Below, in pieces: positions 1 to 37,551 of a DNA stretch of 37,551 bases. Each line of letters begins with the position of its first letter. Within the stretch, counting starts at the first letter, position 1. Source of the DNA: Chloroflexota bacterium (GTDB lineage: Bacteria; Chloroflexota; UBA11872; VXOZ01); NCBI GenBank assembly GCA_028874195.1, contig JAPPLM010000027.1:1-37551 (forward strand). Reading direction: 5' to 3'. The notes under the pieces are model-generated. The model was not told the DNA's origin. It worked only from the letters and a program-made list of their open reading frames with translations, and made no database searches. The translations under genes were made by a program, and so were the position numbers.

Positions 1-94
1 GAAGGGCTTTATGCTGAGGCAAACCAACAAAGATAGTCAATAGCTACTTATTCCCCAACCCACGCCAACCCCGTTCAGTCCCATCGCCGAAACG

Positions 95-1213
95 TTGAGT
101 GAGGCGGCGGCCAGTGGGGAATTGGACAGCGGCGATCCCCTGCCCGACTTGCTAATGATCAGCAACATGGACGAATTGCCGCTGCTTTACTCCGAAGGCG
201 TTATCGAGCCGTTCGACCAGGCAACCCGCGTTGAAGGCAGCATCGATCTCTCGGCATTCGCGCCCGGCGCGATGGAGTCTGTGAGTTGGCAGGGTCAAGT
301 CATGGCCTTACCGCTTTCGAGCATCATCAACACGCTCACCTATGATTCAGATCTCCTTGCCAATGACGGCGTGGCGGCGCCCAGCAATCCATGGACGTGG
401 GCGGAGATGATCGAGGCCGGCAAGCAGCTCACGTATAGCAACGATGAGGGTGCCCAATGGGGGACCTACGCCCACGCTTCGGTGCCACTGCTACTCAGCA
501 TGATTTGGAGTCATGGTGGCGATGTTTTTGGCGCCCAAGGAGGTGAGGTGCGCCTTGCCGACCCGCCAGCGATCAAAGCTATCGAGCTTTGGCGGGACAT
601 GATTGTCCGTCACCGCATTGCGCCGAACCCGCCGGCCGGCACCTTTGCCTTCATGCGCGCGGGCCGCAACGGCATGGAAGTGGTGAGTTTCGACCAACTG
701 CCCCAGCGAGGCGGCGGTGGCGGAGGCGGCGGCACTCAGCCCACTGAACGGGCACGCTTGGCTACCGCCGTGCGAACGGGCGGCGGGCAAGGCCTGGGTC
801 CGGAACGCATCCATGCCGCGCCCATGCCGCTCAATGCGACGCAGGCCACCTGGGTCGCGCCGGTGGCCGGGCTCAGCGTTGGCGCCCAGGCAAAGGACAC
901 GGGCCTGGCGGCCCAGGCGGCTGTGGTGCTCTCCCGCGAGCTCGCCCAACTGCCCGTTACGTTCTTCGGCTACCCGGTCTACGGCGCCACCGGCGAGCGC
1001 ATCAAGCAGGTGCGGCCGAGCCTGAGAATCGAGGACGCGAATATCATCGCGGAAGCGCTGCAATACAGCCGGGGCCTGCCGCCCCTCATCGCTCCCTACC
1101 TGGGATCGCTCTTCCAGCAACATCTCATGCAGCCGATTTTGAGCGGTGAAAGTACCGTCCTTGATGCCGCTCAGCAGGTGTCGATCGCCATGCAGGAAAT
1201 GATGCGGCAGTAG
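95..1213 (+). CDS. ABC sugar-binding protein (family 1), 5'-truncated
   Basis: This resembles an extracellular solute-binding protein of the family 1 sugar ABC importers. Typical segments are the YSEGVIEPFDQ stretch, MALPLSSIINTLTYDSDLL, the WTWAEMIEAGKQLT motif and the C-terminal LSGESTVLDAAQQ helix that usually precedes the end of such proteins. It has no signal peptide or lipobox. The annotated start is a TTG. Plausible family sequence continues upstream to residue codons at 44, where an in-frame TAG at 41-43 closes the frame, and the other two forward frames are also closed within the first 40 bases. Roughly 70-100 N-terminal residues seen in the paralogues at 19-23 kb are therefore missing. 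A run of eight glycines (about 706-732) interrupts the middle. It is either a decayed gene or one broken by an assembly error. No permease genes lie next to it. Confidence 0.65.
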   Translation: MSEAAASGELDSGDPLPDLLMISNMDELPLLYSEGVIEPFDQATRVEGSIDLSAFAPGAMESVSWQGQVMALPLSSIINTLTYDSDLLANDGVAAPSNPWTWAEMIEAGKQLTYSNDEGAQWGTYAHASVPLLLSMIWSHGGDVFGAQGGEVRLADPPAIKAIELWRDMIVRHRIAPNPPAGTFAFMRAGRNGMEVVSFDQLPQRGGGGGGGGTQPTERARLATAVRTGGGQGLGPERIHAAPMPLNATQATWVAPVAGLSVGAQAKDTGLAAQAAVVLSRELAQLPVTFFGYPVYGATGERIKQVRPSLRIEDANIIAEALQYSRGLPPLIAPYLGSLFQQHLMQPILSGESTVLDAAQQVSIAMQEMMRQ

Positions 1214-1267
1214 GCTGATGGGGTAGGGGCGCTTAGCAAGGCTCATTCGTCGAAGTTGAAAGTGTTG

Positions 1268-1526
1268 AGTAATTCGTTGACAGAATTTGCTGCCGATCCG
1301 ATGTGACAAGCGCGAGAATACGCCTCTTAACCGTCATTCCCGTGAAAACGGGAATCCATCTTCTCCGCGTGCCCTGGACTCCGGCGTTCGCCGGAGTGAC
1401 GGACAAATGGGCGATTTCAAACCTAAAGCAAAGCAATGCAGTCTGGCACCTTCCCAGGCGATTACTATGGTGCCCTTCACTCTTGATCTTGGTGCGATTC
1501 TTTCAACGAATTACCTGAAATTTACA
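1268..1526. mobile_element. MITE-like element, copy 1 (imperfect ends)
   Basis: The left end reads GTAATTCGTTGACAG at 1269-1283. The right end at 1500-1519 is its reverse complement with small changes (TTCAGGTAATTCGTTGAAAG on the minus strand). The same ends bound a second element at 31288-31485. The interior carries the CATTCCCG/CTCCGGC double hairpin at 1332-1403. No transposase is encoded, so it would need mobilisation in trans. The interior differs from that of copy 2, so the shared part is mainly the ends. Confidence 0.55.
1332..1403. repeat. CATTCCCG / CTCCGGC double-hairpin repeat, copy 1
   Basis: Two short hairpins follow each other: ATTCCCG..CGGGAAT, then GGACTCCGGC..GCCGGAGTGACGGA. 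The same two-hairpin order, with the same CCATCTTCTC between them, recurs at 37290-37397, and a lone first hairpin is at 37498-37520. This is an intergenic repeat with no coding content. Confidence 0.7.
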
Positions 1527-1544
1527 GTAGCGACGGAAAAAGCG

Positions 1545-1572
1545 GTAGGGGCGGTTCGCGAACCGCCCCTAC
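1545..1572. terminator. perfect 28-bp palindrome, probable bidirectional terminator
   Basis: GTAGGGGCGGTTCG is followed directly by its exact reverse complement. On the minus strand the stem is followed by CGCTTTTT, just downstream of the thuA-like stop. On the plus strand it is followed by GTTTTATT. It lies between convergent genes. A related palindrome (AGGGGCACGATA and its complement) is at 18653-18676, so it also belongs to a repeat family. Confidence 0.65.
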
Positions 1573-1617
1573 GTTTTATTAATGGCAAAAGGTACCGGGT
1601 CTGCAACTGCCGAGCGA

Positions 1618-2361
1618 TCAGACACTCACGGTCACTTCTTCCAGCGGCTGAACGTTGCCAAACACTATTTCGGGACCATCCGTGGGCGCCGCCCAGCGGG
1701 CGGCGTTGGCAATCACGTGGCGTACTTCCGCCTGGTAGAACGTGGGGAACGTCTCGTGTCCGGGGCGGAAGTAGAAGACCTTGCCGCGGCCACGGTGGTA
1801 GCAGCACCCGCTGCGGAAGACCTCGCCACCCGGGAACCAGCTAATGAAGACAAGCGTGTCCGGTTCCGGGATATCGAAGAACTCGCCGTACATCTCTTCA
1901 TGCGGAATATCGATGTACTGTCCCACACCCGCCGCGATGGGATGGCCCGGCTCGACGACCCAGAGCCGCTCGTTTTCGCCGAGTTCACGCCACTTCAGGT
2001 TGCACGTCGTACCCATGAGCTTCTTGAAAATCTTGGAAAAGTGGCTGGAATGCAAGCAAATCAGCCCCATGCCGTCCAGCACGCGCGCGTGCACGCGGTC
2101 CACGATTTCATCTTCCACCGCCGCATGCGCCTGGTGTCCCCACCAGATCAACACATCGGTTTCTGCAAGCACCTCATCCGTAAGGCCGTGCTCGGGCTCA
2201 TCCAGTGTCGCCGTTTGCACGGAGAAGCCGGGTTGCTCCTCAAGGTACTCGGCAATGGCGCGGTGGATCCCCTCCGGATAGACCGCGCGGATATGCGCGT
2301 CTGACTTCTCGTGGCGAAACTCGTTCCATACCGTGACCCGAATTGGTTGAGACATGCGCAT
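1618..2361 (-). CDS. ThuA-like (trehalose-utilisation family) protein
   Basis: This 247-residue protein has the glutamine-amidotransferase-like fold of the ThuA family. Family signatures include [10 protein letters not shown] at the N-terminus, [11 protein letters not shown] (69-79), [13 protein letters not shown] (98-110) and the late [14 protein letters not shown] stretch. ThuA proteins are linked to disaccharide (trehalose, maltitol) catabolism, probably by processing keto-sugars, but the chemistry here is not shown by sequence. The ATG follows the TAA of the crp-like gene with no gap (TAAATG). A GAGGGAG ribosome-binding site lies inside the end of that gene, so the two are translationally coupled. 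A second in-frame ATG two codons on is also possible. The gene ends before a palindromic terminator. Confidence 0.85.
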
Positions 2362-3093
2362 TTACTCCCTCACCAAGACAGCAAGTTCCTGAAAATCACG
2401 AACATGAACACACTTGTGCTTTATTTCGACCACGCCGATCCGGGCCATTTCGCCGAGGGTCTGTGTGACCGTGGAGCGCAACGCTCCAATGCTATCGCCA
2501 ATCTCCTCGTGTGTGAAGCCCCGCACTTCCTGGGACTTTGGATCCAGGTGGGTAAGCAGAAACGCCGCCACGCGGGCACGCACCGGACTGAACGCGAGGC
2601 GCGCGAGTTGGTCCTCTAGAGACTTCAACCTATCGCCGATCACTTTGAAGAAGCGCAGACCGACATCGGGGCGCTGGCGCAAGAGGTTTTCCATTTCAGC
2701 GCGTGACATTACACACACCAGGCTCGGCGCGACTGTCTCGGCGAAACACCCATGCATACTCTGCCCCAGCAGGCCCATCTCACCGAACACGCTGCCCATG
2801 AAGACGCGGCGTATGCTCAGGCGCTTGCCTTCTTCACTGAGCCGGTAGATGTCCACAGCGCCCATCTTGAGGATGTAGAGGTTCTCGCTCGCGTCGTCGG
2901 GTGTATACACGAGCGTATCCTTGGGAAACGTATACATTGGCAGGTGGCCGAACAGCCGCTCCATTTCGCTTTTCGACAGATCGCGAAAGAGGTCGACGTG
3001 AATGAGATGCCGCATGAGGAGCGCCGTGCGCTCGTCTCTATTTGCGATGGGGCTGCGCTTCTTTGCGGGAAGTACTTTGCTCAGGACGCTCAC
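2362..3093 (-). CDS. Crp/Fnr-family transcriptional regulator
   Basis: This 243-residue regulator has an N-terminal cyclic-nucleotide-binding-type barrel (about 34-145) with the GSVFGEMGLLG turn at 100-110. A dimerisation helix (about 140-168) and a C-terminal winged helix-turn-helix (about 193-226, FTHEEIGDSIGALRSTVTQTL) follow. The Arg-Ser pair that holds the cAMP phosphate in E. coli CRP is not evident after the GEMGLLG turn (the sequence reads MHGCFAETV), and there is no N-terminal cysteine cluster as in FNR. The ligand is therefore unknown. It is the first gene of a two-gene unit with the thuA-like gene and is divergent from the P460-like lipoprotein, which makes both plausible targets (inference). 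Confidence 0.9.
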   Translation of the reverse strand: MSVLSKVLPAKKRSPIANRDERTALLMRHLIHVDLFRDLSKSEMERLFGHLPMYTFPKDTLVYTPDDASENLYILKMGAVDIYRLSEEGKRLSIRRVFMGSVFGEMGLLGQSMHGCFAETVAPSLVCVMSRAEMENLLRQRPDVGLRFFKVIGDRLKSLEDQLARLAFSPVRARVAAFLLTHLDPKSQEVRGFTHEEIGDSIGALRSTVTQTLGEMARIGVVEIKHKCVHVRDFQELAVLVRE

Positions 3094-3183
3094 GGCATTT
3101 TCCTAACGAGCAATGTCGGCTGGACAACAGTCTTGCGCAATGCAATACCCTACCATCATACACAACTCGCAGTACGTATTGAA

Positions 3184-3194
3184 AAGAAGGAGGT
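3184..3194 (+). promoter_or_regulatory. strong ribosome-binding site of the P460-like lipoprotein
   Basis: AAGAAGGAGGT lies six bases before the ATG at 3201 and fixes that start. The whole 107-bp divergent gap (3094-3200) must hold promoters for both directions, but no convincing -10/-35 pair was seen. Confidence 0.7.
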
Positions 3195-3200
3195 CTACCC

Positions 3201-3734
3201 ATGCGTCGAAGTCTGTTCCGACTGCGCAGAAGTCTTGTCTTGATGGGTGTCGCGCTCATTGGGGCGATGCTTGTGTTGGCAGGGTGCAGCGTCGCCCAAG
3301 AATCCGACACTACGGCTGATGCCCCGGAGGCCAGCGGAGCCGCTATCATCGAATACTTGAATGCGGCTGATTATCAGAACGCCTGGCAGCACCTGCCCGG
3401 GGTAGAGCCCATGTATACCGGGGGAGAGCCGCACGGCGCCTTGCTGAGCACGTATTTCAACGCGATCGCTCTGCAGGCGATTACCGACAAGGCGGGGAGC
3501 ATTCCCGAAGGCGGCATGGTCGTCAAGGAGAACTACATGCCCGACGGCAAGCTGGCTGCAATCACGGTCATGTACAAGGCCGCCGGCTACGAGAATCCAG
3601 AAGCGAACAACTGGTTCTTCCTAAAGTATGCGCCTGATGGTGTGATCGAGGCCGAGGGCCCCGTCCAGGGCTGCACCGAGTGCCACGGCGACGTGCGCGA
3701 CAACGACTTCCTCTTCACAGCGGATGTGAAGTAG
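3201..3734 (+). CDS. cytochrome P460-like c-type haem lipoprotein
   Basis: This 177-residue protein starts with a basic n-region (MRRSLFRLRR), a hydrophobic helix and a lipobox ending at Cys29 (LAGC, 26-29). It is therefore probably lipid-anchored on the outer face of the membrane. A single CxxCH haem c site (CTECH, 158-162) sits near the C-terminus, followed by DNDFLFT. This placement is typical of the cytochrome P460/cytochrome c' beta group, in which the haem site is C-terminal and followed by an aromatic FT-like ending. The VVKENYMPDGK and NWFFLKY segments fit that fold. Members oxidise hydroxylamine or bind NO, but whether the cross-linking lysine is present cannot be told here. The gene is divergent from a Crp/Fnr regulator. 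Confidence 0.75.
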   Translation: MRRSLFRLRRSLVLMGVALIGAMLVLAGCSVAQESDTTADAPEASGAAIIEYLNAADYQNAWQHLPGVEPMYTGGEPHGALLSTYFNAIALQAITDKAGSIPEGGMVVKENYMPDGKLAAITVMYKAAGYENPEANNWFFLKYAPDGVIEAEGPVQGCTECHGDVRDNDFLFTADVK

Positions 3735-3794
3735 GTTAGCCATTCCCGGGAAGTGCGCGTCTCTCGCCGTGCACACCCTAAAGACGCCAAACAC

Positions 3795-3825
3795 AACGCC
3801 TGCGGGTGATTTGCCCGCAGGCGTT
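3795..3825. terminator. 12-bp stem terminator between convergent genes
   Basis: AACGCCTGCGGG at 3795-3806 pairs exactly with CCCGCAGGCGTT at 3814-3825 around a 7-base loop, followed by CTGCGTTT. It lies between the end of the P460-like gene (3734) and the end of the small nuclease-like gene on the other strand (3849), so it can serve both. Confidence 0.75.
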
Positions 3826-3848
3826 CTGCGTTTAATGAAGGTCTGTAT

Positions 3849-4400
3849 CTAGGCACGCGACAAAGTGGCAAGGGAAACCCTTGGTCCAACGAGTGTGTTG
3901 ATAGCGATGTTTTCGTATTCTTCGCGCTTTAGTATCCGATCCGGCCCTACCTTCACAAACTGCTTGTCAAATCTGGGAGATAATTTCTCGCCAATGCGGA
4001 AGTATCGGATGCGCATATTTGAGTGAGCGGTCTCATTGCCGTACTCAATGTCGCAGACTGAACGGAGATACTCCAGAAACGGCAGTGACCGTCGCAACTG
4101 TTCTTTAGGTCCATTGTTGTCACTTAAGGTCTTCTTCAACTCCACAAAGATAGCGTACTCAATGCCATCAAAGGCATAGACTAGCAAGTAGTCGCAGATC
4201 CTCTTCCACGGGCCATCCTTGAGAACTGGCAAGTGACTCGACTTGCTCAGACGTATCGCAGCAACGGAAATGGATGGAGTAGACACGGTAACCTTCATTC
4301 TCGAATCCCGTTGACGTTCTCGGAGGCTGATGCTGCCATCCTTTTGAGGCTCTAGCACGTTTTGGGCTAAGACCTCTATCAGCCTACACCTCAGTGTCAT
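3849..4400 (-). CDS. unknown protein with PD-(D/E)xK-like pattern, partner of ATPase
   Basis: This 183-residue protein is not one I recognise. The central part reads CDYLLVYAFDG, then FVELKK, then a Gln-Leu helix. That gives Asp70, Glu87-x-Lys89 and Gln101, the order and spacing of a PD-(D/E)xK nuclease core with its motif IV glutamine. The assignment is pattern-based inference. Its ATG follows the TGA of the ATPase gene by a single base (TGAAATG), so the two are almost certainly co-translated and probably act together. The gene shares the lower GC content of the ATPase gene, unlike both neighbours, which suggests transfer. There is no signal peptide or membrane segment. An alternative is a non-catalytic sensor or adaptor for the ATPase. 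Confidence 0.6.
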   Translation of the reverse strand: MTLRCRLIEVLAQNVLEPQKDGSISLRERQRDSRMKVTVSTPSISVAAIRLSKSSHLPVLKDGPWKRICDYLLVYAFDGIEYAIFVELKKTLSDNNGPKEQLRRSLPFLEYLRSVCDIEYGNETAHSNMRIRYFRIGEKLSPRFDKQFVKVGPDRILKREEYENIAINTLVGPRVSLATLSRA

Positions 4401-4401
4401 T

Positions 4402-5853
4402 TCACGCTTCCACGTCTTCTGTTAGTCGCGACGCTAGTTCGTTTGCTGCGGTATTGATTTGGTCGATCGTCTTGTCAAAGACCGGCATGTCAATGCCAAA
4501 CGTGTCCACTTCGCATCGACGCAATGTGCTCTCTTCAGCGACGTATGCCCGCACGGATTCTGGCGCTAGAAAGTCATCCTCCTGGTATTTTAGCTTCTTG
4601 ATAACATCTTTCTTATCCGGAAAGGACCTGCTAAGCATTATGAGGTTGTTGATCTCTTTGATTAGATAGTCACTATGCGTGGTTATTAGCACCCTCAAGC
4701 CGGCCCCCACACATCGTGCCAGCAGGCGTGCAAGTAGAATTTGATTTGCCGTGTCAAGATGACTCTCTGGTTCGTCGATGATGAGAAGGTGGTTATCCCG
4801 CGCAATGTGCCGAAAGAAGAAATACAAGTCAGACAAACCGCGCGCGGATGATGACGCCCGGTGCAAAGGTATGGAAAAGCTCCGCTCCTTACGCGCTTTC
4901 GACCTGAATTGGATGTCATCACCCTTACTTCTGTAGTAACCTTCCATCATGTCCTTGATATCATCAAAAAGCTTGTCTTCATAAAGTGCACTTCTCTCCC
5001 TTTCAAGATCGGCGATACTTCTGGTGTAGTCAATATTGTCCTTTATTGGAAGCGCGTAGCGGCTAGTGAAGGTATCTATCAGAGAAACCGGTGAGAAACG
5101 CTTTCTGTTCTTGTCATCCCGCATCATTTGTAGCCAGTCGACCAATCTATTCTTGGTGAAGTCGAGTTCTTTGTAGAAAAGCGAAATACCAAAGCGCTCG
5201 GCAGATAGAACGAACGGGGTAGTGACGAGTTCCGGGAAGAGGAAATGAAGGTAGAGAGATGCGAGATACTCTACAGTTTCAGAATGATCCCACCGTCGGT
5301 TCTCAATGCCACTCCTTGCTAAAAGCAAAGACTCTCCATCATAGCGAACCGAAAATGTGTCCCCGGCTTGATTTGTCGTTTTGACAACTCTACTACCTCT
5401 GGGAAAGTCATCACTCAACGCTACCTCAATTGATGCCCCTTCGAAGGCGCTGGTTGGCGAACTAAACACATCAGCCAGGGCAACTTCTGAGAAAGCATGC
5501 GTCACGGCCCCGGCCAGTAGGTGTCGCTCCTGATTGAGTGTATTCCAGTCGACGATTCGTCTAGCCTGCCCAAGTTCCATCACCTCTGTTGCGAGTCCTT
5601 CCACTATTAGGGAGCGCACTGAGGGATCATAGCGGGAGAACTCGTCCCCTGTGAGGAAGTACTCAACATCTGGCCATACTCTCCACATCTTTAGGAAGCC
5701 ATAGAGCGTGTAGACCAGGTACGTCTTACCGGTGTTGTTGTGACCGGCGATCAATGTGAGATCGCCCAACTCGAGTTCGGCCTCGTTGATGGGACCAATC
5801 TTCTTGAAACGAAACTTCATCGGATTTGACGGTGAATTATCGTTAGCAGTCAT
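4402..5853 (-). CDS. AAA/ABC-type (OLD/AAA_15-like) ATPase
   Basis: The protein has 483 residues from the ATG at 5853. That start has AAGGA upstream, and I prefer it to the TTG at 5886. It begins with an SMC/RecF-like sheet (FRFKKIGPINEAELELGDLTLIAG) and a Walker A GHNNTGKT at 37-44. A long middle insertion follows, then a signature-like SSARGLSDLY segment, a Walker B with LLIIDEPESHLD, and a switch histidine segment ITTHSDYLI. This order is that of the free-standing ABC ATPases found in OLD nucleases, AbiL/RloA, PARIS AriA and Septu PtuA. No Toprim domain is fused, so any effector should be the downstream small protein. The base composition is AT-richer than that of the flanking genes. A role in phage defence is inference from architecture only. 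Confidence 0.8.
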   Translation of the reverse strand: MTANDNSPSNPMKFRFKKIGPINEAELELGDLTLIAGHNNTGKTYLVYTLYGFLKMWRVWPDVEYFLTGDEFSRYDPSVRSLIVEGLATEVMELGQARRIVDWNTLNQERHLLAGAVTHAFSEVALADVFSSPTSAFEGASIEVALSDDFPRGSRVVKTTNQAGDTFSVRYDGESLLLARSGIENRRWDHSETVEYLASLYLHFLFPELVTTPFVLSAERFGISLFYKELDFTKNRLVDWLQMMRDDKNRKRFSPVSLIDTFTSRYALPIKDNIDYTRSIADLERERSALYEDKLFDDIKDMMEGYYRSKGDDIQFRSKARKERSFSIPLHRASSSARGLSDLYFFFRHIARDNHLLIIDEPESHLDTANQILLARLLARCVGAGLRVLITTHSDYLIKEINNLIMLSRSFPDKKDVIKKLKYQEDDFLAPESVRAYVAEESTLRRCEVDTFGIDMPVFDKTIDQINTAANELASRLTEDVEA

Positions 5854-5959
5854 TGCGCCAATCCTTGCATGGCGGCAGTGCGCCAATGGAAACAGAATGT
5901 GTCTTGCACAATGCGGAGCCTATCAAATATACAGTTCAATTCTAGCGTCTAAAGGCAAC

Positions 5960-6403
5960 TCAGCGCGCAGTGGCTTCTTTATTCAGCCTTGTGAAGAACT
6001 GCTTCATGAGCAGTTTGGCGGCTTGGGCCATGAGGCGTTGGCCGACGCGGGCCAGGGTGCCGCCGGCTTGGGCGTCGCCGGCGACGTGGATGGTGGTGAC
6101 GCCAGGCTTCTTCTCGGCGAGAGAGAAAGTCCCTTCGCCTTTCACAAAACCGGGTCCGCCGCTGCCTTCCACGATCATGCGGTAGCCGTGGGGCGGGTCG
6201 CGGTCGGCCACCGCCACCGTGCCCTGGTAGCGGCCTTTGATGCCGGCCACGCCCACGTTCAGGGTGGCCGCGAAGGTGTCGTCGACTGTCGGTTCCAGCT
6301 TCTCGCAGCCGGGGATGCATACCGCGAGCACGTCCGGGTTTTGCAGCAATGCCCACACGTGATCTCTGCCCGCTTTGATCGTGAACGTACCTTCAACCTT
6401 CAT
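5960..6403 (-). CDS. CoxG-like SRPBCC protein
   Basis: This 147-residue single-domain START/SRPBCC-fold protein starts MKVEGTFTIKAGRDHVW. It carries the IPGCEKL motif (30-36) and the GIKGRYQGTVAV strand typical of the carbon monoxide dehydrogenase subunit G (CoxG) family. CoxG proteins help in assembly or membrane recruitment of CO dehydrogenase. Many genomes carry stand-alone copies next to other molybdenum hydroxylase genes, and more recently lipid or quinone binding has been assigned to some. No coxL/M/S gene is in this window. The C-terminal amphipathic stretch (LARVGQRLMAQAAKLLMKQFF) would suit membrane contact. An AAGGG ribosome-binding site lies about ten bases before the ATG. It is divergent from the ABC exporter gene. 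Confidence 0.85.
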   Translation of the reverse strand: MKVEGTFTIKAGRDHVWALLQNPDVLAVCIPGCEKLEPTVDDTFAATLNVGVAGIKGRYQGTVAVADRDPPHGYRMIVEGSGGPGFVKGEGTFSLAEKKPGVTTIHVAGDAQAGGTLARVGQRLMAQAAKLLMKQFFTRLNKEATAR

Positions 6404-6526
6404 ACGTTATGCCCTTAATCGCTTCGCGTGGCCCAGTTCTCTTCAATCATACCGCCAACCATGGGCGGTATCCTAATCTCCTGACTACACCGCGCGTTGC
6501 AGCCGGCCGCAGAGACTGTCCGCAGC

Positions 6527-6568
6527 TTGTGTGCGGTTGTAAATCGTGGTATAGTGGTTTTCCACTAT
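6527..6568 (+). promoter_or_regulatory. sigma-70-like promoter with overlapping inverted repeat
   Basis: TTGTGT at 6527-6532 and TATAGT at 6550-6555 are separated by exactly 17 bases, 69 bases before the ATG of the ABC exporter. The -10 overlaps a 7-bp inverted repeat, ATAGTGG (6551-6557) with CCACTAT (6562-6568), loop TTTT. The repeat could be an operator or an early hairpin in the leader. The rest of the 220-bp divergent gap shows nothing further. Confidence 0.5.
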
Positions 6569-6623
6569 TAGGAATGGTTCTCAATACTTCGCAGGGCACT
6601 TGTAGCATGGATCGAGGGAGTGT

Positions 6624-9600
6624 ATGGCAACGGCACAGAAAGCGGATTCCGTAAGCACAAGTTGGCGGCTTGCCAGTCTCACCAAGGGCGTGCGCGGTCG
6701 GATTGTTCTGGCCGCGCTTTTTGGATTGGGCGCCGTAACGACCGGCGTGGCGCGGCTTTCGCTCTCCGGTACTGCGGTAGCGATGGTCTTCGAGCAGAAG
6801 CCCTTCATGGAAATTCTTGTGATTCTGCTCGGCGTGCTATTTCTGCCAATGCTGCGCATCGTCTTTACCATGGCGCAGCAGTTCATCGCCCACGAGACCG
6901 CGGCCAAGATGAAAGTCAAACTGCGCACCGCCCTTTACAAGCACTTGCTGCGGCTGGGTCCGGGTTTCACGCAGAAGCAACGCACCGGCGAGGTAGTAGT
7001 GAAAGCCGTGGACTCGGTAGAGCAGCTTGAGACGTTTTTCGGTCGCTACCTGCCGCAGCTTGTGGTGGCAGGAATAGCTCCGATTGGCATTCTCATCTTC
7101 ATGACGATTCTCGATTGGCATTCCGCCGTCATCTTCCTGACATTTGCCGTGCTCACCTACGTGGCGCCGACGTTCTTCCGCCGGGCCACGTACCGTGCCA
7201 GTGGTGGGCGCTGGCAGGCCAACCGCAAGCTCAGCGCGGACTTCATCGACGCCATTCAGGGTCTTGCCACCTTGAAGATCTTCGGCCGCAGCACGGACTG
7301 GGGCCACATGCTCGCCGACCGTGCCCGCGCGCTCTCGAAGACCACCATGAAGGTGCTGGGCATCAACATCGCGGCCGGCGGCGTGAGCATGCTCTTCATG
7401 AGCCTCGGCGCCGCATTGGTGCTCGCCTGGGGCGCGGTGCGGGTCGATCAAGGCACGCTTGAAATAACCCCGCTCATGATTGTGCTTTTCTTAGGCGTGG
7501 AGATCTTTCGCCCACTACGGGAACTCAACCAGCTCTACCACACGGGTCTGCTCGGCATTTCGTCGGCGATCGGCATGTTCTCGCTTCTCGATGAGAAACC
7601 GGAGGTCGTGGACGCCGCCGACCGTGCCACTGCAAGTGACGGAGCGGCCCCGACTGTCGTAAATGAAGCAGCGCTGGATCCCAGCGTGGACTTCGAGAAC
7701 ATCACCTTCACCTACGAACAAGGCAACCGACCCGCGTTGCAGGATGTTTCCTTCTCCGTGCCGGCGGGCAGCACGCTGGGCATCGTGGGTCCGTCCGGGG
7801 CAGGCAAGACGACGGTTACAAACTTGCTGTTGCGCTTTTTCGATCCCCAGTCGGGCCGCATCATGCTTGGCGGTCACGACCTGTGCGACATTCCGTTGGA
7901 AACTCTGCGGCAGCAGGTATCTATCGTCGCCCAGGACACGTATCTCTTCCACGGCACGGTGCTGGAGAACATTCGCCTCGCCCGCCCCGACGCTTCCGAT
8001 GAAGAAGTGCTCGCAGCGGCGCGCGCGGCAAATGCCCACGAGTTCATCCCACGATTGCTAGATGGTTACAACACGATCATCGGTGAACGCGGCCAGAAGC
8101 TCTCCGGCGGCCAGCGGCAACGCTTGGCTATCGCGCGGGCCATTCTCAAAGACGCACCTATTCTCATTCTCGATGAGGCTACCTCACACGTGGACAGCGG
8201 CAACGAAGCGGTCATACAAGAGGCGCTGGAGCGTCTCATGCAAAATCGGACGACGATAGTTATCGCTCATCGCCTGTCCACGGTGGTCGGCGCCGACCAA
8301 ATCATCGTGTTGGATCTAGGCGCGTGCGTGGAACGGGGTTCCCACGGCGAACTTATGGCGTATGACGGCGTCTATGCGCGTCTGGTAGCGGCGCAATCGC
8401 GGCAGCCGGTGGCCCCAGAAGACGCTGACGCGACCGGAGCGCTTGGTTCCGTCGCGACAAATGGGAATACCGTACAGACCAACGCCATTGCCGGGCTTGA
8501 TCGCACAGGCAAGAAACGCAAGTCTGATGACAAGGCCGATAACGGCGGCCACTTTCTGCGCAGCGCCGGTCACGCCAAGCCCATCGAGCCGGTCGCAATC
8601 GGCGCATGGGAAACGAGCAGCCGCCTCATGCGGCTCATTCGCCCGGAGTGGCTGGAGTTCGCCATTACCGTCGGCAGCGGCCTGGTAAAGGCGGGAGCTA
8701 CCATCGCGCTTGGTGTTGCCAGCGCCATGTTGGCCGGCCGTGTGGCCACTGACGGCGGGCTGGGGGCCTTGATCCCAATCGTCCTCGCGCTCGCGGTGAC
8801 GGTGGCGCTCTTTACTTGGATCGAGTCCTGGATTTCCCACGATATGGCCTACCGCATTCTGGCTGACATGCGCATCAAGCTCTTTGACACACTGGACCGC
8901 CTCGCGCCAGCGTACATGTACAGCCGCCGCAGCGGGGACCTGACAAGCGTTGTGACGTCCGATATCGAGACCGTCGAGTCGTTCTTCGCCCATGCTGCCG
9001 GCCCGATCCTGGTCGCCATCATGGTGCCGCTGGTCGCCCTGGCCTTCTTGCTCAACATGTCGTGGCTGCTCGCGCTTTCCCTGGTGCCGTTCCTCATTCT
9101 GGTCGGCCTGAGCCCCCACTACATCGGCAGGCACACGGACCGGTTGGGCAACCGGCTGCGCGCGGAGCTTGGCGAGGTCAACGCCCACATGGCGGACAGC
9201 GTGCAGGGGCTGCGCGAGGTGGTAGTCTTTTCGCAGGACGGCAGGCGTTTGCAGGAAATCCACGACAAGAGCGATGCGCTTACGGGCTTGCAAATACGCT
9301 ATGGCAGGCAACTCGGTTTCCAGCAAGGCGCCATCGAGGGCATCCAAGCGGTCGGCGCGCTCGTCGTGCTCATATTGGGCGCGTATCTCGTCAATGAAGG
9401 GCTTATGGGAGCGGCGGCTTTGCCGGTAGCAACGATGCTGGCTTTGACCTGCTTTACGCCGGTAGCCGAAATCGCCCGCATCGTCAAGGAACTGGCAAAC
9501 GCCTTCGGTTCCGGGCGCCGCGTTTTTGCCGTGCAGGACGAACCGGTGCCGGTAGACGACGGAGATGCCGTCTCGCCCGAAACCGCCGCAGTTCCCGCAC

Positions 9601-10322
9601 TGCAATTCGAAGACGTCTGGTTCAATTACGGACCGGGAGAGCCGCAGGCCCTGAGCAGCGTTTCATTTTCAGTAGATGCCGGTCAGACAGTCGCCTTGGT
9701 AGGGCCTTCCGGCGCGGGCAAGACCACTGTTGCGCACCTGCTCATGCGCTTCTGGGACCCCCAGCAGGGCAAGATCACTTTCGGCGGCCACGATATTCGC
9801 GGCTTCACGCTCGACGACTTGCGCAGCCGCATCTCGCTCGTCTCCCAGGACATTTATCTCTTCAACATGAGCATCCGGGAGAACCTGCGCTTGGCGCGGC
9901 CTGATGCCACCGATGCAGAGATCGAGGCAGCGGCTAAGATGGCCAGCGCCCACGAATTCATCCAGACGTTCCCGCAGGGTTACGATTCCGTCGTCGGCGA
10001 ACGGGGCACGTCGATTTCCGGCGGGCAGCGCCAGCGATTAGCAATTGCCCGTGCTCTGCTGAAGCAAGCGCCGATTCTCATCCTGGACGAAGCCACGTCC
10101 CATCTCGACACGGAGAACGAACGCGAGGTGCGGGCGGCCATTGCTGAGCTGATGGAGGGCCGCACCACCCTTGTCATCGCGCATCGCTTGTCGACAGTGC
10201 GTGATGCAGACAACATTATCGTTCTCGACGACGGGCGCGTCACCCAGCAAGGCACTCACGACGAACTGCTGGACTCCACAGGCACGTATGCCGAGCTTGT
10301 CCGGGTTCAAGTCCAAATCTAG
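6624..10322 (+). CDS. fused CydDC-type ABC exporter (two full half-transporters)
   Basis: This 1232-residue protein is two type IV ABC half-transporters in one chain. The first membrane domain (about 20-315) is followed by a nucleotide-binding domain with Walker A GPSGAGKT at 389-396, signature LSGGQ at 493-497 and Walker B ILILDEATSH near 513. A polar linker (about 590-670) leads to a second membrane domain (about 675-960) and a second ATPase with Walker A at 1027-1034, ISGGQ at 1131-1135 and Walker B at 1151-1162. Both sites look catalytically complete. The FRPLRELNQLYHTGLLG region before the first ATPase is like CydD, which with CydC exports or cycles glutathione/cysteine or haem for cytochrome bd assembly. 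CydD and CydC are normally separate, so this is a CydD-CydC-like fusion. Substrate is not shown. GAGGGAG precedes the ATG. Confidence 0.85.
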   Translation: MATAQKADSVSTSWRLASLTKGVRGRIVLAALFGLGAVTTGVARLSLSGTAVAMVFEQKPFMEILVILLGVLFLPMLRIVFTMAQQFIAHETAAKMKVKLRTALYKHLLRLGPGFTQKQRTGEVVVKAVDSVEQLETFFGRYLPQLVVAGIAPIGILIFMTILDWHSAVIFLTFAVLTYVAPTFFRRATYRASGGRWQANRKLSADFIDAIQGLATLKIFGRSTDWGHMLADRARALSKTTMKVLGINIAAGGVSMLFMSLGAALVLAWGAVRVDQGTLEITPLMIVLFLGVEIFRPLRELNQLYHTGLLGISSAIGMFSLLDEKPEVVDAADRATASDGAAPTVVNEAALDPSVDFENITFTYEQGNRPALQDVSFSVPAGSTLGIVGPSGAGKTTVTNLLLRFFDPQSGRIMLGGHDLCDIPLETLRQQVSIVAQDTYLFHGTVLENIRLARPDASDEEVLAAARAANAHEFIPRLLDGYNTIIGERGQKLSGGQRQRLAIARAILKDAPILILDEATSHVDSGNEAVIQEALERLMQNRTTIVIAHRLSTVVGADQIIVLDLGACVERGSHGELMAYDGVYARLVAAQSRQPVAPEDADATGALGSVATNGNTVQTNAIAGLDRTGKKRKSDDKADNGGHFLRSAGHAKPIEPVAIGAWETSSRLMRLIRPEWLEFAITVGSGLVKAGATIALGVASAMLAGRVATDGGLGALIPIVLALAVTVALFTWIESWISHDMAYRILADMRIKLFDTLDRLAPAYMYSRRSGDLTSVVTSDIETVESFFAHAAGPILVAIMVPLVALAFLLNMSWLLALSLVPFLILVGLSPHYIGRHTDRLGNRLRAELGEVNAHMADSVQGLREVVVFSQDGRRLQEIHDKSDALTGLQIRYGRQLGFQQGAIEGIQAVGALVVLILGAYLVNEGLMGAAALPVATMLALTCFTPVAEIARIVKELANAFGSGRRVFAVQDEPVPVDDGDAVSPETAAVPALQFEDVWFNYGPGEPQALSSVSFSVDAGQTVALVGPSGAGKTTVAHLLMRFWDPQQGKITFGGHDIRGFTLDDLRSRISLVSQDIYLFNMSIRENLRLARPDATDAEIEAAAKMASAHEFIQTFPQGYDSVVGERGTSISGGQRQRLAIARALLKQAPILILDEATSHLDTENEREVRAAIAELMEGRTTLVIAHRLSTVRDADNIIVLDDGRVTQQGTHDELLDSTGTYAELVRVQVQI

Positions 10323-10346
10323 CGGGCACAGGCTGTTGAAAGATTC

Positions 10347-10388
10347 GGTATCCGTTCATCCTTCGACAAGCTCAGGACGAACGGTTGT
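10347..10388. repeat. CTTCGACAAGCTCAGG-type palindromic repeat, copy 1
   Basis: GTATCCGTTCATCC, the CTTCGACAAGCTCAGG core and ACGAACGG form an imperfect stem between the convergent ends of the ABC exporter and argC. The same sequence, inverted and with a perfect 10-bp outer stem, is at 23088-23127. Variants occur at 34147-34198 and 34230-34266. It may also act as a terminator for the two convergent genes. Confidence 0.75.
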
Positions 10389-10392
10389 CCTG

Positions 10393-11421
10393 CTACGGAA
10401 AGAGCGGCTTGGCTTCCAGCCCCATGGTTTCCGGCAGGCCGAGCATGGCGTTAGCGTTCTGCAGCGCTTGGCCGGAGGCGCCCTTAACCAGATTGTCGAT
10501 GGCGGTAGTGACGATGAGGTGCTCCGTGCGTTCGTGCACCACCGGATGAATGAGACAGTGGTTGCTCCCGTAGGTCCACTTGGTCTTGGGTGAGACCGCA
10601 AGCACCTGCACGAACGGCTCGTCGGCGTAACGGGCGTGATAGAGGTCGTCCACTTCCCGCTGGGTAACGGCACTGGCGAGTGTGGCGTAGCAGGTCGCCA
10701 GGATGCCGCGGGTCATGGGAATGAGGTGCGGGACGAAAGTCACTTGCACGTCCGTGCCCGCCACTTCGCTCAGTTCCTGTACGATTTCCGGCATATGCCG
10801 GTGGCCCTGCAGCGCATAGGCTTCCACGCTCTCATTGACTTCCGAATAATGATTCGTCAGCGTGAGGCTGCGACCGCCGCCGGAGATGCCGGACTTGGCG
10901 TCTACGATCACAGCAGGGGGAATGAGTCTTTCTGCTAGTGCTGGCGCTAATCCCAAGATAGCGCCGGTGGGATAGCAGCCCGGATTTGCCACGATCTTGG
11001 CCTGTTGCACCTCCTCCCGGTGCAACTCGGTCAGGCCAAAGACGGCGCTCTCCAGGTAATCCGGGCACGGGTGCTCCTGATACCACTCCTGGTAGGTCTC
11101 CGGGTCATGGAGCCGAAAGTCGGCAGCGATATCTACCACCGGAACACCGTCCTGAATGAACGGCAGCAGAGCCTCCGCCGAGGCCTTGTGGGGCAGTCCG
11201 GAAAAGACGAGGTCCACCTCCGTGGTAATGTCTTCCGTTATCGTCATCTCGGCAAGATCGCCGTTGGGAAAGAGGCCCGTAAACGGGAAGACCTCGCCCA
11301 GGCTCTTGCCAGCCTGGCTGCGGCCAGTGACGGCGACAATCTGCATCTCTGGGTGCCAGGCCAGCAGCCGGATGAGTTCCAGTCCGGCATAGCCGGTGAC
11401 GTTCAATATGCCAATGCGCAT
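10393..11421 (-). CDS. argC: N-acetyl-gamma-glutamyl-phosphate reductase
   Basis: ArgC reduces N-acetylglutamyl phosphate to the semialdehyde with NADPH, the third step of arginine synthesis in the cytosol. The protein has 342 residues from the ATG at 11421, preceded by GGAG. An upstream TTG would add six residues. The N-terminal dinucleotide-binding segment is MRIGILNVTGYAGLELIRLL, the catalytic cysteine is Cys149 in NPGCYPTGA, and the substrate-binding GISGGGR and GHRHMPEI stretches are present. Length and motifs match the 340-350 residue bacterial type. No other arg genes are adjacent, so it stands alone on this strand. Confidence 0.95.
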   Translation of the reverse strand: MRIGILNVTGYAGLELIRLLAWHPEMQIVAVTGRSQAGKSLGEVFPFTGLFPNGDLAEMTITEDITTEVDLVFSGLPHKASAEALLPFIQDGVPVVDIAADFRLHDPETYQEWYQEHPCPDYLESAVFGLTELHREEVQQAKIVANPGCYPTGAILGLAPALAERLIPPAVIVDAKSGISGGGRSLTLTNHYSEVNESVEAYALQGHRHMPEIVQELSEVAGTDVQVTFVPHLIPMTRGILATCYATLASAVTQREVDDLYHARYADEPFVQVLAVSPKTKWTYGSNHCLIHPVVHERTEHLIVTTAIDNLVKGASGQALQNANAMLGLPETMGLEAKPLFP

Positions 11422-11532
11422 CCTAGTACTCCGCTTCAAAACAGAAAGTGCAAGACTAAACGAGTGAGGTTCTCGCGGCTAGCGTAAGAGGATAGAGATT
11501 CAGTATAACCAAACACCGCTGCCGCGTAAATC

Positions 11533-12402
11533 CTAGCGTGTAGCAATAATCACGAGGATCAGGGCTGCCAGTCCGATGCGATAGAGCGCCAGCGGCCAGA
11601 GCCTGCCACGCTGCAGGTAGCGCAAGAAGACGCGGATACAGAGATATCCCACCACCAGCGCGCTGAGAAATCCCACTATGAAGAGCGTGCCGCCGTTGCC
11701 GCTCAGGGCCGCGCTATCGAGGTGACGCGCTTCCCAAATGCCCGCGCCGAAGATTATCGGAGCCATGAGCAGGAACGAGAAACGCGCGGCTTGCACCCGG
11801 CTCAAGCCCAGCAGCATGCCCATCGTGATGGTGCTGCCGGAGCGGGACACTCCCGGCACGGTGGCCAGCGCTTGGGCGAATCCGATGAGCAAGGCTTCCC
11901 GCCAACCAAGGCTGTCCAGACCTTTTTCACCGCTATGCCGAGCATCCACTACCCACAGAATCACGCCAACCCCGGCGAGGGCAGCGGCGATGATCCAGGG
12001 CGAACGGAGGACTGTGGCGGCAGCTTCTTCAAGCAGCAGACCGGCGACCACCGCGGGCAGCGTGGCGAGCACGAGCAGCCACGCCAGCTTACGCTCGGGC
12101 TCGGCTTGGATATTCCGGTCGCGAATAGAGGTTAAGAAAGCAGTGGCGAGCGACAGAACGTCGCGCCAGAATACCAGCAGGACGGCAAAGAGCGTACCCA
12201 CGTGCAGCGCTACCGCAAACGGCAGGCTGTTCAGGACCGGCGACGACCACCGGAACGCCCAGGGCAGAATGGCAAGGTGGCCGGAACTGGAAATCGGCAG
12301 AAATTCGGTGATTCCCTGCACGATCCCAAGTATGATAGCTGCGATCACATCGCTATCCCACCACGCTGCCCCGGCGGCAAGCGAAAAGGTCTGGTATGGC
12401 AT
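11533..12402 (-). CDS. uppP: undecaprenyl-diphosphatase
   Basis: UppP (BacA) dephosphorylates undecaprenyl pyrophosphate to recycle the lipid carrier of peptidoglycan and other envelope polymers, and gives bacitracin tolerance. It is an integral membrane protein of 289 residues with about eight hydrophobic segments. Both family motifs are intact: the (E/Q)GxxEFLP-SSSGH motif at 29-42 with Glu33, and the PGVSRSGS motif at 183-190. An AAGGA site lies five bases before the ATG. It lies 19 bases behind the inositol monophosphatase gene on the same strand, so the two are probably one operon. Confidence 0.95.
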   Translation of the reverse strand: MPYQTFSLAAGAAWWDSDVIAAIILGIVQGITEFLPISSSGHLAILPWAFRWSSPVLNSLPFAVALHVGTLFAVLLVFWRDVLSLATAFLTSIRDRNIQAEPERKLAWLLVLATLPAVVAGLLLEEAAATVLRSPWIIAAALAGVGVILWVVDARHSGEKGLDSLGWREALLIGFAQALATVPGVSRSGSTITMGMLLGLSRVQAARFSFLLMAPIIFGAGIWEARHLDSAALSGNGGTLFIVGFLSALVVGYLCIRVFLRYLQRGRLWPLALYRIGLAALILVIIATR

Positions 12403-12421
12403 CTACGTCCTTGGATTCCGT

Positions 12422-13207
12422 CTAGGTCGTGCGGCGCGCCTGCTCGACTTCTCTAATCCTGGCTACTATTGCCGCACTCCCCGCGACCACGGAGCCAACT
12501 TGCGGCGAGGTCACGGGGGAGCCGTTCATTGCGACATATGCGCCTTCCGCTTCCTGTACGATCAGCAGCGCGGCGGCCATGTCCCAGGGCTCCAACCGAT
12601 GGTGAAAGAACCCGCTCAAACGTCCCGCGGCGACGTAGCATAAGGCAAGCGCCGCCGAACCTGTGATGCGGAGTCCGGCAACCTGAGGTCGCAGCGCCGC
12701 AGCGAGGGCCATGCTCTCGGAGGAGGCCGGCTCATTGTGTCCCAGGTCAAAGCCGAGCAGTGCGTCATGCCAGGCAACGCCTCTGCGCACTGTGATCCTT
12801 TCACCATTCCACGTCGCGCCCTTTCCGGCCTCAGCCACAAAGAGATCGTCCAAGAGGGGATCGTACACAACGCCGACGACCGGTCGCTTGCGTTCCACCA
12901 ATGCAATGCTCACGGTAAACAGGGGAAAGCGATTGGCAACATTGAGCGTGCCGTCGACTGGGTCAACGATCCACGTCGGTTCGTCGGACAGCGGACGTGC
13001 GGTAAGCTCTTCGGACAGGAAGTGATGGCTGGGAAATGCGGTGCTAATTCGCTCCTGTACGAGGTCGTTTACGGCGAGGTCGAGGCCGGTGACATAGTCT
13101 CCCCGGCCTTTGGTCGCAACAATCGCAGCGTCGGCTGCATTCTTTCGCAGATATGCTCCGGATTCTTGCGCTGCGGCCGTAGCGACCGCAACGGGCGACA
13201 ATTGCAT
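12422..13207 (-). CDS. inositol monophosphatase family protein
   Basis: This is a Mg-dependent sugar-phosphate phosphatase of about 261-263 residues. Metal ligands of the family are present: Glu68-Glu69 (FLSEEL), Asp84 and Asp87 in WIVDPVDGTLN (81-91), and Asp211 in EPWDMAAALLIVQEAEG (numbering from a TTG at 13213). Substrates of the family range from inositol-1-phosphate and histidinol phosphate to fructose-1,6-bisphosphate or PAP, and the sequence does not decide between them. Start choice is open. The ATG at 13207 is used here, but AAAGG lies at better spacing for the TTG at 13213. It is the first gene of the likely pair with uppP. Confidence 0.9.
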   Translation of the reverse strand: MQLSPVAVATAAAQESGAYLRKNAADAAIVATKGRGDYVTGLDLAVNDLVQERISTAFPSHHFLSEELTARPLSDEPTWIVDPVDGTLNVANRFPLFTVSIALVERKRPVVGVVYDPLLDDLFVAEAGKGATWNGERITVRRGVAWHDALLGFDLGHNEPASSESMALAAALRPQVAGLRITGSAALALCYVAAGRLSGFFHHRLEPWDMAAALLIVQEAEGAYVAMNGSPVTSPQVGSVVAGSAAIVARIREVEQARRTT

Positions 13208-13246
13208 GATCAAGCGTTACCTTTACGCATTGCGGCGCGCGAACCC

Positions 13247-13270
13247 GGGAGCGCGGGTGTCTCGCCCGCA
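13247..13270 (+). repeat. REP palindrome flanking the RAYT gene, copy 1
   Basis: GGGAGCGCGGGTGTCTCGCC begins this 24-base unit. GCGGGT pairs with GCCCGC to form a hairpin. It matches the units at 14009-14032 and 14077-14100 on the opposite strand with three differences. It lies just downstream of the RAYT stop and is inverted relative to the copies at the gene's 5' side. Confidence 0.7.
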
Positions 13271-13375
13271 GGCTACCATGACGCGAGCCACTGTCGAACT
13301 TGCGCATCTACCCCTTGGGGCACTTGGGCTTCTCAGTGCTGTGTGAAACGCTGGCGCTGCATTGCAGCACTCACG

Positions 13376-14056
13376 TTAACTCTCTCGTTCATACCCATCG
13401 TTCCCATTCGTCACCCGAGCATACGCGCTGCTAAACCGCCAGTCCACGTTGCGCTGGCAGAGGCCGGCCTTCACAGGATTGGCTTCTATGTAGGCAATGG
13501 CTGCGGTGAAATGCCGCTCATTACGGATAAAGCGGTCAAAGTAATCCTGGCTCCAAAATGGCGCGGAGCAGCCGAAACGCTTGACCGCTTGATGGGCCGT
13601 AAATGACTTCCAGCTATGTATGATCGTGGAAACGGCATGCCCGGCTAATGGCGCAAAGAGCACGTGAACGTGTGTCGGCATCACAACCCACGCGTGCAAA
13701 TGGTAGCGCGTGTTGGCGAAATAGAGCAAGGCATCTTCTACCATCGCTGCAAGCTGTGGGTTGCGTAGAGGCGTATCTTTGGTTTCTTGATCAAGGTACG
13801 CTTCAAGCCGGCGGCGCAAGGCGCTCTTTTTTTGCGTTTCGCCAAGATAGTTGAGTTCTTGGTTCCATCTAGCGAGTACAGTTGACGGTAATGTTCCGGC
13901 AAGCCGGAAAGTTACCATCTGCGGGATCGCTCCTCCGTCGAAGTGTGGCAGATAGCCGCGAAAGTGCCAACCGCGTGGCTCAAGGGTGGCAGACGGCAGT
14001 GATGCGGATGCGGGCGGGACGCCCGCGTTCCCAGGCGGCCGCTTCTTTCTTTTCAT
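13376..14056 (-). CDS. REP-associated tyrosine transposase (RAYT, Y1/IS200-like)
   Basis: This is a single-domain Y1 HUH transposase-like protein of about 227 residues. The metal-binding HxH is in MPTHVHVLFAP. The nucleophile region is FWSQDYFDRFIRNERHF, and the family ending YIEANPVKAGLC is intact. RAYTs cut and move, or maintain, REP palindromes and are usually single-copy genes flanked by them, as is the case here. The ATG at 14056 is used, and a TTG at 14062 is also in frame. The first 30 or so codons run through a REP unit (14009-14032, encoding NAGVPPASA), so the real start may be later, nearer the WHFRGYLPHFDGG segment. No IS200 left/right ends were seen. Confidence 0.85.
   Translation of the reverse strand: MKRKKRPPGNAGVPPASASLPSATLEPRGWHFRGYLPHFDGGAIPQMVTFRLAGTLPSTVLARWNQELNYLGETQKKSALRRRLEAYLDQETKDTPLRNPQLAAMVEDALLYFANTRYHLHAWVVMPTHVHVLFAPLAGHAVSTIIHSWKSFTAHQAVKRFGCSAPFWSQDYFDRFIRNERHFTAAIAYIEANPVKAGLCQRNVDWRFSSAYARVTNGNDGYERES
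14009..14032 (-). repeat. REP palindrome, copy 2 (inside RAYT 5' end)
   Basis: TGCGGGCGGGACGCCCGCGT begins this unit, which is the reverse complement of copy 1 apart from three bases. It lies within the annotated 5' end of the RAYT gene. The flanking sequence CCAGGCGGCCGCTTC resembles that after copy 3, so the repeat unit spans about 50 bases. Confidence 0.75.
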
Positions 14057-14076
14057 TCTCAAATCGCTGGTGGAGG

Positions 14077-14100
14077 TGCGGGCGGGACGCCCGCGTTCCC
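14077..14100 (-). repeat. REP palindrome, copy 3
   Basis: This unit is identical to the copy at 14009-14032, in direct orientation 68 bases away. The CCAGGTAGCCGTTTCCTC that follows is a variant of the copy-2 flank. It lies between the RAYT gene and the end of the double hydrolase gene. Confidence 0.75.
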
Positions 14101-14173
14101 AGGTAGCCGTTTCCTCTCTTTTATCTTAATCGCAGGTAGCTCCCACCGGCATCCGGGAGTCCATTCCCAGATA

Positions 14174-16279
14174 CTACACGCCCAACTCGTGTGCCAGCCT
14201 TGCGGACGTCAAGGCATCTTCGCGGTAGCGCAGTGCCTGGGGCGCGTTGTACGCGCGGTAGGCAGCGGTCGTACGCCCACACGCCGCCAGCAGCGTTGCC
14301 ATGCTGATCGGCTCCCGTTGGTGGTTGTGGGGCGTCCAGATCACGAGGTGGCGCGGGGCGACGAGCGCCGCTACGTCACAAATGTCGAACTCTTGCAGCA
14401 CGCCAAAGAGGAACCAAGACGCATCGTACGCGTAGTATTCGTTCTCCACCAGCCAGCGGTACGAAGCCAGACATTCGTGAGCGATAACTCCCGTCGCGCG
14501 CTGGTCCAGCGCGGCGGCAAACAGCGCGAGCAGGGCGCCGCCTCCGCATCCTCCGAGCACGACGCTCTTGGCAGCGGTGGCTGGGATGGCCGCCAGCGCG
14601 TCCATGCCGCGCATGATGTCCTGCACGCGCATTCCCAACAGGGGACGAGCCTGCAAGAAGCCCATATAGGCTACTTTGTGGCTGATGTGCCCGTTGTCGC
14701 TCGTAGCAGGATTATCCGTGATTGGGAAGCCTGTTTCTCCTATACCTCTCGGGTCCAGCGCCAAGGACGTAATGCCGCGCACCGCCAAGGCATCGAGCAA
14801 CACTCCGGTGCTCTCCGAGTCCTTGCCCGCCTCGTCTATCCAGAGCAGCACCGTGTCTTCCTGGGCGCCGACCGGGGTGCGCAGGACGCAAGGGATGAGG
14901 ATGCCGGGCTCCGATTCGAAGACGACGCGCTCGCGCTGCATGCGTTCACTGGAATCGAGAGGGACACGGGTGAGATCCAAGTCGCCAGACAACGAAGAAG
15001 CGGAGAGCACACGGCGCACGCGCTCGCGCACGACCTGTTGGTACTTCGCGGCCTCGCTCTCGCTGCCGACTTCGGGCAGCGCCGGGTTCATGTCTGCCAG
15101 GAGCCTGCGGTTGAGCGTGAATACGGTCTCGCTGCCCAATTCGTAGACGTTGCCCGTTTCCGTGCACCAGAGCGTCTCATCCGGCTCTAGCGTGATCTCC
15201 GTCTCGCCGCTGCCTTCCTCTTCTTTGTCGAATAAGCGGTTGAACCACGCGTATGCGGCTTGGCGCATGGGGAGATGGTACCCATGGTTCTGCTCCGCCA
15301 CGGCCAGCGTGAGGTGGTCGGGAACGTCCAGGACCGTGTAAACACGTTTCGCGCTCTCGACGGTTTTACGCGCACCCGCTAGCGGAAAGTAGTCGCCGGT
15401 GGCAGCGCCTACACAGAGGGGGCGCGGCGCCACCAACGTCAGGTACTCCGCATGGTCGAGGCCCACGGCCAGTTGCCCGAAGAGATTCTGCTCGGCGTCT
15501 TGGGGACCAACGCTATCCAGGAGCGCGGGAAACCCGGCAATGTAGCAGGTGGGCATGGCCGCCGTCACCCGGTCGTCGAAAGGCACGTAGTAGGCGGTGT
15601 TCGTGCCGCCGCCGGATACGCCGGTGCAGCCGATGCGGGCCGGATCGACGTCATCCCGCGAGAGGAGATAGTCCAGGGCGCGAATGCTATCCCAGATCAT
15701 GTATTGCGCGAGATTAATCCCCAGGAGCAAACACTGGGCGCCCATGTTGCTGTGCTCGCGGGTGGACGCGGTGAAAGCCGAATCCTTCTTGACCGGGTCC
15801 CAGTACTGCCAGCGCTCGCCTTGGCCGAGCGGATCGTACGCCAGCACGAGGTAGCCTTTCTCGGCAAAGCCGGCCGGCGTGCGCTGGTAGCTGTCCCACG
15901 CTTTGCCGTTCCGGCTGTGGCCGAGCGGGAAGAGGATGCCCGGATAGGGTGGGGCGTGCCGTTTGGGTACGTAGACGAGTGCGGTCACATAGAAGCGGGG
16001 ACGGCTCTCGAAGACTATTTTGTAGATGGTGTAACGTTCTCGTTCCAGCTTGCCTACCGCGCGCGTATTGAGCGGTGTCCTCTCCGGGAACGGCCCGATG
16101 GCCTGCTCAAAGTTGGACATCAATTGAGCCCGCCGCAGTTCCCATTGTTCTTGGGTCTTCACGGCTGCACGTGACTTCTCAGCATGATCGAACAGCATGT
16201 GGGCTTGCTGGATCAAATAGGTGTGGAGCATGTCCGCGGGGATTGTGTCGGCGGCGTACGGTGCGGTGGATATTGCCAT
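14174..16279 (-). CDS. double-domain alpha/beta hydrolase (acetyl xylan esterase-like)
   Basis: This 701-residue protein contains two alpha/beta-hydrolase units. The first (about 80-350) is like the AXE1/glucuronoyl-esterase group. It has GHSRNGKAWDS and YDPLGQGER, a nucleophile elbow GVSGGG with Ser222, an acid-side LDVPDHLTLA and a histidine in EQNHGYHLP. The second (about 450-690) repeats the plan with LDPRGIGETG, but its elbow reads GGCGGG with Cys578 where serine is expected. There is no signal peptide, so it is probably cytosolic. The family deacetylates or de-esterifies sugars, and the substrate is not evident. REP repeats follow its stop. Confidence 0.75.
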   Translation of the reverse strand: MAISTAPYAADTIPADMLHTYLIQQAHMLFDHAEKSRAAVKTQEQWELRRAQLMSNFEQAIGPFPERTPLNTRAVGKLERERYTIYKIVFESRPRFYVTALVYVPKRHAPPYPGILFPLGHSRNGKAWDSYQRTPAGFAEKGYLVLAYDPLGQGERWQYWDPVKKDSAFTASTREHSNMGAQCLLLGINLAQYMIWDSIRALDYLLSRDDVDPARIGCTGVSGGGTNTAYYVPFDDRVTAAMPTCYIAGFPALLDSVGPQDAEQNLFGQLAVGLDHAEYLTLVAPRPLCVGAATGDYFPLAGARKTVESAKRVYTVLDVPDHLTLAVAEQNHGYHLPMRQAAYAWFNRLFDKEEEGSGETEITLEPDETLWCTETGNVYELGSETVFTLNRRLLADMNPALPEVGSESEAAKYQQVVRERVRRVLSASSLSGDLDLTRVPLDSSERMQRERVVFESEPGILIPCVLRTPVGAQEDTVLLWIDEAGKDSESTGVLLDALAVRGITSLALDPRGIGETGFPITDNPATSDNGHISHKVAYMGFLQARPLLGMRVQDIMRGMDALAAIPATAAKSVVLGGCGGGALLALFAAALDQRATGVIAHECLASYRWLVENEYYAYDASWFLFGVLQEFDICDVAALVAPRHLVIWTPHNHQREPISMATLLAACGRTTAAYRAYNAPQALRYREDALTSARLAHELGV

Positions 16280-16359
16280 CGGGGGATCATCCCTTCTTGT
16301 GGTACACGCGAGACTCTCTCCTCAAAACGAGTATAGGTGCTGCCTTCTTGCGCCGTCAA

Positions 16360-16396
16360 TTGACATGCGCGACCTACAAAAAAGCGCAGATGTCAA
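16360..16396 (-). terminator. stem-loop after the VC0807-like gene
   Basis: TTGACATGCGC (16360-16370) pairs with GCGC and ATGTCAA at 16384-16396, with a two-base bulge. The minus-strand loop contains TTTTTT. It starts six bases after the stop of the membrane protein gene and could terminate it before the hydrolase gene. Confidence 0.5.
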
Positions 16397-16401
16397 TAGA
16401 T

Positions 16402-17106
16402 CTAGCGCTGGCGGAAGATCTGCTCCAGCTCCATGCCCGTGACATTCCGAATGCCGACGACGGTGTAGATGATGGCTATGGTGAGGATGATGATGGCCGG
16501 CACGGATATCACGGGAAAACTCAGGGCCGTCATCTTGCCTAACTCTTCGTTGAAGGCAACGGTTCCGGGCTGACTAACCACGACAAGACGTGCCAGCACG
16601 TAGTTCAAGAGGGCAGAGAGGAAGAATGAACCTGCCACGATGAACGTGGCGTTCACCAGTCGTTTTTCATAGGCCGGCCGCGTGCGGCGTGCGTCGAGTG
16701 CGGCGTTCACCGCGGCGCTGTCGATGACTTGGTTCAAGAGGATGGAGAGCAGCGAAAACCGGGTCTTCAGCGAGCCGAGCACCGCTATGCCGATGACCAG
16801 CGGCACGGCTCCCTCCTTGACGGCTATCCACCTGGGATCGAGCTTGAGCAACCCGATGCCGCCCGTGAGCAGGATGCCGACGATGCCGACAATTGGGAGA
16901 AAGTTGAGCGTGCGCCGCTGCGAATAGTCGAAGATGCCGTATGCCAAAGGGAACGCCAGCGCGACCAGAAGACCGTACATCGGCCCTAACCACTCGTCGC
17001 TGCTGAAACGCATCAGGATGATTACCGGGATGACGATGTTCAGGAGAATGCTGAGCAGTGGGTTTTCGCGTTTTGGGCGGGAGTCGCTTTGAGCGGATTC
17101 GTTCAT
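16402..17106 (-). CDS. VC0807-like integral membrane protein
   Basis: This roughly 234-residue membrane protein has about six hydrophobic segments and a polar N-terminus. Characteristic segments are ENPLLSILLNIVIPVIILMRFS, LGPMYGLLVALAFPLAYGIFDY and a GGIGLLKLDPRWIAVKEGAVPLVIG stretch, which resemble the VC0807 family of unknown function. No transport or enzyme motif is visible. The ATG at 17106 follows an in-frame TTG, and a good promoter lies 36 bases upstream. It appears to be transcribed alone. Confidence 0.6.
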   Translation of the reverse strand: MNESAQSDSRPKRENPLLSILLNIVIPVIILMRFSSDEWLGPMYGLLVALAFPLAYGIFDYSQRRTLNFLPIVGIVGILLTGGIGLLKLDPRWIAVKEGAVPLVIGIAVLGSLKTRFSLLSILLNQVIDSAAVNAALDARRTRPAYEKRLVNATFIVAGSFFLSALLNYVLARLVVVSQPGTVAFNEELGKMTALSFPVISVPAIIILTIAIIYTVVGIRNVTGMELEQIFRQR

Positions 17107-17141
17107 CAAGGATTGGCCTTACGTTGCATAGTTGCGGTCCG

Positions 17142-17169
17142 TATATATGATAGTACATTGTGGTGCCAA
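17142..17169 (-). promoter_or_regulatory. sigma-70-like promoter of the VC0807-like gene
   Basis: On the minus strand TTGGCA (17169-17164) and TATATA (17147-17142) are 16 bases apart, and the -10 is 35 bases before the ATG at 17106. Confidence 0.5.
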
Positions 17170-17224
17170 GAGACGGGAGTAAGCCAAATGCTGTCACATT
17201 AACCATTGCGGCGGGGAACATGGC

Positions 17225-17431
17225 GCCCTTCGACAAACTCACAGTGTCCCGCATCCCGGTAGCGCAGGCCCTTTGGCAGGCTCAGGACAGGTTTGTAACC
17301 CCGTATCGAGTACGGGGCAGGCTCTGCGCTTGCTGGAGGATCAAGCCTCGTATACCTTCTCTCTCATGCGGCAATGTCGGACAATGTGCCTGGCACTGCT
17401 TGCTCAGGCGAGGGACAAGCCCCCGCGCTAC
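17225..17431. repeat. non-coding gap with mosaic short repeats
   Basis: The gene-free stretch 17170-17585 holds a degenerate CTTCGACAAACTCA repeat at about 17228. It also holds a 7-bp stem hairpin CCCCGTA/TACGGGG at 17299-17317 and GGGACAAGCCCCCGCGCTAC at 17412-17431. The last recurs nearly unchanged at 18794-18813 and 37425-37444. No conserved open frame was seen. Confidence 0.5.
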
Positions 17432-17585
17432 GGTTCGTTAGAGAGGCTCGATCTTGCACGGCAAGAATGCAGCAATCGAGTTCAGGCGCTTTCTTGCGCT
17501 CATTTGGCGTTTGACGGCAAGATATGAGTGTGGACGCCCAGGTAAGGTATCAACTTAGTGAAGCCCGAGGAGTGACGATTCACCG

Positions 17586-18560
17586 ATGGTGCGCCAACTG
17601 GCTAGAACTACGCTCAAGACCGGGGAACGGATGCAGTGCCTGCTGGTCAAAGAACCGGAGGAGAGCTGGGCGGAAGACGTGCAGCGCTTGCTCGTGCATA
17701 AGCGCGACCACGTGCAGTGGCATATTGCCCGCTCCATCGCGGGACCGCTCGATGCGCTGGAGACGCGTTTCTACCTGGGTGTGGTCGGCGGGGAAGCGGT
17801 CGGCAACATCATGACGGTGGAACACGGCGGCATCGGCATCCTCGGCCATGTCTTTACGCATCCCGATCACCGGCGTAAGGGCATCGCGAGCCGCATCATG
17901 GCCAGTCAAATGCAGGACTTTCAGGAGCGGGACGGACGGGTGCTCACTCTTGGCACCGGTTTTGATTCGCCGCCCTACTGGATCTATCACAGCTTTGGCT
18001 TTCGGAGCATCGTCGCAGGCAGCGGCGCCATGTGGTATTGGAAGCAGCCGGAACAGGCGGCAGAACTCTGGCGCGCCCCACCCACCGGCGTTGCGGCTCC
18101 GCTGTGGCAGCATTGGCCGCTGGTCAACCTGCTATGCACGCAGCCGGCTGGCGACCGCCTGCGACACGCCGCGCGCCGCCTGTGGGGCCCGCGCAATTTC
18201 GAAGGCGACTTCACGCGGTACAAACGCGATCTCGAAGCGGAAAACTCATCCATCGTGGCGCGCGTGTTGGAAAACGAGGCAGGACTGGTCGTAGGCTGGG
18301 CGAGCCTGGAGGACGATCCGCTTTGGGGCGGGGCGGCGGCCTTGCTCGACGTTTTGATGCATCCGACGGCGTGGCACGCGGCGGGAGACTTGCTAACCGC
18401 CCTGCCGCTACCGGCAAAACCAATCTTCGCTTACGCCGATCAGGACTCGCCCAAGAATGAACTATTGGATGCGCACGGCTTCACCCAAGTAGCCTCCTGG
18501 CCTGATTGGCTTCCCGTGGATGGCGAAAGGCACGGCGTCAATTGCTGGCTGCGGCGGTAA
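17586..18560 (+). CDS. GNAT-family N-acetyltransferase
   Basis: The protein has 324 residues. The N-terminal half carries a GNAT fold with the acetyl-CoA motif A, HVFTHPDHRRKGIASRIM, where Arg-Arg-Lys-Gly-Ile-Ala is at 96-101. It also has a GIGILGHVFTHP strand and the PPYWIYHSFGFRSI motif B region. The C-terminal half (about 215-320) again looks like a GNAT-like strand-helix pattern (VVGWASLEDDP, LLDAHGFTQVASW) but lacks a clear RxxGxG/A loop, so it is probably a degenerate second domain. The substrate is unknown. GAGGAG lies 14 bases before the ATG. An alternative ATG at 17631 follows GGGGA, but the lost residues look like part of the fold. Confidence 0.8.
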   Translation: MVRQLARTTLKTGERMQCLLVKEPEESWAEDVQRLLVHKRDHVQWHIARSIAGPLDALETRFYLGVVGGEAVGNIMTVEHGGIGILGHVFTHPDHRRKGIASRIMASQMQDFQERDGRVLTLGTGFDSPPYWIYHSFGFRSIVAGSGAMWYWKQPEQAAELWRAPPTGVAAPLWQHWPLVNLLCTQPAGDRLRHAARRLWGPRNFEGDFTRYKRDLEAENSSIVARVLENEAGLVVGWASLEDDPLWGGAAALLDVLMHPTAWHAAGDLLTALPLPAKPIFAYADQDSPKNELLDAHGFTQVASWPDWLPVDGERHGVNCWLRR

Positions 18561-18652
18561 ATTGCCCTCGAGCGCAAGAGCCGGCAATGCCTCCGCTTTC
18601 CTTGGATAGATTCACACCTCTCCTTGTCGGGCTCCACGGTATCGTTCAGAGT

Positions 18653-18676
18653 AGGGGCACGATATATCGTGCCCCT
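18653..18676. repeat. perfect 24-bp palindrome (GTAGGGGC family)
   Basis: AGGGGCACGATA is followed by its exact complement. It lies 90 bases after the acetyltransferase stop and may terminate it, though no T-run follows. It shares the GTAGGGGC outer arm with 1545-1572. Confidence 0.65.
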
Positions 18677-18793
18677 GCCGCGCAATCAGCCGTCGAAGTG
18701 CATCCGTCACTACCGTGCAAGTGGGAGTCCAGCTTCTCTCATCATACTGCGCGTGCTTCAGAGGAGAGTGTTGCCTGGACACCATCCGGAGCG

Positions 18794-18884
18794 GGGACAA
18801 GCCTCCGCGCTACAATCCTTTACCCTACCAAGGCAAGCTCCACTGTCTTGGGTGATTGACTGGATATGCTATCATAATTATTGA
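18794..18884 (+). promoter_or_regulatory. repeat copy plus AT-rich probable promoter before the SBP cluster
   Basis: The gap 18561-18958 contains GGGACAAGCCTCCGCGCTAC at 18794-18813. It also contains an AT-rich stretch at 18848-18884 with several promoter-like hexamers: TTGGGT with TATCAT at 16 spacing, and TTGACT at 18856. Which pair is used cannot be decided, but this is the only AT-rich region before the three binding-protein genes. Confidence 0.35.
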
Positions 18885-18958
18885 TGGGCAAGAAAACAGG
18901 CAGAACGGGTATGCGTTTGTGACAAGCGACAATGGCAAGACCATAAAGGGAGCCTACA

Positions 18959-20236
18959 ATGCTTACACGACGTGCCTTGATAGCGAGCACAGCGGCGCTG
19001 GCGGCCGGGTGTAGCTCTCTTGAATCGGCATTCTCCGTGCCGAACCAGCCTCGAACAATCGATCTGACGTGGATTTCGGAGGCGTATGGAGGATTCCGCG
19101 AACGGGGACTCGGGCCGAATGGTCTTGAAGAAACGCTCAAACATATAGTGGCAGCGCTGGAGGAGGACATCGAGAATCCGAATGGACCTGCAAAGGCACG
19201 CTATACCCTGACATCACGCTTCGTGCGCTCGGAAAATGCGGATCCCCCGCTGCAGAGTATTGATGATGTTATCGCCTGGTACGGAGGCTTGGAGGCCGAC
19301 CTCCTGTCTGTGCCGCCCTTTCTTGCCCAATTGCTAGGGGAGCGAGGCGTGATCTTGTCTTTAGACCAGCTAGTCTCAGCAGATGGGTCCGAGTTCACTG
19401 ACGCCATATACCCCTACCTTCTCGATCACTTTCGGTCCGATGGCGGGCTCTTTGCTCTGCCGGTAGATGCGGGCCCAACGATGATTCACTACAACCCAAG
19501 AGTCTTGTCCCAGGATGACGTGAGCAGGATAAATGAGGGTTGGCACTGGGATGACATGGTGGAAATTGCCGAGAAACTGACCGAACGCGATGAAAACGGA
19601 GAGGTGCAGCGCTGGGGACTGATCACACAGCATCAAGGATACTGGTGGGCGCTGTGGCAGAACGAAGCGGAGCTGGCCGACCCAATTACGAATCAGTGTC
19701 GGCTTCTGGAGCCGGCGGCCATTGAAGCGCTGCAATTTTGCCACGACTTGATACACACGCATCAGGTCTCACCGCCTGTGACGAGTTTCGACGCTTGGAG
19801 CGCCTTCCAGAGCGGGTCTTGGCCGCCGATGTTCTTTTCGTCCGTGCAAGGCAATTGGAGTTCGGATAACCGCTGGGCGGCCCTGCCACGGGGCAAGCAG
19901 CACAGCGTGCCGGTGATTGGAAACATGGGTATCGCCATCACCGATAGGGCCCAGAACACGGAGGCAGCGTTTACGGCGCTCAAGGGTCTGGTTGGTGTCA
20001 TGCAGCGTTTTGTGGAAGTGCCGGCGCAGAAGGAAGCAATCACCCGGCTGGGCGATTTTCGCAAGACTTTGCTTCCCGCTGAGATTGCGGCTTTCCAGCA
20101 CTCGATGGAACACGGACGGGCGATACCCTTTAGCCGAGCCATGTGGACTGCTATGCGCGCGCTAGAGGAGGGCATCGTGCGGGGTGACGACGTTCTTACT
20201 GCGGTGAACGACGCCTGTTCCTCGCTGCAAGCGTAA
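18959..20236 (+). CDS. Tat-type sugar-binding lipoprotein, paralogue 1
   Basis: This 425-residue extracellular solute-binding protein (family 1-like) begins MLTRRALIASTAALAAGC. A twin-arginine motif precedes a short hydrophobic helix and a lipobox with Cys18, so it is predicted to be exported folded and lipid-anchored. The mature part has ADLLSVPPFLAQLLGERGVILSLDQ, the GGLFALPVDAGPTMIHYNP sugar-pocket strand, WHWDDMVEIAEKLT and RWGLITQHQGYWWALWQNEA. It ends in a helix GIVRGDDVLTAVNDACSSL typical of the family. AAAGGGAG precedes the ATG. It is followed at 31 bases by paralogue 2, to which it is clearly related but divergent. No permease or ATPase gene follows. Confidence 0.85.
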   Translation: MLTRRALIASTAALAAGCSSLESAFSVPNQPRTIDLTWISEAYGGFRERGLGPNGLEETLKHIVAALEEDIENPNGPAKARYTLTSRFVRSENADPPLQSIDDVIAWYGGLEADLLSVPPFLAQLLGERGVILSLDQLVSADGSEFTDAIYPYLLDHFRSDGGLFALPVDAGPTMIHYNPRVLSQDDVSRINEGWHWDDMVEIAEKLTERDENGEVQRWGLITQHQGYWWALWQNEAELADPITNQCRLLEPAAIEALQFCHDLIHTHQVSPPVTSFDAWSAFQSGSWPPMFFSSVQGNWSSDNRWAALPRGKQHSVPVIGNMGIAITDRAQNTEAAFTALKGLVGVMQRFVEVPAQKEAITRLGDFRKTLLPAEIAAFQHSMEHGRAIPFSRAMWTAMRALEEGIVRGDDVLTAVNDACSSLQA

Positions 20237-20267
20237 AGCTGACCGCAGATATGAAAGGATCAGTGCC

Positions 20268-21554
20268 ATGCTTACACGACGCGCCTTGCTAGCGAGCACA
20301 GCAGCGCTGGCGGCCGGTTGCGGGCCGCTCAGATCATCTTCGGATCTGCCCAGTGGGCCGGAGGCCGCCGCGCTCACGTGGTACACCTTTTCGTTTAGCG
20401 GCCTATTTGTCCCAAATGGCTCATTTGAACAGCCGCAAGAGAGGCTGCCAAAGATTGTAGCCGCGATGGGGGAGGATGTAGAAAATCCCAACGGCCCCGT
20501 GCGCGGAAATTACTCCTTGTCGCCGCGTGTCATAGGCCGCGACGACTATCCGGATCCGCCGCCCAGGAACCAAGACGAATTTGCGGAGTGGATCGGCGGC
20601 ATCAATACGGACCTCCTGTCTATCAGTCCCAGTATGGCGGAATCCTTGGGGAGGCGGGGCGTGATATTGCCCTTAGAGCGCTTCATCGCCGCTGATGATC
20701 AGGACCTTGCGGATACGTTTTACCCTTATGTGCTCGATCAATTTCGAGGAGAGGGTGGGCTTTTCGCTCTGCCAATAGACGCGGATCCGCTTCTGCTCAA
20801 TTACAACCCGGCTCACTTTGCGGCGCAGGGGATTCCATCGCCGGACGAGAGCTGGGACTGGGACGACCTGATAGCAAACGCGGTAAAGCTGACCCAGCGG
20901 GACGACGACGGGAACGTGACGCGTTGGGGGCTCGTCCCGCATTTTCATGGATTGTGGTGGGCGCTATGGCAGAACGAGGCGGAAGTGCTTGGTCCGGTGA
21001 CTGGGCAGTGCCGGCTGCAAGAGCCGGCCGCCACCGCAGCCCTACAATTCTGCCATGACCTGTTCCACACCCATCGCGTCGCGCCACCGGTGGCCGGGAG
21101 AGAGTTGTGGGATATCTATAGCTTGCCGCCGGATGTATTTCCAGCCATGTTCTTTAGTCAAGTCACTCGGGCGCATAGATACGAGTACCGTTTGGCAGAA
21201 TTGCCCCAGGGCAAAGTGCGCAGCGTGCCGGTCTCTGCCGACATGGGCCTCGCCATTCATGCCCGTTCTGGACAAACCGACGCAGCATATACGGCACTTA
21301 AGGGTCTTTTGCAAACGATGCAACGCTTCGTTGCCGTGCCAGCACAGATAGAGGCCGTCGCGCGGCTGGGAGAGATACGGCCAAGTCTCCTCCCAGAAGA
21401 AGTGGCGGCTATTCAGCGGTCCATGGAGCATGGACGCGCGCTCACGTGGGGCGATGGGGCAGGGCATGCCATGCAGCACGTGGTCGACGGCCTCGCGCGC
21501 GGTGATGAAGTGGCTACCGTGGTGAACGAGGCCTGCGCCATAGTGGAAGAGTAG
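20268..21554 (+). CDS. Tat-type sugar-binding lipoprotein, paralogue 2
   Basis: This 428-residue member of the tandem family has a signal segment MLTRRALLASTAALAAGC, with the lipobox cysteine at 18. Marker segments are TDLLSISPSMAESLGRRGVILPLERFIAADDQDL, YPYVLDQFRGEGGLFALPIDADPLLLNYNP and SVPVSADMGLAIHARSGQTDAAYTALKGLLQTMQRF. It is closely similar to paralogue 3 and less so to paralogue 1. AAAGGAT lies before the ATG. The expected role is capture of a sugar or related solute for an ABC importer encoded elsewhere. Confidence 0.85.
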   Translation: MLTRRALLASTAALAAGCGPLRSSSDLPSGPEAAALTWYTFSFSGLFVPNGSFEQPQERLPKIVAAMGEDVENPNGPVRGNYSLSPRVIGRDDYPDPPPRNQDEFAEWIGGINTDLLSISPSMAESLGRRGVILPLERFIAADDQDLADTFYPYVLDQFRGEGGLFALPIDADPLLLNYNPAHFAAQGIPSPDESWDWDDLIANAVKLTQRDDDGNVTRWGLVPHFHGLWWALWQNEAEVLGPVTGQCRLQEPAATAALQFCHDLFHTHRVAPPVAGRELWDIYSLPPDVFPAMFFSQVTRAHRYEYRLAELPQGKVRSVPVSADMGLAIHARSGQTDAAYTALKGLLQTMQRFVAVPAQIEAVARLGEIRPSLLPEEVAAIQRSMEHGRALTWGDGAGHAMQHVVDGLARGDEVATVVNEACAIVEE

Positions 21555-21598
21555 CGGTACCAGACAGGCCACGATCACGCAAGCGGGAGGCAAATTCT

Positions 21599-21619
21599 CC
21601 CTCTCCCGCTGGGAGAGGG
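21599..21619. repeat. CCCTCTCCC/GGGAGAGGG hairpin repeat
   Basis: A perfect 9-bp stem with loop GCT, followed by TTGGGGTGAGG, lies between paralogues 2 and 3. Sequences of this type are widespread intergenic repeats in bacteria. It may attenuate read-through from paralogue 2 into paralogue 3. Confidence 0.6.
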
Positions 21620-21768
21620 TTGGGGTGAGGATGAACGTCCGTTGCGATGGTGTTAGGAAACAAGGCCATGCGTGTGCGCGGTCGTTTCTCTCACGTAACG
21701 GAACATCTAGGACGAAATTCGCATCCCGTTGTTTGAAGACCAAAGACGGCACCGAAAGGAGCAGTGCT

Positions 21769-23058
21769 ATGCTTACACGACGCGCCTTGCTAGCGAGCAC
21801 AGCAGCGCTGGCGGCCGGCTGCGGGCCGTTCAGGTCTTCATCAGATCTGCCCAGCCAACCGGAGGTGGCCGCGCTCATATGGCGTACGTTTTCGTTTAGC
21901 GGTCTTTACTACCAGCCAAGCTTGACCTTCGAAGAGCCGCAAGAGAAATTGCTGAGAATTGTTGCCACGCTGGAGGAAGACGTAGACAACCCCAACGGTC
22001 CTGCAACCGGTCGTTACACGCTAGCGCCCGGGCTCATCGGCCAAGGAGACTATCCTGACCCTCCGCCCAAGGACGACGATGAGTTTGCCGAATGGATCGA
22101 CAGCATCGAAACTGACCTCTTGTCTATCAGTCCCGATATGGCGGAAACCCTAGGGAAGCGGGGCGTCATACTGCCGTTGGAGCGGTTCATCGCAGCCGAC
22201 GACCAGGACCTCACGGAGACGTTCTACCCCTATGTGCTCGATCAATTTCGCGGTGAAGGCGGTCTCTATGCGCTGCCCATAGACGCGAATCCGCTGCTAC
22301 TCTACTACGACCCCGCCTATCTCAGACTTCGAGGTGTTTCTCCACCAGACGAAACGTGGACCTGGGACGACCTAGCAGCCAATGCGCTGGTACTGACCAG
22401 GCGCGACGAGGAAGGGCAGGTGACGCGGTGGGGTCTCATGCCCCACTTTCGCGGGCTCTGGTGGGCGCTGTGGCAGAACGGGGCAGAGGTGAATGACCCG
22501 GTGACCGGCCGGTGCCGTTTGCAGGACCCGGCCGCCACGGAAGCCCTGCAATTCTTTCACGACCTGCTGCATATCCACCAGGTCGCGCCGCCGGTGGGTG
22601 GGAGAGAGACCTGGGAGTTTTACGGCGGGATGGACGATACGGTGCCGGCGATGTTCATTAGTACAGTCAATCATGAACCAAGGTTTGACTACCGCTTGGC
22701 AGAGCTGCCGCGCGGCAAGGTGCGCAGCGTGCCGGTTTCCGCCCACATGGGTCTTGCCATCCACGCGCGCTCGGGGCAGACCGATGCGGCGTACACGGCT
22801 TTGAAGGGTCTGTTGCAGACGATGCAACGCTTTGTGGGCGTGCCTGCGCAGAGAGAGATGGTAGCGCGGCTGCCAGAGATTTGGCCAACACTGGGGCCCG
22901 CGCAATTGACGGCTCTGCAACAGTCAATGGAATTCGGACGGGCAGCGCCCTGGGACGACCGCGCGTGGCAGGTCATGCAACATATCGTGGACGGCCTCGC
23001 GGGCGGCGATGAAGTGGCGACCGTGGTGAACGATGCGTGCGCAGTGCTGGAGGAATAG
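21769..23058 (+). CDS. Tat-type sugar-binding lipoprotein, paralogue 3
   Basis: The protein has 429 residues from the ATG at 21769. That start has AAAGGAG eight bases upstream and gives the same MLTRRALLASTAALAAGC signal as paralogue 2. Upstream codons in frame back to 21625 lie in the repeat-bearing spacer and are not coding. The mature domain is very close to paralogue 2 (TDLLSISPDMAETLGKRGVILPLERFIAADDQDL, GGLYALPIDANPLLLYYDPAYL, GLAIHARSGQTDAAYTALKG). It probably arose by recent tandem duplication. The function is as for paralogue 2. Differences cluster in loops around the predicted pocket, so ligand range may differ. Confidence 0.85.
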   Translation: MLTRRALLASTAALAAGCGPFRSSSDLPSQPEVAALIWRTFSFSGLYYQPSLTFEEPQEKLLRIVATLEEDVDNPNGPATGRYTLAPGLIGQGDYPDPPPKDDDEFAEWIDSIETDLLSISPDMAETLGKRGVILPLERFIAADDQDLTETFYPYVLDQFRGEGGLYALPIDANPLLLYYDPAYLRLRGVSPPDETWTWDDLAANALVLTRRDEEGQVTRWGLMPHFRGLWWALWQNGAEVNDPVTGRCRLQDPAATEALQFFHDLLHIHQVAPPVGGRETWEFYGGMDDTVPAMFISTVNHEPRFDYRLAELPRGKVRSVPVSAHMGLAIHARSGQTDAAYTALKGLLQTMQRFVGVPAQREMVARLPEIWPTLGPAQLTALQQSMEFGRAAPWDDRAWQVMQHIVDGLAGGDEVATVVNDACAVLEE

Positions 23059-23087
23059 CAGTAACCTGAGAGGATATCTGGAAAGAG

Positions 23088-23127
23088 TATCCGTTCGGCC
23101 TGAGCTTGTCGAAGGATGAACGGATAC
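23088..23127. repeat. CTTCGACAAGCTCAGG-type palindromic repeat, copy 2
   Basis: GTATCCGTTC at 23088-23097 and GAACGGATAC at 23118-23127 form a perfect 10-bp stem around CCTGAGCTTGTCGAAG. It is the reverse complement of the copy at 10347-10388. It lies after the last binding-protein gene and may end that transcription unit. The rest of the gap to 23275 shows nothing further. Confidence 0.8.
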
Positions 23128-23275
23128 TGTCTTTGCGAACGGATTATTGTTTCCGTACGCGTTGCGCTTGCTTCTCTTGGGCCGACAAAAGAGGCCCCAG
23201 TCTGAACGGCGCTTGGCTGAGCGCTTACGAGACACTCTTGAGAACCGAGCGCAACCTTGCGCTGCGGAGCAGTGG

Positions 23276-24187
23276 TTATCGCCTGCGGTACAGTACGCGA
23301 CTGGCGTTAGACGGCCTATCCGGTATGCCTAACTCGTCATCCAGCAGCGGTTCGACTGCTCTGCATTCACTCGCGTTGGGGTCCAGAGGCGCAAGCGGCG
23401 ACCCCTGCCGCAGAAAGTCTCCCGGCAGCCACGTGGTGCCTTCCGCATCCCACGACCACAGCATCGTGGTTCCCGCCGCCGAGCTATGGCGCACGAAGGG
23501 CGTGGTCAAAAGTCCCGCGAACGTCAGGTGGACGCCGTCCCAGCGTGAGGCAACGCGGCTCCAGTCCGGTGACAGCGAACCGGCTCCCGCCGGGCTATTG
23601 CGATCTTTATTGACGCTGGGAAACGAGACACACAACTTGTGCCAGTCGGCTGGGCTTGCACCCTCGAGCACACGGGCAGTCGGTTCGATCTCGGCTGCGA
23701 ATCTGTCGTACTCTTCCGGATTCAGCCAGTCTCCGGTGCCCAATACCGTATCAACGCACGAGAATTCTCCCCTGAGCGTGGAGGTGATCCGCCATGACAG
23801 CGGCCGTTGCGCGTATGCTTCCCAATGGGCAATCGTCTCCGGCGACAATTGGCGTGATGAGGCGCGTTCCATCTCATTTTTACTTATGAAGACTTGCCGG
23901 CTGCAATCAATAGGGGCAGTCCACCAGCGGCTTGCCGGATGGTCCGCCACTGCGCGCGCCAAGCTCTTCAGGCTTGAGCCATGTGAGAGGGCGGCCGTTA
24001 CGGCCTGTTCGAAGTGGCCCGACCAGGGATTGAGCGCGTCCAAGGCGACGACGGCGCGCGCGAAGGCGTGCCGGGGCGTGACGGCCTGCGCGATGGGAAC
24101 CTGATCCCGCGCGACCGTCAGCAGAAAGGCACAGCCCACCGGGCAGCGCAGCAGCCGGGCGGCTGAATCATCGGTGTTGGGCTCCAT
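23276..24187 (-). CDS. unknown protein, 303 residues
   Basis: I do not recognise this protein. It is soluble in appearance, with no signal peptide or long hydrophobic segment. It is rich in tryptophan (HPASRWWTAPID, HWEAYAQRPLSWR, DWSRVASRWDGVHLTF). Three cysteines lie near the N-terminal third (RCPVGC, IDCSRQ), but there is no spaced metal motif. The codon composition matches its neighbours, so it is a credible gene rather than a shadow. A weak GAAAGAA lies before its ATG. It is convergent with the binding-protein cluster and about 310 bases downstream of the spermidine-synthase-like gene on the same strand, separated by repeat debris. Confidence 0.6.
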   Translation of the reverse strand: MEPNTDDSAARLLRCPVGCAFLLTVARDQVPIAQAVTPRHAFARAVVALDALNPWSGHFEQAVTAALSHGSSLKSLARAVADHPASRWWTAPIDCSRQVFISKNEMERASSRQLSPETIAHWEAYAQRPLSWRITSTLRGEFSCVDTVLGTGDWLNPEEYDRFAAEIEPTARVLEGASPADWHKLCVSFPSVNKDRNSPAGAGSLSPDWSRVASRWDGVHLTFAGLLTTPFVRHSSAAGTTMLWSWDAEGTTWLPGDFLRQGSPLAPLDPNASECRAVEPLLDDELGIPDRPSNASRVLYRRR

Positions 24188-24260
24188 TGGTTAGTGTTCT
24201 TTCGGCTAGGATTCACCCATTCTGCGGCCCTATGGCGGAGCGTAAGCCGTGCGCGGCGCA

Positions 24261-24457
24261 TTAGATTCCGCGTCTTTGACGAAGTCAGCGAACCTTGGTT
24301 CGCGTAATCTAAAAATCCCCCGATTCTAGATTCTTCGTCGCTCCGCTCCTCAGAATGACATAGCGAGGAGCTGCCTTAAGCGTTGGTTCGCACGTTGTCA
24401 GCTTATATCTCTATGGTTCTAAGTCCGAACCTACCAATTCCCTACCTGACATCTACA
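24261..24457. repeat. repeat debris including a decayed MITE-like end
   Basis: The gap 24188-24499 has no gene. TTAGATTCCGCG (24261-24272) pairs with CGCGTAATCTAA (24301-24312), with one mismatch. Between the arms lies a hairpin CGAACC/GGTTCG (24289-24302). GATTCTAGATTCTTCGTCGC near 24320 resembles the inner arm of the element at 31288-31485. TACCTGACATCTACA at 24443-24457 is identical to the sequence at that element's right end, so this looks like a degraded third copy. Confidence 0.5.
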
Positions 24458-24499
24458 GGAATGACGTGCAATGTCACAAGATCATATGAGGTGTAACCG

Positions 24500-26095
24500 C
24501 TAACCCCGTTCGGCGAAGACCGGCGCGAGCATGTTGTCCACCGGGGCGTAGCTATCGGTGAGGATCACGGCCGGACGGCTATCCACGTACTCCCGTAGGC
24601 GCGCGGGGTCCAACATGGTGCTCACGGGCCCATCCGGCAGCAGTGCGCCGACAGTGCTATGTAACATCGCTTCTGTAAGCGGCTGCTTACCGGCAACCAG
24701 CACGAACGTATTGCGCCCGTCCTGCTCCCAGCCGGGACCGTCTGCCAGCAGATAGACGTGCGGGAACACCTGCTCCAGGGTCAGGATCATCGACGGCAAG
24801 AAGCGCCCGTGTTCGAATGTGTCCACCACGTTCAGCATGTAGAATCCGTCGGGCGTGAGGAGGTCGTGCACGATCTCAGCGAATTCTCTGGTCGTCAAGT
24901 GCCAAGGCACCGAAAGGTCGTTGAACGCATCGCCGATGATGGCGTCGTATTGTCCGGCCTCAAGACGCTTCACCACCAGGCGCGCGTCCTCGTTGTACGT
25001 TTTGACGCGCGTGCCGCGGGGCAGACCCATCTTTTCATGTGCCACCTCAGTAACGGCCGGATCGATCTCCGCCACCTCGATGACGGCGTCAGGGTAGACC
25101 ACTTCCAGGTAGCGCGGGAACGTGTAACCGCCGCCGCCAATGGAGAAGGTGCGGATGCCGGTGCGGTCGCCGGCGATGTACTTCACGAGTTCGGCGTATA
25201 TCTTTACATAATCGTAGTCCAGGCGCGTGGGGTCTTCCAGGATGCTATAGCTGTGAATGAGGTGGTCGAGCACGAGGCGGCGCTGCGTGACGTTCTCTTC
25301 CAGCTTCTTTTCGGTTACGCGGATACAAAAGTAATTCGTCTCCACCTGGCACGGCGCGGCGAACGCGCCGCGCGGCTGCAGGGTTAGGGCGTCTTGGGCG
25401 AGATGCCGGACATAGTTCCAACCGAGGGGCAGACTATAGGCGTTGCGCCCGTAGCTGAAGATGCCCAGCAGAACGAGCAGCAGGGCCCCACCGCCGAGCA
25501 GCAAGCGGCGGTTCCAGAGATTGCCAAAGATTACGGCCACGAGCAGGAGGATTATGGCGACGAGCAAGATAACCGTCCGCGTGCCGAAGAACGACACCAG
25601 GAAGAAGCCGGTGGCAAACGTGCCGGCAATCGCGCCCACCGTGGAGAGCGCGTAGATGCGGCCTACCACGCCGCCCGTGCGGGTCAGGTCATCCAAGATT
25701 AGCCGCACGACCACCGGCGTGATTGTGCCCATGAAGACGCTGGGCAGGAAGAAAACGGTGGCGGTAAAGAAGAGGATCTTCAGCATGAGATGCACGGGCA
25801 AGTCCTGCGCGATGCCGGAGATGATCGCCGTCAGCGGCAGGATGGTCAGCGTAAGGATGCTGGAGAGCAGAAAGAGCACGCCCAGCGTAGTGACCGTCGG
25901 AAACCGGTCGCCGATGCGTCCGCCAACGTAATTCCCCAAGCTGATGCCAGCCAGCATGACACCGATGACGCTTGTCCAGGTGTACAGCGAGACGCCGAGA
26001 TACGGCGCGATCATCCGCCCCGCCGTAAGCTCGACGACCAGAGTACAGAAGCTCGCTATGAAGACTATCGTGCCCGCCCGCCAGATGCTGCGCAT
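24500..26095 (-). CDS. fused membrane-domain / spermidine synthase-like protein
   Basis: The protein has 531 residues. The first 215 residues form about seven hydrophobic segments of the type found in the fused MFS/spermidine synthase group (VVELTAGRMIAPYLGVSLYTWTSVIG). The rest is an aminopropyltransferase-like Rossmann domain. It has an SAM/dcSAM-binding loop IGGGGY at 319-324, EIDP at 343-346, GDAFNDLSVPWHLTT at 388-402 and a late LTDSYAPVDNM motif. Polyamine synthesis has not been established for most such fusions, so the substrate is open. AAAGGGA precedes the ATG. It is divergent from the glycerate kinase across a 206-bp gap in which no convincing promoter could be fixed. Confidence 0.85.
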   Translation of the reverse strand: MRSIWRAGTIVFIASFCTLVVELTAGRMIAPYLGVSLYTWTSVIGVMLAGISLGNYVGGRIGDRFPTVTTLGVLFLLSSILTLTILPLTAIISGIAQDLPVHLMLKILFFTATVFFLPSVFMGTITPVVVRLILDDLTRTGGVVGRIYALSTVGAIAGTFATGFFLVSFFGTRTVILLVAIILLLVAVIFGNLWNRRLLLGGGALLLVLLGIFSYGRNAYSLPLGWNYVRHLAQDALTLQPRGAFAAPCQVETNYFCIRVTEKKLEENVTQRRLVLDHLIHSYSILEDPTRLDYDYVKIYAELVKYIAGDRTGIRTFSIGGGGYTFPRYLEVVYPDAVIEVAEIDPAVTEVAHEKMGLPRGTRVKTYNEDARLVVKRLEAGQYDAIIGDAFNDLSVPWHLTTREFAEIVHDLLTPDGFYMLNVVDTFEHGRFLPSMILTLEQVFPHVYLLADGPGWEQDGRNTFVLVAGKQPLTEAMLHSTVGALLPDGPVSTMLDPARLREYVDSRPAVILTDSYAPVDNMLAPVFAERG

Positions 26096-26301
26096 GGAAT
26101 TTCCCTTTCGTTGCCGTGCTGTGCAGTTGAACGTGGCTGCGTATTGGGTATGGCTTTATCTGCGTGTTATGACCAGTGCTTTTCTCCAGATCGCATTGTT
26201 CCTATTGTAGCCATGACTTTGTCTTGCTCGCATCCCCCTGAGCGCTCCGCTACACTATGGTGAAAGGTGTCTGAGCAAGAAACTGGAAGAGTTCCGCCAC
26301 G

Positions 26302-27636
26302 ATGGGCATCACGACGCGACAACGTGAAGACATGATGACGGTGCTGGCGGCGGCGCTGAAAGCGGTGGACCCGGCGCAGGCGGTGCGGAATTGCGTCCGG
26401 AGAGAAGGATCGCGCTTGGTCGTCGGAGACGATGCGTACGATCTCGCTGCCTTCAAGCGCATACTCGTCGTGGGGGCGGGGAAAGCCAGCGGGCCGATGG
26501 CGCAGGCGCTGGAGGAGATTCTCGGCGAGCGGTTGGAGGGGGGCGTCGTCAACGTCAAGGAAGGCTACGCCGTTCCGACGCAACGGATCGAATTGATCGA
26601 GGCGGCCCATCCCGTGCCGGATGAGAATGGCTTGCGCGGCACCGAGCGCATCCTGCAATTGGCGGCAGACGCCGGCGAGGACGATCTGGTGTTTTGCCTG
26701 ATTTCCGGCGGCGGTTCGGCCCTCATGGAGTTGCCTGCCGGGGGAATCACCCTCGACGACCTCCAACAATTAACCGACCAACTCCTGCGCAGCGGCGCTA
26801 CCATCAACGAAGTAAATACGATCCGCAAGCACATCTCTCAGGTCAAAGGCGGCGGGTTGGCGCGGGCGGCTGCGCCCGCGACGCTGATTGCGCTCATTCT
26901 CTCCGACGTGGTGGGGAATCCGCTGGATTTTATCGCTTCGGGGCCGACCGTGCCCGACACGACCACGTTTCAAGATGCGTGGAATCTCTTGGGTAAATTC
27001 GGCTTGCAGGACGCGATACCGCAGCGCGTGCGCGCGCAACTTGAGCGCGGCCTCGATGAATCCATACCGGAGACGCCCAAAGAAGGCGACCCGATCTTTG
27101 CCCGCGCGGCGAGTGTGCTCGTTGGCAGCAACGAAATCGCGGCCCGCGCGGCATTGGACGCAGCACGGGAATTGGAGTATAATGCAATCCTGGTCACTAC
27201 CTGGGTGGAAGGTGAGGCACGTGAGGTTGCCAAGGTGATGGCTGGAGTCGCCAAGGGTCTCATCCGCCACCACTCTCCAATCCCACCGCCGGCGTGCGTT
27301 ATCTTCGGCGGTGAAACGACCGTTACCGTGCGCGGTGAGGGCAAAGGCGGGCGCAGCCAAGAAATGGCGCTTGCGGCGTCACTTGCGCTCGACGGTTGGG
27401 AGAGTGTTGCGGTGATGGCGGTGGGAACAGACGGAACCGACGGCCCGACCGACGCGGCCGGCGGCATTGCGGACGGCGCGGTGATGGCGCGGGCACGGGC
27501 GCGCAATCTGGATCCTTTCGCCTATCTGGACCGCAACGACTCCTACCATTTCTTAGAGCAGACTGGCGCGCTTCTCGTCACCGGGCCGACTAACACCAAC
27601 GTGAATGACCTGATTTTCGTCTACGCCTTTGGCTAG
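26302..27636 (+). CDS. glycerate 2-kinase (MOFRL/GckA type)
   Basis: This 444-residue enzyme of the DUF4147-MOFRL family phosphorylates glycerate, usually to 2-phosphoglycerate, which feeds enolase and pyruvate kinase. Signatures are VGAGKASGPM (57-66), AAHPVPDENG (101-110), the phosphate-loop-like SGGGSALM (135-142), NTIRKHISQVKGGGLA and SDVVGNPLDFIASGPT. The C-terminal GGETTVTVRGEGKGGRSQE and GTDGTDGPTDAAGG belong to the MOFRL domain. Length is normal. It is the first of four plus-strand genes that end with pyruvate kinase, which fits a glycerate-to-pyruvate link. Confidence 0.9.
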   Translation: MGITTRQREDMMTVLAAALKAVDPAQAVRNCVRREGSRLVVGDDAYDLAAFKRILVVGAGKASGPMAQALEEILGERLEGGVVNVKEGYAVPTQRIELIEAAHPVPDENGLRGTERILQLAADAGEDDLVFCLISGGGSALMELPAGGITLDDLQQLTDQLLRSGATINEVNTIRKHISQVKGGGLARAAAPATLIALILSDVVGNPLDFIASGPTVPDTTTFQDAWNLLGKFGLQDAIPQRVRAQLERGLDESIPETPKEGDPIFARAASVLVGSNEIAARAALDAARELEYNAILVTTWVEGEAREVAKVMAGVAKGLIRHHSPIPPPACVIFGGETTVTVRGEGKGGRSQEMALAASLALDGWESVAVMAVGTDGTDGPTDAAGGIADGAVMARARARNLDPFAYLDRNDSYHFLEQTGALLVTGPTNTNVNDLIFVYAFG

Positions 27637-27709
27637 GGTAATCCGCTCGCTTCCTCATTCAGTCGTCTCCTCCGTTCAGCTTCGTTTCCTCGTTTAATCA
27701 GTGGCAGGT

Positions 27710-28219
27710 ATGCTCCCCATGGAACTTAGAGATGAGTCACTTCCTCCTCTTGATTCGTCATTCCTTCCTCGCGCCCCCGTGCGGCGCTGGCACTCGGTAA
27801 GCCGGCGCAGCGATCTGCGACCGTTGTCCCGGGGCCGCGGCAACAGACTGCTGATGGTCTTCAGTTTCGGGGTGGTGTTTCTGCTGTTGGGCGGCGGTGT
27901 GTTGTGGGTCGCCAGCCGGAGTCTCGCATCTAACGGCAGTGTGACGGCCGTTCAGAACAGTGAAGCGGCGCGCACAACACCCGTCGTTCCCACCCCAGCC
28001 GCGCCCAGTCCGGCTACGGCAGCAGCGCCAACGACACCGGAATTCCACGTAGTGCAACCGGGTGAATCGCTCTACGCCATTGTGAGGAAGTATAATACGA
28101 CTGTAGATGCGACTGAACTCAATAATCTCGTAGACGCACTAGTTGAACTCAATGATATAGAGAATCGTGACGCGATCCAGGTTGGGCAACGACTGCGTCT
28201 CGTACCTGAAGAGCAATAA
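27710..28219 (+). CDS. single-pass membrane protein with LysM domain
   Basis: The protein has about 170 residues. A basic cytosolic N-terminus (RRWHSVSRRSDLRPLSRGRGNR) precedes one transmembrane helix (LLMVFSFGVVFLLLGGGVLWVA). A Pro/Ala/Thr-rich linker and a C-terminal LysM domain (FHVVQPGESLYAIVRKYNTT through IQVGQRLRLVP) complete the chain. LysM binds peptidoglycan or chitin-like glycans, so the protein should tether to the cell wall from the membrane. Start is uncertain: GTG at 27701, ATG at 27710 or ATG at 27719 are all in frame, and none has a clear ribosome-binding site. The next gene starts eight bases after its stop. Confidence 0.8.
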   Translation: MLPMELRDESLPPLDSSFLPRAPVRRWHSVSRRSDLRPLSRGRGNRLLMVFSFGVVFLLLGGGVLWVASRSLASNGSVTAVQNSEAARTTPVVPTPAAPSPATAAAPTTPEFHVVQPGESLYAIVRKYNTTVDATELNNLVDALVELNDIENRDAIQVGQRLRLVPEEQ

Positions 28220-28226
28220 GGCGCGG

Positions 28227-29756
28227 GTGAAGAGTTTTGGCGGCGCGTGGGGCACGTGCCACGGCGCGCTCGCGTTTTTCCTGGCCCTTGTACTATGGCT
28301 GCAATTGGCCGGCGCCGTGGGCGCGGCATCGGGCACGCCGTGGCATGCGGAGGCCGATTTGCTGTCGGGAGACGTGCTCTCTGCCTGGCAGCTTTGGGAA
28401 AATGCGCTTGAACCTGAAGCCTGGACGCAGGACGATCAATCGTGGGTTCCCAGCAGCTTGCCCTGGCTGATTTCCGCGCATCCAAGCAGCGCGAATACGG
28501 CACTGGTTGCCGGCTCCTTGGGACTGCACCGCACGGTAGACGGCGGTGAAACCTGGACCCATCTTCCAGGCATCGTCGCGCCAGTCATCGCAATTGCCTA
28601 TAAGTCAGGCGATTCTCAAGTTGTCTTCGCCGGGACCGAGCTAGACGGCAACTACCGTAGCAGGGACGGCGGGGTCTACTGGCGCCGCATTAATACCGGT
28701 CTGCTCCAGGATAAACTTGGCAACGTGGCGGGCGCAGTGGCGCTTGCTGCCGACCCTGTCTTGCCAAGTACGCTCTTTGCCGCGACGACAACCGCGGGCG
28801 GCCTGTACCGCTCGCAAGACGAAGGCACTTCGTGGAGCTTGGCGAATAGTGGGTTGCCGGAAGAGTCGATACTCGGTCTTGCCATCGCGGGAAGTGGTTC
28901 ACCGGCGCTCTATGCGGCTACATCCACAGGGCTCTATCTGTCAAGCGATCGCGCCGCATCGTGGTCCCTGATTGGAGCGCTGCCGACTGAGACGACACGG
29001 AAGCTGCTCTTGCAGCCCGGCGCCTTGGGGAATTTGCTGGTGATAGCGGAGAGCGCAATCTATCGCTCGACGAACGGCGGGTTGACGTGGATCGACCTGG
29101 ATTTGCCCAATGCAATGTCGCCCATTCGCGATGCGATTCTCACCACCGGCCCAGAGTTTGCCTACCTCTTCGTTGCCAGTGAAAATGGACCGTTTTGGCA
29201 ACGCCTCACGCCCGCTTCGCCGCAGTCACCGCCACTGACGGAAACGGGATTGGAATTATACGTAAACGTAACCGGCCATACGATCCGCGAACCTTTTCTC
29301 ACCTTCTTCGTGGCAAACGGCGGTGCGGCGCGCTTTGGCTTTCCGCGCACCGATGCCATCAGTGAAGGCGGCGGCACCGTACAATACTTCCAACGGGCTC
29401 GGCTGGAGATCGTCGTAGATGAGGAAGGCGAGCGCGTGGTGCAATCGCCGCTCGGCAAGGCGCTGCGTTTCGGTGAGGACCTCGCTGTTGTCTCTACGCA
29501 GACGGGCTCTGGCTCAACGCAAGAGCAGTATGCCGTAGACCGGGTGTTTGCCAACTTCTACGCAAGCAACAACGGGCGTGAGGCGTATGGCAGCCCAGTT
29601 GCTACGGCGGCGGACGAGGAGCAGTTGAATGGGGATACAGTGTATACGCAGTACTTTGAATTCGCTCGCCTCGAACACTATCCTGGCGCCGCAACACCTG
29701 TTCTGCTGGGGTTGATCGGCGATGAGTATCTGATGCAGAGGGGTTGGTTGGAGTAA
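28227..29756 (+). CDS. secreted BNR/Asp-box beta-propeller protein with C-terminal repeats
   Basis: The protein has 509 residues from the GTG at 28227 (AAGG six bases upstream). A longer reading from 28167 would overlap the LysM gene. A signal peptide (ALAFFLALVLWLQLAGAVGAA) leads to a propeller with five Asp-box turns near residues 103, 145, 197, 239 and 283 (TVDGGETW, SRDGGVYW, SQDEGTSW, SSDRAASW, STNGGLTW). The C-terminal part holds two related segments at about 365-395 and 447-480 (GGAARFGFPRTD..YFQRARLE and NGREAYGSPVAT..YFEFARLE). They resemble repeats I associate with secreted Chloroflexota proteins. No enzymatic residues are evident. It ends five bases before pyk. Confidence 0.75.
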   Translation: MKSFGGAWGTCHGALAFFLALVLWLQLAGAVGAASGTPWHAEADLLSGDVLSAWQLWENALEPEAWTQDDQSWVPSSLPWLISAHPSSANTALVAGSLGLHRTVDGGETWTHLPGIVAPVIAIAYKSGDSQVVFAGTELDGNYRSRDGGVYWRRINTGLLQDKLGNVAGAVALAADPVLPSTLFAATTTAGGLYRSQDEGTSWSLANSGLPEESILGLAIAGSGSPALYAATSTGLYLSSDRAASWSLIGALPTETTRKLLLQPGALGNLLVIAESAIYRSTNGGLTWIDLDLPNAMSPIRDAILTTGPEFAYLFVASENGPFWQRLTPASPQSPPLTETGLELYVNVTGHTIREPFLTFFVANGGAARFGFPRTDAISEGGGTVQYFQRARLEIVVDEEGERVVQSPLGKALRFGEDLAVVSTQTGSGSTQEQYAVDRVFANFYASNNGREAYGSPVATAADEEQLNGDTVYTQYFEFARLEHYPGAATPVLLGLIGDEYLMQRGWLE

Positions 29757-29761
29757 CGCCC

Positions 29762-31258
29762 ATGCGCCGCACTCGGATCGTAGCCACGATTGGCCCCGCG
29801 TCGGCGAATGAAGAGACGCTCCGCGCCATGCTGAGCGCCGGCCTAGACGTGGCGCGCATCAACTTCTCCCATGGCACCCATGAGACACAGGCGCGCTCTA
29901 TCGGTCTCTTGCGCGAGTTGTCGTCCGCGGAAGGGGCCACCCTTCCCATAATTGCCGACCTCCAAGGCCCTAAAGTCCGCGTTGGCTCAATCGCAGATGA
30001 GCCGTTGTCTCTCTCCCCGGGCGGCTTGCTTCTCCTCGTTCCCGATGACAACGGTATCGATGAAACTTTAAGGGAAGGACTTTACACCTACGCCGCATCC
30101 ATAGACCCCAATGCTGCCAGTGTAAACGTGGCGCCGGTGCGTTTTGCCGGACTTGCGGCGGAAACACGACAGGGTGATACCATCCTGCTCGATGACGGCC
30201 TGATCGCGGTCGAGGTATTGGCGACACGGGTTGAATCAGGACAGTCCGCTGTTGTCACCCGCGTCGTACGCGGCGGTGAGCTCATAAGCGGGAAGGCAGT
30301 GGTCGTACGCGGACGCAGTCTCAACCTGCCAAGCCTTACTGCGAAAGATTGGGAGGATGTGCGCTTTGCCGTGGAACAGGAAGTGGACTGGGTGGCCCTT
30401 TCGTACGTTCGCTCCGCTACCGACGTTGAGATATTGCGCCAACTGATGCTGAATTACGGCGCGGAGATTCCCATAATCGCAAAGATAGAGACCCAAGAGG
30501 CGATTGCGCACTTTGAAGAGATCCTGGAGGCTGCGGACGGCATTATGGTGGCGCGCGGCGACTTGGGCGTGCAGGTGCCGCCGGAAGAAGTACCCTTGCA
30601 CCAGAAGGCAATCATCCAAAAGGCGCGCTTGCTCGGCAAGCCGGTGATAACGGCTACCCAGATGCTCGAATCGATGATGCAGCACCCGGTGCCGACACGG
30701 GCGGAAGCCAGCGACGTGGCGAATGCGATCTTGGACGGCAGTGACGCCGTAATGCTCTCCGGCGAAACCGCCGTGGGGCCATACCCGGTTGAGGCCGTGG
30801 CGGTCATGGGGCGCATTGCGAACAGCGTAGACCCGCACGTGGAGAGCTTCACCGCAATTGACGACGCGAGCGATGCTACCGACGCCATCGCGGCGGCGAC
30901 ACATCGCATTGCGGTTAAGTTGAGCGCTACGGCGATCATTGCGCTTACGCAATCGGGATACACGGCGCGCATGCTTGCCCGCCTGCGCCCACACGTAAAG
31001 CTTCTCGCGGTTACGCCAGATGTAGCTATTTGGCGCCAACTCGCGCTGAGTTGGGGCACTGAGCCGCTACTGGCAACCGAGGAGACGGATACCGACTTGG
31101 CCATGCGTGAGGCGGTTTTGCTGGCGCAGGAAGCGGGCCACGTCAGAGAGGGCGATACGGTGGTCTTCACGGCCGGTATGCCATTTGGCGTGGGCGGTAC
31201 GACGAATCTCATCCGCATCCATGAGATTGGCAAGCCGCTTAGCCTGAAAGGGGACTAG
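29762..31258 (+). CDS. pyk: pyruvate kinase
   Basis: Pyruvate kinase converts phosphoenolpyruvate and ADP to pyruvate and ATP in the cytosol. The protein has 498 residues from the ATG at 29762 (GGAG upstream). A GTG at 29744 would overlap the previous gene. Motifs include VATIGPAS, the NFSHG loop (34-38), ADLQGPKVRVG, catalytic Lys241 in IIAKIETQEA, VARGDLGVQVP and TATQMLESM. The C-terminal allosteric domain is present. Length is standard for the bacterial enzyme. It lies five bases after the propeller gene, so expression is linked to the glycerate kinase group. Confidence 0.97.
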   Translation: MRRTRIVATIGPASANEETLRAMLSAGLDVARINFSHGTHETQARSIGLLRELSSAEGATLPIIADLQGPKVRVGSIADEPLSLSPGGLLLLVPDDNGIDETLREGLYTYAASIDPNAASVNVAPVRFAGLAAETRQGDTILLDDGLIAVEVLATRVESGQSAVVTRVVRGGELISGKAVVVRGRSLNLPSLTAKDWEDVRFAVEQEVDWVALSYVRSATDVEILRQLMLNYGAEIPIIAKIETQEAIAHFEEILEAADGIMVARGDLGVQVPPEEVPLHQKAIIQKARLLGKPVITATQMLESMMQHPVPTRAEASDVANAILDGSDAVMLSGETAVGPYPVEAVAVMGRIANSVDPHVESFTAIDDASDATDAIAAATHRIAVKLSATAIIALTQSGYTARMLARLRPHVKLLAVTPDVAIWRQLALSWGTEPLLATEETDTDLAMREAVLLAQEAGHVREGDTVVFTAGMPFGVGGTTNLIRIHEIGKPLSLKGD

Positions 31259-31287
31259 CGGGGTTCACCTTAATGTCATTCCTGTCA

Positions 31288-31485
31288 ATGTCAGGTAATT
31301 CGTTGACAGCTTTTGGTAGGAAGGGCCGCGGATCTAGCGTCGTATTACCACTACACATGTCATTCCGAACGGAGCGTAGCGCAGAGAGGAATCTAGTGCC
31401 AAGCTCTACGCAGTCTGTGGCCCCAGCACACTAGATTCCTCGCTGCGCTCGGAATGACATGGACTGTCAACGAATTACCTGACAT
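31288..31485. mobile_element. MITE-like element, copy 2 (perfect 22-bp terminal inverted repeats)
   Basis: The left end, 31288-31309 (core GTAATTCGTTGACAG), is exactly repeated inverted at 31464-31485. Inside is a second long imperfect inverted repeat. GTCATTCCGAACGGAGCG at 31359-31376, with the following bases to 31398, pairs with CACTAGATTCCTCGCTGCGC and the following bases at 31429-31460. The element is 198 bp, has no open frame of note and lies between pyk and the ThuA/deacetylase-like gene. No clear target-site duplication was found. TACCTGACATCTACA at its right edge recurs at 24443. Confidence 0.7.
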
Positions 31486-31628
31486 CTACAACTGCACTGA
31501 CATGCATGGTTGCGGCTAAGTGGATAGCGCGAAAGCCATTCCCGATGATGATCCGGCGCTACCGTGTAGGCTGTCGCCGTGTGGCTCTCCATACATCAAG
31601 AGACTTCTCCCATACAGTGAGGTAACGC

Positions 31629-33374
31629 ATGCATCCAGGCGCCCAACCTCTCGGTATCTACTTGCACGATGGCGGCTATCACCCTCGCAGCGCATACGTG
31701 CTGGAGATATTGGCCCACGCGGGCATCCCCTTTACACGGGTGGATGCCGCTACCCTGCCGGAGGCGCTGGATACACTGAAGGTGCTCATCGTGCCGCACC
31801 ACGAGGTCACCACGCCTGAGATGGGCCGGCTCTATGGTTTTGTAACGGGTGGGGGTGCGCTGATTGGACTCGGCGGAACCAGCGGCTTGGACGATCTCTT
31901 CGGCGTGCGCACGCAGACCGGCACCCACGAAGCTTTCCTCCAGGTTACGCAGATAGACCATCCGCTGGTGCGTGATCTTCATTCTTCATTGCACGTTTGG
32001 GACGCCGCCACCGCGCGGGCCGCCGGAACGGGCGAACTGGCGCGCCTGTGTGATAGCAATGGCAACCGCATTGGTGTGGGTGTGAGCGTCTACCGCCTCC
32101 AAGGAGGGCTGAGCATTTTCTGCGCGGCGGACCTGCCGTGGTGCATCCTGCACATGCTACAGGGAAAACCCGTGCGCCAGGACGGCACACCCGCGCCGGA
32201 CGGCACGGCCCAAACTGATGACGGCATTCTCAAGTGTGACGACGGCGTCGTACTGGATTGGGAAAAGGACCGCACCACCGACACGGAGGTGCCGTTCTTC
32301 TTGGAGGCGATTGGCGATGAACTCCGCGCCATTCTGTTGCGCAGCATCTTTCTCGGGGCGCAGTACACTGGCATACCGCTTCCAATGCTCTGGTACTGGC
32401 CCGCCCACTTGGAGGCCGTGGCGCACCTTTCCCACGATTCCGATAACAACGTGCTCGACCGCGCCTTCCAGCTCCTGGAAAACACCCGCGCCCTCGGCGT
32501 GCATTCCACCTGGTGCATTCAGTACCCGGGCTACACGCCCGAACTCTACGCTGCGGTGGCCGATTACGGCAGTGAGATTTGCCTCCATTTTGACGCATTG
32601 TCGGGCAAAGAGCCCAACCGCTGGGACTACGGCGACCTGGTCTTTCAGTGTGAGTACTTGCGTCGCGAGGCCGGGCTTGACGTCATAACCAGCAATAAGA
32701 ACCACTACACGCGTTGGGAAGGATCCTTAGAATTCTTTGGGTGGTTGGAGAAGGTAGGTATTGCGCACGATCAGTCGAAGGGTCCTTCCAAACACGGCAA
32801 TACCGGCCATCTCTACGGCAGCACGCATCCCTGGTTTCCAATGGATCCGGACTCTGGACGCTCCTACAACGTGCTGGAGGTCAACTTCCTGACGCAGGAT
32901 ATGGTGAATCCGGCCGGCCAGCCCGATGCCCCGGTGGACAAGTACGCGCCGTACGCCATCGCCGAACCGCTCGTGGACCGTGTGAAGAAACACTACGGCG
33001 TTGCTCACTACCTTTTCCACCCCCACCACTGCCGGCAGCCCGGCGTGCCTGCGGCAATGGCGGATGTCATTGAGTACGCCTTGCAACAGGGTCTCCCCTG
33101 GTGGACGGCCCGCGAGATCAACGCCTGGGAGCGCAGCCGCCGCAAGCTGACGTTTGGCGATGTGGACAACGCCGGAGCCGTTGTCCATGCTGGACAACAG
33201 CTTGAAGACGCAACGCTGCTGGTGCTGAACGCCCGCGACCAAGAGCGAGAATTCCACATTGATGGAAAGCCCACATATGCGCGCAGCGTGGACCGCTATG
33301 GCTTCCGGTTTCACGCGGTTACGCACACACTCGCTGCCGGCGAACATTCCTTGCGTTGGGGCGAAACCGGCTGA
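31629..33374 (+). CDS. ThuA/GATase-like and polysaccharide deacetylase-like fusion
   Basis: The protein has 581 residues. The first 190 or so residues have a GATase1/ThuA-like pattern (GIYLHDGGYHPRSAYVLEIL, DTLKVLIVPHHEV, GFVTGGGALIGLGG). The part from about 255 to 500 looks like a NodB/polysaccharide deacetylase barrel. It has HDSD at 269-272 in the place of the metal-binding DD motif, then ICLHFDALSG, VITSNKNHYTRWEG and FHPHHC near the end. The last 80 residues form a beta-rich tail. There is no signal peptide, so it is cytosolic or exported by other means. The substrate is unknown. GAGG lies seven bases before the ATG. An alternative is a catalytically inactive carbohydrate-binding relative. 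Confidence 0.6.
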   Translation: MHPGAQPLGIYLHDGGYHPRSAYVLEILAHAGIPFTRVDAATLPEALDTLKVLIVPHHEVTTPEMGRLYGFVTGGGALIGLGGTSGLDDLFGVRTQTGTHEAFLQVTQIDHPLVRDLHSSLHVWDAATARAAGTGELARLCDSNGNRIGVGVSVYRLQGGLSIFCAADLPWCILHMLQGKPVRQDGTPAPDGTAQTDDGILKCDDGVVLDWEKDRTTDTEVPFFLEAIGDELRAILLRSIFLGAQYTGIPLPMLWYWPAHLEAVAHLSHDSDNNVLDRAFQLLENTRALGVHSTWCIQYPGYTPELYAAVADYGSEICLHFDALSGKEPNRWDYGDLVFQCEYLRREAGLDVITSNKNHYTRWEGSLEFFGWLEKVGIAHDQSKGPSKHGNTGHLYGSTHPWFPMDPDSGRSYNVLEVNFLTQDMVNPAGQPDAPVDKYAPYAIAEPLVDRVKKHYGVAHYLFHPHHCRQPGVPAAMADVIEYALQQGLPWWTAREINAWERSRRKLTFGDVDNAGAVVHAGQQLEDATLLVLNARDQEREFHIDGKPTYARSVDRYGFRFHAVTHTLAAGEHSLRWGETG

Positions 33375-33493
33375 CCTTGATGAGATTGTCCGCTTGATCC
33401 AGCGCCGCAAAGCTTTGGCGAGACCGTACTTGAGCGCAAGGAGACCTAGCATCACTCTTGTTGAATCCGGTAGGATTAAGCGGGAGTGATGAG

Positions 33494-33967
33494 ATGCGTG
33501 TCGTAATTGGCGCCGATCACAACGGATTTGAGTGTAAGGACACGGTGCGGCAGTGGCTAGAGGCTGCCGGTCACTCGATAATTGACGTCGGCCCGCATGA
33601 GCTCGACCCCAGCGACGATTACCCGGACTTCGCCCGCCTCGTTGGCGAGACTTTACAGCGCGGCGAGGCGGATCGCGGCATCTTGCTCTGCGGCAGCGGC
33701 GTGGGCGCGAGCATTGCGGCAAATAAAATGCGCGGTATCCGCGCTGGCCTTTGTCACGACGCCTATTCGGCGCATCAGGCGGTCGAGCACGACAACGTCA
33801 ACGTGCTGTGCCTCGGCCCCCGCATTGTTGGCCCGGCGCTGATGGAGGAACTAGTGACGGCTTTTTTGGCAGCCGAGTTTACGGGTGAGGAGCGGCATGC
33901 GCGGCGCCTTGCCAAGGTGACGGCCTTGGAGCAGCAAGAACGAGAAACCGGTCTGGGTCAGGAGTGA
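33494..33967 (+). CDS. rpiB: ribose-5-phosphate isomerase B
   Basis: RpiB interconverts ribose-5-phosphate and ribulose-5-phosphate in the pentose phosphate pathway. The protein has 157 residues from the ATG at 33494 (GGGAG upstream). Upstream in-frame codons are in the spacer. The N-terminal GADHNGFECKD and the catalytic Cys66 in LLCGSGVGASIAANK are intact. RAGLCHDAYSAHQAVEHDNVN, with its phosphate-binding residues, and LGPRIVG are also present. Allose- and ribose-type RpiB enzymes cannot be separated by sight, but the neighbouring tal-pgi pair favours the pentose role. Confidence 0.93.
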   Translation: MRVVIGADHNGFECKDTVRQWLEAAGHSIIDVGPHELDPSDDYPDFARLVGETLQRGEADRGILLCGSGVGASIAANKMRGIRAGLCHDAYSAHQAVEHDNVNVLCLGPRIVGPALMEELVTAFLAAEFTGEERHARRLAKVTALEQQERETGLGQE

Positions 33968-34028
33968 GCAAGAGGCTTTCTGCGCTTGACGGCGGGAGTT
34001 GCGCTTGTGAAAGTACGGCTTGAAGACC

Positions 34029-34060
34029 GACTCTCCTTTGACCGGGTTTGAGAGTCAAAG
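34029..34060 (+). promoter_or_regulatory. two mutually exclusive hairpins in the rpiB-tal gap
   Basis: GACTCTC (34029-34035) can pair with GAGAGTC (34050-34056), or CTTTGAC (34036-34042) with GTCAAAG (34054-34060). The right arms overlap, so only one stem can form. There is no T-run. It lies 60 bases after the rpiB stop and about 360 bases before tal. Confidence 0.3.
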
Positions 34061-34146
34061 CAGGCCGAAGATAGATTCCCGCGAAAGCGGCAATCACCAT
34101 GACCGTCCGCTGGTCACACAAGGGAATGAAAATGAAAGCACATCTC

Positions 34147-34266
34147 TCCGTTCGTGCTGAGTGGGCTTCGCGAAGCCCTTGTCGAAGTATGAACGGAGAG
34201 AGGAGTGTCGAAAGCTATGTTACCCATTTCCCCGCCGTTCACCCTTCGACGCTGCTCAGGGCGAAC
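34147..34266. repeat. two variants of the CTTCGACAAGCTCAGG-type repeat
   Basis: CTCCGTTCGTGCTGAG and CTTGTCGAAGTATGAACGGA (34146-34198) form one copy. It is interrupted by a perfect 16-bp palindrome GGGCTTCGCGAAGCCC. A second copy, CGTTCACCCTTCGACGCTGC with its complementary GGGCGAACG, is at 34233-34266. A degenerate CATTCCCG-type hairpin is at about 34074. A 7-bp stem TGACCGG/CCGGTCA is at 34329-34344. The gap 33968-34421 has no gene. Confidence 0.6.
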
Positions 34267-34421
34267 GGCTTGGTCACGCTATTTTCATAGCAATGACGGT
34301 GCCAAGCAAATATCGTTTCGACAATACCTGACCGGTCCCGGTCAATCTCTACGGGATTTGGATAAGGCGACAGGGGGTCGCACACACGAACCGCTAACTT
34401 TGGGTTTACAAGGAGGAAACT

Positions 34422-35549
34422 ATGGCAGATAGGAACAGGCTCGTACAGTTGCAGGACTACGATCAGAGCGTATGGCTGGATAGCATCAGCCGCGGGCTCA
34501 TTCAGTCCGGCGAACTTCAGTCGCTGGTGGACAACGACGGCCTGCGGGGAATGACGTCAAATCCCGCCATTTTCGAGAAGGCGATCAGCGGCAGCGACGA
34601 CTACCGCGACCAGTTGCGCGCGCTCCACGCCGCCGGCAAGAGCACGACACAAATCTATGAGGAAGTCGCGGTCACGGACATTCAATCGGCCTGCGACGTG
34701 TTGCGGCCGGTGTACGACGCCAGCGACGGCGAACACGGCTTGGTGAGCCTTGAAGTCTCGCCGGAGCTTGCCTTCGATACCCAGGGCACCATCGCGGAAG
34801 TCCGCCGCCTTTGGGACCAGGTGGGCCGCCCGAACCTGATGATCAAGATTCCGGCTACCGACGAGGGCATTCCCGCCGTGCAGCAGATGCTCACCGAGGG
34901 CTACAACGTCAACATTACGCTGATGTTCTCGCTCACCGACTACGACAACGTAGCCGAGGCCTACATCTCCGCTTTGGAAGCACGCGCGTCGGCGGGCCAG
35001 CCGGTCAACCGCATCGCTTCCGTAGCGAGCTTTTTCGTAAGCCGCATCGATACGTTGGCCGACGAGTTGTTGGAGTCCCGGGTTGAGGCCGGCGAGAGCC
35101 GCGCACGTGAGTTCTTGGGTAAGGTGGCGGTGGCCAATGCGAAAGTCGCCTATCAACACTTCCTGGACTTCTTCAAGTCGAAGCGATTCGCCAAGCTCGA
35201 GGCACAAGGCGCGCGTGTGCAACGCGTGTTGTGGGCGAGCACCAGCACGAAGAATCCGGACTATTCCGACGTGATGTACGTGGATACCTTAATCGGCCCG
35301 CACACGGTGAACACGTTGCCCGACGACACCATGGACGCCTTCCGCGACCATGGCACTCTCGCCCAAACCGTGGATACGGGCGTGGCAGAGGCCCAAGCCG
35401 TGCTGGATGCCCTGGTGGCCGTCGGTGTAGACTACGACGCCATGACCCGGCAACTCCAGCAGGAAGGCGTGGATAAGTTCGTGCAGCCGTACCAGGACCT
35501 GCTCGCGCGTATTGAGCAAGTGTGCGCCGAGCTTGTCGCTGCTTCTTAG
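34422..35549 (+). CDS. tal: transaldolase
   Basis: Transaldolase transfers a dihydroxyacetone unit between sedoheptulose-7-phosphate and glyceraldehyde-3-phosphate in the non-oxidative pentose phosphate pathway. The 375-residue length and MTSNPAIFEKAI start are those of the long (actinobacterial/cyanobacterial-type) transaldolase. The Schiff-base lysine is Lys142 in NLMIKIPAT. VNITLMFSLTDYDNVAEAYI and the VLWASTSTKNPDYSDVMYVDTLIGP segment are intact. A very strong AAGGAGG precedes the ATG. The pgi gene starts two bases after its stop. Confidence 0.96.
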   Translation: MADRNRLVQLQDYDQSVWLDSISRGLIQSGELQSLVDNDGLRGMTSNPAIFEKAISGSDDYRDQLRALHAAGKSTTQIYEEVAVTDIQSACDVLRPVYDASDGEHGLVSLEVSPELAFDTQGTIAEVRRLWDQVGRPNLMIKIPATDEGIPAVQQMLTEGYNVNITLMFSLTDYDNVAEAYISALEARASAGQPVNRIASVASFFVSRIDTLADELLESRVEAGESRAREFLGKVAVANAKVAYQHFLDFFKSKRFAKLEAQGARVQRVLWASTSTKNPDYSDVMYVDTLIGPHTVNTLPDDTMDAFRDHGTLAQTVDTGVAEAQAVLDALVAVGVDYDAMTRQLQQEGVDKFVQPYQDLLARIEQVCAELVAAS

Positions 35550-35551
35550 CG

Positions 35552-37237
35552 ATGCCGGGAGACCAAAACAGGGCGGAGACCGCAATTGCGGCCACCTTGG
35601 ACAAGCTCGCCCAGGCTGACACGGGTAGGCGTCTGTGGCAGAAGGACGCCAGTCTCTGGTCTGACGATCCGCAGGTTCAGGCGACCATTCGCAACCGGCT
35701 CGGCTGGCTGAACGTCATTTCCGACATGCAGCGGTCCGGCGTTGGCGAGATCAACGCGCTCGCCGACGCGGTACGCGCAGAGGGCTACACGGATGCCGTC
35801 GTGCTTGGTATGGGCGGCAGCAGTCTCTGTCCCGATGTCTGCCGCGCCACCTTTGGCACCGTCCCCGGCTGGCTGCGGCTGCACGTGCTCGATAGCACCC
35901 ACCCATGCGCCGTGCGAGCTGTGGCAGAGGCTGTTGATGTAGAGCGTACCCTCTTTATCGTTTCGAGCAAGTCCGGCACCACTGGTGAGTCGAACGCGTT
36001 CTATCACTACTTCTGGAATCGTGTTGTTGAAGCAGGCGTGGCGTCGCCAGGCGCGAACTTCATCGCCATCACCGATCCCGGTACAGCCCTGGATGAAGAG
36101 GCTACTGCGCGCGGCTTTCGCCACGTCTTTCGCAATCCGGCCGACATCGGTGGCCGGTACTCGGCGCTTTCGTTCTTTGGGCTCGTGCCTATGGCCTTGC
36201 TTGGGATGGATGTGGCCGGCTTTCTTCGCCGCGCGGCGGCGATGGCGCAGCGCGGTGGGCCTGAGGTGCCCGTGGAAGACAACCCAGGCGCAATTCTGGG
36301 TGCCCAGCTTGCGACCTATGCCCAGGAGGGCCGGGACAAGCTCACGCTCGTCTGCGCGCCAGAGATTGCGACTCTGGGTTGGTGGCTGGAACAGCTTGTC
36401 GCCGAGAGCCTCGGCAAGCAGGGCATTGGCGTCATCCCAATTGAAGGCGAGATACTTGAGATGCCTGAGACCTACGGCAATGATCGGGTATTCGTTCATA
36501 TTGCACTCGCCAACGCGGAATCAGGCGAACAAGAGCAACCACTCCGTGCGTTGGATGAGGCCGCGCATCCGGTAATTCGACTGGAACTAGCCGATCCGCT
36601 GGACTTGGGGCAGGAATTCTTCCGTTGGGAAGTGGCAACGGCGGTCGCGGGACATCTCTTGGGTGTCAACCCCTTCGACGAACCCAACGTCCAGGAGAGC
36701 AAAGACAACACCGCCGCGCTGCTGGAGTCGTTCCAGGCGAAAGGCGCGTTGCCTGTTGAAACCCCTGCAGTGGCGGACAGTTACCTATCTCTCTATGGCG
36801 ATTGCGAAGAGGAGGCTGTTCTCGCGGCTTTGCGCAGCTTCCTGGACCGCATGGAACCTGGCGACTACGTAGCGCTCATGGCCTATCTGCCGCAAGACGA
36901 AGCGGTCCAAGGCAATGTGAACACGATTCGCGACCTGCTTCGCACCGTCACGCGTGCTGCAACCACAGTGGGCTACGGTCCCCGGTTTCTCCACTCTACG
37001 GGGCAACTTCACAAGGGTGGACCCAATACCGCGGTGTGCCTGCAACTTACGGCTGACATTGCGGACGATCTGCCGATCCCCGGAGCGCCGTATTCCTTTG
37101 GCACATTCATCCAGGCGCAGGCGCTTGGGGACATGCGCTCCTTGCAGCAACACGGGAGACGCGTGCTGCGCGTGCACCTTGGCGCGGACAACTTGCAGGG
37201 CCTTGCTGCACTAGAGTTGGCTCTGACTGAGTTGTAA
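35552..37237 (+). CDS. pgi: glucose-6-phosphate isomerase
   Basis: This enzyme interconverts glucose-6-phosphate and fructose-6-phosphate. The protein has 561 residues from the ATG at 35552. The upstream GTG at 35522 would overlap tal. Two SIS domains are visible. Motifs are VLGMGGSSL (84-92), the phosphate loop SSKSGTTGE (138-146), ITDPGTALDEEA, LGVNPFDEPNVQESKD and a late GQLHKGGPNT. This sequence is of the type fused to transaldolase in bifunctional Tal-Pgi proteins, but here it is a separate gene in another frame, with only two bases after the tal stop. Translation is surely coupled. No clear own terminator is seen except the repeat hairpin at 37290. Confidence 0.95.
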   Translation: MPGDQNRAETAIAATLDKLAQADTGRRLWQKDASLWSDDPQVQATIRNRLGWLNVISDMQRSGVGEINALADAVRAEGYTDAVVLGMGGSSLCPDVCRATFGTVPGWLRLHVLDSTHPCAVRAVAEAVDVERTLFIVSSKSGTTGESNAFYHYFWNRVVEAGVASPGANFIAITDPGTALDEEATARGFRHVFRNPADIGGRYSALSFFGLVPMALLGMDVAGFLRRAAAMAQRGGPEVPVEDNPGAILGAQLATYAQEGRDKLTLVCAPEIATLGWWLEQLVAESLGKQGIGVIPIEGEILEMPETYGNDRVFVHIALANAESGEQEQPLRALDEAAHPVIRLELADPLDLGQEFFRWEVATAVAGHLLGVNPFDEPNVQESKDNTAALLESFQAKGALPVETPAVADSYLSLYGDCEEEAVLAALRSFLDRMEPGDYVALMAYLPQDEAVQGNVNTIRDLLRTVTRAATTVGYGPRFLHSTGQLHKGGPNTAVCLQLTADIADDLPIPGAPYSFGTFIQAQALGDMRSLQQHGRRVLRVHLGADNLQGLAALELALTEL

Positions 37238-37289
37238 CGATCACCCTACAGCTCGTATCCAGTTGCTAGAATTATCCGATAGTTAGATG

Positions 37290-37397
37290 CGTCATTCCCG
37301 CGCAGGCGGGAATCCATCTTCTCTTTTTTCCCAAAGAGCGGCGACTTGCAGCTATGCTGTGAGCGTCCTGGACTCCGGCTTCAGCCGGAGTGACGGA
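37290..37397. repeat. CATTCCCG / CTCCGGC double-hairpin repeat, copy 2
   Basis: ATTCCCGC/GCGGGAAT (loop GCAG) is followed by CCATCTTCTC, a 40-base spacer and GGACTCCGGC/GCCGGAGTGACGGA. It has the same organisation as 1332-1403 but without the MITE-like ends. The first hairpin could terminate pgi. Confidence 0.7.
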
Positions 37398-37424
37398 TTG
37401 TGCCCGCCTAAACCTTCTGAGCGA

Positions 37425-37520
37425 TGGACAAGCCCCCGCGCTGCAAGTCCCTTGATGACAGTTCGTCACCAAGAGCAGAAGTAGGCGTAGTCAGACCCGT
37501 CATTCCCGCGCAAGCGGGAA
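37425..37520. repeat. GGACAAGCC repeat and single CATTCCCG hairpin
   Basis: TGGACAAGCCCCCGCGCTGC is at 37425-37444, and the first hairpin unit CGTCATTCCCGCGCAAGCGG is repeated from 37498 to 37520. The tail of the window, 37238-37551, shows no gene. Confidence 0.55.
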
Positions 37521-37551
37521 GGTGGATTCACATTTCAAGTGCAACACCTGG

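What the first reader, a model, noticed from the sequence alone, without database searches (positions are those of the whole stretch)
31288..31485. MITE-like element family with shared 22-bp terminal inverted repeats
Perfect 22-bp inverted ends bound a 198-bp non-coding element. The same ends, slightly diverged, bound a different interior at 1268-1519, and a right-end remnant (TACCTGACATCTACA) lies at 24443. Shared ends with different interiors suggest a non-autonomous element family that captures other palindromic repeats.
Basis: seen in the sequence. Interest (0 to 1): 0.6.

Follow-up and report, generated by a model that had tools for sequence, protein, structure and literature searches.

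The report
Mobile miniature elements targeting palindromic repeats
The window holds two short, gene-less jumping elements, plus a scrap of a third, that are probably moved by an IS481-type transposase; the family inserts at one position in a common short palindromic repeat (a CGTC-tagged REP) and carries copies of that kind of repeat inside itself.

Summary
The perfect 22-bp inverted ends are real and sit inside 27-bp ends; true bounds are 31283-31490 (208 bp) and 1257-1526 (270 bp). (1) High copy: about 79 ends in this genome against 10 for the reversed-pattern control; one congener has 65 at a stricter setting. (2) Empty sites: congeners lack both window elements at the orthologous positions. 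(3) Partner: a full 1099-bp IS481-like insertion sequence with the same ends is intact in a congener, and in the window's own assembly 16 contig ends break inside such an IS. Related transposases in Dehalococcoidia and other phyla abut the same site. Both MITE subfamilies carry a head-outward REP-like dimer as core, a landing site in which nested IS insertions are seen. Subfamily A also shuffles its modules across this core. IS481 insertion into other REPs is known from Pseudomonas fluorescens; CGTC REPs had been reported to lack any associated transposase. New variant of a known kind. Transposition itself is inferred from sequence.

The parts
31283..31490 (+). MITE, subfamily A, 208 bp, with one subterminal module deleted between CTGTCAA direct repeats
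   Evidence: single-strand DNA fold z = -11.6
31283..31309 (+). 27-bp terminal inverted repeat, left
31464..31490 (-). 27-bp terminal inverted repeat, right
31356..31461 (.). head-outward REP-like dimer forming the core of the MITE (TGTCATTCCGAACGG...GGAATCTAG / CTAGATTCCTCGCTGCGCTCGGAATGACA)
   Evidence: (I11, I14)
31275..31282 (+). GTCATTCC, head of the target REP next to the left end; the right-hand target copy is no longer recognisable (ACTGC)
1257..1526 (-). MITE, subfamily B, 270 bp, ends 20/27 alike; no clear target duplication
1332..1401 (.). CGTC-tagged REP heterodimer (CGTCATTCCCGTGAAAACGGGAATCCA / TGGACTCCGGCGTTCGCCGGAGTGACG), core of subfamily B
   Evidence: (D5, D18); REP definition from PMC3733652
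24443..24457 (.). 15-bp right-end remnant of a family member (TACCTGACATCTACA)
   Evidence: (D11, I10)
24458..24465 (-). GGAATGAC, REP head abutting the remnant, as at intact copies
37290..37397 (.). stand-alone CGTC REP dimer without MITE ends; the kind of repeat that is the target
   Evidence: (D5, D18)

Best explanation
31283-31490 and 1257-1526 are non-autonomous miniature elements (MITEs) of an IS481-like insertion sequence of about 1.1 kb. The IS transposase (348 aa, DDE type) is inferred to bind the shared 27-bp ends (TGTARRTGTCAGGTAATTCGTTGACAG, TG...CA type) in trans. It then inserts IS and MITEs at one position of CGTC/TGTC-tagged REPs, cutting around ATTCC in CGTC-ATTCC-CGC...GCGGGAAT-CCA and duplicating those 5 bp. 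The MITE core is itself a head-outward REP-like dimer, so every copy that lands supplies two new target heads. Shown by sequence: ends, copy number, absence at orthologous loci, target site, 5-bp duplication, full-length IS with the same ends, IS nested in MITE cores, reassortment of modules. Inferred: that this transposase moves the MITEs, that it recognises the REP, and that copies lacking the duplication arose by recombination or decay.
For: End copies: 79 against control 10 in G000; G002 has 65 at up to 2 mismatches over 20 bases, control 0. Seventy complete elements were compared, 68 MITEs and 2 IS. 30/70 have an exact 5-bp duplication (12.4 expected when flanks are re-paired, a strict control because the target is itself specific); none have exact 3, 4, 6, 7 or 8; 11 more have 4 of 5. 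52/70 have at least 7/8 of GTCATTCC at a flank, while 0.11% of window positions do. Removing the element and one 5-mer restores REPs such as CGTCATTCCCGCGCACGCGGGAATCCA. That REP has 183 matches in this genome, control 0. A full-length IS lies in G002 (L098:1071-2169), with ends identical to the consensus, PF13683, and NF033577 IS481 at E 1.9e-53. G000 holds a 122-bp right-end fragment of it at 94% identity. Eight contigs of G000 stop just inside an IS left end and eight just inside a right end (six clear, two cut very short); 14 to 15 of the 16 abut ATTCC/GGAAT, and C13, C64 and C73 stop inside MITE cores. Relatives 63-71% identical in Dehalococcoidia, Chloroflexota and Deltaproteobacteria MAGs abut the same ATTCC/GGAAT. 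Window loci are empty in G004, and in G003 for the first.
Against: The intact IS is not present in the window's assembly; its presence there is inferred from contig ends and one fragment. The NF033577 score (181.8) is below its curated cut-off (224). The window copies themselves have no clean duplication. Of 70 copies, 29 lack a duplication of at least 4 of 5: 11 of them have GTCATTCC...GGAATGAC on both sides and 18 have one head or none. The empty sites found in congeners do not contain a REP, so at the two window loci it is not shown that a REP was there first.
Confidence: 0.9

Rival explanations
1. The elements are intergenic palindromes kept for a host function (terminators, nucleoid-protein sites or structured RNA), not mobile DNA.
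For: They are intergenic and fold very stably (z -11.6); one lies downstream of a pyruvate kinase gene.
Against: No Rfam match. Sharply bounded by TG...CA ends shared with a transposase-bearing element, with 5-bp target duplications in the family and absent from orthologous loci.
Confidence: 0.03
2. The palindromic repeats are the mobile units and the shared ends are just another repeat module into which REPs inserted, in the manner of mosaic intergenic elements.
For: CGTC REPs (183) far outnumber MITEs and are common in congeners with very few MITEs. REP dimers also stand alone (window 37290-37397).
Against: The unit that duplicates its target is bounded by the 27-bp ends, not by REP edges. 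All five subfamily B copies have the REP dimer in the same place, with no copy lacking it.
Confidence: 0.05
3. Copies spread mainly by homologous recombination between REPs or MITE cores rather than by transposition.
For: In subfamily A the two commonest left modules are each found with the three commonest right modules (three complete four-gamete sets). 11 of 70 copies lack a duplication and have REP heads on both sides.
Against: Exact 5-bp duplications at 30 sites with unrelated flanks need insertion, not exchange. Recombination may reshuffle interiors but does not explain the spread.
Confidence: 0.05

Closest known systems
IS481 family insertion sequences (e.g. IS1121/IS1122 of Clavibacter)
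   Same: Single-ORF DDE transposase with rve_3/rve domain, TG...CA ends, short inverted repeats; NF033577 is the best family
   Different: Only about 31-32% identical to annotated plasmid members; scores under the NF033577 cut-off; 5-bp ATTCC duplication in CGTC REPs; 41 residues between D2 and E
IS481 element of Pseudomonas fluorescens SBW25 (PMC11708052)
   Same: IS481-family element whose copies all sit at the same position of REP sequences
   Different: Those are the Pseudomonas REPs/REPINs and the duplication is 4 bp; the passages of that paper read here mention no MITEs
CGTC-tagged REPs, including Neisseria dRS3 (PMC3733652)
   Same: The target has the CGTC head, 8-bp ATTCCCGC stem, short loop and CCA tail described there
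   Different: The paper found them in 5 phyla not including Chloroflexi and associated with no transposase; here an IS and its MITEs use them as target and core
Neisseria filamentous prophage Nf with PivNM inserting at dRS3 (PMC4471427, citing Kawai 2005)
   Same: A mobile element using a CGTC-type REP as integration site
   Different: Phage with its own PivNM transposase and a CT duplication
QMITE2 and IS1111 of Coxiella burnetii (PMC10969869)
   Same: An IS inserting into the REP carried by a MITE
   Different: The REP is of GTAG type, and IS1111 is not described there as the parent of QMITE2

Membership tests
MITE (miniature inverted-repeat transposable element) | short (<500 bp), non-coding, terminal inverted repeats | tested here: met
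   208 and 270 bp, no transposase ORF, 25/27 and 20/27 matching ends
MITE (miniature inverted-repeat transposable element) | multicopy with presence/absence at orthologous sites | tested here: met
MITE (miniature inverted-repeat transposable element) | target-site duplication | tested here: met
   5 bp in 30/70 copies exactly, 41/70 with at least 4 of 5 matching; not at the two window copies
MITE (miniature inverted-repeat transposable element) | an autonomous element with the same ends | tested here: met
   L098:1071-2169 in a congener; contig-end evidence in the own genome
MITE (miniature inverted-repeat transposable element) | mobilised in trans by the partner transposase | not testable with these tools
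   needs a transposition assay
IS481 family (for the autonomous partner) | single-ORF DDE transposase matching the IS481 model | tested here: inconclusive
   NF033577 is best by far (E 1.9e-53 against IS3 2.8e-19) but 181.8 bits is below the 224 cut-off; D169, D249, E291
IS481 family (for the autonomous partner) | TGT...ACA ends with short inverted repeats | tested here: met
   TGTAAGTG...CACTTACA; TGT...ACA ends are reported for IS481EU elements
CGTC-tagged REP (for the target and core) | CGTC/TGTC head, 8-9 bp stem starting with AT, 4-5 nt loop, CCA tail | tested here: met
   restored sites such as CGTCATTCCCGCGCACGCGGGAATCCA; definition. Part of the targets and the subfamily A core have a longer variant stem-loop with CTAG tail and fit only loosely

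The most novel reading that the evidence does not exclude
IS481-like transposases of this lineage are the missing mobilising enzymes of CGTC-tagged REPs: by inserting on both sides of REP dimers they package them as MITE cores and seed them through genomes, and lone REP dimers are partly MITE relics.
Probability: 0.07. Interest if true: 0.75.

Novelty: new variant of a known kind. Interest (0 to 1): 0.5.

Why it matters
CGTC-tagged REPs are widespread short palindromes that were reported to have no associated transposase (PMC3733652). Here an IS481-like element and its MITEs use them as a precise insertion target, and the MITEs carry REP-like dimers as cores. That would explain how the family can reach high copy in intergenic DNA without breaking genes, gives a self-replenishing supply of landing sites, and offers a testable route by which some REPs could be carried around a genome. 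It also accounts for many assembly breaks in the window's genome.

Tried and rejected
PF00665 found no transposase in the own genome, presumably because the multicopy IS is broken at contig ends; PF13683 in the genus then found it. Plasmid DNA search gave nothing, Rfam nothing. Wider protein searches across class and phylum samples found no further copy; the genome-contig scan found five relatives. The other rve_3 proteins in the genus (G001, G004, G002:C17, G002:C28:796) are 31-42% identical proteins without these ends and were set aside. Solved structures: no sequence match. Literature searches for IS481 MITEs and for MITEs in Chloroflexi gave nothing relevant.

Full report
What was checked. 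The window is contig C35 of a 3.5-Mb, 81-contig genome (G000), with five congeners G001-G005 in the held set. Organism names are withheld; the nearest named transposase relatives include uncultured Dehalococcoidia and other Chloroflexota MAGs. Alignment of 56 ends in the own genome shows that similarity starts five bases further out, at TGTA, so the end is 27 bp: TGTARRTGTCAGGTAATTCGTTGACAG at one side and often TGTAAGTGTTGA(G/C)TAATTCGTTGACAG at the other. The true bounds are 31283-31490 and 1257-1526. No 16-bp inverted pair at that spacing appeared in 200 simulated windows.

Copy number. The 16-base end occurs 79 times in G000 at up to 3 mismatches against 10 for the reversed control. The 20-base end occurs 65 times in G002 and only 4 or 5 times each in G001, G003, G004 and G005, and is nearly absent elsewhere in the class. 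So this is a genus-level family with large copy differences between species.

Two MITE subfamilies. Pairing of inward-facing ends gives mostly 200-268 bp elements. Single-linkage clustering puts 62 in subfamily A, which includes 31283-31490, and 4 in subfamily B, which includes 1257-1526; a 360-bp fifth B copy aligns well. In subfamily A the core is a long head-outward REP-like palindrome, ACATGTCATTCCGAACGGAGCG...GGAATCTAG / CTAGATTCC...CGCTCGGAATGACATG. In subfamily B it is a REP heterodimer, CGTCACTCCGGCG...CCGGAGTCCA / TGGATTCCCG...CGGGAATGACG, in all five copies. Between core and ends lie subterminal modules that differ between copies. In subfamily A the two commonest left modules each occur with the three commonest right modules, so that three four-gamete sets are complete: interiors have been reshuffled, most simply by recombination through the shared core. 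The window copy of A lost one module between two CTGTCAA repeats.

Target. For each of 70 complete elements (68 MITEs and two IS) the flanks were compared. Thirty have an exact 5-bp duplication and eleven more match at four of five; none have an exact duplication of 3, 4, 6, 7 or 8. Re-pairing flanks at random gives 12.4 exact 5-mers, because the target is specific; against this strict control 30 is still well above. In 52 of 70 a flank reads GTCATTCC with at most one mismatch; 0.11% of window positions do. Joining the flanks after removing one 5-mer restores palindromes such as CGTCATTCCCGCGCACGCGGGAATCCA, CGTCATTCCCGCGTGCGCGGGAATCCA and TGTCATTCCGAGCGCAGCGAGGAATCTA. The first type fits the CGTC-tagged REP of Di Nocera et al. 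(PMC3733652): CGTC head, ATTCCCGC stem, short loop, CCA tail. This REP has 183 matches in G000 and 74 to 138 in the congeners, with none for the control. Where the target can be read, insertion is at CGTC|ATTCC.

The autonomous partner. In G002 a 1099-bp element (L098:1071-2169) has both ends of the family and one 348-aa ORF. The protein matches rve_3 and best of all NCBIfam's IS481 model, E 1.9e-53, though under that model's cut-off; D169, D249 and E291 are the presumed catalytic residues. In the window's own genome no complete copy is assembled. Eight contigs stop just inside a left end followed by ATTTGGGAGAATGAGCA, and eight just inside a right end (six of them clearly followed by ATTTTGCAGGGCTTGAA, two cut very short). 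A 122-bp fragment on C74 is 94% identical to the right end of the G002 IS. This is the pattern of a repeat longer than the assembly could cross. Three of the sixteen junctions (C13, C64, C73) lie inside MITE cores, so the IS does use the MITE's own REP heads as targets.

Beyond the genus. Transposases 63-71% identical occur in a Dehalococcoidia chromosome (two copies), a Chloroflexota MAG, a Nitrospirales MAG and a Deltaproteobacteria MAG. Their ends are of the same kind. One Dehalococcoidia copy sits in a CGTC REP with an exact GGAAT duplication and the flanks of the other read the same way; the Chloroflexota and Deltaproteobacteria copies abut GGAAT of a palindrome, and the Nitrospirales copy abuts GGGAT. 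The target choice therefore seems to follow the transposase lineage.

Empty sites. G004 and G003 have the pyruvate-kinase flank of 31283-31490 and the downstream flank without the element. G004 lacks the 1257-1526 element. Neither empty site contains a recognisable REP, so at these two loci it is not shown that a REP was there first, and neither window copy has a clean duplication.

What is inferred. That the transposase moves the MITEs in trans and itself reads the REP; that the copies with GTCATTCC on one side and GGAATGAC on the other (11 of 70) arose by recombination between two elements sitting in the two heads of a REP dimer; and that the MITE cores were once captured REP dimers. The last is plausible but no capture intermediate was seen.

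Known and new. REP-targeting is known for IS3, IS110, IS4, IS256 and IS5 families (PMC1525189) and for an IS481 element in P. fluorescens SBW25 with other REPs (PMC11708052). A CGTC REP (dRS3) is the integration site of a Neisseria filamentous phage (PMC4471427). A MITE-borne REP as target of an IS is known in Coxiella (PMC10969869). New here, as far as the held literature shows, are CGTC REPs in this group, an IS481 lineage specific for them, and a MITE family whose core is the same kind of repeat as its target. CGTC REPs far outnumber MITEs and are common in congeners with very few MITEs, so this family does not explain the REPs as a whole.

Noticed in passing
window 18959-23058: Three consecutive paralogous ORFs of about 425-477 aa in tandem (61-86% alike in DNA over long stretches); the middle one matches a solute-binding-protein family.
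   Followed up: partly
window 10348-10384 and 23091-23127: A 37-bp inverted pair GTATCCGTTCATCCTTCGACAAGCTCAGGACGAACGG, 97% complementary and 12.7 kb apart; looks like another dispersed palindromic repeat family.
   Followed up: no
window 1548-1576 (approx.): Palindrome GTAGGGGCGGTTCGCGAACCGCCCCTACG next to the second element; it is present at the orthologous place in G004 and, less exactly, G005, so it probably predates the MITE there.
   Followed up: partly
L160, L175, L182, L148, L086/L087 and others: Eleven elements have GTCATTCC on one side and GGAATGAC on the other instead of a direct duplication; one of these appears to be at the same locus in G004 and G005.
   Followed up: partly
window 14000-14124: Two copies of a 57-nt repeat with a GCGGGCGGGACGCCCGCGTTCCCAGG core, 68 bases apart start to start.
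   Followed up: no
G001:C5:55523 (L067): A 169-bp left-end fragment of the IS, 93% identical to the G002 copy, in a genome with few family members.
   Followed up: no
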